This document shows positions 1 through 64,000 of a stretch of 64,000 nucleotides of DNA, piece after piece. Position numbers and translations under genes: made by a program. The notes under the pieces were generated by a model that did no database searches, had not been told where the DNA came from, and worked only from the letters and a program-made list of their open reading frames with translations. How positions within the stretch are numbered: position 1 is the first letter of the stretch; each line of letters begins with the position of its first letter. Origin of the DNA: Anaerosomatales bacterium (lineage in GTDB: Bacteria; Actinomycetota; Coriobacteriia; Anaerosomatales; Anaerosomataceae); the NCBI GenBank assembly GCA_030019445.1, contig JASEEU010000003.1, positions 248,001-312,000 on the forward strand. The letters run 5' to 3'.

Positions 1-2
1 GT

Positions 3-236
3 CTTGCCGGAGCCGATGGGGTGCTGCTCGTCCTCGACATGTTCGAGAGGACGATGCTCGCCGTGGATGCCGAGGGGCGCCTGGTCGCGTCCACGAGCGC
101 TTTGGGAGCGCTCGCTGGCGTCCTCGACGCGCCGAGGGCTGTCGCGTACCTCGCGGACGCCCGGCGCGCGTATATCGCCGACGCCGGGACGGGGCGCGTC
201 ACGGTGGTCAACGTGGTGCCTCCGGCGGGGGAGTGA
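3..236 (+). CDS. C-terminal fragment of a beta-propeller-like (NHL-type) protein
   Basis: The open frame enters from the left edge, so the start is missing; only about 77 residues are visible. The segment has the alternating pattern of propeller blades, with repeats of the kind LAVDAEGRLVAS and AYIADAGTGRVTVVN that resemble NHL/YVTN blades. Such proteins often sit beside multiheme cytochromes in anaerobes and are usually exported. The identification rests only on repeat texture. Its stop codon lies inside the 16-bp palindrome described at 232-247. Confidence 0.5.
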   Translation, partial: LAGADGVLLVLDMFERTMLAVDAEGRLVASTSALGALAGVLDAPRAVAYLADARRAYIADAGTGRVTVVNVVPPAGE

Positions 237-247
237 ACGCGTTCACT
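232..247. promoter_or_regulatory. Rex-type operator, perfect 16-bp palindrome
   Basis: AGTGAACGCGTTCACT is a perfect palindrome. From memory, the published Streptomyces Rex operator consensus is TGTGAACGCGTTCACA; this site differs only in the outermost base pair. It overlaps the stop codon of the preceding gene and lies 17 bases upstream of the proposed -35 of the multiheme cytochrome gene. A Rex-family regulator is encoded in the same window at 6664-7323. Binding is inferred. Confidence 0.7.
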
Positions 248-263
248 ATCTCGTCCCGTCACA

Positions 264-292
264 TGGACGGTGACGCCGCAGCATGGCACAAT
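264..292 (+). promoter_or_regulatory. Possible promoter of the multiheme cytochrome gene
   Basis: TGGACG (264-269) and CACAAT (287-292) are separated by 17 bases; each matches four of six positions of the sigma-70 consensus. A GC-rich imperfect stem-loop (320-348) lies in the leader. The rest of the 237-393 gap shows no gene. Confidence 0.4.
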
Positions 293-393
293 GGAATCAA
301 CCACGAGCGTGGGTGTGTTGGTGCGCGCGCGGGCATTCGCGCATCACCACGTGTGTGCTCTGAAGTGCGGAAACGGAGGTCGGACTGACGGCG

Positions 394-3300
394 GTGCGAC
401 CACTTGTCATCGCGCATCTCGAGACCGCGGCAGTGAATGCCGGTCGCGGTCTATTCGTGTTTCTCGTGATGGCTGTCGTGCTCGTGACGCCCGCGATCGC
501 CGCCGGGATCACCCCACACGGTGGCTACGACGCCGACAGCGCGATCTGCGGATCGTGTCACGTGCCGCATGAGGCGGTATCCGAGCGATATCTGTTCTCG
601 GCGGAGGCATCCGCGGGCGCGGCAGGTGAGATCGCCGTCTGCTACTCCTGTCATGACGGCTCGGGCGCCAGCACCAACGTGAAGACGGGAGCGGCCAACT
701 CGTTCGCGTTGACGAGCGGGCACACGCTGGAGAATTCCGCGCTGTCTCAGGGGGACCACGACCTCACGGACCGCTGTTCCTCGTGTCACAGCCCGCACCT
801 CGATCCGGCGGCCCAGCCGCGTCTTCCCAGACCCTCCATCGTGACGAGCACCGGCACATATGCGGTGACCGGCGCGAACAACACGTGGTGCTTCGCCTGC
901 CACAACGACACCCAGGATTGGCACGCTTCGACCACCGAGGCCGCCTACCCGTATCCGTCGTCCCCGCTGCCGTCGACCACCAAGCCCACTCGTGACACTG
1001 CGGGCTATCCCGTGCTCGGGACGTACCCCGGGAGGACCGTCTACGAGGATTCCTCCAGGAACGGCCACGCGTCCATCCCGGCCGGGTACATCACCGACCC
1101 CATGGTGCCGAGCCAGACAGCGACACGTGTCGCGGGAGACTGCCTCTGGTGCCATGCGTCGCATCGTGGCGTGAGCGCGTACGACAGTCTGCTCGCCGAG
1201 TTCCGACCGTCGACGCCGGCCACGGTGGTCGACGATCAGACGAACGGCACGTACGCCGCTGCCTGCCTCACCTGCCACGGCGGTGGGTCGTGGGAGGCGA
1301 CGGGCGCCGCGAACATCAAGCAGTTCGTGACCGCGGGGGGCGAGCGCTCAGGCCATCGGATCAAGACGTCGAACGGGACGCTTCCTGTCGGCGCACCGTT
1401 GCCGTGCTACGAGTGCCACAACCCGCACGGCTCGAAGAACGGCAACACGATGCTCATCACCGACGCCCTTGGCGGAAGCCTCGAGCCGACGACCGCTGCC
1501 GGCGCCTCGGCAGACGCCGAGGTACGGCGCTTCTGCTTCACGTGCCATACCACTGATGACACGGCCAAGGGCTGGGACAGCGATCTGAATGACGATGGCG
1601 CGCACACCGATGGCGGGTACGTCTTGGTGACGGGTCAGACCGTCGTCGGCCTTGCCCGCGACGCGGCAGTCGGGGACAACGTGCTGCGGTTGCCCGCGGC
1701 GAACGGTCACAGCGAGTTCGACAGCCAGAGCTGCTACCAGTGTCACGGCAGGGATTACGCGTCGGGCGGCTACAACGTGCACAACCCCACTGGCGGCGTC
1801 TCCGCCGGCGGTGTCGCCTGCTACGGATGTCACGGCGAGTACGAAGAGCACATGGAGTTCACGGGTGGGAGCAGCATGCTGACGTACCACCACGTGCTCG
1901 GCACGGCCACGTACGCCGGCGACGAGGCCGCCGCGTTCTGGCAGGACACCTACCCCACGGCGGGCACGGCCGCAGCGGCCGCGAACGTCTACTGCCTCAG
2001 TTGCCACGTGGACCACGACAAGTTCAACGACACGCCGGGCGCCAATCTCCGGGGGAGCATGGCTGGCGCTCCCACCGCTGCAGCCACCGATTTCAACAGC
2101 TCGACGGGAGGCGTCTGTCTCGGCTGTCATGACAAGGCGCTCACCAAGGACTACGCGAACCAGAAGGACGACGGATCGCGCACGACGCCGATCATCACCA
2201 CGGGCATGTACGCCGGCAAGGCGCATGACTACGTGGTGAACTCGTACTTCGGTCCCTCGGCGGACACCGGGAACCGCTTCCAGGCGAACTGCGCGAAGTG
2301 CCACAACGACGAACAGTCCAAGCCGTTCCAGGAGGCTGCGGGCTCGGCGTTCACATTCGGCACGCACTACAGCGCGCAGCGCAGGATCATCGCCGCGCTC
2401 GGCGGCACGTTCAGCGATCCTGCCGAGGAAGGCTTCTGCTTCCGCTGCCATGGCGTGAGCGGGCTCACGGGCGAGGACTACTACGCAGTGGCGCTGATGA
2501 ACTCCGCGTCGCAGTACGTCTACACGCAGATCAAGTCGCGCACTTACACCCATGACGTCGACAACGCCGCATGGTCGGGGAGCCACCGGCCGGACGAGAA
2601 CCAGGCACACATCAGCGCCAACAAGCACGTCGAGTGCGAGGACTGTCACAACCCGCACGCCGCCGGTAAGGTCACCCACAACGAGGCGGCCGGCAGCGGT
2701 ATCGGGTCCAATGCGATCAACCAGGCGAACTCGCCGCTCGCCGGCGTGCAGGGCCTGTCGGTCGGAGCGTTCACGAGCGAGTGGACCTCGCCGGCGTCAT
2801 ACACGCCGGGTACTGCCACGAAGGAGTACGAGATCTGCATCAAGTGTCACTCGAGCGCGAACACACAGCTCACAGCGTGGAACGCCACGTGGACGAACGT
2901 CGCGATGGAGTTCAACCCGAAGAACGATTCGTTCCACCCGGTCATGGCCGCCCTCCCTGCGAGCGATCTTGGTATCGATAACGGGTCGAGCCGTCTCCCG
3001 TACGACAATCGTCTCGGGAACCTGTGGACCGCTGGTCGGGGTGCCACGATGTACTGTTCCGACTGCCACGGTGACAGCGCCACCGGTTCGACCGCCATGG
3101 GTCCTCATGGATCTGCCATCCCGCATGTGCTGAAGGGCTACTGGCCCAAGTCTCCGGGTGCCAATGGGATCCCGGGCGATGGTGACGACGTGTACTACAA
3201 CCTGAATCAGCTGCCGAACTCGGCCACTGGACTGCTGTGCCTGCGATGCCATCCGATGCCCATGAACAACTCACCCTCGAGCGGCAATCCCGTGCACAAT

Positions 3301-3552
3301 GCGCACACATCGACGAGTCGCTCAGATGCGTGCGTCGACTGCCACCTTGTTCGCGTGCACGGAGGTAAGGTCTCGCGCCTGATCGGGGACAACGGCGCCC
3401 CTGCCGCGGACATCGCCGCATACATGGATGGCTCTCAAATCGCCATGCGGCGCTTCAGGAAGGTAGACACCGGCGTTCCTGCCGACAAGAACTACTGTTC
3501 CGTGAGCTGCGGTGGCAACCATGGTGCAGGACTTGCAAACGAAGACTGGTAG
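394..3552 (+). CDS. Secreted multiheme cytochrome c with 19 CXXCH sites
   Basis: This 1052-residue protein has an N-terminal export signal (hydrophobic core about residues 19-36, likely cleavage after AIA) and 19 CXXCH haem-attachment motifs, the first at Cys52-His56. It resembles extracellular or periplasmic electron-transfer cytochromes of metal-reducing and syntrophic bacteria. No C-terminal membrane anchor is seen. Near the C-terminus a CSVSCGGNH segment looks like an altered or lost haem site. The GTG start at 394 is preceded by GGAGGT 13 bases away, rather far; an in-frame GTG further down is possible. The cytochrome assembly genes resB and ccsA follow directly, and a Rex-type operator lies upstream. 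Electron partner and location are inferred. Confidence 0.9.
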   Translation: MRPLVIAHLETAAVNAGRGLFVFLVMAVVLVTPAIAAGITPHGGYDADSAICGSCHVPHEAVSERYLFSAEASAGAAGEIAVCYSCHDGSGASTNVKTGAANSFALTSGHTLENSALSQGDHDLTDRCSSCHSPHLDPAAQPRLPRPSIVTSTGTYAVTGANNTWCFACHNDTQDWHASTTEAAYPYPSSPLPSTTKPTRDTAGYPVLGTYPGRTVYEDSSRNGHASIPAGYITDPMVPSQTATRVAGDCLWCHASHRGVSAYDSLLAEFRPSTPATVVDDQTNGTYAAACLTCHGGGSWEATGAANIKQFVTAGGERSGHRIKTSNGTLPVGAPLPCYECHNPHGSKNGNTMLITDALGGSLEPTTAAGASADAEVRRFCFTCHTTDDTAKGWDSDLNDDGAHTDGGYVLVTGQTVVGLARDAAVGDNVLRLPAANGHSEFDSQSCYQCHGRDYASGGYNVHNPTGGVSAGGVACYGCHGEYEEHMEFTGGSSMLTYHHVLGTATYAGDEAAAFWQDTYPTAGTAAAAANVYCLSCHVDHDKFNDTPGANLRGSMAGAPTAAATDFNSSTGGVCLGCHDKALTKDYANQKDDGSRTTPIITTGMYAGKAHDYVVNSYFGPSADTGNRFQANCAKCHNDEQSKPFQEAAGSAFTFGTHYSAQRRIIAALGGTFSDPAEEGFCFRCHGVSGLTGEDYYAVALMNSASQYVYTQIKSRTYTHDVDNAAWSGSHRPDENQAHISANKHVECEDCHNPHAAGKVTHNEAAGSGIGSNAINQANSPLAGVQGLSVGAFTSEWTSPASYTPGTATKEYEICIKCHSSANTQLTAWNATWTNVAMEFNPKNDSFHPVMAALPASDLGIDNGSSRLPYDNRLGNLWTAGRGATMYCSDCHGDSATGSTAMGPHGSAIPHVLKGYWPKSPGANGIPGDGDDVYYNLNQLPNSATGLLCLRCHPMPMNNSPSSGNPVHNAHTSTSRSDACVDCHLVRVHGGKVSRLIGDNGAPAADIAAYMDGSQIAMRRFRKVDTGVPADKNYCSVSCGGNHGAGLANEDW

Positions 3553-3600
3553 TATCGTCTTCCGGGCCCTTGCGTGCCCGAGTCCTGTGAGGTGCCGGTG

Positions 3601-4857
3601 GTGAGCCACCGCATGCGCGTGCTGCGGCGAGTGATTCTCGGTCGTCGAGCCGTGGTTTCCGTGATCATCGCGCTCGTGTCGACAGTGACGGTCGGATACG
3701 CTGACTCGCTGCTCGGCGTCGACGTTGGAATCGTTCCCGCGAGCGTGGCCGACTGGGCCCTTCGTGTCGTGGCCGTTCTGGCCGCCCTGCAGCTGGCCAC
3801 AGCGACGACGCTCTTGGCTGCGCGCGACATACGGCGCGCTTTCCGCGCACGAGGACCGGGAGCCCGCGAGGTGATCCGGGTAAGGGATCAGGCATCGATG
3901 ATCCGCGCGCTCCGCTCCGCATCATACATCCGGCTCCGGCGCTCGCCTGACACAGTGCGCTATGTCAGGAACGTCTGGGGCTATGCGGGCCCGTGCACCC
4001 TGCATCTCGGCATGCTCGTGGTGATGTGCGGCGTGCTCGTCGCTTCACTCACCCAGAGCAGCGGGACCTTCGTCGCATATGAGGGAGAGAGCATCCCGGC
4101 CGGGACGGTGCCCGCGTCGACCGAGCGGGGTCCTCTCGCGTCCCCGCCGGCGCTGACGCGTCCGATCATGCTCGATCATCTCGATGTCACCTACTGGCCG
4201 GACGGGGCGCCAAGGCGCATCGCGGCGCTTGTGACGCTGGAGACCGCGGACGGTGGGCGAGAGCTCGAGGTGGGCGTGAACGATCCTGGCGGTGTTTCTG
4301 GCTTTCGCATATTCCAGCATTCGACTTTCGGGTACGCGTTCGGTATCACTGTGACGCGCGGGGGAGTCGGTGAGCGCTATAGGTTCGAGATCCCCGTCCC
4401 TGCTGAGCGGGACGCTGCGTCCTACCTCGACACGACCCTGGACTCCGGTGACATGCTGCGCGCGAAGCTCGTTCATGACCCGTCAACTCCGACCGGAGCG
4501 CCCCTGCTCACGCTCAGGCTCGTTCGTGGTGGCGTGACGCTGGGTGAGGCGGAGTACGCGGCGACCTCCTCGGCGGTGCTGGGGGATACCGAGGTGTCGG
4601 TCGACGTTGTGAAGCGCTGGGCTGTCTTCAGTCTTCAGCGAACGCGGGGGATGGGCCTGGTGTTCACCGGCTTCTTCCTGATCTTCGCGGGTGCGGTTCT
4701 GACATACGCGTTCACTCCGCGGGAGGTCACTATCAGCAGGTCGTCCGCGGGTGGCGTCGTGGCCGAGTGGCACGCCGTCCGCTTCCCCCTGATGTATGGT
4801 TCAGAGGTGGCAGCATTGAGACGGGCAGCAGAAGCTGACGGAGATGACGATGACTGA
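3601..4857 (+). CDS. resB: Cytochrome c biogenesis protein ResB/Ccs1
   Basis: ResB with CcsA forms the system II haem exporter and cytochrome c synthetase at the membrane. The protein has two N-terminal membrane helices, a third around the conserved-type LHLGMLVVMCGVLVA segment, a large external domain ending in FQHSTFGYAFG and further beta-rich sequence, then a final helix before a charged tail. This is the usual ResB layout, though divergent. GTG at 3601, second of two tandem GTG codons, is chosen because GAGGTG lies just upstream; the frame is also open from 3574. The gene follows the 19-haem cytochrome by 48 bases and overlaps ccsA by 14, fitting a shared assembly operon. Confidence 0.85.
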   Translation: MSHRMRVLRRVILGRRAVVSVIIALVSTVTVGYADSLLGVDVGIVPASVADWALRVVAVLAALQLATATTLLAARDIRRAFRARGPGAREVIRVRDQASMIRALRSASYIRLRRSPDTVRYVRNVWGYAGPCTLHLGMLVVMCGVLVASLTQSSGTFVAYEGESIPAGTVPASTERGPLASPPALTRPIMLDHLDVTYWPDGAPRRIAALVTLETADGGRELEVGVNDPGGVSGFRIFQHSTFGYAFGITVTRGGVGERYRFEIPVPAERDAASYLDTTLDSGDMLRAKLVHDPSTPTGAPLLTLRLVRGGVTLGEAEYAATSSAVLGDTEVSVDVVKRWAVFSLQRTRGMGLVFTGFFLIFAGAVLTYAFTPREVTISRSSAGGVVAEWHAVRFPLMYGSEVAALRRAAEADGDDDD

Positions 4858-5677
4858 GGCGTTGCTCATAGCCGACCCGCTGCTCCACCTCGCTGCGGCG
4901 GCGTGCTACATGGTGGTCTTCGTTCTCCTCGTCGTTGAGATGCTGCTGGGAAGGCGGACGGCCTCTGCCGCGATGGCGTTGGCGTGGGTAGGCACTTCCA
5001 CGCATGCACTTGGCATCCTCGCCCGCTGGACGGTCGCGGGACATGGTCCCATGCTGACGAAGTACGAGAACCTTTCGGCATACGCATTCGTGACGGCGGG
5101 GCTGGCCCTCTATCTCGGTGTTCGAAAGGCAGGGCTTCGCTCGCTCGGTGTTCTCCTCTATCCGGCCGCGTTCTTGATGATCGGCGTCGCGGTCTACACC
5201 GGCCCGGACCTGGTGAACCTCCCTCCGGCGTTCACCGGGGTGTGGCTCGTGATGCACGTGTGCTTCTACTTCCTGGCATTCGGGAGTGCCATGACTGCAG
5301 TGTCGGCCTCGGTGCTCCTCATGGTCCGCTCGCGTCTCAGGCCGACGGTAGCCGCGCGACTGCCGGATGTGGATGACCTGGACGTTGCCGCATACCGGTT
5401 CGCGGGACTGGCGTTCACGTTCTGGGGCATCGGCATGCTCACTGGTTCGATATGGGCCTACAACGCGTGGGGCCGGTACTGGGGATGGGACCCCGTGGAG
5501 ACCTGGTCGCTCGTCACCTGGCTGATTCTCGGCGTCTACCTACACCTGCGTCGTTTCTTCGGCTGGGACGGCACCCGAGCTGCCTGGCTGATCGTGCTGT
5601 CCTTCGCGCTGGCGCTCATGTCGCTGTTTGGGACGACCTTCATCACCGGCTCCTTGCACGGGGTGTACTTCCGGTGA
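4844..5677 (+). CDS. ccsA: Cytochrome c biogenesis protein CcsA/ResC
   Basis: This 277-residue polytopic membrane protein carries the tryptophan-rich haem-handling motif WGWDPVETWSLVTW near residue 208, diagnostic of the CcsA/CcmC family, with several membrane helices on each side. It delivers haem to apocytochrome together with ResB. The length is typical of short CcsA proteins. The start overlaps resB by 14 bases, and its stop overlaps the GTG of the next lipoprotein gene, so the three are probably translationally coupled. Confidence 0.92.
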   Translation: MTMTEALLIADPLLHLAAAACYMVVFVLLVVEMLLGRRTASAAMALAWVGTSTHALGILARWTVAGHGPMLTKYENLSAYAFVTAGLALYLGVRKAGLRSLGVLLYPAAFLMIGVAVYTGPDLVNLPPAFTGVWLVMHVCFYFLAFGSAMTAVSASVLLMVRSRLRPTVAARLPDVDDLDVAAYRFAGLAFTFWGIGMLTGSIWAYNAWGRYWGWDPVETWSLVTWLILGVYLHLRRFFGWDGTRAAWLIVLSFALALMSLFGTTFITGSLHGVYFR

Positions 5678-6171
5678 GGCTGCTGCGTCTCGCGCTGTCG
5701 CTCACCCTTGTGCTCCTGGCCGTGCTCGGGTGCGCTCCAGTCTCCGACGGCGAGTCCCCTGAGCAGGCGGCGGTCGAAGACGCCGTGTGGGCATATAGCG
5801 CCGCACTCAGTGAGGCGTTCGCTCACATGGACATGAACCGGTTGAGCCAGGTGGCGACAGAAGAGCAAGCCTGGACCGAGTACGCTCTCATGGCTGCCCT
5901 CGGTGAGAGCCGGGTGCGTATGCTCGCAGACGTCGTCGACATCGAGTTCGGCGAGGTGGACTTCCCTGACGAGGGCACTGCCGTCGTCACGACGACTGAG
6001 ACCTGGGACTACCGTCATGAGAGCCTCGACACGAGCGAGACCGTGCGCGAGGAGCGCGGCGTCGTCTACCATCTGCGCTACGAGTTGGTCCTGAAGAACG
6101 GGCGCTGGCTCGTGGACCGGGTCACGTCCCTTGATGCCGACGCTTCCCCCAGCGAGGACACGACGTCATGA
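5674..6171 (+). CDS. Predicted lipoprotein in cytochrome biogenesis cluster
   Basis: The product (165 residues) starts with a short signal peptide ending in LLAVLGC, a clear lipobox, so the mature protein should be anchored to the outer face of the membrane. The rest is hydrophilic and could form an alpha/beta NTF2-like fold (RYELVLKNGRWLVDRV near the end), though the family is not recognised. The GTG start overlaps the ccsA stop (GTGA), which fixes it against the longer open frame upstream. Being last but one in the resB-ccsA run suggests a role in cytochrome or electron-transfer assembly; this is inference. Confidence 0.75.
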   Translation: MRLLRLALSLTLVLLAVLGCAPVSDGESPEQAAVEDAVWAYSAALSEAFAHMDMNRLSQVATEEQAWTEYALMAALGESRVRMLADVVDIEFGEVDFPDEGTAVVTTTETWDYRHESLDTSETVREERGVVYHLRYELVLKNGRWLVDRVTSLDADASPSEDTTS

Positions 6172-6551
6172 CCGCCATCGCCATCATCATCAACAACTAC
6201 CTTCACGATGTAGCGACCGCGGTGCTGATAGCATCGGCGGCCCTCGTCTGGGCTCTCGATCGCGCGGTGGAGCGGGACGGCGCGGGTGCGGGGCTGCTCG
6301 ATGCGGCATACCCGAGGCTCGTCCGGGTCGCCTGGGCGGCGCTCATCTGGATCGTGGTCGGCGGGGTGCCGCGGACGATCTTCTTCACCCGCTACGAATG
6401 GGATCCGGCGGTCGTCAAGGGCATCGTCCCGGCGCTCGCAGTCAAGCACGTCCTCATGGTCGTGGCGGTGGTCGTCGGCGCTGTGATGTGGAGCCGCGTC
6501 GCGCGCCGCGTACGCGCGCGGGCAGCCGAGACGGATACCGTTAGCGATTAA
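6168..6551 (+). CDS. Small polytopic membrane protein, function unknown
   Basis: The product has 127 residues with about three membrane helices (near residues 14-30, 54-72 and 94-112) and short charged loops, ending in a basic stretch. No family is recognised. The ATG overlaps the stop of the lipoprotein gene (ATGA), so it belongs to the cytochrome-biogenesis operon and ends it. A haem-related or quinone-facing membrane role would fit the setting but no ligand pattern is visible. Confidence 0.65.
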   Translation: MTAIAIIINNYLHDVATAVLIASAALVWALDRAVERDGAGAGLLDAAYPRLVRVAWAALIWIVVGGVPRTIFFTRYEWDPAVVKGIVPALAVKHVLMVVAVVVGAVMWSRVARRVRARAAETDTVSD

Positions 6552-6598
6552 CGAATGTGAGCGCCGGTGGTACAGAGAATCCCACGTGGCGGGTACGA

Positions 6599-6613
6599 GT
6601 TCGTTACACGAAC
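6599..6613. promoter_or_regulatory. 15-bp inverted repeat over the rex-like promoter
   Basis: GTTCGT-TAC-ACGAAC is a perfect inverted repeat with six-base arms. It covers the proposed -35 hexamer of the regulator gene, a natural position for an autorepression operator. Its half-site is not the GTGAAC of the Rex-type site at 232-247, so the binding protein is uncertain. Confidence 0.5.
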
Positions 6614-6631
6614 GCCGGAGCACGCTATACT
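6604..6631 (+). promoter_or_regulatory. Promoter of the Rex-like regulator
   Basis: TTACAC (6604-6609) and TATACT (6626-6631) with a 16-base spacer give a good sigma-70 promoter about 33 bases before the ATG. Confidence 0.6.
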
Positions 6632-6663
6632 CCTAAGGACGCATCATCCGCGGACCGGGAGTC

Positions 6664-7323
6664 ATGATGGCCCAACGACGCACAGCTCCGGATGCGACGG
6701 TGTACCGCCTGTCGCTCTACCACTGCTATCTCGGCGAACTGCTCCGCGTCGGCGCGCCTGCGCGCATCACGTCGCGGGAGCTGGCCGAAGAGCTCGGCAT
6801 CAAGGAGGAGACGGTGCGCCGGGACATCTCGTTCGTCGGCGACATCGGTCGTCCGGGCGCCGGCTACGAGCCGGAGGTGCTCTTTGCGGCGTTCACGGAG
6901 TTCCTCGGCCTATCGGACGAGTACCCGGTGGTGAAGGTCGGGACACGCGGGATGCTCGAGGCGCTGCAGGTCGTGTTCCCCGCCGAGCGGTACGGCGTCC
7001 GGCCGGTCGCGTACTTCTCGGAGTTGCCGGAAGACGCCGGCAGCGCGGTCGGCGATCTTGAGGTCAGGCACCTCACCGACATACCCAAGGTCCTGCCCGA
7101 TCTCGGGGTGGACGTCGCGCTCGTCGCCTGCTCGCCGGGGTGGGTCCAGATCACGCTGGACCTTCTCGCCAGCGCGGGCGTCACCGGAGTGCTGTTGCTC
7201 ACGCCGATCATCCGCGTGCGCAAGCCTGAAGGCATGACCGTGTCCCAGGTCCGGATGCCCTGCGACATCAAGTCGCTCGCGTGCCGTTGCCAGCTCCCTG
7301 GAGGCAGCGTCAGAGCCAGGTAG
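6664..7323 (+). CDS. Rex-family redox-type transcriptional regulator with altered nucleotide site
   Basis: The N-terminal winged helix (about residues 12-75) keeps the Rex pattern ITSRELAEELGIKEETVRRD followed by ISFVGDIGRPGAGYE, close to the Rex DNA-binding consensus. The rest follows the Rex Rossmann domain, ending in a region that aligns with the family's C-terminal strands. Rex normally senses NADH/NAD+ through a GxGxxG motif; here the corresponding place reads VGTRGM (residues 92-97), so the glycine pattern is disrupted and NAD(H) binding is doubtful. The gene (219 residues) stands alone with its own promoter, covered by a palindrome. Targets are probably respiratory genes, such as the cytochrome at 394. 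Tandem ATGs at 6664 and 6667 leave the exact start open. Confidence 0.8.
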   Translation: MMAQRRTAPDATVYRLSLYHCYLGELLRVGAPARITSRELAEELGIKEETVRRDISFVGDIGRPGAGYEPEVLFAAFTEFLGLSDEYPVVKVGTRGMLEALQVVFPAERYGVRPVAYFSELPEDAGSAVGDLEVRHLTDIPKVLPDLGVDVALVACSPGWVQITLDLLASAGVTGVLLLTPIIRVRKPEGMTVSQVRMPCDIKSLACRCQLPGGSVRAR

Positions 7324-7371
7324 TCGGTCTTCTCGGCAGGGTTCTCGCTACCCCGTGGCGTAGTCTCGCTG

Positions 7372-7380
7372 TGCTATACT
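7372..7380 (+). promoter_or_regulatory. Extended -10 promoter of radical SAM-menG operon
   Basis: TG-C-TATACT is a full extended -10 element without a clear -35. Transcription would start near 7387, about 70 bases before the ATG. A modest stem-loop (GGCGA/TCGCC, about 7402-7422) lies in the leader. Confidence 0.5.
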
Positions 7381-7456
7381 CTGCCGGCTCCGTTGCCGAC
7401 AGGCGAGCGCATGCGTGTCGCCGGTGGAGCGGAACCGCGTCCAAGGAGCGCTGCTG

Positions 7457-9229
7457 ATGCCCAAGGCGGATCTCGTCCTGCTGCACGCGCCGAGCGTGTA
7501 CGACTTCCGTGAGACGTCCATCATGTACGGGCCTGTCTCCGACCTCGTGCCCTCGAGCCCGATCTTCGAGATGTACCCGCTCGGCTTCACCACGATAGCC
7601 GAGTACATGGAGCGGCACGGCCTGACCGTCCGCATCGTCAACCTCGCCGTCCTCATGCTCAACCGCGCGGACTTCGACGTGGAGCGGACGATCCAGCGCA
7701 TGGACCCGGTGGCGTTCGGCATCGATCTGCACTGGCTGCCGCACGCGCACGGCGCCGTGGAGGTCGCGCGGCTGTGCAAGAAGCATCACCCCGAGACGCC
7801 CGTCGTGTTCGGTGGTCTCTCGGCCTCGTACTTCCACGAGGAGCTGGTGAGCTACCCGTGGGTGGACTACGTGGTCCGCGGGGACTCGACCGAGGAGCCA
7901 TTCACCGAGCTCATCTATGCGCTCCGGCGCGGCGGCAGCGTCGCCGACATCCCGAACCTCACCTACAAGACAGCGGGCGGGTCGGTCGTCGTCAACGACA
8001 TCGACTGCGTGCCCGAGACGTTCGATCACGTGAAGCTCGACTACAGCTTCAGCATGCGGTCGGTGATCCGCGATCGCGACATGATCGGCTCGCTCCCGTT
8101 CAAGGGATGGCTCAGCTATCCGGTCTCGGCGTCGCTCACCTGCCGCGGCTGCACCAAGGGATGCCCCACGTGCGGCGGCTCGGCACACGCATTCCGACAC
8201 CATTTCGGGCGCAGCAAGGTCGCCTTCCGCGATCCCGAGCTGCTCGTACGGGACATCGGACACATCGCCCGGCACATCCCGGGGCCTGTCTTCGTGCTGA
8301 ACGACTTCCGCCAGGCGGGAGACGACTACGTGCGCGAGTTCATCACCGGGCTCAAGCGGATCGACTTCCGGAATCCGATCGGCTTCGAGTTCTTCTCGCC
8401 GCCGGCCGAGGAGTTCTACGCGTTCCTCGACGAGAACCTCAACGACTACTCGGTGGAGGTCTCCGCCGAGAGCCACGACGACGCCGTGCGCGCCGCCTTC
8501 GGCAAGCCGTACACGTGGGAGGCGCTCTGCGAGTCCGTGGAGGCGGCGTTCCGCAACAACTGCCAGCGCTTCGACCTGTACTTCATGACGGGCATCCCCA
8601 CGCAGACCGCGCGCTCGGTGCTCGACACCGTGCCTGCCGTCCAGGAGCTCTACGATCGGGTCGGCGGGGATTCGCGGCTCTTGGCGTTCATCGGGCCGAT
8701 GGCACCGTTCCTGGACCCCGGCTCGAAGGTCTTCGACGATCCCGCGGCGTACGGCTATCGGCTGCGGGCGAAGACCCTCGAAGAGCACCGGCAGCTCCTG
8801 CTCGAGCCGTCGTGGAAGCACATCCTCAACTACGAGCCGGACGGCATGACGCGCGACGAGATGGTGGATGCGACCTATGAGGCGGCGCTCGGCATCAACC
8901 GCATCAAGGGGTCGATCGGGATCGTCTCGGCGAAGACCGCGGCCGAGACCGAGGAGCGCATCGCCCAGGCACGGACCGCGATGCGCCGGATCGACGAGAT
9001 CATGGAGCGACCGGCCGAGGAGCGTCAGCCGCTGCTCGCCGACTTCAAGCGCGAGGTGGATCGCCTCAACGAGAGCACCGTGTGCGAGAAGACCGAGCTC
9101 AACTGGCCCTCGAGCGCCAACTGGCGCCACGTCGTCTACAACGCGCTGCTGTGGGTCCGCGTGAATCTGGAGACCGTCTTCCCGCGCCTTCGGAAAGTAG
9201 ACCCTCGATTCATGGAGCCCGGACGTTGA
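7457..9229 (+). CDS. B12-binding-domain radical SAM protein
   Basis: The N-terminal third looks like a cobalamin-binding domain (VVFGGLSASYF, DYVVRGD). The radical SAM cluster motif follows: Cys232, Cys236 and Cys239 make CX3CX2C, with a further Cys229 in front (CRGCTKGCPTC). The 590-residue length and layout match the B12-radical SAM subgroup annotated as Ta0216-like; the reaction is unknown. ATG 7457 is chosen because AAGGAG sits at 7443-7448; the frame is open further upstream without a ribosome site. The stop overlaps the menG start (TGATG), so the two are coupled, which suggests a methylation or rearrangement in quinone or lipid metabolism. This is inference. Confidence 0.85.
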   Translation: MPKADLVLLHAPSVYDFRETSIMYGPVSDLVPSSPIFEMYPLGFTTIAEYMERHGLTVRIVNLAVLMLNRADFDVERTIQRMDPVAFGIDLHWLPHAHGAVEVARLCKKHHPETPVVFGGLSASYFHEELVSYPWVDYVVRGDSTEEPFTELIYALRRGGSVADIPNLTYKTAGGSVVVNDIDCVPETFDHVKLDYSFSMRSVIRDRDMIGSLPFKGWLSYPVSASLTCRGCTKGCPTCGGSAHAFRHHFGRSKVAFRDPELLVRDIGHIARHIPGPVFVLNDFRQAGDDYVREFITGLKRIDFRNPIGFEFFSPPAEEFYAFLDENLNDYSVEVSAESHDDAVRAAFGKPYTWEALCESVEAAFRNNCQRFDLYFMTGIPTQTARSVLDTVPAVQELYDRVGGDSRLLAFIGPMAPFLDPGSKVFDDPAAYGYRLRAKTLEEHRQLLLEPSWKHILNYEPDGMTRDEMVDATYEAALGINRIKGSIGIVSAKTAAETEERIAQARTAMRRIDEIMERPAEERQPLLADFKREVDRLNESTVCEKTELNWPSSANWRHVVYNALLWVRVNLETVFPRLRKVDPRFMEPGR

Positions 9230-9957
9230 TGGACCAGCACCCCACCACCCCAGCACCCGGAGAGCCCACGACCGATCGCGTGAAGGGCATCTTCAGCCGT
9301 ATCGCGCCCGAATACGACCGCTTCAACGCGCTGTCGAGCCTGGGGATGGACCGCCTCTGGCGCCGCGCGGCGGTCCGTCTGGCGCGCCCCAGGCCGAGCG
9401 ACCGTGTGCTCGACCTCGCGGCCGGCACGGGCGATCTCACGATCACCATGGCGCGGCGCGGGAAGCCGGCGTACGTGCTCTCGACCGACTTCGTGCCCGA
9501 GATGCTCGAGATCGGTCGCGAGAAGGTTGCGGAGCTGGAGGGCAGGAGCGAAGTCGAGTTCGCCGTGGTGGACGCGCAGGACCTTCCGTTCGACGACGCG
9601 ACCTTCAACATCGTCACCGTCGGCTTCGGCGTGCGGAATCTGCCCGATCGGACGGCGAACTTCCGCGAGGTGCATCGGGTGCTCATGCCCGGCGGACGCT
9701 ACGTGATCCTCGAGTTCAGCCGTCCGCCCTTCAAGCCGTTCCGCGCGCTGTACCACTTCTATCTCAAGACCGTCATCCCGGCCCTCGGCGGAGCGCTGAC
9801 GCGGGACCGGGCGTCGTTCGACTACCTCAACGAGTCCATCCTGGCGTTCCCGTCGCAGCTCGCGCTCGCTGCCGAGCTGCACGCCGCGGGCTTCTCCTCG
9901 GTGACCTGGCGCAATCTCACGTTCGGCATCGTCGCGGTCCACGTCGCCGTCAAGTAG
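9229..9957 (+). CDS. menG: Demethylmenaquinone methyltransferase (MenG/UbiE)
   Basis: A 242-residue SAM-dependent class I methyltransferase of the UbiE/MenG type: VKGIFSRIAPEYDRFN near the N-terminus, the SAM-binding VLDLAAGTGDLT, and the family signatures VGFGVRNLPD and VILEFSRP followed by the YHFYLKTVIP segment. It methylates demethylmenaquinone in the last step of menaquinone synthesis. Length is typical. The ATG overlaps the stop of the B12-radical SAM gene. Menaquinone is the expected electron carrier for the complex I and multiheme cytochrome encoded in this window. Confidence 0.95.
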   Translation: MDQHPTTPAPGEPTTDRVKGIFSRIAPEYDRFNALSSLGMDRLWRRAAVRLARPRPSDRVLDLAAGTGDLTITMARRGKPAYVLSTDFVPEMLEIGREKVAELEGRSEVEFAVVDAQDLPFDDATFNIVTVGFGVRNLPDRTANFREVHRVLMPGGRYVILEFSRPPFKPFRALYHFYLKTVIPALGGALTRDRASFDYLNESILAFPSQLALAAELHAAGFSSVTWRNLTFGIVAVHVAVK

Positions 9958-10026
9958 GGACGCCTGGAGAGACGCGCACCGAGCGTGTAGGATTGCACCA
10001 CGGTCCCACGACGGAGGTCAGTGCCG

Positions 10027-11376
10027 ATGCTGCTGCTCGCACGCTATGTCATCCCGGTCGCCACGCCACACATCGAGGACGGCGGCGTGCTCGTTCGAGA
10101 CGGGCGTATCGAGGCCGTCGGCACGCGGGCCGACCTCCTCGCCGCGTATCCCGATGAGGAGGTCCGTGACTTCTCGCTTGCGGCCCTCATGCCCGGCTTC
10201 GTCGACCTGCACACCCACCTCGAGTACTCCGTCTTCCGCGGCGCGGTCGACGACCTGCCCTACACGCAGTGGAAGATGCAGGTGCTTGCCAAGGAAGGTG
10301 GTCTCTCCGAGGAGCAGTGGCGCGCCTCGGCCATGCTCGGCGCCGTCGAGGCGCTCCGGTCGGGCATCACCACGATCGCCGATGTGACGGACGCGGGCGC
10401 GTCGCTCGAGGCCGCCGCGCAGGCGGGGCTTCGTGGCGTCGTCTATCGCGAGGTGTCGACGATGGATCGCGCCGAGGTGCCGGCTGTCATGGACGCGGCG
10501 CGCGAGGACATGGCCGCGTGGTCGGACAAGGTCGACCCGTCGCTCCTGCGCATCGGCATCGCGCCGCACTCGCCGTACTCGTGCCACCCCGAGCTCTTCC
10601 AGGCGGTCGCGGCCGAGGTCGGCGAGTCGCCGGTCCCCGTCGCCATCCATCTCGCGGGTTCGCGCGACGAGTACGCCTTCGTGAAGTACGGGAGCTCGTC
10701 GCTCGGCCAGGAGTATCGGGCGCAGGCGGGATGGGCCGAGAAGGCATGGCTGCCCACGGGCGTCTCGCCGGTGCGCTACATCTACCAATGGGGGATCCTC
10801 GAGGTGCCCGACATCATGGCCGTGCACTGCGTGCACGTCGACGACGAGGACATCGAGGTTCTGGCGGCCAACGATGTCGCGGTGGCCCACTGCGCTCGCT
10901 GCAACCTGAAGCTCGGTATGGGTATCGCCCCGCTCCACAAGTTCGTCGACGTCGGACTGCGGGTCGGTCTCGGTACCGACTCCCCCGCATCCAACAGCAC
11001 GATCGACTTCTTCGACGAGATGCGCATCGGTCTGCTCGTCCAGCGCGGGCTTGGCGGTGAAGCGGGCTACTACACCGCAGGCCGTTACATGGAGCTTGCG
11101 ACGCTGGGCGGCGCGCGTGCTCTCCGGCTCGAGCATGAGATCGGGAGCCTTGAGGCCGGGAAGCAGGCGGATATCATCGCCGTCGACCTGTCGCAGAGCC
11201 ATCAGGTCCCCACGCAGGACCCGCCCGGAGCGCTCGTCCACACGGCCAACCAGGAGGACGTCTTGATGACCATGGTCGCCGGGCGCGTCCTGTACGAAGA
11301 AGGACGCTTCAGCACGCTGGATCCCGATGCCGTCACCGACGTCCTGGAGGCCGCGCGGCTCCGGCTGCGCGACTGA
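10027..11376 (+). CDS. Amidohydrolase, nucleoside/aminofutalosine-deaminase-like
   Basis: This metal-dependent hydrolase of the amidohydrolase superfamily has the metal-binding DLHTHLEYS, a later IAPHSPYSCH, AVHCVHVDDEDIEVL and GLGTDSPASNST, the order seen in the MTA/SAH/chlorohydrolase deaminase group, and a C-terminal barrel-flanking domain (GSLEAGKQADIIAVD). Members deaminate S-adenosylhomocysteine, methylthioadenosine or, in the futalosine menaquinone pathway, aminodeoxyfutalosine. Position beside menG favours the last role, but that is inference. ATG 10027 is preferred over GTG 10021 because GGAGGT (10013-10018) is 8 bases from the ATG and only 2 from the GTG. Length 449 residues, normal. 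Confidence 0.82.
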   Translation: MLLLARYVIPVATPHIEDGGVLVRDGRIEAVGTRADLLAAYPDEEVRDFSLAALMPGFVDLHTHLEYSVFRGAVDDLPYTQWKMQVLAKEGGLSEEQWRASAMLGAVEALRSGITTIADVTDAGASLEAAAQAGLRGVVYREVSTMDRAEVPAVMDAAREDMAAWSDKVDPSLLRIGIAPHSPYSCHPELFQAVAAEVGESPVPVAIHLAGSRDEYAFVKYGSSSLGQEYRAQAGWAEKAWLPTGVSPVRYIYQWGILEVPDIMAVHCVHVDDEDIEVLAANDVAVAHCARCNLKLGMGIAPLHKFVDVGLRVGLGTDSPASNSTIDFFDEMRIGLLVQRGLGGEAGYYTAGRYMELATLGGARALRLEHEIGSLEAGKQADIIAVDLSQSHQVPTQDPPGALVHTANQEDVLMTMVAGRVLYEEGRFSTLDPDAVTDVLEAARLRLRD

Positions 11377-11380
11377 GGCG

Positions 11381-11818
11381 ATGCACGAGCGAGGAACGGT
11401 GATCGCCGGGCGTGGCGATCTGGTGGACGTGACCGTCACGCCGTCGGGCGCCTGCGGGGGGTGCAGCGTCTGCTCCCGCCGAGAGGGTGGAGAGCTCGTG
11501 CTGACCGGCGTCATCGATCCGCTGGGGGCCCGCGTCGGTGACACCGTCGAGGTCGAGATCCCGGAAGGTGTGCGATCGCGCGCGGCCTTCGCCATCTACG
11601 TCGTCCCGGTAGCGGGCCTCTTCGTCGGGTATTTGGCGGGCGATTTGCTCTCTCGGGCACTGGGTGGCGCATCTGACCTCGCCGGCGCCGGCGGCGCCGT
11701 TGCGGGACTGGTGATGGCTCTGCTCGCCGTGAGAGGGGTCGAGCGGAGGATGCTGTGCGCACGGTCCGTCGCCCCCCGTGTAAGTGCTATAATCGCGCGA
11801 GTTTCCGGGCGAACGTGA
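11381..11818 (+). CDS. RseC/MucC-like membrane protein with cysteine cluster
   Basis: The 145-residue product begins with a small beta domain carrying CGGCSVC (about residues 25-31), followed by VDPLGARVGDTVEVEIPEG-like sequence and two membrane helices, the layout of RseC/MucC proteins. That family includes modulators of sigma-E and components linked to Rnf/SoxR reduction; the cysteines suggest an Fe-S cluster or redox role. The ATG is four bases after the amidohydrolase stop, so they share a transcript. The specific role here is unknown. Confidence 0.75.
   Translation: MHERGTVIAGRGDLVDVTVTPSGACGGCSVCSRREGGELVLTGVIDPLGARVGDTVEVEIPEGVRSRAAFAIYVVPVAGLFVGYLAGDLLSRALGGASDLAGAGGAVAGLVMALLAVRGVERRMLCARSVAPRVSAIIARVSGRT
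11785..11793 (+). promoter_or_regulatory. Extended -10 promoter within the end of the RseC-like gene
   Basis: TG-C-TATAAT is a consensus extended -10 element lacking a good -35. It should start transcription near 11800 for the gene at 11859. Confidence 0.6.
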
Positions 11819-11827
11819 AGCGCCCGG
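11805..11827 (+). other. Leader stem-loop
   Basis: CCGGGCG pairs perfectly with CGCCCGG across a nine-base loop. It overlaps the RseC-like stop codon and would lie at the 5' end of the transcript from the promoter just upstream. There is no T tract, so it is not a typical terminator. Confidence 0.45.
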
Positions 11828-11858
11828 TTCGAGCAATCACACAAGGAGGTTACCGCAC

Positions 11859-12257
11859 GTGAGCGACCAGGATTTCTTCTTCGACGAGGAGGAGGCCGCG
11901 CCGGCACCGAAGCAGCGGCAGAGCGGGAGCGCCTCCCGCGCCAAGAGCGCGCCCGCGGCCCCGCAGCGGCAGTCGTCCGGCGGTGCTTCCTTCTTCGCTC
12001 AGGACGTGAGCATGAGCATCGCCGCGCTCATGTCGGTCATCGCGCTGCTGCTCGGCGTGATCGTCGGTATCGTGATCCCTGATCAGGGCGGGTCGACCAC
12101 GACCGGCACCACGCAGACGTCCACGCAGCAGGGTGCCGCTGCCCCGCAGCTCACCGAAGAGCAGCTGAACTCCGGCCTGCCCGAGGGTCACCCCGACATC
12201 AGCGGCATGTCTGGCGGCGAGGCGACGTCCTCCGCGGACGCGACCGCTACCGAGTAA
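11859..12257 (+). CDS. Single-pass membrane protein with acidic N-terminus, unknown
   Basis: The 132-residue product starts with a phenylalanine/acid-rich DFFFDEEEA segment, then a basic Gln/Ser/Ala-rich linker, one membrane helix at about residues 51-70, and a Thr/Gln/Ser-rich external tail. No family is recognised. GTG 11859 is firmly set by AAGGAGGT at 11843-11850 and the gene has its own promoter. A hairpin terminator and another small membrane protein follow. Confidence 0.65.
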   Translation: MSDQDFFFDEEEAAPAPKQRQSGSASRAKSAPAAPQRQSSGGASFFAQDVSMSIAALMSVIALLLGVIVGIVIPDQGGSTTTGTTQTSTQQGAAAPQLTEEQLNSGLPEGHPDISGMSGGEATSSADATATE

Positions 12258-12271
12258 CGGATCCTCGTGAT

Positions 12272-12300
12272 GCCCGGTCCGCTTGCGCGGGCCGGGCTTT
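12272..12300 (+). terminator. Hairpin terminator, short T run
   Basis: GCCCGGTCCGC (12272-12282) pairs with GCGGGCCGGGC (12287-12297) with one G-T pair and a four-base loop, followed by TTT. It lies 15 bases after the preceding stop; the short T run makes it moderate. Confidence 0.6.
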
Positions 12301-12323
12301 GCGATACTGAGAGCGGAGAACGC

Positions 12324-12878
12324 ATGGCCATCAACAAGAGCCAGTCACCCGCCTGGGTGAAGATCGTGATCTGGGTCGTCGCCCTGTCATTCGTGGCGAG
12401 CGGTATCGGCTTCGTTGTGAGCGCGGGCCTCGGCTCCGGCGGCACGCCGGACAGCGGGACCGCGACGGGCGACGCCACGGTCGGCATCGACCAGCAGTAC
12501 CAGCCCGCAGCCGATGCGGCGTACGCCGCGGCGCAGGCGGCGCCGGACAATCCGGACCTGCTCACCGAGGCGGGGCACCGCTACTTCGAGTGGGCCGTCG
12601 GTCTGTACGAGAGCGGCCAACCTGGTGCGGCGGTGCCGTATTGGCTGACCGCAGTGAACTTCTACGACAAGGCGCTCGCGATCAGACCGGACGACCCGGT
12701 CGTGCTCGGTAACAAGGCGTTCGCCCTCTACTACGCGGCGAGCCCGGAGGCTGAGCCTGCGCTGCGCGCGTTCATCGAAGGTGACTCGGCGAACACGACG
12801 GGTCAGCTGGACACGGCGCGCCAGATGCTGACCGATCTGACGGGCGGCGCGTCGGTGCCCACCACCGGCACGCCCTAG
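12324..12878 (+). CDS. Membrane-anchored TPR-like protein
   Basis: The protein (184 residues) has one N-terminal membrane helix (about 11-32) and then an alanine-rich helical region with tetratricopeptide-like spacing (DLLTEAGHRYFEWAVGLYESG; AVNFYDKALAIRPDDPVVLGNKAFALY). TPR domains mediate protein contacts; no partner is evident. ATG 12324 follows GCGGAGAA at a workable distance. Its stop overlaps by four bases the stop of the convergent STAS gene on the other strand. Confidence 0.7.
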   Translation: MAINKSQSPAWVKIVIWVVALSFVASGIGFVVSAGLGSGGTPDSGTATGDATVGIDQQYQPAADAAYAAAQAAPDNPDLLTEAGHRYFEWAVGLYESGQPGAAVPYWLTAVNFYDKALAIRPDDPVVLGNKAFALYYAASPEAEPALRAFIEGDSANTTGQLDTARQMLTDLTGGASVPTTGTP

Positions 12879-13228
12879 CCGCGCTTCGTATCGGCGATCA
12901 TCGACTCCGCCTCGCCGAGTGTCGGAGCGGTGGAGAAGATCCCGGAGAGCCGGGTCAGCTCCAGGATGTTGTCAACGGCGTCATTGGTGACGAGCACGAG
13001 CCGTCCACCAGTGGCGCCGTACTCCTTCGAGAGAGCGAGCAACAGGCCGAGCCCCGAGCTGTCCAGGTAGTCGAGCCGCGACAGGTCCACGATGGTGGAT
13101 GGCGGCGCGTTCTTCAGAATGCGGTCGATGGTCATCCTGAATGATGCGCACTCGCTGTAGTCGAGGTCTCCTATGAGGCTGAGCGTCCAGTGCTCGTCGC
13201 CGGGGTCGAGCTGGATCGTGAGCGCCAT
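12875..13228 (-). CDS. STAS-domain anti-sigma factor antagonist-like protein
   Basis: A single STAS domain of about 117 residues with the phosphorylatable-serine motif LDYLDSSGLGLLLAL. Such proteins bind anti-sigma or switch kinases in SpoIIAA/RsbV-type partner-switching. ATG 13228 starts at MALTIQ and has GCGAGGAG just before it; an upstream ATG at 13255 lacks any ribosome site. It is transcribed divergently from a second STAS gene about 156 bases away. No cognate anti-sigma kinase or sigma factor is in the window. Confidence 0.88.
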   Translation of the reverse strand: MALTIQLDPGDEHWTLSLIGDLDYSECASFRMTIDRILKNAPPSTIVDLSRLDYLDSSGLGLLLALSKEYGATGGRLVLVTNDAVDNILELTRLSGIFSTAPTLGEAESMIADTKRG

Positions 13229-13314
13229 GGTCTCCTCGCGGTCGTGGGCTGACATGCGCGTTGTTCGTACCCGATTGACGGGACCCTCTCACGACCGTTC
13301 GGCGCGTCGGGCTG

Positions 13315-13343
13315 TGGTCACCGTGTCTGGACAACGGTACAAT
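13315..13343 (+). promoter_or_regulatory. Promoter of the plus-strand STAS gene
   Basis: TGGTCA (13315-13320) and TACAAT (13338-13343) with a 17-base spacer. Transcription would start near 13350, 35 bases before the ATG. Confidence 0.5.
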
Positions 13344-13384
13344 CCAAGTACCTGCACGTGACTTCTATCCACGGGGACGGTCGC

Positions 13385-13720
13385 ATGGAACTCGAGATCA
13401 CCGCGGTACGGGAAGACCACACCTGTCGGCTCACGCTCGTCGGCGAGGTCGACGTCTACACGTCACCCAAGCTCAAGGAGCATCTTGTCGACGCGATCGA
13501 CGACGGCTGCATCACGGTGCTCGTCGATATGGATGGCGTCGGCTTCATCGACAGCTCCGGCCTCGGCGTGCTCGTGAGCGGGCTGCGCCGCGTCAAGGAG
13601 CGCTCTGGCACGATCCGTCTGATCTGCACGAAGGAGAACATCCTCAAGATCTTCCGGATCACCGGCCTCGACAAGGTGTTCCCGATCTTCTCTTCGGTCG
13701 AGGAAGCATCCGACTTCTGA
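13385..13720 (+). CDS. STAS-domain anti-sigma factor antagonist
   Basis: This 111-residue protein is a complete SpoIIAA/RsbV-like STAS domain: [17 protein letters not shown] at the N-terminus and the regulatory serine in [15 protein letters not shown], ending in [12 protein letters not shown]. It should bind an anti-sigma factor kinase when unphosphorylated. It is closer to the family consensus than the divergent minus-strand neighbour. Its kinase and sigma factor must lie elsewhere. The ribosome site is weak (GGGGACGG). Confidence 0.92.
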
Positions 13721-13816
13721 GGCCCGGCGCTCCTTGCCATGCGCGAGGCGTCGCCATAGACTGTGACGCACGGCCCGGCCCTGCCGGGCATACCCCTGTC
13801 CCGAGAGGTTGATGGC

Positions 13817-14206
13817 GTGTTCGGTATCGGCGGCTGGGAGTTCCTCATCATAGCGGTCGTCGCCCTCCTGCTGTTCGGGCCCGACAAGCTGCCCGACCTG
13901 GCCCGCACGCTCGGTCGCTTCATGGGCGACTTCAAACGCTACCGGGACATCATGGAGTCCACCATCAGGGCTGAGATGTACGCGTCGTCCACCGATAAGC
14001 CCGACCCCTTCAAGAAGGGCAAGGAGTTCAGGGAGAAGGTCACCGCGTCCAAGGCTACCGCGGTGGCCGAGAAGCCCGACGCCGAGAAGCCCGAGCCTGC
14101 GGCATCCGAGACCGAGAAGCCCGAGCTTGCGGCATCCGAGACCGAGAAGCCCGCGCCGCCGGCGGAAACCTCCGACGATGGGAAGGAGGAGGCTCCGGCC
14201 GAGTAG
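13817..14206 (+). CDS. tatB: Sec-independent translocase TatA/TatB subunit
   Basis: The 129-residue product opens with the TatA/B signature MFGIGGWEFLIIAVVALLLFGPDKLPD: a short membrane helix, the FGP hinge and an amphipathic helix (LARTLGRFMGDFKRYRD). The tail is acidic and contains two near-identical copies of ASETEKPE. The N-terminal Gly rather than Glu after the first residues leaves TatA versus TatB open; pairing with tatC and tail length favour TatB. GTG 13817 has GAGAGG upstream. It exports folded, often cofactor-bearing proteins. Confidence 0.88.
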   Translation: MFGIGGWEFLIIAVVALLLFGPDKLPDLARTLGRFMGDFKRYRDIMESTIRAEMYASSTDKPDPFKKGKEFREKVTASKATAVAEKPDAEKPEPAASETEKPELAASETEKPAPPAETSDDGKEEAPAE

Positions 14207-14221
14207 GCGGGGCCGCGGACC

Positions 14222-14980
14222 ATGCCCATCGGACCAGCACGTATGCCCTTCCTGGGTCATGTGAACGAGCTGCGCAAGCGCCTCACGGTCGTCATCGCCG
14301 TGTTGAGCGTCCTCACCGTGGTCGGCTACTTCTTCTCCGACGAGGTATTCAACATCCTCGTCGGCCCGATGCGCGACCTGATCGGTGAGCAGGGCTCGTA
14401 CGCGTTCGACGTGCTCGAGCCGATGGCGAACCGGTTCCGCCTCGGCATCTTCGGCGCGGTCATCGTCGGCAGCCCGATCGTGATCTACGAAGCGTTCGCG
14501 TTCTTCCTGCCGGCCCTCAAGCCGCGCGAGCGCAAGTGGTTCTTGTGGACGTTCTTCTTCGCGGTGGTGCTCTTCCTCGCCGGTGTCGCGTTCTGCTACT
14601 TCTTCATCCTCGAGCCGAGCGCCGTCTGGCTCGTCGAGCAGAGCGGCGAGACCTTCCAGCTGCTGCTTCGCGCGCAGAGCGCCATGACCTTCGCGATGTG
14701 GTTCCTCGCCGGCTTCGGCATCGCGTTCGAGGTTCCCGTCGTGGTCTTCTACCTCGTCTACTTCCAGGTCGTCCCGTACGACAAGCTGCGCAAGAACTGG
14801 CGTGTCGTGTGGGTGGTGATCATCATCATCGCCTCGATGATCACCCCCGACTGGAACCCGTGGAGCATGGCCGCGCTGTCCGGCGCGATGATCGCGCTGT
14901 TCGAGGGCAGCATGGCGTTCGTACGCATCCTGCTGGCCAAGAAGATCCGCGCGCAGAAGCTCGCGGGCGAAGCCGCGTAA
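14222..14980 (+). CDS. tatC: Sec-independent translocase TatC
   Basis: TatC is the twin-arginine signal receptor. The 252-residue protein has the N-terminal FLGHVNELRKRL motif (family HLxELR), PALKPRERKW after the second helix, and six predicted membrane helices ending in a basic tail. Length is typical. It lies 15 bases after tatA/B and 9 bases before hypA, so export and hydrogenase maturation genes appear to be one operon. Confidence 0.95.
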   Translation: MPIGPARMPFLGHVNELRKRLTVVIAVLSVLTVVGYFFSDEVFNILVGPMRDLIGEQGSYAFDVLEPMANRFRLGIFGAVIVGSPIVIYEAFAFFLPALKPRERKWFLWTFFFAVVLFLAGVAFCYFFILEPSAVWLVEQSGETFQLLLRAQSAMTFAMWFLAGFGIAFEVPVVVFYLVYFQVVPYDKLRKNWRVVWVVIIIIASMITPDWNPWSMAALSGAMIALFEGSMAFVRILLAKKIRAQKLAGEAA

Positions 14981-14989
14981 GGGGCGCGC

Positions 14990-15331
14990 GTGCACGAGAT
15001 GGGCATCTGTCAGGGCATCCTCACGGCCGCGACCGACGCGGCCGAGCGCGAGGGCGCCGCGCGGATCAACAGCATCGACGTCACCATCGGCGAGCTCACC
15101 CAGGTCGTCGAGGACGCGCTGCAGTTCGCGTTCGAGGTGCTCCGCCAGGACACGATCGCCGCCGACGCGACGCTCACCGTGACGTTCCTCGAGCCGCGTT
15201 CGCGCTGCACCGAGTGCGACATCGAGTTCGCCCACGGACGCTTCGACGTCCACTGCCCCGAGTGCGGCAGCTACGTGTGCGACCTGGTGCAGGGCAAGGA
15301 GCTCGCCATCGAGAGCATCGACATCGACTGA
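14990..15331 (+). CDS. hypA: Hydrogenase nickel incorporation protein HypA
   Basis: HypA delivers nickel to the NiFe hydrogenase large subunit. The product (113 residues) starts MHEM, with the nickel-binding His2, and has a zinc-binding pair of CxxC motifs (CTEC and CPEC) between about residues 73 and 92. GTG is the start; the next gene hypB is 13 bases downstream. hypCDEF and the hydrogenase itself are not in this window. Confidence 0.95.
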   Translation: MHEMGICQGILTAATDAAEREGAARINSIDVTIGELTQVVEDALQFAFEVLRQDTIAADATLTVTFLEPRSRCTECDIEFAHGRFDVHCPECGSYVCDLVQGKELAIESIDID

Positions 15332-15344
15332 CCGGAGGACGGCA

Positions 15345-16010
15345 GTGAAGATCGGCATCGAGAAGGGCATCCTGGAGTTCAACGACGCGCTTGCCGAGGA
15401 GAACCGCGCGCTGTTCTCGGCACATGGCGTGTTCGTCGTCGACCTGATGGCCAGCCCCGGCGCCGGCAAGACCTCCACGATCCTTGCGACCATAGCTGCG
15501 CTGCGCGACCGGTACCGGATCGCCGTCATCGAGGGCGACATCGCGAGCAAGGTCGATGCCGAGAAGGTCAAGGCGCACGGGATCCCGGCGGTGCAGATCA
15601 ACACCGGCGGCGCGTGCCACCTGGAGTCGCGCATGATCCGTCGCGCGGTGGAGGCCATCGACCTGGACGAGGTCGACCTGCTCATCATCGAGAACGTAGG
15701 TAACCTGGTCTGCCCCACCGACTTCGACCTGGGCGAGCATGCCAAGGTGATGATCCTTTCGGTCCCTGAGGGGCACGACAAGCCCTACAAGTACCCGGAC
15801 ATCTTCCGGGTCTCAGAGGCGGTCATCCTGAACAAGTACGACACGATGAGCGTCTTCGACTTCGATGAGGCGGACTTCCGCAGGGTCGTCACGAGCCTCA
15901 ACCCGCAGGCCCCCGTCTTCCCGATGTCGGCGACGTCCGGCGCGGGCGTCGAGGCCTGGGCGGAGTGGCTCGCCGCGCGCATCGAGGCCGTGAGGGGTGA
16001 GACGTCATGA
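15345..16010 (+). CDS. hypB: Hydrogenase maturation GTPase HypB
   Basis: HypB is the SIMIBI GTPase that works with HypA in nickel insertion. The P-loop ASPGAGKT is at residues 36-43, followed by IEGDIASKVDAEK, the metal-site GGACHLE, the ENVGNLVCP segment and an NKYD guanine motif. The N-terminal histidine-rich or CxxCGC nickel-storage extension found in some HypB is absent. GTG 15345 follows GGAGG. The stop overlaps the HD hydrolase start. Confidence 0.95.
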   Translation: MKIGIEKGILEFNDALAEENRALFSAHGVFVVDLMASPGAGKTSTILATIAALRDRYRIAVIEGDIASKVDAEKVKAHGIPAVQINTGGACHLESRMIRRAVEAIDLDEVDLLIIENVGNLVCPTDFDLGEHAKVMILSVPEGHDKPYKYPDIFRVSEAVILNKYDTMSVFDFDEADFRRVVTSLNPQAPVFPMSATSGAGVEAWAEWLAARIEAVRGETS

Positions 16011-16561
16011 TCGATCGGGAACGCGCGCTCGAACTCGTGCGCGAGCGCATCGGCAACCGCAACCTGGTCAACCACTGCGTCGCCACCGAGGCGATCATGC
16101 GCGCGCTCGCCGTGCGCTTCGAGCTGCCGGAGGACGACGTGGAGCGATGGGCACTCGCGGGGTTGCTGCACGACCTGGACTACGCCCAGACGGCCGAGGA
16201 CTTCGAACGTCATGGCGTCCTGACCGCCGAGATGCTCGCGGGCGAGATCGACGACGAGATGCGTCACGCGATCCTCGCGCACGCCGACAAGGCGCCGCGG
16301 GAGAGCCGCATGGACGTCGCGCTCTATGCGGCCGACCCCACGACCGGCTTCATCGTGGCGGCGGCGCTCGTGCGTCCCGACAAGTCGCTCGCCGGCGTGC
16401 AGCTGAAGTCGCTCACGAAGCGCTGGAAGGAGAAGGCGTTCGCCCGCGGCGCCAGCCGCGACCAGATGGCCGCGTGTGCCGATCTGGGTATGGAGCGGGA
16501 CGACTTCCTCGCGCTCTCGCTCGCCGCCATGCAGGCCATCTCCGACGACCTCGGGCTGTAG
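16007..16561 (+). CDS. HD-domain hydrolase
   Basis: An HD superfamily phosphohydrolase-like protein of 184 residues with NHCVATEAIMRAL (first His), LLHDLDYAQ (the HD pair) and ILAHADKAPR. Related small proteins are often annotated as HDIG-type hydrolases; the substrate is unknown. It overlaps hypB by four bases (ATGA), so it ends the tat-hyp operon; the connection to hydrogenase maturation is only positional. Confidence 0.85.
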   Translation: MIDRERALELVRERIGNRNLVNHCVATEAIMRALAVRFELPEDDVERWALAGLLHDLDYAQTAEDFERHGVLTAEMLAGEIDDEMRHAILAHADKAPRESRMDVALYAADPTTGFIVAAALVRPDKSLAGVQLKSLTKRWKEKAFARGASRDQMAACADLGMERDDFLALSLAAMQAISDDLGL

Positions 16562-16616
16562 CCGATAGGGCGGTCCGGGGTCGGTTCCTGTTCGGCCAGG
16601 GGTTGACGCACCGTTG

Positions 16617-16622
16617 TATACT
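16617..16622 (+). promoter_or_regulatory. topA: Possible -10 box for topA
   Basis: TATACT lies 38 bases before the topA start and directly after TTG. No -35 stands at proper spacing; the nearby TTGACG is only 8 bases away and so is not paired with it. Confidence 0.35.
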
Positions 16623-16660
16623 CCGGTGGACTGCCCAGCCGACGGACAGGATGCCGCTTC

Positions 16661-19021
16661 ATGCGACTTGTCATCTCCGAGAAGAACATAGCCGCCCGAC
16701 GCATCGCCGAGATACTCGCGGTGGGTCAGCCGACGGCTGACAAGGTCTACTCCACGCCGGTCTACCGCTTCCGGCGGGACGGCGAGGACTGGGTCAGCGT
16801 CGGCCTCAAGGGCCACATCATGGAGGTGGACTTCCCGGAGGAGTGGGAGTCGCAGGGGCTCAAGAAGTGGACGCTGGAGTCGCTTCCGACCCTCGTGGGC
16901 GCGCCCGTCCTCAAGCTCCCCAAGGAGCGGGGGATCATCCAGTCGCTACGCAACCTCGCGAAGAAGGCCGACGCGGTCATCATCGCCACCGACTACGACC
17001 GCGAAGGCGAGCTCATCGGCGCCGACGCGCGCGACATCGTGCGCGAGCAGAACCCGGACGTCCCGGTCAGCCGGGTGCGTTTCTCGGCCATCACGAAGGA
17101 TGAGATCGAGCGCGCGTTCGCCGAGGCGGACACCGTGAGCGAGGCGCTTGCCGAGGCGGGGGAGACGCGCCAGGACATCGACCTCATCTGGGGCGCGGTG
17201 ATGACGCGCTACCTCACGCTGGCGCACCAGAAGATCACGCGACGCCCGTTCGGCGACGTGCTCTCGGCCGGCCGGGTCCAGACGCCCACGCTCAAGCTTA
17301 TCGTCGACCGGGAGAAGGAGCGCGACGCGTTCGTCCCCGAGGACTACTGGGTCGTGAAGGCGACCTTCAGCCAGAAGGGCGAGGAGTTCGGCGCGACGCA
17401 TGCGACCGATCGCTTCACCTCCGAAGCCGATGCGCAGGCCGCCGTCGCCGCCACCCAGAGCGCTGACAGCGGCGTCGTGACGGAGGTCAAGCGCACGCGG
17501 CGGACCGTGAATCCGCCTGCGCCGTTCAACACGACGTCGCTCATGGCCGCCGCCGCGTCGGAAGGGCTGACGCCCGCCCGGACGATGCGGATCGCCGAGT
17601 CGCTCTATATGAGCGGCTACATCTCATATCCGCGCGTCGACAACACCGTCTACCCGCCGAGCCTGGACCTCAAGGCCATCCTCCATGCGCTCGACCGCGT
17701 GCCTGTCTACCACGAGCACGTCACGAAGCTGCTGAAGAAGGGCACGCTCACCGCCACGCGCGGGAAGAAGGAGACGACAGACCATCCGCCGATCCATCCC
17801 ACGGGCCCGGCGGACCCCGAGAAGCTCGGGGGACCGGAGTGGAAGGTCTACAACCTCGTGGCGCGCCGCTTCCTCGCGACCCTCTCGGACCCCGCGGTCA
17901 TCGAGGCCACGCGCGTGGACATCGATGTCAACGGGCAGGGCTTCGTCGCGCGTGGCGACGTGGTCGTCTCGGCTGGCTTCCGCGCGATCTACCCCTACGG
18001 ACTCAAGAAGGAGGAGCGGCTCCCGGCGATGGCCGAGGGCGACCGCCCCGACTTCCTCGGCGCGCAACTCGACGCCAAGCAGACGCAGCCGCCGGCGCGG
18101 TACTCGGCGGGCAAGCTCATCCAGGAGATGGAGCGCCTCGGGCTCGGCACCAAGGCCACGCGTCACGACATCATCCAGAACCTCTACGACCGCAAGTATG
18201 TGGCGAACGAGCCGATCGAGCCCACGTGCAAGGGCCGGACCGTGATCGAGGCGCTGACCAAGTACGCCGAGCGGATCACCACCCCCGAGATGACCCAGCG
18301 GCTCGAGGAGGAGATGGACGCCATCGCCGGCGGGCGTGACTCCCGCGAGAACGTCGTTGGGCATTCGCGCAAGCTGCTCGCCGATGTGATCGAGACGGTG
18401 CTGCCCATCGCCCAGGAGGTCGGCGAGCTGCTCAAGAGCGCCACTGACGAGGACGCGAAGGTCGGCACCTGTCCGGAGTCCGGCCACGACCTGCTCATCA
18501 AGTTCTCGCCGAAGAACCGCACCTACTTCGTGGGGTGCGCCGGCTACCCCGAGTGCAGCGTGACGTATCCGCTGCCGCGCAACGCCAAGTTCGCCTCGGT
18601 GGACGAGGTCTGCGAGGTATGCGGCACGCCGCAGGTCAAGGTGCTGCAGTTCAAGCGCAAGCCGCAGATCATGTGCCTCAGCCCCACGTGCCCCACCAAG
18701 CGCGGCCCGGACATCATGATCGCCAAGGGCGGCTGTCCCACCGGCGACGGGGGGGACCTCGTTGTCGAGTACTCGGCCGTGGGCAAGCGCTACGTGCGTT
18801 GCACCAACTACGAGCAGTGCAAGACCTCCTACCCGCTCCCGCAGCAGGGGGACATCGAGCCCACCGAGGAACGCTGCGAGTGCGGGGCGCCGGTCGTCAT
18901 CGTCCATACGCGCAAGGGCCCGTGGAAGATCTGCGTGGACCCGGAGTGCCCGCTCAAGGCCGAGCACAAGAAGCCGGTCCGACGCACGGGCGGGAAGAAG
19001 CGCGCCCCGCGCAAGAAGTGA
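16661..19021 (+). CDS. topA: DNA topoisomerase I, archaeal type
   Basis: A 786-residue type IA topoisomerase that relaxes negative supercoils. The Toprim domain starts RLVISEKNIAARRIAEIL and carries the acidic motif ATDYDREGELIG; the catalytic tyrosine is Tyr323 in YISYPRVDNTVYP. These versions (SEK..AARRIA, TDYDREGE, SYPR.DNT) match archaeal TopA, not the bacterial form (VESPAKAKTI, DPDREGEAIA, TYMRTDS). The C-terminal part has four cysteine-pair zinc-ribbon-like repeats and a basic tail. Flanking genes are bacterial, so transfer or an old replacement is likely. Whether a bacterial topA also exists in the genome cannot be seen. Confidence 0.93.
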   Translation: MRLVISEKNIAARRIAEILAVGQPTADKVYSTPVYRFRRDGEDWVSVGLKGHIMEVDFPEEWESQGLKKWTLESLPTLVGAPVLKLPKERGIIQSLRNLAKKADAVIIATDYDREGELIGADARDIVREQNPDVPVSRVRFSAITKDEIERAFAEADTVSEALAEAGETRQDIDLIWGAVMTRYLTLAHQKITRRPFGDVLSAGRVQTPTLKLIVDREKERDAFVPEDYWVVKATFSQKGEEFGATHATDRFTSEADAQAAVAATQSADSGVVTEVKRTRRTVNPPAPFNTTSLMAAAASEGLTPARTMRIAESLYMSGYISYPRVDNTVYPPSLDLKAILHALDRVPVYHEHVTKLLKKGTLTATRGKKETTDHPPIHPTGPADPEKLGGPEWKVYNLVARRFLATLSDPAVIEATRVDIDVNGQGFVARGDVVVSAGFRAIYPYGLKKEERLPAMAEGDRPDFLGAQLDAKQTQPPARYSAGKLIQEMERLGLGTKATRHDIIQNLYDRKYVANEPIEPTCKGRTVIEALTKYAERITTPEMTQRLEEEMDAIAGGRDSRENVVGHSRKLLADVIETVLPIAQEVGELLKSATDEDAKVGTCPESGHDLLIKFSPKNRTYFVGCAGYPECSVTYPLPRNAKFASVDEVCEVCGTPQVKVLQFKRKPQIMCLSPTCPTKRGPDIMIAKGGCPTGDGGDLVVEYSAVGKRYVRCTNYEQCKTSYPLPQQGDIEPTEERCECGAPVVIVHTRKGPWKICVDPECPLKAEHKKPVRRTGGKKRAPRKK

Positions 19022-19077
19022 CGGTGGGCGCCGGTCGGGGCAGATACTAGGTGCCGCCGATCCGACGGGAGCCCACG

Positions 19078-19752
19078 ATGAGACTGGCAGTCGTCCAACC
19101 CGGCCTCCGGGCAACGACCGATGAGGACCTGCGCGCGCTGCGCGACGCCGTCGCGTCGGCCGCGGCAGCCGGTGCGGAGACCGTCATCGTGCCCGACATC
19201 CCAGCGCTGCACGACCACCCCGATCCTGGAGGCTGGCGACCGATCGAGGATGCCGCCGGCACCGCGCGCCTGCTCGTCGCGCACGTGCCTGCCGGTCAGA
19301 CCCACGCGCTCATCGAGGCGGACGGCATCGGCACCGTGGCGGTCGTCTCGGGAGACGGGGTCATCGACCCCGCCGAGATGGGTCGCGTCATGGCCGAGCA
19401 GCCCGACGTGCTCGTGCTCTCGCCACGCAGCGAGTCAGACCTTCAGGCCGAGGCGTTCCTGGAGCTCGCGCTCGGCTACAGCGGCTCGGTCGCCGCGCTC
19501 GTCATCGTGGTGGAGCCCGATGGGGCCGAGGTCGGCGACCCGGGCCATGGCGGCAGTGCCGTCGTCCACCTGGGAGCGGTCGTCACCGAAGCGCGCTCCG
19601 GTGATGACCTCCTGCTTGCCGAGGCGGAGATGCCTCCCGGACCCCCCGAGCCGCGGAGCGCGCTTCCGGACGTCCCGCCGATCCTGCTGCAGCGCCTCGC
19701 GGTCCACGCGGGGCGCAAGCTCGACGTGGGCTACCCCGCCGATCTCGACTGA
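19078..19752 (+). CDS. Nitrilase-fold protein lacking the catalytic cysteine
   Basis: The product (224 residues) starts MRLAVVQPG and follows the alpha-beta-beta-alpha order of carbon-nitrogen hydrolases, including a segment TVAVVSGDGVIDPAEMGRVM where active enzymes have a VxxxxCYDxxFPE-type motif. The nucleophile position is Ser or Val here and no other suitable Cys is present; in fact the protein has no cysteine at all. It is also shorter than usual (about 260-280). It may be a pseudoenzyme; the assignment rests on fold pattern alone. GGGAG precedes the ATG. Confidence 0.5.
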   Translation: MRLAVVQPGLRATTDEDLRALRDAVASAAAAGAETVIVPDIPALHDHPDPGGWRPIEDAAGTARLLVAHVPAGQTHALIEADGIGTVAVVSGDGVIDPAEMGRVMAEQPDVLVLSPRSESDLQAEAFLELALGYSGSVAALVIVVEPDGAEVGDPGHGGSAVVHLGAVVTEARSGDDLLLAEAEMPPGPPEPRSALPDVPPILLQRLAVHAGRKLDVGYPADLD

Positions 19753-19789
19753 CCACGCCGCCCGCGGTCGCGGCACACGGGGTCGTCCG

Positions 19790-19798
19790 TGATAGAAT
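19790..19798 (+). promoter_or_regulatory. Extended -10 promoter of the mdh operon
   Basis: TG-A-TAGAAT gives an extended -10 element. Transcription should begin near 19805, leaving a leader of about 68 bases. Confidence 0.5.
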
Positions 19799-19818
19799 CT
19801 GCACAGAGTCGACCAGTC

Positions 19819-19851
19819 GCCGTGCCGCAGCCTCCGTCGCTGTGGCGCGGC
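19819..19851 (+). other. Leader stem-loop before mdh
   Basis: GCCGTGCCGCAG (19819-19830) pairs with CTGTGGCGCGGC (19840-19851) over 12 base pairs, two of them G-T. The nine-base loop contains CCTCC, complementary to a Shine-Dalgarno core. It sits between the promoter and the GAGAGGGG ribosome site of mdh, so a regulatory or stabilising role is possible. Confidence 0.5.
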
Positions 19852-19872
19852 TTCGTGTGAGAGGGGACACGC

Positions 19873-20808
19873 GTGGCGCTTCCGAAAGTGACCGTGGTCG
19901 GGGCCGGGCAGGTCGGCGCGACCGCCGCCTTCCTCATGGCGGTGAAAGGTCTCGCCGATGTCGTGCTCGTGGACGTGGCCGCGGGGATCCCGCAGGGCAA
20001 GGCGCTCGACATGATGCACAGCCGCTCCGTCGAGCGGTTCGCGGGCACGGTCGTCGGTACGAACGAGTACGAGCTCACCGCGGGGTCGGAGGTCGTCGTG
20101 ATCACGGCCGGCCTTCCGAGGAAGCCCGGCATGACCCGAGACGATCTACTGGCGGCGAACGCGTCGATCGTGCGCTCCGTCGTCACCCAGCTGGTGCAGT
20201 ACTCTCCCGACGCCGTCATCGTCTGCGTCACCAATCCGCTTGACGTGATGACGTACCTGGCGTGGAAGGTCTCCGGGCTGCCGGCGGCCCGGGTCCTCGG
20301 CATGGGCGGCGTGCTCGACTCGGCGCGTTTCGCGTACTTCATCGCCGAGGCGACGGGCGAGCCGATCGCCGACATCGAGGCGCTCGTCATCGGCGCGCAC
20401 GGCGACGCGATGGTGCCGCTGCCCCGCCTCTCCACGGTGGCCGGCCGACCGCTCCCCGAGGTCCTCGATGAAGCGGCGGTGGCCGAGGTGGTGCGGCGCA
20501 CCGTCTTCGGCGGCGCCGAGGTCGTCTCGCTGCTCGGCTCGGGCAGCGCCTTCTACGCCCCCGCGGCGTCGGTGACCGCGATGGTCGAGGCGATCCTGCA
20601 CGACTCCGGGGCGGTCATGCCGTCCTGCGTCTACCTCGAGGGCCAGTACGGCCTGGACGACGTGTATGTCTCGGTGCCCGCATCGCTCGGCCGCGGCGGC
20701 GTGCGCGACGTGCCCGAGTATGGCCTCACCGAAGACGAGCTCGCCGACGTGCAACGGTCGGCGCGAGGCGTGTCCGAGAGCGTCGCCGTGGTCGTGCAGG
20801 GCGGATGA
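19873..20808 (+). CDS. mdh: Malate dehydrogenase
   Basis: NAD-dependent malate/oxaloacetate interconversion. The 311-residue protein has the Rossmann GAGQVGA motif, the substrate-binding arginines in AGLPRKPGMTRDDLL, CVTNPLDVMTY, the GVLDSARF segment, and the catalytic histidine in VIGAHGDAMVPL; the arginine-methionine pattern favours malate over lactate. It is three bases upstream of the fumarase alpha gene, a natural pairing for the oxaloacetate-malate-fumarate branch. GTG start with GAGAGGGG upstream. Confidence 0.93.
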   Translation: MALPKVTVVGAGQVGATAAFLMAVKGLADVVLVDVAAGIPQGKALDMMHSRSVERFAGTVVGTNEYELTAGSEVVVITAGLPRKPGMTRDDLLAANASIVRSVVTQLVQYSPDAVIVCVTNPLDVMTYLAWKVSGLPAARVLGMGGVLDSARFAYFIAEATGEPIADIEALVIGAHGDAMVPLPRLSTVAGRPLPEVLDEAAVAEVVRRTVFGGAEVVSLLGSGSAFYAPAASVTAMVEAILHDSGAVMPSCVYLEGQYGLDDVYVSVPASLGRGGVRDVPEYGLTEDELADVQRSARGVSESVAVVVQGG

Positions 20809-20811
20809 CCC

Positions 20812-21648
20812 GTGATCGGGCCGGACGCGATAGCGGCCGCGGTCGCCGGAGCCGTCCGTGAGGCGGCGACGACGCTGCGTCCCGATGTGCGCGTGGCGCT
20901 GGAGCGGGCGATAGCCGCCGAGCGCTCACCGCGAGGTCGACAGGTCCTCGAACAGCTGGCCGAGAACGCCCGCATCGCGCATGACGAACGCGTCCCGCTC
21001 TGTCAGGACACCGGCACCGTGTGGGTGCGGGTGGAGATCGGCGAGGAGGAGTGCGTCCGGGGATCGGTGCGCGCCGCGGTCGATGCGGCGGTGGCCGAGA
21101 CGTACCGCGCGAGCGCGCTCAGGATGAGCGTCGTGCGCGACGCGTTCTCTGACCGGGCCAACACCGGTGACAACACACCGGCCTTCATCGAACTCGCCCA
21201 ACGCCCCGGCACCGGAGCCACGGTGCACGTGATGCTCAAGGGCGGTGGCTCGGACAACTCCTCGGCACTGGCGATGCTCGAGCCCGCTGCCGGTCGCGAA
21301 GGCATCGTGCGCTTCGTGCTGTCCGTCGTCGAAGGTAAGGCGACAGGGGCGTGCCCGCCGTTGCTCGTGGGGGTGGGCATCGGGGGCACGTTCGACACGG
21401 TCGCCGCGCTCGCGAAGAAGGCGCTGTTGCGCTCGCTCGACGAGCCGTCGCCCGGACCCGTCGACGAGCTGGAGCGCGAGATCCTCGACGTCGTCAACGC
21501 CACCGGTATCGGCCCCGCGGGTCTCGGCGGCTCGACCACCGCGTTCGGCGTCCGCGTGCTCACCGCTCCGTGCCACATCGCCGCGCTACCGGTCGCCGTC
21601 AACCTGGGCTGCTCGGCCGTGCGCTCCGCTACCGTGGAGATCGCCTGA
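20812..21648 (+). CDS. Fumarate hydratase class I, alpha subunit
   Basis: The 278-residue protein has the Fe-S hydratase N-domain motifs: VPLCQDTGTVWV, SDRANTGDNTPAF, MLKGGGSDNSS, GACPPLLVGVGIGGT and LGGSTTAFGVRV. The cluster cysteines are in these segments. The two-subunit form needs a beta subunit, which is found not next door but 1.5 kb on, after an MFS gene. A tartrate dehydratase cannot be excluded, but the mdh neighbour supports fumarase. The stop overlaps the MFS start (TGATG). Confidence 0.92.
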   Translation: MIGPDAIAAAVAGAVREAATTLRPDVRVALERAIAAERSPRGRQVLEQLAENARIAHDERVPLCQDTGTVWVRVEIGEEECVRGSVRAAVDAAVAETYRASALRMSVVRDAFSDRANTGDNTPAFIELAQRPGTGATVHVMLKGGGSDNSSALAMLEPAAGREGIVRFVLSVVEGKATGACPPLLVGVGIGGTFDTVAALAKKALLRSLDEPSPGPVDELEREILDVVNATGIGPAGLGGSTTAFGVRVLTAPCHIAALPVAVNLGCSAVRSATVEIA

Positions 21649-23123
21649 TGGGCCCCGGCGACCACGTCGTCCTGCACCCGGTGGCCGAGCCCGCGTCGTT
21701 CCGGGTCGTCATCGCCAACAAGCGGTTCCGCAGGTTGTGGCTCTCGCAGTTCGTGAGCGGCGTGGGCGACTGGCTCATCATCGGTATCCTTATCCCCACG
21801 GTCACCGCCCTCTCCGGCGGTTCGTCGTTCGCGGTCGCCGGTATCCTCATCGCCAAGATCATCCCGTCGCTCATCCTGAGCAGCTTCGTCGGAGTCTTCG
21901 TCGACCACTTCGACCGCCGCAAGCTCATGATCGCGTGCGACGTCGTCCGGGCGGTGCTCACGCTCGGCCTCGTCTTCACCAAGAGCCTGGCATTCATCTA
22001 CTTCGTCGTGTTCGCGATGGAGATCGCGTCACTGTTCTTCACGCCGGCCAAGAACGCGCTCATCCCGCGTCTGGTGCCCAACGACCAGGTGACCGTCGCC
22101 AACGGCCTCAGCTACACCACGCAGCAGGCGAGCATGCTCATCGGCCTCACGATGTCGGGCGCGATACTCGCGGCCTTCGAGGCGATCGTGCGTTGGCTGC
22201 TCGGCAGCGGACTGCCGCTCGTCGACGAGCTTGTCGGGCCGCTCGCCCCGGCGCTGCTCGGGCCCTCGGCGGGCGCGATCGTCAACAGCCTCACGTTCGT
22301 CGCCTCGGCCATGCTCATCCTCTCCATGCGCATCAAGGCACGTCCTGAGGGACGCCCGCCTCTCGACCTATCGCTGATCGGCAAGGACGCGATCGACTCC
22401 TTCCGCTTCCTCGGCGAGCACCGCGAGCTGCGCGGCCTGCTGCTCACCATCGGCACCGCGATCCTCGGCGGCGGCGCGATCGTGACGGCGGGTCTCGTGC
22501 TCGTGCAACAGAACATGGCCGGCGGGGTGCCGTTCTTCGACCGTGTCGAGGCGCTCGAGAAGCTGGTCGCGGCGCCGCAGACGTTCATGCTCGTGTTCAT
22601 GGCGCTCGGCATGGTGGTCGGCGCCTTCGTGGTGCCGCGCCTCGCCCGCCGCCTGCCGCTGCAGGCACTCTTCCTCGGCGGCGTCGGCGCGTTCGGCGCC
22701 GGCATGCTCGCCTTCTCGTTCATCACCGTGTACTGGGCGGCTGCGCTCTTCGCGGTCGTGGCCGGTTTCTGCATCGCCGCGGTGACCGTCTCGGGCAACA
22801 GCTACGTGGCCGAGACGGTCTCGGATGAGATCCGTGGCCGGGTCTTCACGGCGCTTGAATCGATCATCCGCGTCTCGCTCCTGCTGTCGATGGTCGTCGT
22901 CGCTCCGCTCGGCGACCTTATCGGCAGCCTCGTCGAGAACATCGTGCAGTCGCAGGGCATCGACCCCGAGCGCGTCTACCTCACCGGCCCCCGCATCACG
23001 CTGCAGATCGCGTCGATCGTCGTGCTCGGCGCGGCTTTCTACGCGTACCGGACGTTGCAGTGGCGCCGTGACAATGGCGAGACGAGCGCGCACGATGTGC
23101 CCGAGGAGGACGACCATGCCTGA
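21648..23123 (+). CDS. MFS transporter
   Basis: A 491-residue major facilitator with about 12 membrane helices; FVGVFVDHFDRRKLMIACD is the loop 2-3 signature and FFTPAKNALIPRLVP the following motif, as in EntS/MFS_3-type exporters. Substrate unknown. The gene is wedged between the two fumarase subunits with overlaps at both ends (1 base with alpha, 8 with beta), so all three must be co-translated. Its family is typically for drug or siderophore efflux, not dicarboxylates. Confidence 0.88.
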   Translation: MGPGDHVVLHPVAEPASFRVVIANKRFRRLWLSQFVSGVGDWLIIGILIPTVTALSGGSSFAVAGILIAKIIPSLILSSFVGVFVDHFDRRKLMIACDVVRAVLTLGLVFTKSLAFIYFVVFAMEIASLFFTPAKNALIPRLVPNDQVTVANGLSYTTQQASMLIGLTMSGAILAAFEAIVRWLLGSGLPLVDELVGPLAPALLGPSAGAIVNSLTFVASAMLILSMRIKARPEGRPPLDLSLIGKDAIDSFRFLGEHRELRGLLLTIGTAILGGGAIVTAGLVLVQQNMAGGVPFFDRVEALEKLVAAPQTFMLVFMALGMVVGAFVVPRLARRLPLQALFLGGVGAFGAGMLAFSFITVYWAAALFAVVAGFCIAAVTVSGNSYVAETVSDEIRGRVFTALESIIRVSLLLSMVVVAPLGDLIGSLVENIVQSQGIDPERVYLTGPRITLQIASIVVLGAAFYAYRTLQWRRDNGETSAHDVPEEDDHA

Positions 23124-23691
23124 GACGGGCCCGTTCCGGCTCGATCTCCCGGCCGACCGGGAGACGCTCGCAGCTCTCACGGCGGGCGATGCCGTGCTGC
23201 TCTCCGGCGTCGTCTTCACCGCTCGCGACGCGACGCACGCGCGCATCGTGGCGGAGCTCGAGCGCACGGGAGACCTGCCGTTCGGGCTCGCCGGGCAGAC
23301 GCTCTTCTACGCCGGCCCCACACCGCCGGCGGCCGGCCGGCCCGCCGGTGCGGTCGGCCCGACGACGGCGTCACGCATGGACGCCCACACGCCCGCGTTG
23401 TTGCGGGCCGGTATCGTCGCGACCATCGGCAAGGGGGCGCGCTCGCCCGCAGTGCGCGAGGCGTGTGCCGAGACGGGCTCGGTGTACTTCGGAGCGGTCG
23501 GCGGCGCGGCGGCGCTGCTCGCGACGCACGTGCGCTCGGCCGAGGCCGTCGCATGGCCCGAGCTGGGCACCGAGGCGCTCCTCAGGATGGAGCTCGTCGA
23601 CTTCCCCGCGTTCGTAGCGATCGATACGCGCGGCGCCGACCTCTACGCCGAGGCGCCCGCCGAGTGGCGTACACTGCCACCGAGGGGGTGA
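23116..23691 (+). CDS. Fumarate hydratase class I, beta subunit
   Basis: The 191-residue product matches the C-terminal domain of Fe-S hydratases: AGDAVLLSGVVFTARDATHARI, LFYAGPTP, VGPTTASRMDAHTPALL and IGKGARSPAVREA, ending in AVAWPELGTEALLRMELVDFPA. It provides the substrate-closing half of the fumarase formed with the alpha subunit at 20812-21648. The ATG lies eight bases inside the MFS gene. The operon mdh-alpha-MFS-beta is unusual in splitting the subunits. Confidence 0.92.
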   Translation: MPETGPFRLDLPADRETLAALTAGDAVLLSGVVFTARDATHARIVAELERTGDLPFGLAGQTLFYAGPTPPAAGRPAGAVGPTTASRMDAHTPALLRAGIVATIGKGARSPAVREACAETGSVYFGAVGGAAALLATHVRSAEAVAWPELGTEALLRMELVDFPAFVAIDTRGADLYAEAPAEWRTLPPRG

Positions 23692-23695
23692 GCCG

Positions 23696-24337
23696 ATGAC
23701 CGGGGCGTTCATCACGTTCGAAGGCGGCGAGGGCTCGGGCAAGTCGAGCCAGATCCGCATGCTCGAGAGCAGGCTCGCCGCCGAGGGCGTCGCGACGTCG
23801 GTCTTCCGCGAGCCGGGCGGCGGTCTGGGTGGCGTGGGGGAGCGGATCCGCGAGGTGCTCCTCGACCCCGCGCACGACGCGCTCGACCCGCTCGCCGAGC
23901 TGCTGCTCTACGAGGCCGCGCGCGCCCAGCTCGTGGCCGAGAAGATCGCGCCGCTGCTCGACGCCGGCGAGGTGGTCCTCTGCGACCGCTACACGGACTC
24001 GACCCTCGCCTACCAGGGTTTCGGTCGCGCCGCCGCGCCGCTTGACGTCATCCGCGAGCTCAACGCCATCGCGACGCGCGGGGTCGCCCCCGACCTCACG
24101 CTGCTGCTCGACGTCGACCCCGCCCTCGGCCTCGCATGCGCCACGCATGCCGGAGCTGACCGGCTCGAGCGCGAGGAGCTGGCGTTCCACCAGCGCGTGC
24201 GCGCCGGGTTCCTCGCCGTGGCGGCCGAGGACCCCGACCGCGTCGTCGTGGTTCCGCGCGACCGGCCGGATGCGGTCGCCGACCAGGTGTGGGGCGTCGT
24301 GCGCGACCTGCTCGTCCGTCTCGGCGTGCTACACTAG
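23696..24337 (+). CDS. tmk: Thymidylate kinase
   Basis: Phosphorylates dTMP to dTDP. The 213-residue protein has the P-loop FEGGEGSGKSSQ, the DRYTDSTLAYQG motif and a LID-like region. The usual REPGGTPxGExIR is REPGGGLGGVGERIR here: threonine is replaced and a residue or two is inserted, so substrate positioning may differ slightly. It precedes holB, a common pairing. Confidence 0.93.
   Translation: MTGAFITFEGGEGSGKSSQIRMLESRLAAEGVATSVFREPGGGLGGVGERIREVLLDPAHDALDPLAELLLYEAARAQLVAEKIAPLLDAGEVVLCDRYTDSTLAYQGFGRAAAPLDVIRELNAIATRGVAPDLTLLLDVDPALGLACATHAGADRLEREELAFHQRVRAGFLAVAAEDPDRVVVVPRDRPDAVADQVWGVVRDLLVRLGVLH
24327..24335 (+). promoter_or_regulatory. Extended -10 element abutting the holB start
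   Basis: TG-C-TACACT ends ten bases before the holB ATG at 24345, so a transcript from it would begin at or just before the start codon. The same 14 bases (GTGCTACACTAGCG) occur at the rpmE promoter. Confidence 0.4.
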
Positions 24338-24344
24338 CGTGCCT

Positions 24345-25475
24345 ATGGAACGCGGATGCGTCTGGGACGACCTGCTCGGCCAGAGCCGGGTCGCTGACTT
24401 CCTCTCCAAAGCCGCCAAAGACGGCACGATCGCCCACGCCTACCTGTTCGTGGGCCCCACCGGTGCCGGCAAGAAGACGGCGGCGCGCTCGCTCGCCTGC
24501 GCCCTCTTCTGCGACGACGACGGGTGCGGGACGTGCCCGACGTGCTACCGGATCCGCAACGGCTTCCATCCCGATGTGCGGGTGATCGAGCCCGAAGGCG
24601 CGGCGAGCTACGTCGTGAGCCAGGTGCGTGAGATCATCCATGACGTGCACCTCAAGCCCGTGCAGGCGTCGCACAAGGTCTACATCTTCGATGAGGCCGA
24701 CCGCTTCAACGCCGAGTCGGCCAACGCGTTTCTGAAGACGCTCGAGGAGCCGCCCGGAGATGTCGTGATCGTGTTGCTCGCGCGCAGCTTCGATGCCGTG
24801 CTGCCCACGATCGCCTCGCGCTGCCAGGTCGTGCGGTTCAGGGCTGTGCCGGAGCGCTCCGCGATCGGCGTGCTCGTCCAGCACACGGGCGCCACGGAGG
24901 CGGACGCGCGTGCGGCGCTCGCCGCTTCGGACGGCGTCATCCCGCGCGCGCTCGATTTCCTCCGCTCGCCCACGCGCCGCGACGCGCGCGCCAAGCTGCT
25001 CGCGCTGCTCAAACGGCTGCCGCTCATGGACGGCCACGACGTGCTGACCGAGACGCGCGAGGTGCTCGGCGCGGCGAAGGCGCCGGTCGACGAGCTGAAG
25101 GCGCTGCACGCCGACGAGCTGGCCGAGCACCGCGAGCTGCTCGGCAAGGGCGCGTCGACCAAGCCGCTCGAGGAGCGACAGAAGCGCGAGCTCACCGCGC
25201 GTGAGCGAGAAGGCGTGACCGAGCTGTTGAGCGTGACCGAGAGCTGGCTTCGGGATTGCTTGGTGCTCTCTCAGACGAGCGGCGGTCCGGTCATGAACCA
25301 GGACGCGGCGGATGCGGCCGAGGAGGTCGCTACGGTCATCACGCCGCGCGCCGCCGTGGCCGCGCTCGATGCGGTCGCTCGCGCCCGCCGTCGTATCTCG
25401 TATAATGTGAGCCCGCAGCTGGCCGTGGAGGCCATGCTGTTCGACATACAGGAGGTCCTACGATGCCCACGGTAG
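24345..25475 (+). CDS. holB: DNA polymerase III delta' subunit
   Basis: Clamp-loader ATPase-like subunit of 376 residues. It contains AHAYLFVGPTGAGKKTAARS (P-loop), a zinc-type CGTCPTCYRI, VYIFDEADRFNAESANAFLKTLEEPP, and TIASRCQVVRF (sensor SRC). The frame is open far upstream, inside tmk; ATG 24345 is chosen because family members begin close to this point, with GTG 24339 as alternative. Neither has a ribosome site, so leaderless initiation is possible. The C-terminus overlaps ricT by 13 bases. Confidence 0.9.
   Translation: MERGCVWDDLLGQSRVADFLSKAAKDGTIAHAYLFVGPTGAGKKTAARSLACALFCDDDGCGTCPTCYRIRNGFHPDVRVIEPEGAASYVVSQVREIIHDVHLKPVQASHKVYIFDEADRFNAESANAFLKTLEEPPGDVVIVLLARSFDAVLPTIASRCQVVRFRAVPERSAIGVLVQHTGATEADARAALAASDGVIPRALDFLRSPTRRDARAKLLALLKRLPLMDGHDVLTETREVLGAAKAPVDELKALHADELAEHRELLGKGASTKPLEERQKRELTAREREGVTELLSVTESWLRDCLVLSQTSGGPVMNQDAADAAEEVATVITPRAAVAALDAVARARRRISYNVSPQLAVEAMLFDIQEVLRCPR
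25401..25406 (+). promoter_or_regulatory. Consensus -10 box inside holB, before ricT
   Basis: TATAAT, 57 bases before the ricT start and with no good -35. It may give ricT a separate promoter. Confidence 0.4.
25416..25439 (+). other. Stem-loop before the ricT ribosome site
   Basis: CAGCTGGCC pairs with GGCCATGCTG with a single bulged base and a five-base loop (GTGGA). It would be at the very 5' end of a transcript from the TATAAT at 25401. Confidence 0.4.
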
Positions 25476-26602
25476 TAGGAGTGAAGCTGCCGTACGCGGG
25501 CAAGACCCTCTACTTCGACCCGGTCGGCGTGACCGTCGACGAAGGCGATCACGTCATCGTCAGCACGGAGCGCGGCCAGGAGTTCGGCGAAGTGGTGCTG
25601 GCCCCGCGTGAGATCCAGCCCGACGAGGTCCCCGGCGAGCTCAAGCCGGTGTTGCGTGTCGCGGACGAAGCCGACCACGAGAAGGTCGCGGGGTACGCGT
25701 CCGCGCAGCGCGCGGAGATGGAGACGTTCCGGCGGCTCGTGCACAAGCACGGGCTCGACATGAAGCCGATCGGCGTGGAGCACCTCTTCGACGACTCGAA
25801 GATGGTCTTCTACTTCGTGGCCGAGGAACGGGTGGACTTCCGTGAGCTCGTGCGCGACCTCGCCTCGGAGTTCCACACCCGGATCGACATGCGCCAGGTC
25901 GGCGTGCGCGATGAGGCCCGCATGGTCGGGGGTCTCGGCCACTGCGGCCAGCAGCTGTGCTGCGCGCGCTTCGGCGGCGAGTTCCAGCCGGTCTCGATAC
26001 GCATGGCGAAGGAGCAGGACCTGCCGCTCAATCCGTTGAAAATCAGCGGTCTGTGTGGCAGACTCATGTGCTGTCTGCGCTACGAGTATGAGACGTACAA
26101 GGAGTTCAAGACCCGCGCTCCCAAGCGCGGCACGCCGGTCGAGACCCCTTCCGGAGACGGCAAGGTCGTCGGGTTGGACACGCCGCGAGAGAGCGTGAGC
26201 ATCAGGCTCCAGGACGGTACCGAGCTGACGGTGCCGCTCGAGGCGCTCGATTGCAGCGCAGGCAGAGGTTGTCCCTGCAAGCTCAAGGCCGATGCGCTCC
26301 AGCCCGAGGAGGCGGCGCTCGTCGGTACCGCGCCGCCCGCCGAGGCAGAGCCGGTCCGTGAGCAGAAGCCGACTCCGGCGGACGGAGAGCCGAAGAAGCG
26401 GCGGTCACGCCGCTCGAGGCGTCGCAAGCCGGCCGAGAGCGGGCAAGAACAGCAGAAGCAGAGCGAGCCGAAGCCCCGGCAGAAGCAGGGCGGAGGCGAG
26501 AAGCGGGCCGAAGGTTCGCAACAGCCCGCGAGCGCTCCCGGACGTCGCCGCAGGCGGCGCAGGAAGCCCTCCGGCGGGCAGCAGGAGGCCGGTGACAAGT
26601 AG
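25463..26602 (+). CDS. ricT: PSP1-domain protein RicT/YaaT
   Basis: The PSP1 domain runs from about residue 1 to 260, with the family hallmark GGLGHCGQQLCCARFGGEF, PVSIRMAKEQDLPLNP and KISGLCGRLMCCLRYEYE: cysteines that bind Fe-S clusters in the RicAFT complex, which in Bacillus controls RNase Y-mediated processing. The last 110 residues are a basic, low-complexity tail rich in Lys, Arg, Gln and Ser, ending GRRRRRRRKP, likely RNA-binding. The gene overlaps holB by 13 bases and uses AGGAGGT. A tRNA follows. Confidence 0.93.
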   Translation: MPTVVGVKLPYAGKTLYFDPVGVTVDEGDHVIVSTERGQEFGEVVLAPREIQPDEVPGELKPVLRVADEADHEKVAGYASAQRAEMETFRRLVHKHGLDMKPIGVEHLFDDSKMVFYFVAEERVDFRELVRDLASEFHTRIDMRQVGVRDEARMVGGLGHCGQQLCCARFGGEFQPVSIRMAKEQDLPLNPLKISGLCGRLMCCLRYEYETYKEFKTRAPKRGTPVETPSGDGKVVGLDTPRESVSIRLQDGTELTVPLEALDCSAGRGCPCKLKADALQPEEAALVGTAPPAEAEPVREQKPTPADGEPKKRRSRRSRRRKPAESGQEQQKQSEPKPRQKQGGGEKRAEGSQQPASAPGRRRRRRRKPSGGQQEAGDK

Positions 26603-26607
26603 CACGT

Positions 26608-26683
26608 GCCGACGTAGCTCAGCTGGTAGAGCAGCGCACTCGTAATGCGCAGGTCAGGGGTTCGAGTCCCCTCGTCGGCTCCA
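26608..26683 (+). tRNA. tRNA-Thr (anticodon CGT)
   Basis: A complete cloverleaf: acceptor GCCGACG/CGTCGGC, D arm GCTC/GAGC, anticodon stem GCGCA/TGCGC with loop CTCGTAA giving anticodon CGT (26641-26643) for ACG codons, T arm AGGGG/CCCCT around TTCGAGT, discriminator T and an encoded CCA. It lies five bases after ricT and is followed by a strong terminator. Confidence 0.97.
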
Positions 26684-26695
26684 CAGATCGCACGG

Positions 26696-26724
26696 AAAGG
26701 CCCCTCGCCGAGGGGCCTTTCTTC
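26696..26724 (+). terminator. Intrinsic terminator after tRNA-Thr
   Basis: AAAGGCCCCTC pairs perfectly with GAGGGGCCTTT across a GCC loop, followed by CTTC; the arm's own T residues form the tract. It ends the holB-ricT-tRNA unit. Confidence 0.9.
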
Positions 26725-26753
26725 ATGGATGCGGCTCCGTGCGGCCGCCGGCG

Positions 26754-26771
26754 GCCGGGGTCGACCCCGGC
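26754..26771. repeat. 18-bp perfect palindrome
   Basis: GCCGGGGTCGACCCCGGC is self-complementary. It lies between the terminator and the nuo promoter area, in a 256-base gap without genes. Confidence 0.4.
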
Positions 26772-26840
26772 GCGTTGGGGAACGTAGACAGCGGGCGGGA
26801 GCGGCCGCGGGAGCGGTCGTCCCGGAATACCCCGGGGGGC

Positions 26841-26867
26841 TTGCACTCGTTTTGTAACCCGTGTTAC
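26841..26867 (+). promoter_or_regulatory. Possible nuo control region with inverted repeat
   Basis: TTGCAC (26841-26846) could serve as a -35. Just downstream GTAAC-CCGT-GTTAC (26854-26867) is an inverted repeat in promoter-spacer position, which suggests an operator. No good -10 is seen at the right distance. It lies 114 bases before nuoA. Confidence 0.35.
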
Positions 26868-26980
26868 GTTGTCTCGACTTGCACCCCTGACGGGTCTCCC
26901 CGGTACGCCCGCCCCGGGTGCATTCTCGTACTCTGGATGCGCCACTACGGACGGAGCGGTACCGGAGGAAGGAGGGAGCG

Positions 26981-27352
26981 ATGACGCCGCAGGGTTCCGG
27001 TATGGATCATCTCGTGCTCCTGGCCTTCGTCATCATCGGCTGCCTCTTCGTCCCGCTCACCGTCACCGCGTCGCACCTCCTCGGCCGCGCCAAGCGCGAC
27101 GAGCGCAAGCTCGACACGTACGAGTGCGGCAGCGAGCCGGTCGGCCCTCCCTGGGTGCAGCTCCGTGTGGGCTACTACGTGTATGCGCTCCTCTTCGTGG
27201 TCTTCGATATCGAGACCGTCTTCCTCTATCCGTGGGCGGTTGCGTTCAACCGGCTCGGCGTGTTCATCGTCGTGGAGATGACGATCTTCATCGCCATCCT
27301 CGGCGCCGGTCTGGCCTACGCGTGGCGAGAGGGGGCCCTGCGATGGCGCTAG
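26981..27352 (+). CDS. nuoA: NADH-quinone oxidoreductase subunit A
   Basis: The 123-residue membrane subunit has three helices and the family pattern YECGSEPVGPPW followed by RVGYYVYALLFVVFDIETVFLYPWAV. ATG 26981 follows GGAGGAAGGAGGG. It is the first gene of an 11-gene complex I operon and overlaps nuoB by ten bases. Confidence 0.96.
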   Translation: MTPQGSGMDHLVLLAFVIIGCLFVPLTVTASHLLGRAKRDERKLDTYECGSEPVGPPWVQLRVGYYVYALLFVVFDIETVFLYPWAVAFNRLGVFIVVEMTIFIAILGAGLAYAWREGALRWR

Positions 27353-27840
27353 AGCGGTTCACGGGCGAGAACTCGATCCTGTTCGCGCGCAGCGAGCAGC
27401 TCTTCGACTTCGCGCGGCGCAACAGCCTCTGGTACCTGTCGTTCGGCATCGCCTGCTGCGCGATCGAGGGCCTCATGAGCGCGAGCGGCCCCCGCTTCGA
27501 CTTCGACCGCATGGGCGTCTTCTTCCGCGGCACGCCGCGACAGGCCGATGTGATGATCGTCGCGGGTACGGTGAACAGGAAGATGGCCGAGACGGTCAAG
27601 CGCCTCTACGACCAGATGCCCGAGCCCAAGTGGGTCGTCTCGATGGGTGCCTGCGCCAACACCGGCGGCCCCTTCCGCGAATACCCCAACGTGGTGCTCG
27701 GCGTGGACACCATCATCCCTGTAGACATCTACATCCCGGGCTGCCCACCCCGCCCCGAGTCGGTGCAGTACGGCTTCATCCAGCTGCAGAACAAGATCAA
27801 GGCGAACGCGGAGGAACGGGTTGCAGCCGCGCGCAGATGA
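27343..27840 (+). CDS. nuoB: NADH-quinone oxidoreductase subunit B
   Basis: The 165-residue subunit carries the terminal [4Fe-4S] cluster N2 that reduces quinone: ligands Cys38 and Cys39 in FGIACCAIEG, Cys104 in MGACANTGG and Cys134 in PGCPPRPE. It pairs with NuoD at the quinone site. It overlaps nuoA and, by 20 bases, nuoC. Confidence 0.97.
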   Translation: MALERFTGENSILFARSEQLFDFARRNSLWYLSFGIACCAIEGLMSASGPRFDFDRMGVFFRGTPRQADVMIVAGTVNRKMAETVKRLYDQMPEPKWVVSMGACANTGGPFREYPNVVLGVDTIIPVDIYIPGCPPRPESVQYGFIQLQNKIKANAEERVAAARR

Positions 27841-28273
27841 CATCCGGACCGCCCTCGCGGGCGGCGTGCCCGATGCCGAGGTCGCGGAGACGACACTCGG
27901 CGTGGTGGCGCGCGTGCCCCTCGGCATGGTGCTCGACGCGCTCCGCGCGTTGCAGGCGGCCGGGTTCGAGTCGCTCGTCGACCTCGATGGGACGGACACC
28001 GGCGAGCTCATCGAGCTGACGTATCGCGTGCGTTCCTACGCGCACGGAGCCGAGGCGTACGTGAAGACGACGATCGCGTACGACGGCGAGCTGCTCTCGG
28101 CGTGGGAGGTCTATCCCGCGGTCCTGATGCCCGAGCGTGAGACGGCCGAGCTGCTCGGCCTGACGCTGGCCGAGCACCCCAACCCCAAGCGGCTGCTCAC
28201 GACCGACGGTGTCGAGCCGCTACTGCGCAAGTCCGTCGCGGTCCGCACGCGTGAGGAGGTGCGGTTCTCGTGA
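27821..28273 (+). CDS. nuoC: NADH-quinone oxidoreductase subunit C
   Basis: A 150-residue peripheral subunit of the 30-kDa type; recognisable parts are FESLVDLDGTDTGELIELTYRVRSY and the position between nuoB and nuoD. The C-terminal DxPxxxGHPxLxR-like tail of longer NuoC is reduced. The TTG start at 27821 is supported by GGAGG 6 bases before it, within nuoB. TTG starts are otherwise rare in the window. Confidence 0.85.
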   Translation: MQPRADDIRTALAGGVPDAEVAETTLGVVARVPLGMVLDALRALQAAGFESLVDLDGTDTGELIELTYRVRSYAHGAEAYVKTTIAYDGELLSAWEVYPAVLMPERETAELLGLTLAEHPNPKRLLTTDGVEPLLRKSVAVRTREEVRFS

Positions 28274-29475
28274 GCGATCCACGCAACGACGTGCTGGGCG
28301 TCGGGCTTCTCGGCGAGGGTCTGCACCATCCCGGGGAGCCGCCCGCCGGCATCCGGCGCGTCCCGACCGGCGTGGACGGGCTCACCACCGAGCACCTGAT
28401 CATCAACATGGGGCCGCAGCATCCGTCCACGCACGGCGTGCTGCGGATGCTCATCGAGGTCGACGGCGAGGAGGTCATCGCCGCCGAGGCGTCGGTGGGC
28501 TACCTGCACCGGGGGATCGAGAAGCTTGCCGAGCACCGCCGCTACAACGCCATCGGCACCCTGATGGACCGTGGCGACTACGTCTCGGGCATCCACGGCG
28601 AGACCGCGCTCGCGCTGGCCGCCGAGCGCCTTGGCGAGATCGAGGTGCCCCGCAAGGCGCAGTGGATCCGCGTGCTCCTCGCCGAGCTCAACCGCATCGC
28701 GAGCCACCTCGTGTGGTACGGGACCTTCGGCCTCGACATGGGCGGCATGGGCCAGTTCCTCTACGCCATGCGCGACCGCGAGGCGCTGCTCGATATCCTC
28801 GAAGCCATCACGGGCCAGCGCATGATGTTCAACTACGTCCGCCCGGGCGGCGTGATCGCCGACCTGCCTGCGGGCATCGCCGAGAAGATCCGCGTGTTCA
28901 CCGACACCTTCGACGCCTACCTCGACGAGCACGATGCGCTCCTCGGCGGGAACGAGATCGTCCACGACCGCGTGAAGGGCATCGGCGTCATCGACCGGGA
29001 GAAGGCGCTCGCGTTCGGGCTCACCGGGGCCAACCTGCGGGCTGCTGGCGTGGACTTCGACGTGCGCCGGGCGCGACCGTACGATGCGTACGCCGAGATG
29101 GACTTCGAGGTCCCGCTCGGCACGACCGGTGACGCGTGGGACCGCTACCAGGTGCGGATGGGCGAGATGCGCCAGGCGAACCGGATCATCCGCCAGTGCA
29201 TCGACGGCATGCCGGAGGGGGACCACACCGCCAAGGTCTCGCGGGTGCTCAGGTTGCCCGAGGGCGAGGTCTACGCGAGCGTGGAGTCGTCGCGCGGCGA
29301 GACCGGCATCCATCTCGTGTCCGATGGTGGCGACACACCGTACCGGATGCACTACCGGGCACCGTCGCTCTTCGCGCTGCAGGCGCTCGAGGACGTCCTC
29401 CCGGGGCACCTGATCGCCGATGTGGTGATGATCATCGGCTCCACCGACATCATGCTGGGGGAGACCGACCGATGA
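28270..29475 (+). CDS. nuoD: NADH-quinone oxidoreductase subunit D
   Basis: The 401-residue 49-kDa-type subunit forms the quinone pocket with NuoB. Motifs seen are MGPQHPSTHGVLR, GYLHRGIEKL, ELNRIASHLVWYG, FNYVRPGGV and the terminal GSTDIMLGETDR. The enzyme is separate from NuoC, unlike the NuoCD fusion of enterobacteria. It starts with GTG overlapping nuoC (GTGA) and ends overlapping nuoH (ATGA). Confidence 0.97.
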   Translation: MSDPRNDVLGVGLLGEGLHHPGEPPAGIRRVPTGVDGLTTEHLIINMGPQHPSTHGVLRMLIEVDGEEVIAAEASVGYLHRGIEKLAEHRRYNAIGTLMDRGDYVSGIHGETALALAAERLGEIEVPRKAQWIRVLLAELNRIASHLVWYGTFGLDMGGMGQFLYAMRDREALLDILEAITGQRMMFNYVRPGGVIADLPAGIAEKIRVFTDTFDAYLDEHDALLGGNEIVHDRVKGIGVIDREKALAFGLTGANLRAAGVDFDVRRARPYDAYAEMDFEVPLGTTGDAWDRYQVRMGEMRQANRIIRQCIDGMPEGDHTAKVSRVLRLPEGEVYASVESSRGETGIHLVSDGGDTPYRMHYRAPSLFALQALEDVLPGHLIADVVMIIGSTDIMLGETDR

Positions 29476-30482
29476 GCCCCGTCCTCGCCGCATCGCTTCG
29501 CGTGCTCATCGCCGTCGGCCTCATGATGGCCAACGGCGTGATGATGATCTACATGCTGCGCAAGGTGTTGGGACACCTCCACCTGCGCTACGGTCCGTTG
29601 CACGTCGGCTGGCACGGCCTGCTCCAAACGCCGCTCGATGTCGTGAAGCTGCTGACCAAGGAGGATGTCACACCGCGCGCCGTCGACCGCTGGCTGTTCC
29701 GCCTTGCGCCGCTCGCGGTCTTCGTGCCGTCGCTGATGGCGTACGCGGCCCTGCCGTTCGGTCCCGGGTGGAGCATCGTCTCGCTCGATACCGGCCTGCT
29801 CTACACGTTCGCCGTGCTCTCGCTCGTTCCGATCGGCCTGCTGATGGCGGGCTGGGCGTCGGCGAACAAGTGGTCGCTGCTGGGCGGCATGCGCGCCGCG
29901 GCGCAGCAGATCGCCTACGAGGTGCCGCTGCTGCTCTCCGTCCTGCCGGTCGTGCTGATCGCGGGGACGATGAGCCTCGGCGGCATCGTGGATGCGCAGC
30001 AGGGACTCTGGCTGGGCGTCCTGCCCCGCTGGTTCGTGCTGAACCCGCTCGGGCTGGTCGCGTTCGCCCTGTTCGTGGTCGCGGGGCTGGTCGAGAGCAA
30101 CCAGACGCCGTTCGACATGTCCGAGGCGGAGTCCGAGCTCGTCACCGGCTTCGCGACCGAGTACTCGGCCATGAAGTTCGGCCTGCTCTTCCTCTCCGAG
30201 TTCTCCAACCAGTTCATCCTCTCGGCGATCGGCGTGACGGTCTTCTTCGGCGGATGGATGCTGCCCTGGATACCGGTCGAGTGGTACGCCGAGATACCCG
30301 TGCTGCCGGCCGCCGTCTTCATCTTCAAGGTATACATCGGCATCTTCGTGATGATGTGGATCCGCGGCACGTACCCGCGTGTGCGGGTCGACCGCATGAT
30401 GGAGCTCGGCTGGAAACGGCTCATCCCCGCCGGGCTCGCGCTCGTGTTGCTCACCGGCTTCATCCAGAAGGCGGTGATGTGA
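29472..30482 (+). CDS. nuoH: NADH-quinone oxidoreductase subunit H
   Basis: A 336-residue membrane subunit with about eight helices, linking the quinone site to the proton-pumping arm. Conserved stretches are GPLHVGWHGLLQTPLDVVKLL, MRAAAQQIAYEVPLLLSV and QTPFDMSEAESELVTGF. The initial ATG overlaps the nuoD stop. Confidence 0.96.
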   Translation: MSPVLAASLRVLIAVGLMMANGVMMIYMLRKVLGHLHLRYGPLHVGWHGLLQTPLDVVKLLTKEDVTPRAVDRWLFRLAPLAVFVPSLMAYAALPFGPGWSIVSLDTGLLYTFAVLSLVPIGLLMAGWASANKWSLLGGMRAAAQQIAYEVPLLLSVLPVVLIAGTMSLGGIVDAQQGLWLGVLPRWFVLNPLGLVAFALFVVAGLVESNQTPFDMSEAESELVTGFATEYSAMKFGLLFLSEFSNQFILSAIGVTVFFGGWMLPWIPVEWYAEIPVLPAAVFIFKVYIGIFVMMWIRGTYPRVRVDRMMELGWKRLIPAGLALVLLTGFIQKAVM

Positions 30483-30483
30483 C

Positions 30484-30957
30484 GTGTGGGGCGCCGGTCT
30501 CATCAACGGGCTGCGCATCTCGATGCGCAACATGCTCCGCGGTCCCATCACCGTGAAGTATCCATACGAGAAGCTCGAGCTGCCCGAGCGCGCCCGGTGG
30601 TCGGTGACGCCCAAACGCTTCCCGGACGGCTCTCCCAAGTGCACCGCATGCATGACGTGTGTGAAGGTCTGCCCGGACCACATCCTCGATCTCGAGTTCG
30701 AGACGCGCGAGGACAAGACCAAGCACATCGACCGCTTCGGGTACGAGGTCGGCGCGTGCATGATGTGCGGGCTCTGCGTGGAGGCGTGCCCCTTCGACGC
30801 CATCGAGATGAGCCACACCTACGAGCTCGCGGTCGGTTCGCGCGAGGAGCTCGCGCAGGTGCTGCTCGGCGATGTGGACGCGGCGACGGCCGCCCAGCAC
30901 AAGGCGTTCAAGGCCGAAGTCGAAGCAGCGGGTGGAGAGGGGGTCGCCGATGAGTGA
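30484..30957 (+). CDS. nuoI: NADH-quinone oxidoreductase subunit I (2x[4Fe-4S])
   Basis: The 157-residue ferredoxin-like subunit has two cluster motifs: Cys53, 56, 59, 63 and Cys92, 95, 98, 102, each CxxCxxCxxxCP. It normally passes electrons from NuoG to NuoB. With NuoEFG absent, it is the likely docking site for the electron donor. The C-terminus has an Ala/Glu/Lys-rich extension of about 30 residues. Confidence 0.96.
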   Translation: MWGAGLINGLRISMRNMLRGPITVKYPYEKLELPERARWSVTPKRFPDGSPKCTACMTCVKVCPDHILDLEFETREDKTKHIDRFGYEVGACMMCGLCVEACPFDAIEMSHTYELAVGSREELAQVLLGDVDAATAAQHKAFKAEVEAAGGEGVADE

Positions 30958-31453
30958 GAGCGTGAACGGCGTCGTCTTCTTCATGCTGGCGTTCGCGACC
31001 ATCGGCGGCGCGCTCATGATGCTCGCGACGCGCAACGTGGTCCATGCCGCCTACTGGCTGCTCGAGACCATGCTCGCTACCGCCGGCCTCTATCTGCTGC
31101 TGTCGGCTGAGTTCCTCGCGCTCGTGCAGGTGCTCGTCTACGCCGGTGCGGTCTCCGTGCTCGTGCTCTTCGTCATCATGCTCACGCTGCGTCGCCGCTC
31201 GGATGCGATCCGCCCGTTCGAGCCGGGTCTGGGCGGTGCGATCGTCGCGGCGCTCTTCCTCGGCGCGGTCTATCTCGCGCTCACGCGCTTCGTCGCTCCT
31301 GCGGTCGAGATGCCGGCGACGGCGCCCGGGGTGGTCGAGTTCGGCCAGATCATGTTCACCGAGTGGGCGCTGCCGTTCGAGATCGCGTCGCTCGTGCTGC
31401 TCGTCGCGCTCGTCGCGGCGGTCTGGTGGTCCCGGGAGGGTGAGGACCGATGA
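30950..31453 (+). CDS. nuoJ: NADH-quinone oxidoreductase subunit J
   Basis: The 167-residue membrane subunit with five helices; RNVVHAAYWLLETMLATAGLYLLLSAEFLALVQVLVYAGAVSVLVLF matches the family core. ATG 30950 lies eight bases inside nuoI. The last four bases overlap nuoK. Confidence 0.95.
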   Translation: MSESVNGVVFFMLAFATIGGALMMLATRNVVHAAYWLLETMLATAGLYLLLSAEFLALVQVLVYAGAVSVLVLFVIMLTLRRRSDAIRPFEPGLGGAIVAALFLGAVYLALTRFVAPAVEMPATAPGVVEFGQIMFTEWALPFEIASLVLLVALVAAVWWSREGEDR

Positions 31454-31761
31454 CCGTCGGCCTCCCGCACTTCATGGCGCTCTCGGCCGTGCTCTTCTCG
31501 GTGGGGCTGTACGGCGTGCTCACGCGCAAGTCGACGATCATGGCGCTCATGTGCCTCGAGCTGATGGCGAACGCCGTCAACATCAACCTCGTCGCCATCT
31601 CGCGCTTCGTCACTCCGGCCGAGATGACCGGGCAGTTCTTCGCCGTCTTCTCGATGGTCGTCTCGGCGGCCGAGATCGGGCTCGGTCTCGCGCTCGTCAT
31701 CGCCATCTACCGCCGGCGCAAGACCGTCGAGCTTGGCGCGATGGAAGAGCTGAAGGGGTAA
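31450..31761 (+). CDS. nuoK: NADH-quinone oxidoreductase subunit K
   Basis: The 103-residue three-helix subunit has the proton-channel glutamates in the usual places (MCLELMANAVNINLVA and SAAEIGLGLALVIAIYR). It overlaps nuoJ by four bases. Confidence 0.96.
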   Translation: MTVGLPHFMALSAVLFSVGLYGVLTRKSTIMALMCLELMANAVNINLVAISRFVTPAEMTGQFFAVFSMVVSAAEIGLGLALVIAIYRRRKTVELGAMEELKG

Positions 31762-31764
31762 GCG

Positions 31765-33672
31765 GTGGGCTACGTCGTCCTCATACCGCTGCTCCCCGCG
31801 ATCGCGTTCGCGGCGCTCGCCCCGCTGCCCCGCTCGGTGCGCAACCGTGCGCTCGGCGTGGCGGTCGCGGCGGTCGCGACCTCGCTGGCGCTCTCGGTAG
31901 CGGCGTTCCTCGCGGTCACCACTGAGGCGGGGCACGGCGCGGACGTCGCCTACCATGCGTCGGTCGTCTTCGCCCACGCGGGCAGCGCCGAGCTCGGGTT
32001 CGGGCTCCTCGTCGATCCGGTCTCCGCCGTCATGCTGCTCGTGGTGACCGTCGTCGGTCTCGGCGTGCAGGTCTACTCCCTCGGCTACATGCATCGCGAC
32101 GAGCGTCGTGGCTGGTACTTCGCCGTGCTGTCGCTCTTCACGGCGGCCATGCTGACGCTCGTGCTGGCCGACAACTTCCTGCAGCTCTACCTCGCATGGG
32201 AGATCATGGGGCTGTGCTCCTACCTGCTGATCGGCTTCTGGCACGAGCAGGAGGCGCCACGCCGTGCGTCGATCAAGGCGTTTCTGACCACGCGCGTCGG
32301 CGACGCGGGTTTCGCTGTGGGGCTGCTCATCATGTACGCGACCACGGGCTCGTTCGCCTACGACACGGTCCTCGGCGGCCTCGCGTGGGCGCCGGGCGCG
32401 GCGACCGCGGTCGCGCTCCTCTTCCTGTTCGGCGCGATGGGCAAGTCCGCGCAGTTCCCGCTCCACGTCTGGCTCCCCGACGCGATGGCGGGCCCCACAC
32501 CCGCCTCGGCGCTCATCCACGCGGCCACGATGGTCGCCGCCGGCGTCTACCTCGTCGCTCGGGCGCTGCCGATCTTCGAGGCGAGCGGTGTGGCGCTCAC
32601 GGTGACGCTCGTCGTCGGCTCGGTGACCGCTCTGCTCGGCGGGCTGCTCGCCGCGGTCCAGCACGACATCAAGAAGGTGCTGGCGTACTCGACCATCTCC
32701 CAGCTGGGCTACATGTTCATGGCGCTCGGCGTCGGCGGGTTCGCCGCCGGGATGTTCCACCTGGTGACGCATGCGTTCTTCAAGTCGCTGCTCTTTCTCG
32801 GCGCTGGCGTCATCATCCACGCGGCGCACACCCAGGACATGCGTGAGATGGGCGGCCTCGCGCGGCACCTGCCGGTGACCACCGGGACGTTCACGATCGG
32901 CGCGCTCGCACTGGCGGGCATCGCGCCGCTCTCGGGCTTCTTCAGCAAAGACGAGATCCTCACCGTGCTGCTTCATGAACACCAGTACGTCGCCTTCGGC
33001 GTCGCCATCGCGGCTGCCTTCGTCACCGCGCTCTACGTCGCGCGGCTCTGGTTCCGCGTCTTCACAGGGCCGGTGCAGAGCGAGGGGCTGCGCGAAGGGC
33101 ACGCCGAGATGCTCGCGCCGATGGTCGTGCTCGCCGCCATCACCGTGGCGCTCGGCTTCGCCTCTCCCGCGTTCGGCGAGTTCGTCGCGCACCACGGCGA
33201 GTGGCCGGCGCCGCTCATGGCGCTCACGTCCACCGGCGTGGCGGTCGGCGGGCTGCTGCTCGGCTGGTTCATCTTCGGTCGGCGCTCGCGCGTGCTGAAC
33301 ACGCGCGTCATCAAGCAGCGCACCGGCCCGCTGTACGACGTGCTCGTGCAGAAGTACTACCTCGATCTCACGTACGACTACTTCATCGTCCAGCCGTACG
33401 CGCGGCTGGCGTCCGGCCTGTGGCGCTTCGACGCCGGCGTCATCGACGGCGTCGTGAACGGCGCCGGGGCGCTCTGGCGACAGGTCGCCCGTCTCGGCGC
33501 GCTCGTCGACGCGCGTGCGATCGACGGCGTCGTGAACGGCGTCGGGACGGCCGTGAGGTCGGCCGGCGACCGCGTGCGTCGTATCCAGGTCGGGCGCGTG
33601 CAGGTCTACCAGGGATTGATGGCCGGAGCGCTGCTGCTGCTCATGACGTGGGTCATCGTGAAAGGAGCCTAG
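31765..33672 (+). CDS. nuoL: NADH-quinone oxidoreductase subunit L
   Basis: The largest antiporter-like subunit (635 residues, about 16 helices). Seen are LAWEIMGLCSYLLIGFW, LFGAMGKSAQFPLHVWLPDAM, GPTPASALIHAATMV and HDIKKVLAYSTISQLGYM, including the key Glu and Lys residues of the proton path. The C-terminal lateral-helix region holds two copies of IDGVVNG about 34 residues apart, before the last membrane helix. GTG start. Confidence 0.96.
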   Translation: MGYVVLIPLLPAIAFAALAPLPRSVRNRALGVAVAAVATSLALSVAAFLAVTTEAGHGADVAYHASVVFAHAGSAELGFGLLVDPVSAVMLLVVTVVGLGVQVYSLGYMHRDERRGWYFAVLSLFTAAMLTLVLADNFLQLYLAWEIMGLCSYLLIGFWHEQEAPRRASIKAFLTTRVGDAGFAVGLLIMYATTGSFAYDTVLGGLAWAPGAATAVALLFLFGAMGKSAQFPLHVWLPDAMAGPTPASALIHAATMVAAGVYLVARALPIFEASGVALTVTLVVGSVTALLGGLLAAVQHDIKKVLAYSTISQLGYMFMALGVGGFAAGMFHLVTHAFFKSLLFLGAGVIIHAAHTQDMREMGGLARHLPVTTGTFTIGALALAGIAPLSGFFSKDEILTVLLHEHQYVAFGVAIAAAFVTALYVARLWFRVFTGPVQSEGLREGHAEMLAPMVVLAAITVALGFASPAFGEFVAHHGEWPAPLMALTSTGVAVGGLLLGWFIFGRRSRVLNTRVIKQRTGPLYDVLVQKYYLDLTYDYFIVQPYARLASGLWRFDAGVIDGVVNGAGALWRQVARLGALVDARAIDGVVNGVGTAVRSAGDRVRRIQVGRVQVYQGLMAGALLLLMTWVIVKGA

Positions 33673-33677
33673 AGAGC

Positions 33678-35138
33678 ATGCTGCTTTCGGCGATCGTCTT
33701 CCTCCCGCTCATCGGCGCCGCCGTCGTGGCGATGCTGCCCGCTTCGCGCGCCAACGGCGCCCGATGGCTGGCCGCGCTCGTCGCGGCCGCCGATCTCGTG
33801 CTGGCGACGGTGCTCGTCGTGCGGTTCGACGTGGGCGCGGGCTTCCAGTTCGTCGAGATGGCCGAGTGGGTGGGGCAGGTCGGCATCGGCTACCATCTCG
33901 GCGCCGACGGCATCTCCGTGAGCATGGTGTTCCTCTCGGCGCTGCTGACGTTCCTCGCGATCGTCGCGTCGTGGCGCATCGAGAAGCGGCCGGGAGCGTT
34001 CTTCGCGCTGCTCCTGCTGCTCGAGGTCGGGATGAACGGCGTCTTCCTGGCGCTCGATTTCGTGCTCTTCTACGTGTTCTGGGAGCTCGTCCTCGTCCCG
34101 ATGTACTTCCTCATCGGCACGTGGGGCGGACCGCGGCGGGAGTACGCCGCCCTCAAGTTCTTCCTCTACACGCTCTTCGGCTCGGTCTTCATGCTCGTGG
34201 GCATCGTCGCGCTCTACCTGCATCCGGCGGGCGGGACGTTCGATCTTCTCGTGCTTGCCGAGGCGGGCCTGCCCGCGTCGTTCCAGTGGTGGGTGTTCGC
34301 GGCGTTCTTCCTCGGCTTCGCCGTGAAGGTGCCCGTATTCCCGCTCCATACGTGGCTGCCTGACGCGCACGTCGAGGCCCCCACGGCGGCCTCCGTGCTG
34401 CTCGCCGGCGTGCTGCTCAAGATGGGGACGTACGGCTTCATCAGGATCGCGATGCCGATCCTGCCCGATGCGTTCGCGGCCTGGCAGCCCGCGCTCGCCG
34501 CGCTCGCCGCGATCTCGATCGTCTACGGCGCGGCGCTCGCGTTCGCGCAGACCGACCTCAAGAAGCTCGTGGCGTACTCCTCGGTGTCGCACATGGGCTT
34601 CGCGATGCTCGGCATCGCCGCGGGGACGGCCGAGGGGATCGCCGGCTCGGTGGCGGTCATGTTCTCGCACGGCGTCGTCACCGGCATGCTCTTCCTGCTC
34701 GTGGGAATGGTCTACGAGCGGACGCATACGCGGATGATCGCCGACGTCTCGGGTCTCTCGGCCCGCGTCCCGGTGGCGGCGGGCCTGCTCGCCTTCGCGT
34801 CGTTCGCGTCGCTCGGCCTGCCCGGGCTTTCCGGCTTCGTCGGCGAGTTCCTGAGCCTGCTCGGCGCGTGGGGCTCGACGATGTGGCCCGGCTGGGTCGT
34901 CATCGCCGCGGTGGGCGTGCTGCTTGCCGCCGCCTACATGCTCTGGATGGTGCAGCGCGTCGTGCTCGGCGTGCCGTCGACCGCGGTGGAGGGCATCGAC
35001 GACCTCTCCGGTCGCGAGCTCTTCGCGCTCGTGCCGCTCGCGGTGCTCACCCTCGTGGTGGGCGTGTGGTGGGACTCGTTGCTGCGATTCGTCGACCCGG
35101 CCGCGCGTGCGCTTGCCGCGGTCGTCGGGGGAGGGTAG
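33678..35138 (+). CDS. nuoM: NADH-quinone oxidoreductase subunit M
   Basis: The antiporter-like subunit of 486 residues has LVLVPMYFLIGTWGG, AVKVPVFPLHTWLPDAHVEAP, LLAGVLLKMGTYGF and TDLKKLVAYSSVSHMGF. ATG 33678 is six bases after the nuoL stop, with AAAGGAG upstream; the frame is open further but lies inside nuoL. nuoN follows without a gap. Confidence 0.96.
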   Translation: MLLSAIVFLPLIGAAVVAMLPASRANGARWLAALVAAADLVLATVLVVRFDVGAGFQFVEMAEWVGQVGIGYHLGADGISVSMVFLSALLTFLAIVASWRIEKRPGAFFALLLLLEVGMNGVFLALDFVLFYVFWELVLVPMYFLIGTWGGPRREYAALKFFLYTLFGSVFMLVGIVALYLHPAGGTFDLLVLAEAGLPASFQWWVFAAFFLGFAVKVPVFPLHTWLPDAHVEAPTAASVLLAGVLLKMGTYGFIRIAMPILPDAFAAWQPALAALAAISIVYGAALAFAQTDLKKLVAYSSVSHMGFAMLGIAAGTAEGIAGSVAVMFSHGVVTGMLFLLVGMVYERTHTRMIADVSGLSARVPVAAGLLAFASFASLGLPGLSGFVGEFLSLLGAWGSTMWPGWVVIAAVGVLLAAAYMLWMVQRVVLGVPSTAVEGIDDLSGRELFALVPLAVLTLVVGVWWDSLLRFVDPAARALAAVVGGG

Positions 35139-36509
35139 ATGTCGGGTCTCGAGCGCCTCATACCCGAAGGGATCCTGATAGCCGGAGCCATCGCGGTCCT
35201 GCTGTCGGGCGGCGCCCGCCCGTCGCCACGCGCGGGTGTCGGGCTGGGTGCGGCCGTCGCGGCTCTCTCGGCCATCGCCGCGCTCGTCGTCGGCACCGGT
35301 GAGCCGCTCTTCTCGGGAGCGCTCGTCTTCGACGACATGGCGGTCACGGTGCGTACGGCGATTGGCGCGCTATCGGCCGTCTACCTGCTCTGGCTGAGCG
35401 CGCAGGAGCCCGGGCCGGAGCGCCGCCGCGAGGCCGCGGTCTTCGTGCTCCTGGCTACGCTCGGCGGCATGCTCATGGCGAGCGCGCGCGAGCTCATCAC
35501 CCTCTTCATCGCGCTCGAGCTCGGCACGATGCCCGCGTACGTCCTCATGGGATACCGCCGAGAAGACAGCCGCGGGCTCGAGGGCGCGCTCAAGTACTTC
35601 CTGCTGTCGATGACGACGAGCCTGGTCATGCTCTACGGCATGTCGTTGCTGTATGCGGCGAGCGGTTCGACCGCATACGACGCGATCGGCGTGGCCGACC
35701 CGGGTCTGCTCGGTGTCTTCGCGGTGCTCTTCGTATTCGTGGGCCTGCTCGCCAAGATGTCCGCCGCGCCGTTCCACTACTGGGCGCCCGACGCCTACGC
35801 GGGCGCCCCCGCGGTATCGGTCGCGTTCGTCTCCACGGTCCCCAAGGTGGCCGGCACGGTCGCCTTCGTGCGGCTCGCGGCGGTCCTCATGCCGTCGGTC
35901 CCCGAGCTCGGCGTGGTGTTCGCGGTCGCCTCCCTCGCGTCGATCGTGCTCGGCAACCTGGCGGCCTATCCGCAGAGCGACGTGCGCCGTCTGATGGCGT
36001 ACTCGGGTGTGGCGCACGCCGGCTATATGCTCCTGGCGCTTGCCGCGGCGACGCCCGCGGGCTACGCCGCCGCCGTCTACTACACCCTCGCGTACGCGGT
36101 GCCGTCGATGGCCGTGATGCTCGTGGCTGCCGAGGAGGGAACCGCCGTCGACGATCTCGCGGGCCTCGCGGCGCGCCGGCCGCGTCACGCGTGGATGATG
36201 GTCGCGTTCCTGCTCTCGCTCATCGGCATCCCGCCGCTCGTCGGCTTCTTCGGCAAGCTCTACGTCTTCCTCGCCGCCGTCGACGCCGGCCTCGTGTGGC
36301 TCGTGGTCGTCGCGGTGCTCGCAAGCGTCGCCTCGGCCGGCTACTACTTCCGCCTCGTCCGTTCGATGTTCTTCGCCGACGCCCCCGAGCGCGAAGCCGC
36401 GCGGCCGGGCGCCCTCGCGGGCATCGCGCTCGCGCTGTGCCTCACTGCCACGCTGCTGGCGGGAGCGTTCGCGGGCGAGCTTCTCGGCGTCCTCGGCCTC
36501 ACGTTCTGA
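35139..36509 (+). CDS. nuoN: NADH-quinone oxidoreductase subunit N
   Basis: The 456-residue antiporter-like subunit has ITLFIALELGTMPAYVLMGYRR, KMSAAPFHYWAPDAYAGAP and SDVRRLMAYSGVAHAGYM; the conserved lysine pair is replaced by Arg-Arg. It ends the complex I operon. nuoE, F and G are absent before and after. Confidence 0.95.
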   Translation: MSGLERLIPEGILIAGAIAVLLSGGARPSPRAGVGLGAAVAALSAIAALVVGTGEPLFSGALVFDDMAVTVRTAIGALSAVYLLWLSAQEPGPERRREAAVFVLLATLGGMLMASARELITLFIALELGTMPAYVLMGYRREDSRGLEGALKYFLLSMTTSLVMLYGMSLLYAASGSTAYDAIGVADPGLLGVFAVLFVFVGLLAKMSAAPFHYWAPDAYAGAPAVSVAFVSTVPKVAGTVAFVRLAAVLMPSVPELGVVFAVASLASIVLGNLAAYPQSDVRRLMAYSGVAHAGYMLLALAAATPAGYAAAVYYTLAYAVPSMAVMLVAAEEGTAVDDLAGLAARRPRHAWMMVAFLLSLIGIPPLVGFFGKLYVFLAAVDAGLVWLVVVAVLASVASAGYYFRLVRSMFFADAPEREAARPGALAGIALALCLTATLLAGAFAGELLGVLGLTF

Positions 36510-36546
36510 CCACATCTTCCTCACGGGTCCATCGCAGGCGTACGGG

Positions 36547-36552
36547 TATACT
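36547..36552 (+). promoter_or_regulatory. -10 box of the htrA gene
   Basis: TATACT lies 39 bases before the ATG at 36591 and only 15 before the ATG at 36567, which favours the later start. Confidence 0.45.
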
Positions 36553-36590
36553 CCCTTCCGTCAGCGATGAGGAGGCAGGTGCGTCACGAC

Positions 36591-37778
36591 ATGGACGATG
36601 AGAGCGTTCCGCAGATGGACGGGTCAGAGCCGGATGGAGGGCAGCAGCCGGTGAAGCGGCGCTTCTCGGGCGCGGCCGTCTTCGGGGCGGCGGTGGCCGG
36701 CGGGGTGATCGGGGCGCTGCTCATGACCGCCGTCGTGCTCGCGTTCGTCGGTCTCGGCGGCTCGCGGGATCCGGGCGCGGACCAGGCGCCGGCGCGCGGC
36801 GACACCGTGACGATCGACGCGTCCGATCTCGAGATGTCGTTCGCCGAAGCGGTCGCCATGAAGGTGACGCCGTCGGTCGTGAACATCGCCTTGCAGCAAC
36901 AAGTGCTCGACCCGTTCACCGGCCGGCGTTCCACGCAGTCGGTGGGCAACGGCAGCGGCGTCATCATCCGCGAGGACGGATACATACTCACGAACAACCA
37001 CGTGGTCGCCGATGCGGACAGCATCGTGGTGACGGTGGGCTCCGAGGACCTCCCCGCGACCGTGGTGGGGACCGATCCTTCGAGCGACCTCGCCGTCATC
37101 AAGGTCGACGACACGGGGCTCACGCCGATCGAGATCGGCTCCTCGGCCGACCTGAGCGTCGGCGAGCCCGTCGTGGCCATCGGCAGCCCGTTCGGCCTCG
37201 AGCGTACCGTGACCGCGGGCATCGTCTCCGCGCTCGGTCGATCGAGCCTTGCCGAGGGCCCTGAAGGCTTCACCGCGTACACGAGCCTCATCCAGACGGA
37301 CGCCTCCATCAATCCCGGCAACTCGGGCGGAGCGCTCTGCGATGCGGAGGGCAAGCTCATCGGCATCAACACGCTCATCCAGTCGACCACGGGGCAGTCG
37401 GCGGGCATCGGCTTCGCGATCCCGGTCGATCTGGCCATCGGCATCGCGGATGAGCTCATCGCCGACGGCACCGTCGACCACCCGTTCCTCGGCGTGGCGA
37501 CGCTCACCGTGGACGCCAATACCGCGGAGGCCGTCGGTTCGCCCGTCGACGCGGGCGCGATCATCCAGCGGGTCGTCGAGGGCTCCCCGGCCGAGCAGGC
37601 GGGGCTTGAGCGCGGCGACATCCTCGTGCGCATCGCGGACACCGAGATCCGCTCGGTCGAGGACGTCTTCGCCGCCATCCGGGCCCAGAGCGTCGGCGAC
37701 ACGGTCGAGGTGGAGTTCTACCGCGGCACGGAAAGCCGCGTCGTCGAGGTCACGCTCGCGTCGGACGCCGGCCAGTGA
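36591..37778 (+). CDS. HtrA/DegP-like serine protease with PDZ domain
   Basis: A membrane-anchored quality-control protease. One membrane helix (about residues 25-50) follows a short cytoplasmic segment; the trypsin-like domain has the triad His137 (NNHVV), Asp166 (SSDLAVIK) and Ser245 (NPGNSGGAL); a PDZ domain occupies the C-terminus (GSPAEQAGLERGDILVRI). It has 395 residues from ATG 36591. That start is preferred over 36567 because the AGGAGG motif falls after the first ATG and the -10 box is close. Its stop overlaps rlmH. Confidence 0.93.
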   Translation: MDDESVPQMDGSEPDGGQQPVKRRFSGAAVFGAAVAGGVIGALLMTAVVLAFVGLGGSRDPGADQAPARGDTVTIDASDLEMSFAEAVAMKVTPSVVNIALQQQVLDPFTGRRSTQSVGNGSGVIIREDGYILTNNHVVADADSIVVTVGSEDLPATVVGTDPSSDLAVIKVDDTGLTPIEIGSSADLSVGEPVVAIGSPFGLERTVTAGIVSALGRSSLAEGPEGFTAYTSLIQTDASINPGNSGGALCDAEGKLIGINTLIQSTTGQSAGIGFAIPVDLAIGIADELIADGTVDHPFLGVATLTVDANTAEAVGSPVDAGAIIQRVVEGSPAEQAGLERGDILVRIADTEIRSVEDVFAAIRAQSVGDTVEVEFYRGTESRVVEVTLASDAGQ

Positions 37779-38239
37779 GGATCGCGGTCGTCGCCGTCGG
37801 CAAGCTCAAGGAGCGTCACTGGCGTGACGCGGCTGCCGAGTACCTCAAGCGCCTCGCGCCGTATGCGACGATCGAGGTGACCGAAGTGGCCGACCGCGAT
37901 GTGACCCGGGACGAGCGCCGCGCGCTCGCCGCCGAGGCCGCCGACATCCTCCGCGCGGTCCCCGAGAGCGCGCGTCTGGTGCTGCTCGACATCGGCGGGA
38001 AGGCGCGCGGTTCCGAAGAGATCGCCGCGTGGCTCTCCGATCTCGCGCTCGACGGCGACAGTCACGTCGCGTTCGTGCTCGGCGGGGCGGCTGGCGTGGC
38101 CGACGAGGTGCGCGAGCGGGCCGCCGAGCGGCTCTCGCTCGGGCCGGTCACGCTCCCGCACCAGCTCGCCCGCGTCGTCTTGCTCGAGCAGCTCTACCGG
38201 GCGTTCAAGATCGCGCGCAACGAGCCGTACCACCGGTGA
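37775..38239 (+). CDS. rlmH: 23S rRNA (pseudouridine1915-N3)-methyltransferase RlmH
   Basis: SPOUT-class methyltransferase of 154 residues. It has FVLGGAAGVADEV, the SAM-knot region, and the family C-terminus TLPHQLARVVLLEQLYRAFKI then NEPYHR. It methylates the helix-69 pseudouridine after ribosome assembly. GTG overlaps the htrA stop; htrA-rlmH neighbours are common in bacteria. Confidence 0.96.
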   Translation: MRIAVVAVGKLKERHWRDAAAEYLKRLAPYATIEVTEVADRDVTRDERRALAAEAADILRAVPESARLVLLDIGGKARGSEEIAAWLSDLALDGDSHVAFVLGGAAGVADEVRERAAERLSLGPVTLPHQLARVVLLEQLYRAFKIARNEPYHR

Positions 38240-38243
38240 TCGC

Positions 38244-38684
38244 ATGGGCCCCTATGTGCACTATGAGCTGACGTACCGATGGGCGCTCGACGAGGGGATG
38301 GCCGAGACGGTCGCCGAGCGGGTGGCCCGGGCCGACGTGGGCTACGACCAGCGCTTCCCCGCGCGGCGCTCGCTGCGTGACATGAGCCGCCACTTCGCGC
38401 CGACCGCATGGCTGTGGTCGCGCGCGCACCTGCGCCGCGCGTTGGCCCTGGGTTCGGCCGACGACCTCGGCCTGGCGCTCCACACGGCTCAGGACGCCAT
38501 CGCGCACGGCCGTCTCGGCCTCGGCCACATCGTGCTGCGCCTGGGCGGGCGCAATCCGGACGATTGGTCGCTCGCGCCCCCGCGGATCCGTCGGGCCATC
38601 GAGGAGACGACCAGGCGCTACGTGCGCGCCTTCGCCGCGGCATGGCCGATGCGCGTGTCGTCGCGCGCCCGGACTGACTCCTGA
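38244..38684 (+). CDS. Uncharacterised protein with His/Asp cluster
   Basis: The 146-residue, soluble, Arg-rich protein has no family I can name. It contains YVHYELTYRWAL near the start and ALHTAQDAIAHGRLGLGH in the middle; the H-x3-D-x3-H spacing resembles zinc ligands of phospholipase C/S1-P1 nuclease-like folds, so a metal-dependent hydrolase is conceivable. ATG 38244 is four bases after rlmH, implying one transcript. Confidence 0.55.
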   Translation: MGPYVHYELTYRWALDEGMAETVAERVARADVGYDQRFPARRSLRDMSRHFAPTAWLWSRAHLRRALALGSADDLGLALHTAQDAIAHGRLGLGHIVLRLGGRNPDDWSLAPPRIRRAIEETTRRYVRAFAAAWPMRVSSRARTDS

Positions 38685-38704
38685 CAGCATCGACAGCTGC
38701 ATAC

Positions 38705-38721
38705 CGCTCGCGTCGCGAGCG
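38705..38721. repeat. Perfect inverted repeat in intergenic region
   Basis: CGCTCGCG-T-CGCGAGCG. No T run follows, so it is a poor terminator. It stands between the uncharacterised gene and the histidine kinase. Confidence 0.35.
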
Positions 38722-38809
38722 CGCCGTTCAGCGGTGACCTGCAACCTTCTACGCTCCTTGGCACGCCGTTTGTTCATCACGACCGACGGCACTGACCAAG
38801 GAACCGCAT

Positions 38810-40966
38810 GTGAGCAAGACCAAACTGCATAATCAAGCGACCCGGGCCGGTCTGGCTCTCGCAGCCGGGCTCGGCGTCTACTTCTTCACGCGCATCGCCA
38901 TGGATCACGTCATGGCGCCCGAACCGTTCGCACCCGTCTGGGTCGCCTCCGGCATCGGCGTGGCGGCCGCCGTGCTGCTCGGCCCATGGGTGCTGCCGGT
39001 GCTCGGGCTCGCGACCTTCCTCGCCTCGATCACCGCGGCGCCCTGGTACGTGGCGCTCGTCGCCGGCGTGCTGATCGTGGTCGAGGCCGCGGTCGCCCGG
39101 CGGGTGCTCGGAGGCTCGTGGGCGCCGCGATCGACGCCGCTCGCCAAAGGCGTGGTCCGCTTCGGCGCCGCGGCGGTCGCGGGCGCGGCGACGGCGGCGA
39201 CGCTCGGTCTCGTCGTCATCGCAAGCGCCGGCGCCGAGGTGGCGCCGGTCCTGGCGACCTGGGGGACCTGGTTCGTCGCCGATCTGGCGGGCATCGTGCT
39301 CGTCGCCCCGGCCATCATGCTCTGGTGGGCAGACGAGCGCGAGCTCGGATGGTCCCGCGCATGGGAGGGGGCGCTCGCGGCGCTCCTCATCATCGCGCTC
39401 GCCTTCTTCGGCTACTCCTCGCGGTTCCCCGCCGCGCTCGACCTCGCGTTGCCCTTCATGTTCCTGCCGCCGTTCATCTGGATGGCCTTCAGATGCGAGC
39501 GCCGTGGCGTGGCGGTCGTTACCGCGGTCGCGGCTCTCATCACGCAGTGGGGCACGTTCCACGGACACGGCCCGTTCGCTGGCAGCACGCCGTTCTTCTC
39601 GGCGGTCACGCTGGACATCGTCCTGAGCGTCTTCGGCTTCTCGGTGCTCATCATGACGACCTTCGCCGCCGAGCGTAGGCGGGGCCTGGCGGAGCTCGAG
39701 CGTTCGCACGCGGAGCTCGAGGCGCGCGTGGCGCGGCGCACCACAGAGCTTGCCGAGACGGTCGCCGAGATGCAGGAGGAGATCGCCCTGCGCGAGCGGG
39801 CCGAGGCCGAGCTCGTGCAGCGCGAGTCGTGGTTCCGGTTGCTCTACGAGCAAGCGCCGCTCGCGTACCAGTCCCTCGACTCGAAGGGCGTCATCCTGGA
39901 CGTCAACGAGCGCTGGCTCGAGCTGCTCGGCATGTCGCGTGAAGACGTCATCGGTCGGCGATTCGGCGAGTTCGTCGTGGCCGAGCAGCAGGTATCGATG
40001 TTGCGGCGCTTCGTGACGTTCCGTCGGCGGGGCGTGACCGAGGCGCAGTACGACCTGGTGCGCGCGGACGGGGATGTCATCACCTGCGCCGTGTACGGCC
40101 GTACATCGGGCGAGGGCGACGGTCTGCGGACGCACTGCATCCTGCAAGACGTCACCGAGCGTCTCGCCATGGAGCGCGAGGTCGCGGACCATCGGGAACG
40201 GCTCGAGACGCTCGTGTACGAGCGGACCGCCGACCTCGATGCCGCCTATCACGAGCTGGAGGCCGCGAGCCGTGCCAAGGACGAGTTCCTCGCCAACATG
40301 AGTCACGAGCTGCGCACGCCGCTGAACTCGATCATCGGCTTCAGCGACCTGCTGTTGAGCGGTCGCGTGGGATCGCTCGAGGGCGAGCAGGAGCGCCAGA
40401 TCGCGATGATCAACACCTCAGGGCACCACCTCCTCGACCTGGTGAACGATGTGCTCGACCTGTCGCGCATCACGTCCGGACGCTTCCTCTGCACACCGGA
40501 GGTCATCGAGCCGGCGGCCATCGCGGGGTCGGTCGTGGCGGCGCTGCGCCCGCTTGCCGAGCGCAAGGGCCTCTCGGTCCGCCTCGACGCTTCCCGCGCG
40601 CCCCGATCGTTCGTCTCAGACGCGCGTGCGCTGAGGCAGGTCCTGCTGAACCTCGTCGGGAACGCCATCAAGTTCACGACGGTGGGGGAGGTCGTGGTCA
40701 CGCTCAGCACCGAGGATGCCGACACGCTTGTCATCACCGTGGCTGATACCGGTCCTGGGGTGCCCGCCGAGGACCTCCCGCACATCTTCGAGGAGTTCTA
40801 CCAGGCTTCGAGCGCCGAGAAGGGACGTCCCGACGGGACCGGTCTCGGACTCTCCATCTCGCGCCGGCTCGTGGAGCTGCTCGAGGGATCGATCGAGGTG
40901 GCCAGCGCGATCGGCACCGGAAGCGCCTTCACCGTTCGCCTGCCGCACTGCGTGACCGTCGAGTAG
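38810..40966 (+). CDS. MASE1-PAS sensor histidine kinase, orphan
   Basis: The 718-residue kinase has an N-terminal MASE1-like membrane region of about eight helices (residues 10-290), a coiled coil, a PAS domain (FRLLYEQAPLAYQSLDSKGVILDVNERWLELLG), a second coiled coil, a HisKA domain with NMSHELRTPLNSIIGFSD and a HATPase domain (LLNLVGNAIKFT, DTGPGVP, GTGLGLSI). It may sense a small molecule through MASE1 or PAS. No response regulator is adjacent, so its partner is unknown. GTG start; no strong ribosome site. Confidence 0.92.
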   Translation: MSKTKLHNQATRAGLALAAGLGVYFFTRIAMDHVMAPEPFAPVWVASGIGVAAAVLLGPWVLPVLGLATFLASITAAPWYVALVAGVLIVVEAAVARRVLGGSWAPRSTPLAKGVVRFGAAAVAGAATAATLGLVVIASAGAEVAPVLATWGTWFVADLAGIVLVAPAIMLWWADERELGWSRAWEGALAALLIIALAFFGYSSRFPAALDLALPFMFLPPFIWMAFRCERRGVAVVTAVAALITQWGTFHGHGPFAGSTPFFSAVTLDIVLSVFGFSVLIMTTFAAERRRGLAELERSHAELEARVARRTTELAETVAEMQEEIALRERAEAELVQRESWFRLLYEQAPLAYQSLDSKGVILDVNERWLELLGMSREDVIGRRFGEFVVAEQQVSMLRRFVTFRRRGVTEAQYDLVRADGDVITCAVYGRTSGEGDGLRTHCILQDVTERLAMEREVADHRERLETLVYERTADLDAAYHELEAASRAKDEFLANMSHELRTPLNSIIGFSDLLLSGRVGSLEGEQERQIAMINTSGHHLLDLVNDVLDLSRITSGRFLCTPEVIEPAAIAGSVVAALRPLAERKGLSVRLDASRAPRSFVSDARALRQVLLNLVGNAIKFTTVGEVVVTLSTEDADTLVITVADTGPGVPAEDLPHIFEEFYQASSAEKGRPDGTGLGLSISRRLVELLEGSIEVASAIGTGSAFTVRLPHCVTVE

Positions 40967-40975
40967 CGGTCTTCC

Positions 40976-40997
40976 GCGCGACCGGGGGTCCCGCGCT
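40976..40997 (+). terminator. Weak bulged hairpin followed by TTT
   Basis: GCGCGACC pairs with GGTC-CC-GCGC with a two-base bulge and precedes TTT. It may end the histidine kinase transcript. Confidence 0.3.
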
Positions 40998-41063
40998 TTC
41001 CGCGTGCGGGTCGACGGGGTATCCTGGTTCTTCACCTGAGCGTCGAACAGGAAGGCCCTTCTC

Positions 41064-42770
41064 GTGCGAGACCTCATCACCACGCTTGTCCGCTCCGCGC
41101 TCGAGCGCGCGATCAAGGACGGGGAGGTCACGCTGCCGGTCCCGGCCGACGTCACGGTCGAGCGTCCCCGCGATCCGTCCCACGGTGACTGGGCGACGAA
41201 CGTGGCGCTCCGCCACGCCCGGGAGGCGAAGATGCCGCCGCGGGAGCTCGCGGAGGTCATCGCGGCCCGGATGTCCGGGCATCCCGATGTCGCGGCGGTG
41301 GAGGTCGCGGGCCCCGGGTTCCTCAACGTGCGCCTCTCGCCTCACGCGCTGCAGCGCGTGCTGACCGAGGTGCGTCGGAGTGGCGCCGGTTACGGACGGC
41401 TGACGCTCGGCGCTGGCGAGAAGTGGCAGGTGGAGTTCGTCTCGGCCAATCCGGTGGGACCGATGCACGTCGGGCACGGCCGCTGGGCCGCGCTCGGCGA
41501 CAGCATGGCGCGCGTCCTGGAGCATGCCGGGTACGCGGTGGAGCGCGAGTTCTACGTCAACGACGCGGGCGTGCAGATGGACATCTTCGCCGCGAGCGTC
41601 TCAGCGCGCTACCTGGAGCTGTGCGGCGTGGACGCCGTGTTCCCGGAGGACGGCTACCGCGGCGCCTACATCGTCGACATCGCGCGCGAGATCCATGCCG
41701 AGGAGGGCGACGCGTGGGCCGACGCGCCGGCCGCCGAACGCGAGGCGCACTTCAAGGAGAAGGCGTACGCCCAGGTCCTCGAGCACCTCAAGCGCGTGCT
41801 GCACGGCATGGGCGTCGAGTTCGACGTGTGGTTCTCCGAGCGCACGCTGCACGAGCCGGGCCCCGACGGCACGAGCGAGATCGAGCGCGCCATCGCCGAC
41901 CTGCGCGCCGCGGGCCACATCTACGAGAAGGACGGCGCAACGTGGTTCGCCTCGGCCGCCTTCGGCGACGACAAGGACCGCGTGCTGAAGAAGGCCGACG
42001 GCGCGTACACCTACTTCGCCGCCGACATCGCGTACCACAAGGACAAGTTCGACCGCGGTTTCGACCGGGTGATCGACCTGTGGGGCGCGGACCACCACGG
42101 GTACATCAAGCGCATGGAGGCCGCTGTCGCGGCGCTCGGCCACCCCGGCAAGCTCACCGTCGTCATCGGGCAGCTCGTGAACCTGTTCCGTGGCGGCGAG
42201 GTCGTCCGCATGTCCAAGCGCACGGGCGAGATGGTGACGTTCGAGGACCTGCTCGACGAGGTGGGCGCCGACGCCGCGCGCTACTTCTTCCTGCGACGCT
42301 CCACCGACCAGCCGCTCGACTTCGACATCGCGCTCGCCAAGGAGCAGTCCGCCGAGAACCCCGTCTACTACGTGCAGTACGCGCACGCGCGCATCTGCGC
42401 GATCCTGCGCAAGGCCGCCGGCGCCGAGACCGACGACGTCTCGGTGGACATCGCGGCGACGGCGAGCTCGCTCGTCAGCGACGACGCCCCGCTCGCCCTC
42501 CTGGACGCCGAGGCGGAGCTGGCGCTCATGCGCAAGCTGGCCGAGATGCCTGAGGTCGTGGAGACCGCCGCCGTGCAGCTCGCACCGTACAAGCTCACCC
42601 GATACGCCGAGGACCTCGCCGCGGCGTTCCACCAGTTCTACACGCAGTGCCGGGTGGTGAGCGACGACCCCGACCTGACGGCGGCGCGCCTGTACGCCGT
42701 CGACGCGACCCGCATCGCGCTCAAGACCGTTCTCGGCCTCGTCGGCGTGAGCGCGCCCGAGCGGATGTAG
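41064..42770 (+). CDS. argS: Arginyl-tRNA synthetase
   Basis: Class I aminoacyl-tRNA synthetase of 568 residues. It has the N-terminal tRNA-recognition domain (PRDPSHGDWATNVA), the HIGH-type motif in SANPVGPMHVGHGRWAALGD, FYVNDAGVQM, LWGADHHGYIKR, the KMSKS-type loop RMSKRTGEMVTFEDL, and the anticodon-binding domain ending with GVSAPERM. Length is normal. lysA follows 23 bases later, a frequent actinobacterial order. Confidence 0.97.
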   Translation: MRDLITTLVRSALERAIKDGEVTLPVPADVTVERPRDPSHGDWATNVALRHAREAKMPPRELAEVIAARMSGHPDVAAVEVAGPGFLNVRLSPHALQRVLTEVRRSGAGYGRLTLGAGEKWQVEFVSANPVGPMHVGHGRWAALGDSMARVLEHAGYAVEREFYVNDAGVQMDIFAASVSARYLELCGVDAVFPEDGYRGAYIVDIAREIHAEEGDAWADAPAAEREAHFKEKAYAQVLEHLKRVLHGMGVEFDVWFSERTLHEPGPDGTSEIERAIADLRAAGHIYEKDGATWFASAAFGDDKDRVLKKADGAYTYFAADIAYHKDKFDRGFDRVIDLWGADHHGYIKRMEAAVAALGHPGKLTVVIGQLVNLFRGGEVVRMSKRTGEMVTFEDLLDEVGADAARYFFLRRSTDQPLDFDIALAKEQSAENPVYYVQYAHARICAILRKAAGAETDDVSVDIAATASSLVSDDAPLALLDAEAELALMRKLAEMPEVVETAAVQLAPYKLTRYAEDLAAAFHQFYTQCRVVSDDPDLTAARLYAVDATRIALKTVLGLVGVSAPERM

Positions 42771-42793
42771 CAGACGAGAGAGGAAGGCGCCCC

Positions 42794-44158
42794 GTGGCAG
42801 CGAGACCCAGCGCACCCCGTCCCCCTGCGCAGCCGGACCTGAAGACCGCCGCCGACCTGGCGCCGGTGCTACCGATGACGGCCGAGGTCCGCGACGGCCA
42901 CCTGTGGATCGGCGGCGTGGACACCGTCGAGCTCGCCCGCGAGGCGGGGACGGCGCTCTACGTCATGGACGAGGCGCACATCCGCACGCAGCTGCGGGAC
43001 TACGTGAAGTGGACGCGCTACCACTGGCCCGAGGTCGACGTCGTCTACGCCGGCAAGGCGTTCATGTCGCTCGCAATGTGTCGCATGGTGGCCGAGGAGG
43101 ACTGCTGCCTGGACGTCTCGAGCGGCGGCGAGCTGGCGTTCGCGCGACGCGCCGGCTTCCCGATGGAGCGCATCTACGTGCACGGCAACAACAAGACGCC
43201 CGCTGAGCTCGCCGAGTGCCTCGACGCCGGCGTCGGGCGCGTCGTGGTCGACTCCTTCGAAGAGATGGAGCGTCTCTCGGCGCTCGCCGCCGCGCGCGGC
43301 GTCACGCAGCGCGTGCTCCTGCGCGTCACGCCCGGCGTGGAGGCCGACACGCACGACTTCATCATGACCGGCGCCGAGGACAGCAAGTTCGGCTTCGGGC
43401 GCAACCAGGGGCTCGCGATGCAGGCGGTCAAGCGTGCGATCGAGCTGCCCGGCCTCGACTTCGAGGGCCTGCACATGCACATCGGCTCGCAGATCTTCGC
43501 GCTCCACAGCTTCGCGAAGGCGATCGAGGTCATCGTCGAGTTCATGCGCGAGATCGCCGATGAGACCGGCGTGCAGGTCCGCCTCCTCGACACGGGCGGC
43601 GGGCTCGGTGTCGCCTACGGCGTGCCGGACGAGCCCTCCACGATCAAGGACTACGGCAAGGTCGTCGTCGACGGCATCAAGGAGGAGTGCGAGAAGCACG
43701 GCCTCGACGCGCCGCGGATCGCCGTCGAGCCGGGCCGGAGCATCGTCGCCAACGCCGGCGTCACGCTCTACACCGTCGGCTCGATCAAGGTCATCCCCGG
43801 TATCCGCACGTACGTGGCGGTCGACGGCGGCATGTCCGACAACATCCGCACCTCGCTCTACGACGCGCACTACGAGGCGCTCATCGCCAACAAGGCCGAC
43901 CAGCCGCGCGAGATGGTCGCGACCGTCGCCGGCAAGCACTGCGAGAGCGGGGACATCGTCGTCAACGACGCCCCGCTGCAGTGTCCCGAGGTGGACGACA
44001 TCCTGTGCGTCTGCGCGACGGGCGCCTACTGCCAGTCGATGAGCAGCAACTACAACAAGCAGGTGCGTCCGGGCGTCGTGTTCGTCGGTGACGGCGCATG
44101 GCGGTTCGTCGTGCGTCGTGAGACCTACGACGACCTCATGCGCTGCGAGGTGGAGTAG
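42794..44158 (+). CDS. lysA: Diaminopimelate decarboxylase
   Basis: PLP-dependent decarboxylase that makes lysine from meso-diaminopimelate; 454 residues. The PLP lysine lies in VVYAGKAFMS; also present are DVSSGGELAFARRAGF, HMHIGSQIF, TGGGLGVAY, EPGRSIVANAG and CESGDIV (the partner-subunit cysteine). GTG 42794 is preceded by GAGAGGAAGG. It leads, with hom and thrB nearby, to the aspartate-family pathway. Confidence 0.96.
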   Translation: MAARPSAPRPPAQPDLKTAADLAPVLPMTAEVRDGHLWIGGVDTVELAREAGTALYVMDEAHIRTQLRDYVKWTRYHWPEVDVVYAGKAFMSLAMCRMVAEEDCCLDVSSGGELAFARRAGFPMERIYVHGNNKTPAELAECLDAGVGRVVVDSFEEMERLSALAAARGVTQRVLLRVTPGVEADTHDFIMTGAEDSKFGFGRNQGLAMQAVKRAIELPGLDFEGLHMHIGSQIFALHSFAKAIEVIVEFMREIADETGVQVRLLDTGGGLGVAYGVPDEPSTIKDYGKVVVDGIKEECEKHGLDAPRIAVEPGRSIVANAGVTLYTVGSIKVIPGIRTYVAVDGGMSDNIRTSLYDAHYEALIANKADQPREMVATVAGKHCESGDIVVNDAPLQCPEVDDILCVCATGAYCQSMSSNYNKQVRPGVVFVGDGAWRFVVRRETYDDLMRCEVE

Positions 44159-44165
44159 CCCCGGG

Positions 44166-44561
44166 TCAGGCGAGCTCGAAGAGCTCCACCACGAGGACCT
44201 CGTCGTCGGCGAGCGGCTCGTCGCCGAAGTCCGCCTCCCAGGCCACCCGGTGGTCGTCTTGGAACTTCGCCACGTCCTCGCCGTCGCCCTCGCCGCGCAC
44301 GAGCCGCGGGTCGGGGTCCCCGAACGGCGTCTCGAAGACGTCCAGTATCCGGATGCGGCACCGCGTGACGCCATGACGGTCGACCACGGGGATCACCGTT
44401 CCGACCGCCGAGCGTATCTCGGCCAGCTCCTCGGCGGTGTAGGCGCGCTTGAACCCGCACGTCGCCGTCTTGGTACCGGCGATCGTCTGCGCGATCAGCA
44501 TCTCGCCGAGGCCGCCATCTCCCTCCCAGCCGAACTCCATGCGCGGTCCCGTGTCGCTCAT
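44166..44561 (-). CDS. ASCH-domain protein
   Basis: A 131-residue protein of the ASCH/PUA-like fold: FGWEGDGGLGEMLIAQTIAGTKTATCGFKRAYTAEEL shows the conserved Gly-Thr-Lys loop and IRILDVFETPF the following strand. The fold is linked to RNA binding or to N4-acetylcytidine-type amidohydrolase activity; role unknown here. GAGGAGGAG precedes the ATG. It is downstream of the DUF2254 gene on the same strand and convergent with lysA. Confidence 0.8.
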   Translation of the reverse strand: MSDTGPRMEFGWEGDGGLGEMLIAQTIAGTKTATCGFKRAYTAEELAEIRSAVGTVIPVVDRHGVTRCRIRILDVFETPFGDPDPRLVRGEGDGEDVAKFQDDHRVAWEADFGDEPLADDEVLVVELFELA

Positions 44562-44600
44562 GCGTGCTCCTCCTCGCGGGCTGCCGAGAAGCGATGATAC

Positions 44601-44619
44601 CGGAGCGCTCAGCGCTCCG
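44601..44619 (-). other. Hairpin holding the DUF2254 stop codon in its loop
   Basis: CGGAGCGC and GCGCTCCG pair perfectly, leaving a three-base loop that is exactly the TGA stop of the minus-strand gene. No T run follows. Confidence 0.4.
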
Positions 44620-45823
44620 CAGCCGCACGCACGCGTTGCGCGAGCACGTCGAGCACATCGGTGGGGGCGCTCACGACCGCATCGAGGTCGGCGAGCAGGT
44701 CGAGCAAGCGCACGCGCAGCATGCGGGAGTCCTGTCCGAAGTCGATGATCTCCTCGAGCGCGGTGCGCACGTACGTCTCCCAGTCGGGCTCGCTCACCCA
44801 GACGCGGGTCTCGCCCTCGGCGTCCGCGTATACGCCCACGGGCAACTCGGTGCGCGAGACCACGATCAGCAATCGCTCGAGCTGGTCGAGCACGAGGACC
44901 GCCGTGCGCGGGTCGTTCACGCCGGGGGAGAGCGCGCGCAGCGCGATGTCGACGAGCAACATGATCCCGTAGACGGGGTCGTTGCGGATGTCGCGCTCCT
45001 CGGCCACCGATACGAGCGAGCCGAGGTCCGGCTCGGCGGCGTCTCCCTCATCATCGAAGATGCCAAGCAGCGGCAGGCCCTGGGTCACGTAGGCGCCCAC
45101 CGGCCGGGTCACCTGCACCCGGAGCGAGCGTTCCGCGGCCCACGTCACGAGCGCGGTGCGGTCGATGTCGACGACGACGCCCGAGCGTGGCGCCAAGACG
45201 AGCCGGCCGCCTTCGCCGGGCGGTCCCGTCCACGGCTCCGCGCAACCGTTCGGGCACAGCGACGGCAGGCGCGTCAGCTCGCGTTCGGTCTCATCGGCCA
45301 GGCGCCGGACGATCGTGCTCACGCGGACGGAATGCATCACGTGATGGATGAAGCGGATGAGCACGCCCACGCTCACGAGCGCGGCGACGAACGACGCGGT
45401 CACGGCGATGCGCGGCACGAACGCGTCGTCGGCGCCGCTGCCGTCGTGCACGGCGAGCAGCGTCGTCAGGCTGAGGGAGAACGTGCCGAGGAAGACGCCG
45501 AGCGCCACCTTGGTCTCGTAGTCGGCGAGGAACGCGGTGAGCACGCGCGGCGAGTACTGCGAGCTGGCGAGCTGCAGGACGATCATCGTGATCGAGAAGA
45601 CGACGCCGGTGAGCGAGAGCGTGGAGCCGGCCACGACCGTGAGCGCGCTACGGGCGCCGACCGGGGTGCCGCCGAAGAGCGGGAACGCGCTCTCGCTCCA
45701 GCCGCCTGCGCGATCGATCTCGATGAGACCGAGCCCGAGCAGCACCGCGGCCACGACGATCGCGGTCGGCAGCGCCCACAGGCTCGTCCGGAAGTACTCC
45801 CGCAGACGCGTGAGCCGCAGCAT
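44609..45823 (-). CDS. DUF2254 family membrane protein
   Basis: The 404-residue product has about four N-terminal membrane helices (residues 12-160, with GVVFSITMIVLQLASSQYSPRVLTAFL) and a C-terminal soluble domain (ALRALSPGVNDPRTAVLVLDQL) characteristic of DUF2254. The function of the family is unknown. ATG 45823 with GGGAGGAGAGGG is preferred over a much longer open frame reaching 46042 that lies inside hom. Divergent from hom. Confidence 0.85.
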   Translation of the reverse strand: MLRLTRLREYFRTSLWALPTAIVVAAVLLGLGLIEIDRAGGWSESAFPLFGGTPVGARSALTVVAGSTLSLTGVVFSITMIVLQLASSQYSPRVLTAFLADYETKVALGVFLGTFSLSLTTLLAVHDGSGADDAFVPRIAVTASFVAALVSVGVLIRFIHHVMHSVRVSTIVRRLADETERELTRLPSLCPNGCAEPWTGPPGEGGRLVLAPRSGVVVDIDRTALVTWAAERSLRVQVTRPVGAYVTQGLPLLGIFDDEGDAAEPDLGSLVSVAEERDIRNDPVYGIMLLVDIALRALSPGVNDPRTAVLVLDQLERLLIVVSRTELPVGVYADAEGETRVWVSEPDWETYVRTALEEIIDFGQDSRMLRVRLLDLLADLDAVVSAPTDVLDVLAQRVRAAAER

Positions 45824-45860
45824 CCCTCTCCTCCCGACGGGTACGTATCCTGCCGAGTAG

Positions 45861-45917
45861 GTACCCGAGCGGACCGCGTGAGCCGCGGACGTGAGGTCGG
45901 CCGCTTCCCTCGGGTAC
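45861..45917. repeat. Nine-base inverted repeat upstream of hom
   Basis: GTACCCGAG (45861-45869) and CTCGGGTAC (45909-45917) are perfect inverted copies with a 39-base spacer; a further GGGTAC is at 45839-45844. The right arm overlaps TACAAT (45915-45920), a likely -10 box of hom. This could be an operator pair for the divergent hom and DUF2254 genes. Confidence 0.4.
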
Positions 45918-45967
45918 AATGGGCTGACCGCGCCGCACTGGCCGGATGAAGCGACCGGAGGGACGAG

Positions 45968-47257
45968 ATGCGCACCATCAACGTCGGGCTCGTCGGCCTG
46001 GGGACCGTGGGATCGGGCGTCGTCGACATCCTGCGTCGGCACCGAGAGGACTTCCGCCGTCGCGCGGGCGTCGACATCGCGCTGACGCGCTTCGTCGACC
46101 GCAGCATCGCTCGCTTCGAGGAGCTCGGGCTGCCGCCCGAAGCGTGCACGACCGACGTCGCGGACGTGATCGCCGATCCGTCCATCGACGTCGTCATCGA
46201 GCTCGTCGGCGGCACCGGTATCGCTCGCGACATCGTCCTTTCAGCGCTCGCCGCCGGGAAGAGCGTCGTCACCGCCAACAAGGCGCTCATGGCGGCGCAC
46301 GGCCAGGACATCATGGAGGCCGCAGCCGGGCACGGCGTCGACATCGCCTTCGAGGCGAGCGTCGGCGGCGGCATCCCCATCATCGGCCCGCTCAAGCACT
46401 CGCTCGTGAGCAACGAGGTCGCCGCTGTCTACGGCATCGTGAACGGCACGACGAACTTCATGCTCACGCGGATGGCCGAGGACGGCCTTGACTACGACAC
46501 AGCGCTCGCCGAGGCGCAGGAGCGGGGTTATGCCGAGGCGGACCCGGCGGCGGACGTCGACGGGCTCGACGCCGCGGCCAAGATCGCCATCCTGAGCTCC
46601 ATCGCGTTCAACTCGCGCGTCACGCTCGACCAGGTGCCGGCCGAGGGCATCCGCTCGCTCGGCCCCGAGGACGTGGCGTACGCCGCCGAGATGGGCTATG
46701 CGATCAAGCTGATGGCGATCGCGCGGCGCGCCGAGGACGGCATCGACGTGCGCGTGCACCCGACGATGATCCGGGACGACCACCCGCTCGCCAAAGTGAG
46801 CGGCGTCTACAACGCGATCTACGTCGTGGGAGACTCGGTGGGCGAGACGATGTTCTTCGGGGAGGGCGCCGGCTCGCTGCCGGCCGCCTCGGCCGTGGTA
46901 GGCGACCTGATCGAGGTCGCGCGGCACCTGCAGAGCGGGTGTCTCGGCCTGGTCGGCTGCACCTGCAACGAACAGCATCCCATCCGGGATATCGGCTCGC
47001 TCGAGACCTCGTACTACGTGCGGCTCATCGTAAGCGACCGGCCGGGCGTGCTCGCGTCGATCGCCAGCCTGTTCGGCGAGCACGACGTCTCGCTCGCGTC
47101 GGTCATCCAGAAGCGCACCGACGACCTCGGCGATGCCGAGATCGTGTGGGTTACGCACACCGCGGCCGAGCGCGACGTGCGCTCCGCGCTCGCCGAGATC
47201 GAGGCGCTCGAGAGCGTCCAGAGCGTCTGCTCGGTCATCCGCGTCGAGGAGCTCTAG
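45968..47257 (+). CDS. hom: Homoserine dehydrogenase with ACT domain
   Basis: The 429-residue enzyme reduces aspartate semialdehyde to homoserine. It has the NAD(P) motif GLVGLGTVGSGVVDIL, VTANKALMAAHG, the signature ASVGGGIPIIGPLKHSL and VNGTTNFMLTRM, then a C-terminal ACT domain (about residues 350-429), the usual site of threonine feedback. GGAGG lies upstream. thrB follows five bases on. Confidence 0.97.
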   Translation: MRTINVGLVGLGTVGSGVVDILRRHREDFRRRAGVDIALTRFVDRSIARFEELGLPPEACTTDVADVIADPSIDVVIELVGGTGIARDIVLSALAAGKSVVTANKALMAAHGQDIMEAAAGHGVDIAFEASVGGGIPIIGPLKHSLVSNEVAAVYGIVNGTTNFMLTRMAEDGLDYDTALAEAQERGYAEADPAADVDGLDAAAKIAILSSIAFNSRVTLDQVPAEGIRSLGPEDVAYAAEMGYAIKLMAIARRAEDGIDVRVHPTMIRDDHPLAKVSGVYNAIYVVGDSVGETMFFGEGAGSLPAASAVVGDLIEVARHLQSGCLGLVGCTCNEQHPIRDIGSLETSYYVRLIVSDRPGVLASIASLFGEHDVSLASVIQKRTDDLGDAEIVWVTHTAAERDVRSALAEIEALESVQSVCSVIRVEEL

Positions 47258-47262
47258 CACCA

Positions 47263-48177
47263 ATGCCGCGCGTTCGGGTGCCGGCCACCTCGGCCAACCT
47301 CGGGCCGGGCTATGACGCTTTCGGGCTCGCGCTCGCGCTCTACAACGAGTTCACCGCCGAGCCGGCACGCGACTGGAGCGTGTCGGTCGAAGGCGAGGGC
47401 GCGGGCGAGCTGCGCGAGGACGCCGGCAACCAGGTCGTGATGGCGATGCGCCGCGCGTTCGCGGAGGCCGGCGTCGTCACCGCCGCGCGCGTTCGGTGCG
47501 TGAACGCCATCCCGGTCGGCCGCGGCCTGGGGTCCTCCTCGGCGGCCGTCGTCGGCGGCCTGATGCTCGGCAACGCGATCGCGGGCGGCGGGCTCACGCC
47601 GCAGCGGCTGCTCGAACTCGCCACGGAGCTCGAAGGGCACCCGGACAACGCCGCGGCCGCGCTTCTGGGGGGCTTCGTCGTGTCGTGGGCGGACGACACC
47701 CAGCGCGCGGTGCGGATCGAGCCGACCGGCGGGGTGGCGGCCGTGATCGCCGTCGGCGACACAGCGCTCCCGACAGCGACCGCGCGCGCGGTCCTGCCGG
47801 CCGAGGTACCGCATGCCGACGCCGCGTTCAACGTCGGACGGGCGGCGCTGCTCGCGGTCGGGCTGGCCACCGGCGACGCGACGCTCGTGCGTCCCGGTCT
47901 GGAGGATCGGATCCACGAGCGGTTCCGCGCGGCGGTCATCGGCGATCTGGCCGAGGTCCGCGCCGCGCTTGTGGACGCCGGAGCCGAGGGAGCGGTGCTG
48001 TCGGGTGCGGGTCCGAGCGTCGTCGGCATCGTGCTCGACGCCGACGACGGCGCCGCGCTCGCGCGCGCACGAAGCGTGGCCGAGCGCGCAGAGCGCACGC
48101 TCGCGAGGAGTCGCGGACGCTCGCGCGTGCTGGCGGCGGGTATCGACCGGACGGGAGCGCGTGTCACGGACAGCTAG
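47263..48177 (+). CDS. thrB: Homoserine kinase
   Basis: A GHMP kinase of 304 residues that phosphorylates homoserine. Motifs are VPATSANLGPGYDAFGLAL, the ATP loop IPVGRGLGSSSAAVVGG, LEGHPDNAAAALLGG and LSGAGPSVVGIV. It follows hom closely, forming a threonine operon; thrC is not in the window. The ATG lies in a poor ribosome-site context, consistent with coupling. Confidence 0.95.
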   Translation: MPRVRVPATSANLGPGYDAFGLALALYNEFTAEPARDWSVSVEGEGAGELREDAGNQVVMAMRRAFAEAGVVTAARVRCVNAIPVGRGLGSSSAAVVGGLMLGNAIAGGGLTPQRLLELATELEGHPDNAAAALLGGFVVSWADDTQRAVRIEPTGGVAAVIAVGDTALPTATARAVLPAEVPHADAAFNVGRAALLAVGLATGDATLVRPGLEDRIHERFRAAVIGDLAEVRAALVDAGAEGAVLSGAGPSVVGIVLDADDGAALARARSVAERAERTLARSRGRSRVLAAGIDRTGARVTDS

Positions 48178-48214
48178 CGGGGCCGGAGACACGACCCCGC
48201 GCCGAGGAGCCGAG

Positions 48215-49603
48215 ATGCTCGAAGCGAGCACATCGCGACGGACCGAGAGCTGGTGGCCGTGGGTCCCCGTCGGGCTGACGGTGGGTCTCGCGTCGGCCGC
48301 GATCGCCGCGGTCTTGCCGGCGGACTGGGTGCTCTGGGTCGTGGGCGGCCTCGCGACCGGGGGCTTCGCGGCGGCGGTGCTGTGGCGTACCGAGGTCGGC
48401 ATCGGTGCGATGATCGTCGCGAACGCGCTGCGCGACTCGACCGCCATCATCACCGAACCGTTCGTGGTGAACGCGTTCCACGTAGCGCTCATCCTGACCG
48501 CGCTCTCGTGGGGGCTTCGCGTCCTGGCGGGGGCGCGCCGCGCCGCGCCGCGCCTGACGCTGCTCGAGATCGCGCTTGCGGCCCCGGTGCTCGCCGGGTT
48601 GTGGTCGCTCGCGGCCTCGACCGCCCCGCTCACGACACTGCAGTACACGGGGCGTCTGCTCCTGCTCTGGCTCTTCGCGCTCGTGGTCTCCCGGCACGTG
48701 ACGACGCGCGCGGCGACGCGACGGCTCCTCGCTCTGTTCTGCGCGACCGCGGCGGCGCTGGCGCTGCTCGCGATCGCGCAATACTTCGCGCCCGACATCG
48801 GGATCGGGCTGGTGCACAGCCAGCGACCCTCGCCCGGTGTGGTGCTCTATCGCCCCGCGGGGTTCTACCTGGACCCGAACTTCCTCGGCGGACACCTGTC
48901 GATCGCCGCGCTCGTGGGTCTGGGGTACGCGCTCCACGAGCATGGCCTCAAGGCCCGGCTGTACTGGGCGGCAGGAGGTGCGCTCAGCGCGGCGGGGATG
49001 CTCGTGACCTACTCGCGCACGGCGTGGATCGGGTTCGCCGTCGGCATCGTGTTCCTCGCGCTCACCGCCCCCCGCGGACCGCGCCGCATGCTCGTCACGG
49101 TCGGGGTGCTCGGCGCGCTTGCGGTGCTCGTGATCTCGCCCGCGAGCGTGGTGAACCGCGTGACCTCGCTCTTCGACCCCTCGGGGGACAGCTCGCTGGC
49201 GACGCGTTACCACATGTACGCGTCGTCGGTCGAGATGATCGAGGACAACTGGGCGTTCGGGGTCGGCCTGGAACGGTTCGAAGCGGCGTACCCGCCGTAC
49301 CGGCGGCTCCCGGCGCTGGCGCGCATCCAGCATCCCCACCAGGTCCCGCTCGCGCTCATCGCGGAGACCGGCATCATGGGGCTGGCGGCACAGGCGCTGC
49401 TGCTCTACGCGCTTGTGGCCGCGGTGCGGCGGCGGTACCGTCAGGGGTGGAGCCCGACCGACACCGTGCTCCTCGCCGGCATGCTCACGCTGCTGGTGGA
49501 GTCGCTCTTCCAGTACTACCTGTACTTCGAACTGCTGTGGCTCGTCGCCGCGCTGATCGCGGCGCCGGCCGACACGACGACTGGAGGCATGTCGCATGAG
49601 TGA
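48215..49603 (+). CDS. O-antigen ligase/polymerase-like membrane protein
   Basis: The 462-residue protein has about ten to twelve membrane helices and the Wzy_C/RfaL-type external region: VLYRPAGFYLDPNFLGGHLSIAA, LVTYSRTAWIGFAVG, then FGVGLERFEAAYPPYR and ARIQHPHQVPLALIAETG near the end. Such proteins polymerise or ligate surface glycans. GAGGAG lies before ATG 48215. It overlaps the Wzz-like gene by eight bases, which supports a polysaccharide role; no glycosyltransferases are nearby. Confidence 0.82.
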   Translation: MLEASTSRRTESWWPWVPVGLTVGLASAAIAAVLPADWVLWVVGGLATGGFAAAVLWRTEVGIGAMIVANALRDSTAIITEPFVVNAFHVALILTALSWGLRVLAGARRAAPRLTLLEIALAAPVLAGLWSLAASTAPLTTLQYTGRLLLLWLFALVVSRHVTTRAATRRLLALFCATAAALALLAIAQYFAPDIGIGLVHSQRPSPGVVLYRPAGFYLDPNFLGGHLSIAALVGLGYALHEHGLKARLYWAAGGALSAAGMLVTYSRTAWIGFAVGIVFLALTAPRGPRRMLVTVGVLGALAVLVISPASVVNRVTSLFDPSGDSSLATRYHMYASSVEMIEDNWAFGVGLERFEAAYPPYRRLPALARIQHPHQVPLALIAETGIMGLAAQALLLYALVAAVRRRYRQGWSPTDTVLLAGMLTLLVESLFQYYLYFELLWLVAALIAAPADTTTGGMSHE

Positions 49604-50423
49604 CGCGGCCCGGCACCTCGTGACCGTCAGAGCGGTGCTCCGGCGCGAGTGGTGGCTCGTGCTCCTGGTCGTGGCGGTGGCGACCGGAGGAGCGTTCCTC
49701 ATCACCGACCGCGCGCAACCCGAGGAGGTCGTCTACGAGGCACGGGCGGCGATCTTCGTCGACGAGGCGGCGCTCTCGGCCAGCCCGGCCCTCCCTTCGG
49801 CGGACCGCGTGCTCAACACCGCGACCGGCAGCCAGTTCCTCTCGCAGTCGGCCGAGGAGGCCACCATGACCGTCGAGGCGCTCGAGTCCGGTCTCGACGT
49901 CTACTCCACCGACCCCGCGCAGACGCGCATCATCGTGTCGTTCCGCTCGCCGGTGCAGGCCGAAGCGACGTCCACCGCGGCCGTCGTGGCCGAGAACCTG
50001 GTGGCCTCCACCGAGGAGGCGGCCAAGGACGAGTTTACGCGCCAGCGGCGCATCGTCGCGCTCACCGAGCAGGCGGTCGAGCGGATGCAGAGCCTCAGCC
50101 GTGACGCCATCGGGGACGAGGCGGCCGAGGTCTCGGCGGCGCACGCGCTCTGGGAGATGCGCATCAGCCTCGAGCGGGACCGGGCGCTGCTCACCGCGCT
50201 CGAGAACGCGTACGTCTACGACGGCGACGTGACCGTGCGCGAGATCCGCAAGGCCAGCCGGCTTTCCAACAACGTGATCGGCGGCTTCGTCCTCGGCATC
50301 ATGATCGGCGTGCTCGTGGCGGGCGTGCGCGAAGCGCTGCTGCATCGTGCCGAGCTTGCCGAGAAGGCCACCGGCGCCTCCGGCGTCAGCATGGACGCAG
50401 GAGAGCGCGCTTCGGATCGATGA
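49596..50423 (+). CDS. Wzz-like chain-length determinant protein
   Basis: A 275-residue protein with an N-terminal membrane helix (about 19-36), a large external helical region and a second helix (about 226-245), the layout of polysaccharide co-polymerases. It lacks a C-terminal tyrosine-kinase domain. Sequence similarity is limited (VYEARAAIFVDE near the start). Overlap with the ligase-like gene strengthens the call. Confidence 0.75.
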   Translation: MSDAARHLVTVRAVLRREWWLVLLVVAVATGGAFLITDRAQPEEVVYEARAAIFVDEAALSASPALPSADRVLNTATGSQFLSQSAEEATMTVEALESGLDVYSTDPAQTRIIVSFRSPVQAEATSTAAVVAENLVASTEEAAKDEFTRQRRIVALTEQAVERMQSLSRDAIGDEAAEVSAAHALWEMRISLERDRALLTALENAYVYDGDVTVREIRKASRLSNNVIGGFVLGIMIGVLVAGVREALLHRAELAEKATGASGVSMDAGERASDR

Positions 50424-50522
50424 GCGCCCTCTTGACGACATGGGGTGCTACCTGGGAACAATAGCAGTATCCCCATCCGCTCACGTGCCCGGTTGCCGAG
50501 AAGACCGCGCTCCGGAGGAGCC

Positions 50523-51344
50523 ATGAGCGAGCGTCCCGTCACCATCGCGCACATCTCCGACCTGCACTGCGGGTCGCAGTACCACATCCCCAGCCTCGCG
50601 AGCCGCGTCGTCGACGAGATCAACGACCTCGCCCCTGACGCGCTCGTGGTCACCGGCGACCTCACCGACATGGGGTTCCGGCAGGAGTTCAAGGTCGCCA
50701 AGCGGCTGATCTCCCGGATGGAGGTCGACCGCGTGATGGTGCTGCCCGGCAACCACGACGCGCGCAACGTCGGCGACATGCACTTCGAGGAGTACTTCGG
50801 CGCGCGCTCCACCGAGCTGCGGTTCGACTCGGTCCGGATCCTGGGCGTGGACTCATCCGAACCGGACCTCGATGCGGGGCGCGTCGGTCGTGAGCGCTAC
50901 CGCTGGATCGAAGAGCGCTTCAGCGAACCGGACGAGGTCAAGGTCGTCGCGCTCCACCACCACCTGCTGCCCGTCCCCGGCACCGGCCGCGAGCGCAACA
51001 TCGTCTACGACGCCGGCGACATGCTGCGCGTCCTGGCAAGCAGCGGTTGCGACCTGGTGCTCTGCGGGCACAAGCACGTGCCGAACGTCTGGCGGCTCGA
51101 GGCGATGGTCGTCGTCAACGCGGGCACCGCCTGCTCCTACCGGCTGCGCGGCAAGACGAGAGCGAGCTACAACATCATCGAGCTCACACCCGACCGCATC
51201 AAGGTCATCCTGAAGCACCCGTTCGACGAGCCCGAGGTCGTCGCCGATTTCAAGCGCGCCATCAAGCGCGAGTGCGTCTGGCGTCCCACCGACGAGCTTC
51301 GCGGCGAGGCCGCGCCGGACACCGCCGGAGTGTGGTTTTCGTGA
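50523..51344 (+). CDS. Calcineurin-like metallophosphoesterase
   Basis: The 273-residue enzyme has the five metal motifs: Asp13/His15 in ISDLHCG, VVTGDLTD, LPGNHDARN, ALHHHLLPVPGT and LCGHKHVPN. It resembles class III cyclic nucleotide phosphodiesterases (CpdA-like). GGAGGAG lies before ATG. Its stop overlaps the GTG of the cyclic diphosphoglycerate synthetase gene (GTGA), so it may act on that pathway's metabolites; this is inference. A weak promoter-like TTGACG is at 50432-50437. Confidence 0.88.
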   Translation: MSERPVTIAHISDLHCGSQYHIPSLASRVVDEINDLAPDALVVTGDLTDMGFRQEFKVAKRLISRMEVDRVMVLPGNHDARNVGDMHFEEYFGARSTELRFDSVRILGVDSSEPDLDAGRVGRERYRWIEERFSEPDEVKVVALHHHLLPVPGTGRERNIVYDAGDMLRVLASSGCDLVLCGHKHVPNVWRLEAMVVVNAGTACSYRLRGKTRASYNIIELTPDRIKVILKHPFDEPEVVADFKRAIKRECVWRPTDELRGEAAPDTAGVWFS

Positions 51345-52687
51345 GGCGGGTCGTCGCGCTCATCGACGGGGAACACTACCCGCCGGTCGTGCGCTTCGCG
51401 CTCGCCGAGCTCGGCGAGCTGCACGACGTGGTGGCCGCCGCGTTCATCGGCGGTACCGAGAAGGTCGACGCCGAGGCGAGCGCCGAGGCGTACGGCGTCC
51501 CCGTCGTGCGGGGAACCTCCGCGGCGGCGGCCATCGCCGAGGCGATCGAGCGTTACGCCCCGGACGCGCTGGTCGACCTCTCCGACGAGCCGGTCCTGAG
51601 CGCCTGGGACCGCATGCAGCTCGCGTCGCTGGCCGTCGCGGCCGGCGTCTCCTACATCGGCGCTGACTTCACGTTCGACTCCCCGCGGCCGCGCGTCGCA
51701 CCGATGACGCCGACCCTCGGGATCATCGGTACCGGCAAGCGCGTCGGCAAGACGGCCGTCTCGGCATACGTCGCGCGCCGCCTGAAGGCCGCCGGCATCG
51801 ACCTCGTGGTGCTCGCGATGGGACGGGGCGGTCCCGCGGAGCCCGAGCTCATCCGTGGCGACGAGGTCGCGCTCACCACGGCAGACCTGCTCGAGCTGGC
51901 GGCGCAGGGCAAGCACGCATCCTCGGACAACTACGAGGATGCCGTGATGAGCCGGGTGACCACCGTCGGCTGCCGCCGGTGCGGCGGCGGCATGGCGGGC
52001 GAGACGTTCGTCAGCAACGTGCCGGAAGGCGCGCGTCTGGCCGACTCGCTCGGCAAGGACCTGCTCATCGTGGAGGGCTCCGGCTCGGCGATCCCGCCGG
52101 TCGCCACCGATGCGGACCTGCTCGTGATCGGCGCCGGCCAGGGTGAGCGCTACGTCCGGGAGTTCTTCGGGCCGTACCGGCTCGGACGTGCGGACGGCGT
52201 GATCATCGCGAGCGCCGAGGAACCCGTGGCGACGCGGGCGAGCATCGACGGTGTGCTCGGCGCCGTGCGCGACCTGCGTCCCGACGTGCCGGTAGCCGTC
52301 ACGACCTTCCGTCCCGCGCCCATCGAGCCGGTGCGCGGCACGCGCGTCTTCTTCGCCACCACCGCTCCCGCGCCCGTCCTGCCGCTGCTCGTGCGGCATC
52401 TCGAGGAGGAGCACGGCTGCGAGGTCGTCGGGTCCAGCCCGCACCTCTCGGACCGCGCCAGGCTGCGCCAGGACATGCGATCGGCGGCGGGGGGATTCGA
52501 CGTCCTGCTCACCGAGCTGAAGGCGGCGGCCATCGACGTCGTCGCCGCCGCGGGCCGTGACGCCGGTGTCCCCACGGTGCTCTGCGACAACGTGCCCGTC
52601 TCGCTGGACGGGACCGACCTGGATGCGGTCATCGATGAGGCGGCACGCCTCGCCGCCGCGCGCGGCCGGGCACGGGAAGGGGCCTAG
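51341..52687 (+). CDS. Cyclic 2,3-diphosphoglycerate synthetase
   Basis: The 448-residue protein matches the cPGS family, which closes 2,3-diphosphoglycerate to its cyclic anhydride with ATP. Seen are VVALIDGEHYPPVVRFAL at the N-terminus, AAFIGGTEK and YGVPVVRG, the P-loop GTGKRVGKTAVSAYVARRL, LAMGRGGPAEPELI, CRRCGGGMAGE and LLIVEGSGSAIPP. It is soluble and of the family's length (about 460 in Methanothermus). The next gene supplies the preceding step. The solute is known as a thermoprotectant and phosphate store in methanogens. Confidence 0.88.
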   Translation: MRRVVALIDGEHYPPVVRFALAELGELHDVVAAAFIGGTEKVDAEASAEAYGVPVVRGTSAAAAIAEAIERYAPDALVDLSDEPVLSAWDRMQLASLAVAAGVSYIGADFTFDSPRPRVAPMTPTLGIIGTGKRVGKTAVSAYVARRLKAAGIDLVVLAMGRGGPAEPELIRGDEVALTTADLLELAAQGKHASSDNYEDAVMSRVTTVGCRRCGGGMAGETFVSNVPEGARLADSLGKDLLIVEGSGSAIPPVATDADLLVIGAGQGERYVREFFGPYRLGRADGVIIASAEEPVATRASIDGVLGAVRDLRPDVPVAVTTFRPAPIEPVRGTRVFFATTAPAPVLPLLVRHLEEEHGCEVVGSSPHLSDRARLRQDMRSAAGGFDVLLTELKAAAIDVVAAAGRDAGVPTVLCDNVPVSLDGTDLDAVIDEAARLAAARGRAREGA

Positions 52688-52691
52688 CAGC

Positions 52692-53639
52692 GTGGACGTC
52701 TATCCGCCGATCCTCATCAAAGACGAGCGTCACGGCCTCCCGTTCTCCAAAGGGCTTATGGCGCAGTCGTTCACCGCGACCGGCCTCTCGCCGGCGCGCG
52801 CGTACCGCGCGGCAGCGCGCGTGCAAGACGAGCTGCGCGGGAGAGGCGTGACCGAGGTCGCGCTCGACGAGCTGCACGCGATCGCGGCGCGGGTGCTCAC
52901 CTCGGCAGCTGGCGCGGATTTCGCTCGACGCTACGAGAAGCTGCGCGAGATCTCCAAGCTCGATCGTCCGCTCATCGTGCTCATCGGCGGGACGACCGGC
53001 GTCGGCAAGTCCACCATCGCCACCGAGATCGCGCACCGGCTCGGTATCACGCGGATCGTGAGCACAGATGCCATACGTGAGGTCATGCGTGGTATATTCG
53101 CTAAAGACCTCATGCCCGCGATCTATGAGAGCTCGTTCAACGCGTGGCGCGGTCTCCGAGTCCCGGTCCCCCATGGCGCCAATCCGGTCATCGTGGGCTT
53201 TCGCGAGCAGACCGCCGTGGTGGCGAGCGGGATCAAGGCGCTCGTCGAGCGTGCGGTGATCGAAGGCGTGAGCATGGTCGTCGAAGGCGTGCACGTCGTG
53301 CCGGGGTATCTCGAGCCTTCCCAGTTCAAGAACGCGTCGGTCGTGCAGCTGCTCGTCGCGGTCACCGATGAGGAGTCGCACCGAAGCCACTTCTACATCA
53401 GGGAGATCCAGACCGACGGGACGCGGCCGTTCGAGAAGTACCGCGCGAACTTCGGCAACATACGCCTGCTCGGCCGGTACATCGAAGACCTCGCTACCGA
53501 GCGGGGCATACCGATCGTCTACAGCCACCAGCTCGACCGGACGGTGGCCGAAGTGTTGGAGCTGGTCGTCAACGCGGTCATCCGCGAGGACGACGAGCGA
53601 GGGATGTCGCACGTACTGCCCGCAGAGGGAGGAGAGTAG
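52692..53639 (+). CDS. 2-Phosphoglycerate kinase
   Basis: The 315-residue kinase makes 2,3-diphosphoglycerate from 2-phosphoglycerate, the first step to cyclic diphosphoglycerate. The N-terminal 85 residues look like an ATP-cone (FSKGLMAQSFTATGLSPARAY), followed by the P-loop IGGTTGVGKSTIATEIAHRL, STDAIREVMRG and MVVEGVHVVPGYL with the basic substrate-binding region after it. GTG start four bases after the synthetase stop. Both genes together make a complete two-step route. Confidence 0.88.
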   Translation: MDVYPPILIKDERHGLPFSKGLMAQSFTATGLSPARAYRAAARVQDELRGRGVTEVALDELHAIAARVLTSAAGADFARRYEKLREISKLDRPLIVLIGGTTGVGKSTIATEIAHRLGITRIVSTDAIREVMRGIFAKDLMPAIYESSFNAWRGLRVPVPHGANPVIVGFREQTAVVASGIKALVERAVIEGVSMVVEGVHVVPGYLEPSQFKNASVVQLLVAVTDEESHRSHFYIREIQTDGTRPFEKYRANFGNIRLLGRYIEDLATERGIPIVYSHQLDRTVAEVLELVVNAVIREDDERGMSHVLPAEGGE

Positions 53640-53646
53640 GAAGGCT

Positions 53647-54309
53647 ATGAAGTTCTTCTTGGACACGGCCAACATCGCCGAGATCGAGGAGGCCGCCTCG
53701 TGGGGCGTGCTCTCCGGCGTGACCACCAACCCGACGCTCTACGCGCGGGAGGGCGGGCGTCTCGCGGACTTCCACGACCACATCGTGCGCATCTGCGAGA
53801 TCGTGGACGGGCCCGTCTCGGCTGAGACCGTGGGCCTTATGCGCGACGAGATCGTGCGTGAGGGCGAGGAGCTCGCCGCTCTCCATCCCAACGTCGTCGT
53901 CAAGGTCCCGACGATGCCCGAGGGGCTCGCGGCGACACGCGTGCTTGCCGAGAAAGGCATCCGCGTGAACATGACGCTCTGCTTCACCGTGCCGCAGGCG
54001 CTGCTGGCAGCGCGTTCGGGCGCCGCATACATCAGCCCGTTCATCGGCCGGTTCGACGACATCTCCGAGGACGGTATCGAGCACCTCGCCAACGTCGTCA
54101 CCGCGGTCGGGAACTACGATTTCGGGCACGACGTCGAGATCATCGCCGCGTCGGTGCGCCATCCCGAGCACGTGCTGCAGGCCGCGCTCATCGGCGCGCA
54201 CATCGCGACGGTCCCGATGGGCGTGCTCACCAAGTGCGTCAAGCATCCGCTGACAGATAGAGGCCTCGAAGCGTTCCTGGCCGACTGGGAGAAAGTGAAG
54301 AACTCATGA
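53647..54309 (+). CDS. Transaldolase/fructose-6-phosphate aldolase-like
   Basis: The 220-residue class I aldolase of the small transaldolase (TalC/Fsa) group: MKFFLDTANIAEIEEA, SGVTTNPTL, the Schiff-base lysine in VVVKVPTMPEGLAA, and AAYISPFIGRFDDI. It acts in the non-oxidative pentose-phosphate branch. It lies seven bases after the kinase and overlaps rho by four, so it is part of the same run. Confidence 0.94.
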   Translation: MKFFLDTANIAEIEEAASWGVLSGVTTNPTLYAREGGRLADFHDHIVRICEIVDGPVSAETVGLMRDEIVREGEELAALHPNVVVKVPTMPEGLAATRVLAEKGIRVNMTLCFTVPQALLAARSGAAYISPFIGRFDDISEDGIEHLANVVTAVGNYDFGHDVEIIAASVRHPEHVLQAALIGAHIATVPMGVLTKCVKHPLTDRGLEAFLADWEKVKNS

Positions 54310-55646
54310 GTGCACGTCCACGCAAGAGAGGGCGCCGCGGTGGCGGCGGGCAGGGCGGTCAGCAGGATCGCGGCCCCTCCGTCACCAGGGAGGAGCTGGC
54401 GCAGAAGACCGTGCCCGAGCTCCGGCAGATGGCTGCCGAGATCGAGCTCGACGTCAAGGCGCTGAAGAAGAAGGACGAGATCGTCGAGGCGGTCTACGAG
54501 GCCAAGGTGAAGGCCGAGGGCTACGTCGACATCATCGGCATCCTCGATGTGCTGCCGGAAGGCTACGGCTTCATCCGCACGAGCGGCTACCTGCCCGGGG
54601 ATGACGACGTCTACTGCTCGATGTCGCAGATCCGCCGCTTCGAGCTGAGGCGCGGCGACATGGTGAAGGGGACCGTCCGCCCGCCCAAGGACAACGAGAA
54701 GTACCCGGCGCTCATCAAGGTCGCCTCGGTCAACGGGCTCGAGCCGGACGAGGCCAAGAAGCGCAAGAGCTTCCGTGACCTCACACCGGTCTACCCGGAT
54801 GAGAAGTTCCAGCTGGAGCGCACCGATCCGCAGGCGATCACGTCGCGGATCATCGACCTCGTCGCACCCATCGGCAAGGGCCAGCGCGGGCTGATCGTGT
54901 CGCCGCCCAAGGCGGGCAAGACGACGATCCTCAAGGACATCGCAGCGTCCATCGCCGAGAACAACCCCGGCGCCCACCTGATGTGCCTGCTCGTGGACGA
55001 GCGCCCCGAAGAGGTCACGGACATGGAGCGCTCGATCAAGGGCGAGGTCGTCTCCTCCACGTTCGACATGCCGAGCGACAACCACATCGCGGTCGCAGAG
55101 CTCGTCATGGAGCGCGCGAAGCGGCTCGTGGAGAGCGGCTTCGACGTCGTGATCCTGCTCGACTCCATCACGCGTCTCGCGCGCGCCTACAACCTGGCGA
55201 CGCCGGCCTCCGGACGCATCCTGTCCGGCGGCGTGGATTCCACGGCGCTCTACCCGCCGAAGAAGTTCTTCGGCGCGGCGCGCAACATCGAGGGCGGTGG
55301 CTCGCTCACCATCCTCGCCACCGCGCTCGTAGACACCGGCTCCAAGATGGACGAGGTCATCTTCGAGGAGTTCAAAGGTACCGGCAACATGGAGCTCAGG
55401 CTCGACCGCAAGCTGGCCGACCGTCGCATCTTTCCCGCGATCGACGTCATCGCGTCGGGCACGCGCAAGGAGGAGCTGCTGCTCGACCCGGTCGAAGCGC
55501 CGTTCATCTGGAAGCTGCGGCGGGTGCTGCACTCGCTCGAGCCCGGTCCGGCGGTCGAGCTGCTGATCGACAAGCTCAAGCAGACCAAGTCCAATCGCGA
55601 GTTCCTCGCCGCGATCTCCAAGACGAAGACGAACAACGGCTACTAG
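54306..55646 (+). CDS. rho: Transcription termination factor Rho
   Basis: The hexameric RNA helicase of 446 residues has a basic N-terminus (RPRKRGRRGGGGQGGQQ), the Rho N and RNA-binding domains (GYGFIRTSGYLPGDDDVY), the Walker A SPPKAGKTTILKDIA, LLVDERPEEVTDM, the Q-loop and R-loop region (GGVDSTALYPPKKFFGAARNIE split by variations) and the arginine-finger segment. The long actinobacterial N-terminal insertion is absent. Confidence 0.97.
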   Translation: MSARPRKRGRRGGGGQGGQQDRGPSVTREELAQKTVPELRQMAAEIELDVKALKKKDEIVEAVYEAKVKAEGYVDIIGILDVLPEGYGFIRTSGYLPGDDDVYCSMSQIRRFELRRGDMVKGTVRPPKDNEKYPALIKVASVNGLEPDEAKKRKSFRDLTPVYPDEKFQLERTDPQAITSRIIDLVAPIGKGQRGLIVSPPKAGKTTILKDIAASIAENNPGAHLMCLLVDERPEEVTDMERSIKGEVVSSTFDMPSDNHIAVAELVMERAKRLVESGFDVVILLDSITRLARAYNLATPASGRILSGGVDSTALYPPKKFFGAARNIEGGGSLTILATALVDTGSKMDEVIFEEFKGTGNMELRLDRKLADRRIFPAIDVIASGTRKEELLLDPVEAPFIWKLRRVLHSLEPGPAVELLIDKLKQTKSNREFLAAISKTKTNNGY

Positions 55647-55667
55647 ACGCGCCCGCTGTCGGCGCGT
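55647..55667 (+). other. Hairpin immediately after rho
   Basis: ACGCGCC and GGCGCGT pair perfectly across a seven-base loop, beginning right after the stop codon. No T tract; it could be an RNA-stabilising or pause element rather than a terminator. Confidence 0.4.
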
Positions 55668-55685
55668 GCCGGGAAGGGCCGGCCG

Positions 55686-56177
55686 ATGGCCGAGCGACCG
55701 ATCAAGATCCGCTCCCGTACCCCCGCAGACGCCGCGTGGGTGCGGGAGCGCTTCATCGAGGAGTGGCACGGCGAGTTCCTCGTCCTCGAAGGGCGTCGCG
55801 TGTACGCCGATGAGATCGCCGCGCTCGTCGCCCACGACGGTCGCGGCACGCGCCTCGGCATGCTCGGCTTCCGCCCGCGCGGCGATGCCGTGGAGATCGT
55901 GACGCTGCTCGCCGTCGAACGCGGCCAGGGAGTGGGCACCTTGCTCGTCGAGGAGATCGCCCGCTACGCTCGCGCTCAGGGCGCCGCGCGGCTCATCGTC
56001 TCCACCACCAACGACAACCTCGATGCGCTGCGCTTCTACCAGCGACGCGGCTTCGCGTTGGCGCGTCTGCACCCCGGCGTGATGGCGTCGGTCCGTGCCG
56101 AGAAGCCCGGTCTCCCGGAGACGGGAGAGTACGATATCCCGCTGCGCGACGTGCTCGAGCTCGAGCGCGCGCTCTAG
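55686..56177 (+). CDS. GNAT-family N-acetyltransferase
   Basis: The 163-residue protein has the acetyl-CoA-binding motif AVERGQGVGTLLVEEIARYARAQG and the following STTNDNLDALRFYQRRGFALARL, hallmark of GNAT enzymes. Substrate unknown. The start is ATG 55686, with GGGAAGGG upstream. It lies between rho and rpmE. Confidence 0.92.
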   Translation: MAERPIKIRSRTPADAAWVRERFIEEWHGEFLVLEGRRVYADEIAALVAHDGRGTRLGMLGFRPRGDAVEIVTLLAVERGQGVGTLLVEEIARYARAQGAARLIVSTTNDNLDALRFYQRRGFALARLHPGVMASVRAEKPGLPETGEYDIPLRDVLELERAL

Positions 56178-56190
56178 GCGATTCTGCGCG

Positions 56191-56219
56191 TTGCCCGGCA
56201 CCGTGACGCGTGCTACACT
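56191..56219 (+). promoter_or_regulatory. rpmE: Promoter of rpmE
   Basis: TTGCCC (56191-56196) and TACACT (56214-56219) with a 17-base spacer and a TG-C extension: the best complete promoter in this part of the window. Transcription should begin near 56226. Confidence 0.7.
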
Positions 56220-56263
56220 AGCGCGGCTGTTCCCCGGCGCCTGGTCGGAAACTAGGCGCGCTA
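56219..56263 (+). promoter_or_regulatory. Structured leader of rpmE, candidate L31 autoregulatory element
   Basis: GCGCCTGGT (56237-56245) pairs with ACTAGGCGC (56251-56259) across the loop CGGAA, nine pairs with one wobble. An outer alternative, TAGCGCG/CGCGCTA (56219-56225 and 56257-56263), competes for the same 3' bases. It ends just before the GGAGGT ribosome site. L31 leaders of this kind have been described in Actinobacteria. Confidence 0.55.
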
Positions 56264-56279
56264 ACGGAGGTGACCTCAC

Positions 56280-56717
56280 GTGAAGAAGGGTATCCACCCT
56301 GACTATCTCGAGACCACGGTGGTGTGCTCGTGCGGCAATCGGTTCCAGACCCGCTCGACCGCCGGCGGTGAGCTGCACGTCGAGCTCTGCTCGCAGTGCC
56401 ACCCGTTCTACACCGGCAAGCAGAAGTACGTCGACGCCGGTGGCCGCGTCCAGCGCTTCAGCGACAAGTTCGGCAGCGCCGCTTCCGCGGTGATGGAGAA
56501 GGAAGCCGCCGAGCGCGAGGCGCGCCAGAAGGCGCACGAAGAGTCGGTCATCGCCGCGCGCGAGGCCAAGGCAGCCAAGGATGCCGACAAGAGCGATCGC
56601 GCCGCCAAGCGCGAGGTCGAGGCCGCGGTCGAGAGCGGCGAGACCGCCGAGGAGGCCGCTCCGGCCGAGTCGGTGGCCGAGGCTGACGAGCCGGCTGCCG
56701 AGGAGAGCGCGGAGTAG
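56280..56717 (+). CDS. rpmE: Ribosomal protein bL31 with long acidic tail
   Basis: Residues 1-70 are a standard zinc-type bL31: [16 protein letters not shown], with Cys16, Cys18, Cys37 and Cys40, and [22 protein letters not shown] further 75 residues rich in Ala, Glu and Lys follow, likely helical, ending acidic ([10 protein letters not shown]). Usual length is about 66-80, so the total of 145 is long. GTG start with GGAGGT 8 bases before it. All four cysteines suggest the zinc-replete paralogue. Confidence 0.93.
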
Positions 56718-56738
56718 TCCGCCTCGGCCCGGACCGCT

Positions 56739-56747
56739 GCTATGATG
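56739..56747 (+). promoter_or_regulatory. Extended -10 element before thyX
   Basis: TG-C-TATGAT is placed 40 bases before the thyX ATG and directly in front of a perfect hairpin. Confidence 0.45.
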
Positions 56748-56748
56748 G

Positions 56749-56779
56749 GAGGCGAGGCGACTCGCCTCCTTTCGTTTGG
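56749..56779 (+). terminator. Perfect hairpin between rpmE and thyX
   Basis: GGAGGCGAG pairs with CTCGCCTCC with the GNRA tetraloop GCGA, followed by TTTCGTTT. It looks like the intrinsic terminator of rpmE, but it would also be the 5' end of any transcript from the -10 box upstream. Confidence 0.7.
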
Positions 56780-56786
56780 AGCACCC

Positions 56787-57470
56787 ATGGACGTTCGTCT
56801 GCTCTACCATACGCCCGAACCCGAGCGCGCCGTCGCCGCGGCCGCTCGGCTCTGCTATGCGCCGGTCGGTGCCGCTGAGCTGCTCGAGGAGATGTCCGAG
56901 GACGCCATCCACCGCGTGCTCAAGGTCATCATCACCTCGGGGCATCTCTCGGCGCTGGAGCACGCGAGCTACACGTTCGCCATCGACGGCGTGTCGCGCG
57001 CGATGACCCACCAGCTCGTTCGTCACCGGCTCGCGAGCTACAACCAGCAGTCGCAGCGCTACGTGACCTACGCCGAGCAGCCGGCGTTCATCGTGCCGCC
57101 CGCCATCGCCGCCGACGACGCCGCGCGCGAGCGCTTCGACGCAGCGACGAACGCGGCGTTCGAGGCGTACCGGCAGCTGCTGGATTCGGGCGTGCCCGCC
57201 GAGGACGCGCGCTACCTGCTGCCCAACGCCATGGAGACCAAGATCGTCGTCACCATGAACATCCGCGAGCTGCTCCACTTCTTCGAGCTGCGTTGCTGCA
57301 AGCGCGCGCAGTGGGAGATCCGCGCGGTCGCGCTCAGGATGCTCGAGCTGGCCGAGCCCACCGCGCCCTACATCTTCATGGATGCGGGCGCGTCGTGCCG
57401 TCGCGGCCCGTGCCGCGAGGGGAAGATGACCTGCGGCGACCCGTACCCCAGAGCCCCGAAGCGGGAGTGA
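56787..57470 (+). CDS. thyX: Flavin-dependent thymidylate synthase ThyX
   Basis: The 227-residue enzyme makes dTMP with FAD and methylenetetrahydrofolate. The ThyX motif RHRLASYNQQSQRY is present (consensus RHRxxSxNxxSxR), and YLLPNAMETKIVVTMNIRELLHFFELR and CKRAQWEIR follow. The C-terminus is Cys-rich (CRRGPCREGKMTCGDPYP). ATG after TTTGGAG. Tmk, which uses the product, is at 23.7 kb. Confidence 0.96.
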   Translation: MDVRLLYHTPEPERAVAAAARLCYAPVGAAELLEEMSEDAIHRVLKVIITSGHLSALEHASYTFAIDGVSRAMTHQLVRHRLASYNQQSQRYVTYAEQPAFIVPPAIAADDAARERFDAATNAAFEAYRQLLDSGVPAEDARYLLPNAMETKIVVTMNIRELLHFFELRCCKRAQWEIRAVALRMLELAEPTAPYIFMDAGASCRRGPCREGKMTCGDPYPRAPKRE

Positions 57471-57472
57471 CC

Positions 57473-58453
57473 ATGCCCGAGCGCACCGTCGAACGCATCA
57501 CCCATACGCACATCGGCGGCCAGGCCGTCTTAGAGGGCATCATGATGCGCGGCACGAAGAACTGGGCCATCGCGGTCCGGGAAGCCGACGGCACCATCTA
57601 CACCGAGGCGCACGATCTCGTCTCGGCCAAGGACCGCCACGCCTGGCTCAAGTGGCCGATCATCCGCGGCATGTGGGGCTTCTACGAGACCATGGTGCTC
57701 GCCGTGAAGGCGTTCGGCATCTCAGCGGAGCACGCCGGCGAGACAGAGGAAGAGCAGCTCACCTCCAAGGAGATCGCCCTCACCATGGTGCTCGGCCTTG
57801 CGCTCGCGATCGGGCTCTTCATCGTGCTACCGGCCGTTGTCACGAACCTGCTCGTGGGCAGCTCGCTCGAGCGCCCGATCACGTGGAACGTCGTGGATGG
57901 GGTGCTGAGGCTCGTCGCGTTCTTCACCTACATCTGGCTCGTGAGCAAGGTCAAGGACATCCAGCGGGTGTTCGCGTACCACGGCGCCGAGCACAAGACC
58001 ATCCACGCCTACGAGCACGGGCTGCCGCTCACGCCCGAGCACATCCGCACCTTCGGCACGTTGCACGTGCGGTGCGGCACGGCGTTCCTGCTGATGGTCA
58101 TGGTCATCGCCATACTCGTGTTCTCGATCGTGCCCGGCAAGGCGATCCTCGCGGCGTGGGGCGTCGACGGTCGCCTCTGGGTCCTGCTCTTCAACATCGG
58201 GATCCGCATCCTGCTGCTTCCGCTCATCGCCGGGCTCGCGTACGAGGTCTCGGTGAAATGGGCGGGGAACCACCCGCACAACCCGCTCGTCAAGGCGCTC
58301 ACCTGGCCGGGCATGCAGCTTCAGCGCATGACCACCGCCGAGCCCGATGACGAGATGATCGAGGTCGCCGTCGCCGCGATGGAGCTCGTCATCGCGCGCG
58401 AGACCGCGGAGCCCGCCACGGGCGCGGGCGCGCCCGTCCCGGCCCTCGATTAG
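57473..58453 (+). CDS. DUF1385 family membrane protein
   Basis: The 326-residue protein has the conserved N-terminus [42 protein letters not shown], four or so membrane helices, and the [14 protein letters not shown] motif followed by [10 protein letters not shown], all typical of DUF1385 (YqhQ-like). Biochemical function is not established. Conserved neighbourhood with prfA and rpmE is common in Firmicutes and Actinobacteria. Confidence 0.93.
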
Positions 58454-58496
58454 CGGTACACTGGTAACGCCGAACGTCTCCGTTAGGAACCCACGC

Positions 58497-59555
58497 ATGC
58501 GCGACAAGCTTCAGAGCATACTCTCCGCGTACGAGGAGCTCACCACCACGCTCTCGGACCCCGAGGTCCTCGGCGACCAGCAGCGCTACGCCAAGCTCGC
58601 CAAGGAGCACGCCGACATGACCCCGCTCGCGAACAAGATCCGCGAGTACCTCGGTGTGCTCGACGGCATCGCCGAAGCGCAGGAGATGCTGCACGACCCC
58701 GAGATGCGAGAGCTCGCCAAGGAGGAGCTGCACGAGCTCGAGGGCCGCGTCGAGCCGCTCGAGGACGAGCTCAAGGTCATGATGCTCCCCACCGACCCCA
58801 ACGACGAGAAGAACGTCATCGTCGAGATCAGGGCCGGCGCGGGCGGGGACGAGGCAGGTTTGTTCGCCGGCGACCTCTACCGCATGTACACGCGCTATGC
58901 CGAGCGGCAGAAGTGGAAGGTCGAGGAGATCGACGCGAGCGAGAACGAGGTCGGCGGCTTCAAAGACGTCTCGTTCATGGTCAAGGGCAAGGGCGTCTAC
59001 TCCAAGATGAAGTTCGAGTCCGGGGTGCATCGCGTGCAGCGCATCCCGGCTACCGAGTCCGGGGGGCGCATCCACACCTCGACGGCCACCGTCGCGGTGC
59101 TCCCCGAGGCCGAGGACGTCGAGGTCGAGGTCAACCCCAACGACCTCCGCATCGACGTGTACCGGTCGAGCGGGCCCGGAGGACAGTCGGTCAACACGAC
59201 CGACTCGGCGGTGCGCATCACCCATCTCCCCACGGGGCTCGTCGTCCAGTCGCAGAACCAGAAGTCGCAGCTCCAGAACCGTGAGGCGGCCCTGCGCGTG
59301 CTGCGTGCGCGGCTCTACGAGATGGAGCTCGAGCGCCAGCAGGCCGAGCTTGGCGAGGCGCGGCGGAGCCAGATCGGCTCAGGCGACCGCTCCGAGAAGA
59401 TCCGCACGTACAACTTCCCGCAGGACCGCGTGACCGACCACCGGATCGGGCTCACCGTCCACAACATCCCGGCCATCCTCCAGGGCGAGATCGACGAGCT
59501 GATCGAGGGCCTCGCGGCAGCCGATCGCGCCCAGAAGCTGGCGGCGGTGGTGTAG
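58497..59555 (+). CDS. prfA: Peptide chain release factor 1
   Basis: The 352-residue factor reads UAA and UAG. The catalytic GGQ is at residues 228-230 in [22 protein letters not shown]; the recognition domain has [22 protein letters not shown], and RIGLTVHNI is near the C-terminus. prmC, which methylates this GGQ glutamine, begins right after the stop. Confidence 0.97.
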
Positions 59556-60446
59556 GTGGCCGAGCGCGTCTGGAACGTCAAAGACGCGCTCGAGTGGACC
59601 GCGGGGTTTCTCGAGAGCAAGGGCGACGAGTCGCCGCGCGTCGCCGCTGAGTGGCTGCTCTCGGCAGCGACCGGCCTCACGCGTGTCGAACTCTACGCCT
59701 ACCATGACCGGCCGCTCTCACCGCAGGAGCGCGCGCGGTACCGGGAACTCGTGGCGCGCCGTGCCGAGGGGATGCCGCTGCAGTACGTGACGGGCGAGAT
59801 GCCCTTCCGTCACCTCGTGGTCCACGTCGAGCCCGGCGTCTTCATCCCGCGCCCCGAGACCGAGGTGCTCGTCGACGAGGCGCTCGCCGCCGTGGACGCT
59901 CTGGCCGAGAAAGGCGCGCCGCTCGTCGTGGACCTGTGCACCGGCTCCGGATGCGTCGCGGTCTCCATCGCGTACGAGCGCGAGCGTGCCTGCGTGCATG
60001 CCACTGACGTCTCGGCGGCGGCCGTCGAGGCCGCTCGTCGGAACGCGCTTCACGCGGGGGTGGATAACAGGGTACAAGTAGTGCATGGAGACCTATTCGA
60101 GCCCCTTCCCCGAGACCGTGCGGGGCACGTCGACGTCATCGTCTCGAATCCGCCGTACATCCCGAGCGCGGACCTTCCCGACCTGCCGGCCGAAGTCCTT
60201 GGCTTCGAGCCGGGCGCCGCGCTCGACGGCGGTCCCGACGGGCTTTCGGTCGCGCGGCGGATATGGGACGAAGCGACGCGGTGGCTGCGTCCCGGCGGGA
60301 CCTTGGCGCTCGAGCTCGATGCCGGTCGTGTGCGCGATGCCGCGCGCGAGATCGGCGAAGCGTACACGGACGTACGGGTCCGAGAGGACCTGACAGGCAG
60401 GGACCGGATCCTGGTGGCACGGAAAAGGGAGGCGATGGAGTCATGA
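59556..60446 (+). CDS. prmC: Release factor glutamine methyltransferase PrmC
   Basis: A SAM-dependent N5-glutamine methyltransferase of 296 residues: PLQYVTGEMPFRHL, IPRPETEVLVDEAL, VVDLCTGSGCVAVSIA for SAM, and the catalytic NPPYIP in VIVSNPPYIPSADL. GTG start adjacent to prfA. It overlaps the tsaC-like gene by four bases. Confidence 0.96.
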   Translation: MAERVWNVKDALEWTAGFLESKGDESPRVAAEWLLSAATGLTRVELYAYHDRPLSPQERARYRELVARRAEGMPLQYVTGEMPFRHLVVHVEPGVFIPRPETEVLVDEALAAVDALAEKGAPLVVDLCTGSGCVAVSIAYERERACVHATDVSAAAVEAARRNALHAGVDNRVQVVHGDLFEPLPRDRAGHVDVIVSNPPYIPSADLPDLPAEVLGFEPGAALDGGPDGLSVARRIWDEATRWLRPGGTLALELDAGRVRDAAREIGEAYTDVRVREDLTGRDRILVARKREAMES

Positions 60447-61087
60447 GCAAGGTGATCCACATCGACCCGGAAGCGCCCTCGGCGGAGGCCGTGAATCTCG
60501 CGGCGACAGTGCTCCGTGACGGGGGCATCGTAGTCTTTCCGACAGAAACGGTGTACGGCATCGGCGCGTCGGCGACATCCTGCATCGGACCGCAGGAGAT
60601 CATCGACATCAAGATGCGCCCCAAGAACAAGCCGCTTCCGTGGCTCGTGGAAGACGAGGACGCGCTCGACACCTACGGCGTCGACGTGCCCGAGTACGCC
60701 CACCGGCTCGCCAAGGCCTTCTGGCCCGGCGCCCTCACCATCGTCGTCAAGGCCGCCGACGTCGTCGCTCCCGAGTTCCGCGACGACCGTGGCACCGTCG
60801 CGCTCCGCTGTCCCGACCACGACCTCGTCCAGGACCTCATCCGCGCATCCGGCAACGCGATCATCACGACCTCGGCGAACACCTCCGGCAAGCCTCCCGC
60901 CGGCAGTTTCGACGAGCTCGAGGAGCGCATCATCGCGGCGGCCGACCTGACCCTGGACGGTGGCGAGACGCTGCACCGCACGGCGTCGACCGTGGTGGAC
61001 TGCATCGGTCCGGAGCCCGTCATCACGCGCGAGGGCGCGATCGCGTCCGACGACATCCTGAAGGCGGCCGCGGGCGTCGCTCCGTAG
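60443..61087 (+). CDS. L-threonylcarbamoyladenylate synthase (TsaC/Sua5 type)
   Basis: YrdC-like enzyme of 214 residues that makes threonylcarbamoyl-AMP for the t6A modification of tRNAs. It has GGIVVFPTETVYGIGASATS, KMRPKNKPLPWLV, FWPGALTIVVKA, VALRCPDH and TTSANTSGKPPAGSFDEL. It is the short TsaC form without a Sua5 C-terminal domain. ATG overlaps the prmC stop. Confidence 0.95.
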   Translation: MSKVIHIDPEAPSAEAVNLAATVLRDGGIVVFPTETVYGIGASATSCIGPQEIIDIKMRPKNKPLPWLVEDEDALDTYGVDVPEYAHRLAKAFWPGALTIVVKAADVVAPEFRDDRGTVALRCPDHDLVQDLIRASGNAIITTSANTSGKPPAGSFDELEERIIAAADLTLDGGETLHRTASTVVDCIGPEPVITREGAIASDDILKAAAGVAP

Positions 61088-61099
61088 CGTCAGCCATAC

Positions 61100-61108
61100 T
61101 GGTACAAT
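61100..61108 (+). promoter_or_regulatory. Extended -10 promoter of rpiB
   Basis: TG-G-TACAAT, 56 bases before the rpiB ATG, with no clear -35. Transcription would begin near 61115. Confidence 0.5.
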
Positions 61109-61110
61109 CC

Positions 61111-61143
61111 ACGGAAGGCGGACCCGTCGGGTGCGCCTTCCGT
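61111..61143 (+). other. Strong leader hairpin before rpiB
   Basis: ACGGAAGGCG pairs perfectly with CGCCTTCCGT (10 pairs), a G-G mismatch follows, then ACCC/GGGT and a GTC triloop. It ends 11 bases before the GGAGGT ribosome site. No T run, so terminator action is unlikely. Confidence 0.55.
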
Positions 61144-61163
61144 GCCGTCTCATCGGAGGTCTC

Positions 61164-61610
61164 ATGCGCGTCAGCATCGGCAGCGACCATGCCGGCTTCG
61201 CCCTCAAGGAACAGGTCAAGCGCTATCTCACGGACGCTGGACACGATGTGACGGATGTCGGCACCCACGCCGAGGAATCGGTGGACTACCCTGACTTCGC
61301 GCGTGCCGTCGGCGAGGCGGTGGTCTCCGGCGCCGCCGAGCGCGGCGTGCTCGTGTGCGGATCGGGGCTCGGCATGGCGATCGCCGCCAACAAGGTGCCC
61401 GGCGTGCGCGCCGTGCAGGTCATGGATGCCGAGATGGCCGAGATGGCCCGGCGCCACAACGACGCGAACGTCGTCACGCTCGCCGGACGCTACATCGGAC
61501 CGGCGCGCGCCGAGAGCATCGTCGACGTCTTCCTCGGCACGGAGTTCGAAGGCGGGCGCCACGCCCGACGCGTCGATAAGATCACCGCGCTCGACGAGCG
61601 CGTGCAGTAG
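61164..61610 (+). CDS. rpiB: Ribose-5-phosphate isomerase B
   Basis: The 148-residue RpiB/LacAB-type isomerase converts ribulose-5-phosphate and ribose-5-phosphate. It has IGSDHAGFALKEQV, VDYPDFARAVGEAV, LVCGSGLGMAIAANKVPGVRA (catalytic Cys) and MARRHNDANVVTLAGR. It works beside the transaldolase-like enzyme of 53.6 kb in the pentose phosphate pathway. ATG 61164 follows GGAGGT. Confidence 0.96.
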   Translation: MRVSIGSDHAGFALKEQVKRYLTDAGHDVTDVGTHAEESVDYPDFARAVGEAVVSGAAERGVLVCGSGLGMAIAANKVPGVRAVQVMDAEMAEMARRHNDANVVTLAGRYIGPARAESIVDVFLGTEFEGGRHARRVDKITALDERVQ

Positions 61611-61638
61611 ACGGCTGTTGGAGTAGAAGGGGAGCAGC

Positions 61639-62883
61639 ATGACACTCCGGTACCTGCCGAGCACCGACCCCGAGGTGGCCGCGGCCATCGAGGCCGAGCT
61701 CGAGCGCCAGCGCAGCACGATCGAGCTCATCGCGTCCGAGAACTTCGTCTCGATGTCGGTCCTGGAAGCCGCCGGCACCGTGCTCACCAACAAGTACGCC
61801 GAGGGCCTGCCGGGCAAGCGCTACTACGGCGGCTGCGAGAAGGTGGACGTCGTCGAGGACCTCGCGCGTGACCGCGCCAAGGAGCTCTTCGGCGCCGAGC
61901 ACGCCAACGTGCAGCCGCACGCCGGCGCCCCGGCCAACCTCGCCGTCTACTACGCGTTCCTCGAGCCCGGAGACACCTTCCTCGGCATGAACCTGGCGAT
62001 GGGCGGCCACCTCACGCACGGCTCGCCGGTGAACTTCTCGGGCAAGTGGTTCAACGTCGTGCCGTACGGGCTGGGCGAGGACGAGCGTATCGACTACGAC
62101 GAGGTCGCGAGGCTGGCCGAGGAGCACCGGCCCAAGATGATCATCGCCGGCGCCTCGGCCTATCCGCGCGTCATCGACTTCGAGCGCTTCGCCGCCATCG
62201 CCGCGAGCGTCGGCGCCAAGCTCATGGTGGACATGGCGCACATCGCGGGGCTCGTGGCCACCGGGGCGCACCCCTCTCCGGTGCCGCACGCCGATGTCGT
62301 GACGTCCACCTCGCACAAGACGCTCCGCGGTCCGCGCAGCGGCTTCATCCTGTGCAAAGAGGAGCACGCCAAGGCCATCGACAAGGCGGTCTTCCCGGGG
62401 CTGCAGGGCGGCCCGCTCGAGCACATCATCGCCGCCAAGGCGGTCGCGTTCGGCGAGGCGCTCAAGCCGGAGTTCTCGGCCTATATCGACCAGGTCGTGA
62501 CGAACGCGCGGGTCATGGGCGAGGCGATGGTCGAGGCGGGGCTGCGCCTCGTATCAGGCGGCACCGACAACCACCTCCTCCTCGTGGACCTGCGCCCGGC
62601 GGGCATCACCGGCAAGGACGCCGAGAAGCTCGTGGAGGAGATCGGCTTCACGGTCAACAAGAACGCGATCCCCAACGACCCGGAGAGCCCGTTCGTCACG
62701 AGCGGCATCCGGGTGGGCTCGGCGGCCATGACGACGCGCGGCTTCGACGAGGACGACGCGCGCGCGGTCGGCCGGCTGCTTGCCGAGACGATCTTCGCCC
62801 GCGACGACGAGGCGAAGCTGGCGCGGATTCGCGGCGAGGTGCGCGAGCTCATCGACGCGCACCCGCTCTACCCTGAGCTCTGA
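61639..62883 (+). CDS. glyA: Serine hydroxymethyltransferase
   Basis: PLP enzyme of 414 residues that interconverts serine and glycine and feeds one-carbon units. It has [51 protein letters not shown] and the PLP-lysine motif [17 protein letters not shown]. It makes methylenetetrahydrofolate, the ThyX methyl donor. AGGGGAGC precedes the ATG. Confidence 0.97.
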
Positions 62884-62931
62884 GGTCACCAGGCGGCGAC
62901 GTACGGTCGGTATCGGAAGGGGCGTGACGGG

Positions 62932-63579
62932 ATGACGCAGGACAACCGTTGGGACAACGTGACGGTGATCGACCACCCGCTCGTGCAGCACAAGCTCACG
63001 ATCCTGCGTGACGCTGAGACCGGCGCCAAGGAGTTCCGCGAGCTCGTCAAAGAGCTCGCCATGCTCATGGCGTACGAGGCGACGCGCAACTTCCAGCTGG
63101 CCGAGACGACCGTCAAGACGCCGATCACCGAGACGACGTCGTTCGTGCTTGCCGGCAAGAAGGTGGCCGTCATCCCGATCCTGCGTGCCGGCCTCGGCAT
63201 GGTCGACGGCATCCTCGAGCTCATCCCCGCCGCGAAAGTCGGCCACGTGGGCCTGTACCGCGACCCGGAGACGCTCAAGCCGGTCGAGTACTACTGCAAG
63301 CTGCCGGAGGACATCGGCGAGCGCGACGTGCTGATCGTCGACCCCATGCTCGCCACCGGCGGTTCGGCGGCGGCGGCCGTCCAGTTCCTGCGCGACAAGG
63401 GCGCCAGGGAGATCAACCTCCTCGTGCTGATCGCCGCCCCCGAGGGCATCGACGAGATCAACGCGTGCTGCGATGACGTGGAGATCTACACGTGCGCGAT
63501 CGACAGCCACCTCAACGACCACGCGTACATCGTCCCCGGTCTCGGCGACGCGGGCGACCGCCTCTTCGGCACCAAGTAG
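62932..63579 (+). CDS. upp: Uracil phosphoribosyltransferase
   Basis: The 215-residue enzyme makes UMP from uracil and PRPP. It has [30 protein letters not shown], the PRPP loop [11 protein letters not shown] and the C-terminal [17 protein letters not shown]. It belongs to the pyrimidine salvage set with the adjacent deaminase. Confidence 0.97.
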
Positions 63580-63589
63580 CCGCACGGCC

Positions 63590-64000
63590 ATGCCACGACC
63601 CTCCTGGGACGAGTACTTCATGGCGATCGCCGAGCAGGTCTCGGGGCGCTCCACCTGCCTGCGCCGTCACACCGGCGCGGTCCTCGTGAAGGACAAGCGC
63701 ATCCTGGCCACCGGCTACAACGGCGTCCCGGCCGGTCTCGCGCACTGCGAGCAGGCGGGGTGTCTGCGCGAGCAGCGCAACATCGCCTCCGGCAGCCATC
63801 ACGAGCTGTGCCGCGGCATCCACGCCGAGCAGAACGCGGTCATCCAGGCCGCCAAGCACGGCATCGCCATCGACGGGGCCTCGGTCTACAGCACCCACCA
63901 GCCGTGCGTGCTCTGCGCCAAGATCCTGCTGAACGCCGGTGTGAAGGAGATCGTCTTTCGCGACGCCTATCCCGACCCGCTCTCCGAGGAGCTGCTGGCC
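63590..64000 (+). CDS. dCMP deaminase (partial, 3' end cut)
   Basis: A zinc deaminase of the ComEB/dCMP group; 137 residues are visible and the frame continues past the window edge. It has [17 protein letters not shown], the HAE motif in [16 protein letters not shown] and the second zinc site [15 protein letters not shown], as in dCMP deaminase. Together with thyX and tmk it supplies dTMP. No ribosome site is evident; ATG lies 11 bases after upp. Confidence 0.93.

Follow-up and report, generated by a model that had tools for sequence, protein, structure and literature searches.

An archaeal-type topoisomerase III as the only type IA topoisomerase found in an Anaerosomatales genome, and its occurrence among the Actinomycetota

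The window analysed, a stretch of 64,000 nucleotides from the chromosome of an Anaerosomatales bacterium, carries at 16661–19021 an open reading frame for a type IA topoisomerase that lies between two groups of genes with conserved neighbourhood. The features of the locus and of the encoded protein are as follows.

13763–16010, + strand: tatA, tatC, hypA and hypB, conserved upstream block (Pfam; synteny of tatC, hypA and hypB)
16007–16561, + strand: HD-domain protein, immediate upstream neighbour, conserved in the order (Pfam HD; synteny)
16661–19021, + strand: archaeal-type type IA topoisomerase (Topo III / topA_arch), 786 aa (open ORF, NF005555, TIGR01057, trees)
16667–17089, + strand: Toprim domain, aa 3–143 (Pfam Toprim)
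17138–18358, + strand: catalytic toroid domains, aa 160–566 (PF01131, E 3.6e-123)
17618–17647, + strand: active-site motif YISYPRVDNT, aa 320–329 (alignment of 71 sequences; PMC10969213)
18461–18583, + strand: zinc ribbon 1, aa 601–641 (PF01396; C604, C626, C632)
18611–18691, + strand: C-terminal zinc-binding unit 2 (cysteine list: C651, C654, C672, C677)
18734–18949, + strand: second zinc-ribbon pair (cysteine counts: C692, C714, C720; C739, C741, C758, C763)
19051–19752, + strand: conserved downstream ORF (synteny; no Pfam match)
19873–21648, + strand: genes for a malate/lactate dehydrogenase family protein and for fumarate hydratase, a downstream block also seen in other classes (Pfam; synteny in L243, L244, L245)

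The protein begins at the Toprim domain and has no N-terminal helicase module; Pfam reports Topoisom_bac (E 3.6e-123) together with Toprim and Zn_ribbon_Top1. The three motifs quoted in the first-pass annotation are all present in the reading frame, namely SEKNIAARRIAEIL at residues 6–19, ATDYDREGELIG at residues 109–120 and the active-site motif YISYPRVDNT. According to the residue table, the Toprim domain contains E7-K8 and D111-x-D113-R-E, while the catalytic tyrosine is Y323 and is followed by P324.

Units 1 and 3 of the zinc-ribbon tail (18461–18949) have three cysteines apiece versus the usual four. In zinc ribbon 1, a serine at residue 607 occupies the usual position of the fourth cysteine, as judged from the cysteine list and the consensus of relatives. 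The cysteine count of the tail is 13–17 in Coriobacteriia and usually 8 (range 7–9) in most other archaeal-type Actinomycetota, and the second zinc-ribbon pair is an extra module of the Coriobacteriia.

Both archaeal family models assign the protein above their cut-offs, NF005555/PRK07220 with 836.6 bits (cut-off 635) and TIGR01057 topA_arch with 479.3 bits (cut-off 458), and the scores remain below cut-off for TIGR01051 topA_bact (270.5, cut-off 456.4), TIGR01056 TopB (274.5, cut-off 515.75) and TIGR01054 reverse gyrase (171.9, cut-off 471.7). Topo III enzymes are distinguished by a lysine after the first Toprim glutamate and a proline after the catalytic tyrosine, neither of which occurs in bacterial Topo I (PMC10969213). 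In an alignment of 71 sequences both hallmarks are found in the enzyme studied here, as E7-K8 and Y323-P324, and EK and SYPRxDNT occur in it as well as in every archaeal-type sequence from Actinomycetota. Bacterial Topo I shows E-S and Y-M in this alignment, with VESP-type and TYMRTDS-type motifs, and TopB shows EKPS and TYPR; the bacterial forms (VESPxK... and YITYMRTDS) were not found in our enzyme, as had been noted in the first-pass annotation. The best matches among solved structures are human TOP3A and TOP3B. It is thus confirmed that 16661–19021 encodes a full-length type IA topoisomerase, which belongs to a known family, the archaeal/eukaryal (Topo III) type.

One might object that the enzyme is a bacterial Topo I or TopB that has diverged and resembles archaeal ones only in its motifs, given that the fold is common to all type IA enzymes and that TIGR01051 and TIGR01056 do match, if below cut-off. 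This is very unlikely, as the two hallmark residues agree with the two archaeal models, and as both groupings are rejected by AU tests on 22 sequences: a union of the Actinomycetota enzymes with bacterial Topo I at p 0.0013 and a union with TopB at p 0.0023. With 35 sequences, the union with bacterial Topo I was again rejected (p 0.023). A placement within bacterial TopA, which had been named beforehand as an outcome that would speak against an archaeal type, is therefore rejected.

In a tree of 58 sequences, Topo I and Topo III are split at 100/100. Within Topo III, a branch apart from TopB (100/96) unites human TOP3A/B, the haloarchaeon Salinibaculum and all archaeal-type Actinomycetota, and the enzyme from the window falls among the Coriobacteriia at 100/100. 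The deepest splits among the archaeal-type Actinomycetota sequences are weakly supported, and one viral sequence sits among them. Archaea are represented in the trees by one full-length cellular protein, that of Salinibaculum, and by the N-terminal half of Saccharolobus Topo III (6k8n), which is on a long branch. PDB entry 6k8n, which we take to be the Topo III of Saccharolobus solfataricus, is an archaeal Topo III that our enzyme matches over residues 3–594. The description of the motifs as especially haloarchaeal-like was not upheld: the sole full-length cellular archaeal sequence compared comes from a haloarchaeon, and the same motifs run through the entire Actinomycetota clade.

The position of the haloarchaeal protein also bears on the direction of a possible transfer, as the subtype might have passed from Actinomycetota to haloarchaea or methanogens. 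Some bacteria reach very high NF005555 scores (up to 1106 bits in family f33) and the Salinibaculum copy sits on a plasmid, both of which would fit such a transfer, but Salinibaculum lies outside the Actinomycetota clade, though on a branch of only 93/78, and we regard this direction as unlikely.

The genome, of which 2.09 Mb were searched (97.6% complete), contains one PF01131 match, namely the enzyme at 16661–19021; a check for a bacterial topA elsewhere, proposed in the first-pass annotation, revealed none in this search. There is one type IIA enzyme (PF00521), which we take to be very probably GyrA (gyrase), and the genome gave no match to the Topo VI A subunit and none to a type IB enzyme. 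The searches thus gave two topoisomerases in all for this genome, one of archaeal type and one of type IIA. For a canonical RecQ partner nothing exceeded the cut-off, the best score being 151.5 of 219.8 bits. In principle, a further topoisomerase might lie in the 2.4% of the genome that is missing, but complete relatives speak against this: Coriobacteriia genomes that are complete in a single contig also have one PF01131 match (e.g. G003, G004, G056, G060, G082), so that incompleteness is not the reason for the single type IA enzyme. Nearly every genome of the Actinomycetota has exactly one type IA enzyme. The view that this genome has an archaeal-type enzyme instead of a bacterial one has thus stood up, by the models, the residues, the trees, the AU tests and the single PF01131 match.

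The same gene had been regarded as a peculiarity of one chromosome, and this view did not survive the genome searches, which covered the phylum Actinomycetota. Within the order, 67 of 69 genomes have a match at E <= 0.001 in the protein search, with identities mostly of ~60–77% over the full length. In the class Coriobacteriia, TIGR01057 finds matches in 195 of 199 genomes at E <= 0.001, with a copy number of one as a rule, although this model alone is no clean separator, as the scores of class members straddle its cut-off. Because most of them are just below it, their identity as members of the same family rests on the protein search, NF005555 and the tree. Across the phylum, the NF005555 cut-off is exceeded in 164 of 396 genomes, including many families outside the Coriobacteriia. 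The archaeal-type enzyme is therefore common to the whole class Coriobacteriia and to most of the deep Actinomycetota families sampled, which together form just the kind of broad bacterial clade that the first-pass annotation had listed as evidence against its own reading.

If an archaeal gene had displaced topA by lateral transfer in recent times, and in the Anaerosomatales lineage only, this would explain both the archaeal-type sequence and the missing bacterial topA. Such an event is nevertheless extremely unlikely, since the type is present across the entire class and in most of the phylum's deep families, with congruent branching and common synteny.

In many enzymes of the Coriobacteriia the Toprim region is interrupted after residue ~62 by an insertion, about 40 aa in length as estimated from two genomes, which is missing in the enzyme from the window and in some relatives of the same family. 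Partial matches that start only at position 65–83 were considered as a second, bacterial type and rejected as such; by protein search they belong to the same family and carry the insertion after residue ~62.

Other arrangements were seen in families f33, f35 and f58. In f33, probably the Rubrobacteraceae, a second type IA enzyme occurs beside the archaeal-type one (L132–L136, L235–L236), and the tree puts this second enzyme with TopB; one genome of the family (G381) shows only the TopB-like enzyme. A single type IA enzyme that is TopB-like was observed in G211 of family f35 (L181, L284) and in G288 of family f58 (L186, L285), and in these two genomes Topo I and the archaeal-type enzyme are both missing. 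As RpoB places f35 and f58 among the archaeal-type families, their TopB-like state suggests a second replacement.

The age of the gene was judged against an RpoB tree of 29 Actinomycetota, for which ORFs were picked by similarity to E. coli RpoB. The five sampled families with bacterial Topo I (f23, f34, f37, f40, f51) form one RpoB clade (100/99), and three changes of topoisomerase state suffice on this tree. The RpoB pairs f36+f52, f42+f59, f24+f38 and f26+f44 are found again in the topoisomerase trees.

Gene order points in the same direction. The arrangement tat-hypA-hypB-HD-topA-(ORF)-mdh-fum-MFS is kept in most sampled members of the order, and tat-hypAB-topA-mdh-fum is seen again, whole or in part, in other families of the class. 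Outside the Coriobacteriia, topA-mdh-fum occurs in f24, f27 and f36. In the regions fetched, mdh, fum and tat were not found around bacterial-type topA. The ORF at 19051–19752, between topA and mdh, is itself kept in most sampled members of the order. With a synteny common to several classes, we interpret the archaeal-type topA as an old gene that has stayed at a conserved locus and was passed on mainly from parent to offspring lineages. Replacement of a core enzyme across domains, if it occurred, would be ancient and followed by mostly vertical descent.

Alternatively, there may have been no transfer between domains at all, if an ancient Topo III was kept vertically since the ancestor of bacteria and archaea and Topo I was gained or kept elsewhere. 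Every archaeon and eukaryote, and many bacteria, have enzymes of the Topo III type (PMC7140829), and the clade lies deep in the phylum according to the RpoB tree, so that this scenario retains a small probability. It is weakened by the fact that TopB, the bacterial Topo III known elsewhere, forms a separate branch, its union with the Actinomycetota enzymes being rejected at p 0.0023. We favour, with considerable confidence, an explanation in which an archaeal/eukaryal-type Topo III is the sole type IA enzyme, has a dual role, and goes back to deep acquisition or presence, with mainly vertical inheritance since. A deep ancestor from which much of the Actinomycetota descends would have gained the enzyme, most likely from an archaeal source, or would have possessed it already.

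By homology, Y323 would cut one strand and hold the 5' phosphate, the acidic Toprim residues being used with Mg2+; a second strand would then be passed through the gate before resealing, probably with no ATP, as in type IA enzymes generally. The enzyme may act as a relaxase opposite gyrase, removing negative supercoils behind RNA polymerase, and as a decatenase that unlinks replication and recombination intermediates. Both jobs, which Topo I and Topo III can divide between them in other bacteria, would fall to this one enzyme because only one type IIA enzyme was found besides it. By analogy with the zinc ribbons of E. coli Topo I, the doubled zinc-ribbon tail of the Coriobacteriia probably helps to hold the passing strand. 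A wider proposal, to which we give about even chances, is that deep Actinomycetota, gut Coriobacteriia included, run their chromosome on gyrase plus archaeal-type Topo III, and that the zinc tail helped a decatenase to become the main relaxase.

Human TOP3A and TOP3B have the partner proteins RMI1/RMI2 and TDRD3; to our knowledge, no partner proteins are known for the enzyme described here. The human enzymes (PDB 4cgy, 9cah) share its tree branch but carry YPRTE where its type has YPRxDNT. Archaeal topoisomerase I/III, e.g. TopoIII-alpha of Methanosarcina acetivorans (PMC3202574), is like it in having the Topo III hallmarks and a C-terminal zinc ribbon. The enzyme described here differs from these in its bacterial host, in being the sole type IA enzyme beside one of type IIA, and in the extra zinc-ribbon pair of the Coriobacteriia. 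Saccharolobus Topo III has been described as relaxing negatively supercoiled DNA poorly (PMC8185306) and as a decatenase (PMC10969213).

Bacterial Topo I (TopA of E. coli, or of Mycobacterium and Streptomyces) has the same presumed role, the removal of excess negative supercoils, and E. coli TopA also has C4 zinc ribbons, but bacterial Topo I differs by VESPxK and YMRTDS and by its separate branch (100/100). The tail of actinobacterial TopA consists of lysine repeats with no zinc fingers (PMC7398561). TopB shares the E-K and Y-P hallmarks with our enzyme and differs in forming a separate branch, and its model scores below cut-off.

According to reviews, every bacterium has Topo I and archaea lack it (PMC7140829; similarly PMC10969213), a statement that is contradicted by its absence in Coriobacteriia and in most of the deep Actinomycetota families sampled. 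Coriobacteria are not mentioned in PMC9369019, PMC7398561 or PMC10969213, and in the open literature, to which our search was confined (subscription work being outside its scope), we found no paper on the distribution of archaeal-type topoisomerases in Actinomycetota. The public annotation of the Collinsella gene reads “DNA topoisomerase I”, a name that masks the difference from bacterial Topo I. By these genomes, a large group of bacteria, some of them in culture, does without Topo I. The group provides a natural setting in which to ask whether a Topo III of archaeal type is able to maintain supercoil homeostasis against gyrase, and it bears on how Topo I inhibitors in development would affect gut Coriobacteriia.

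Phages yielded only distant type IA enzymes. Two relatives of the enzyme are on plasmids, one in Collinsella and one in Salinibaculum; the copy of Salinibaculum sp. KK48 (L214:6001–8325) lies on a 560 kb plasmid, beside genes for dnaK, TFB and EF-1 alpha. Viral contigs yielded one relative, a 676-aa archaeal-type topoisomerase with 38% identity on a contig of 242 kb (IMG/VR; L215:5989–8019), which is placed among the Actinomycetota sequences.
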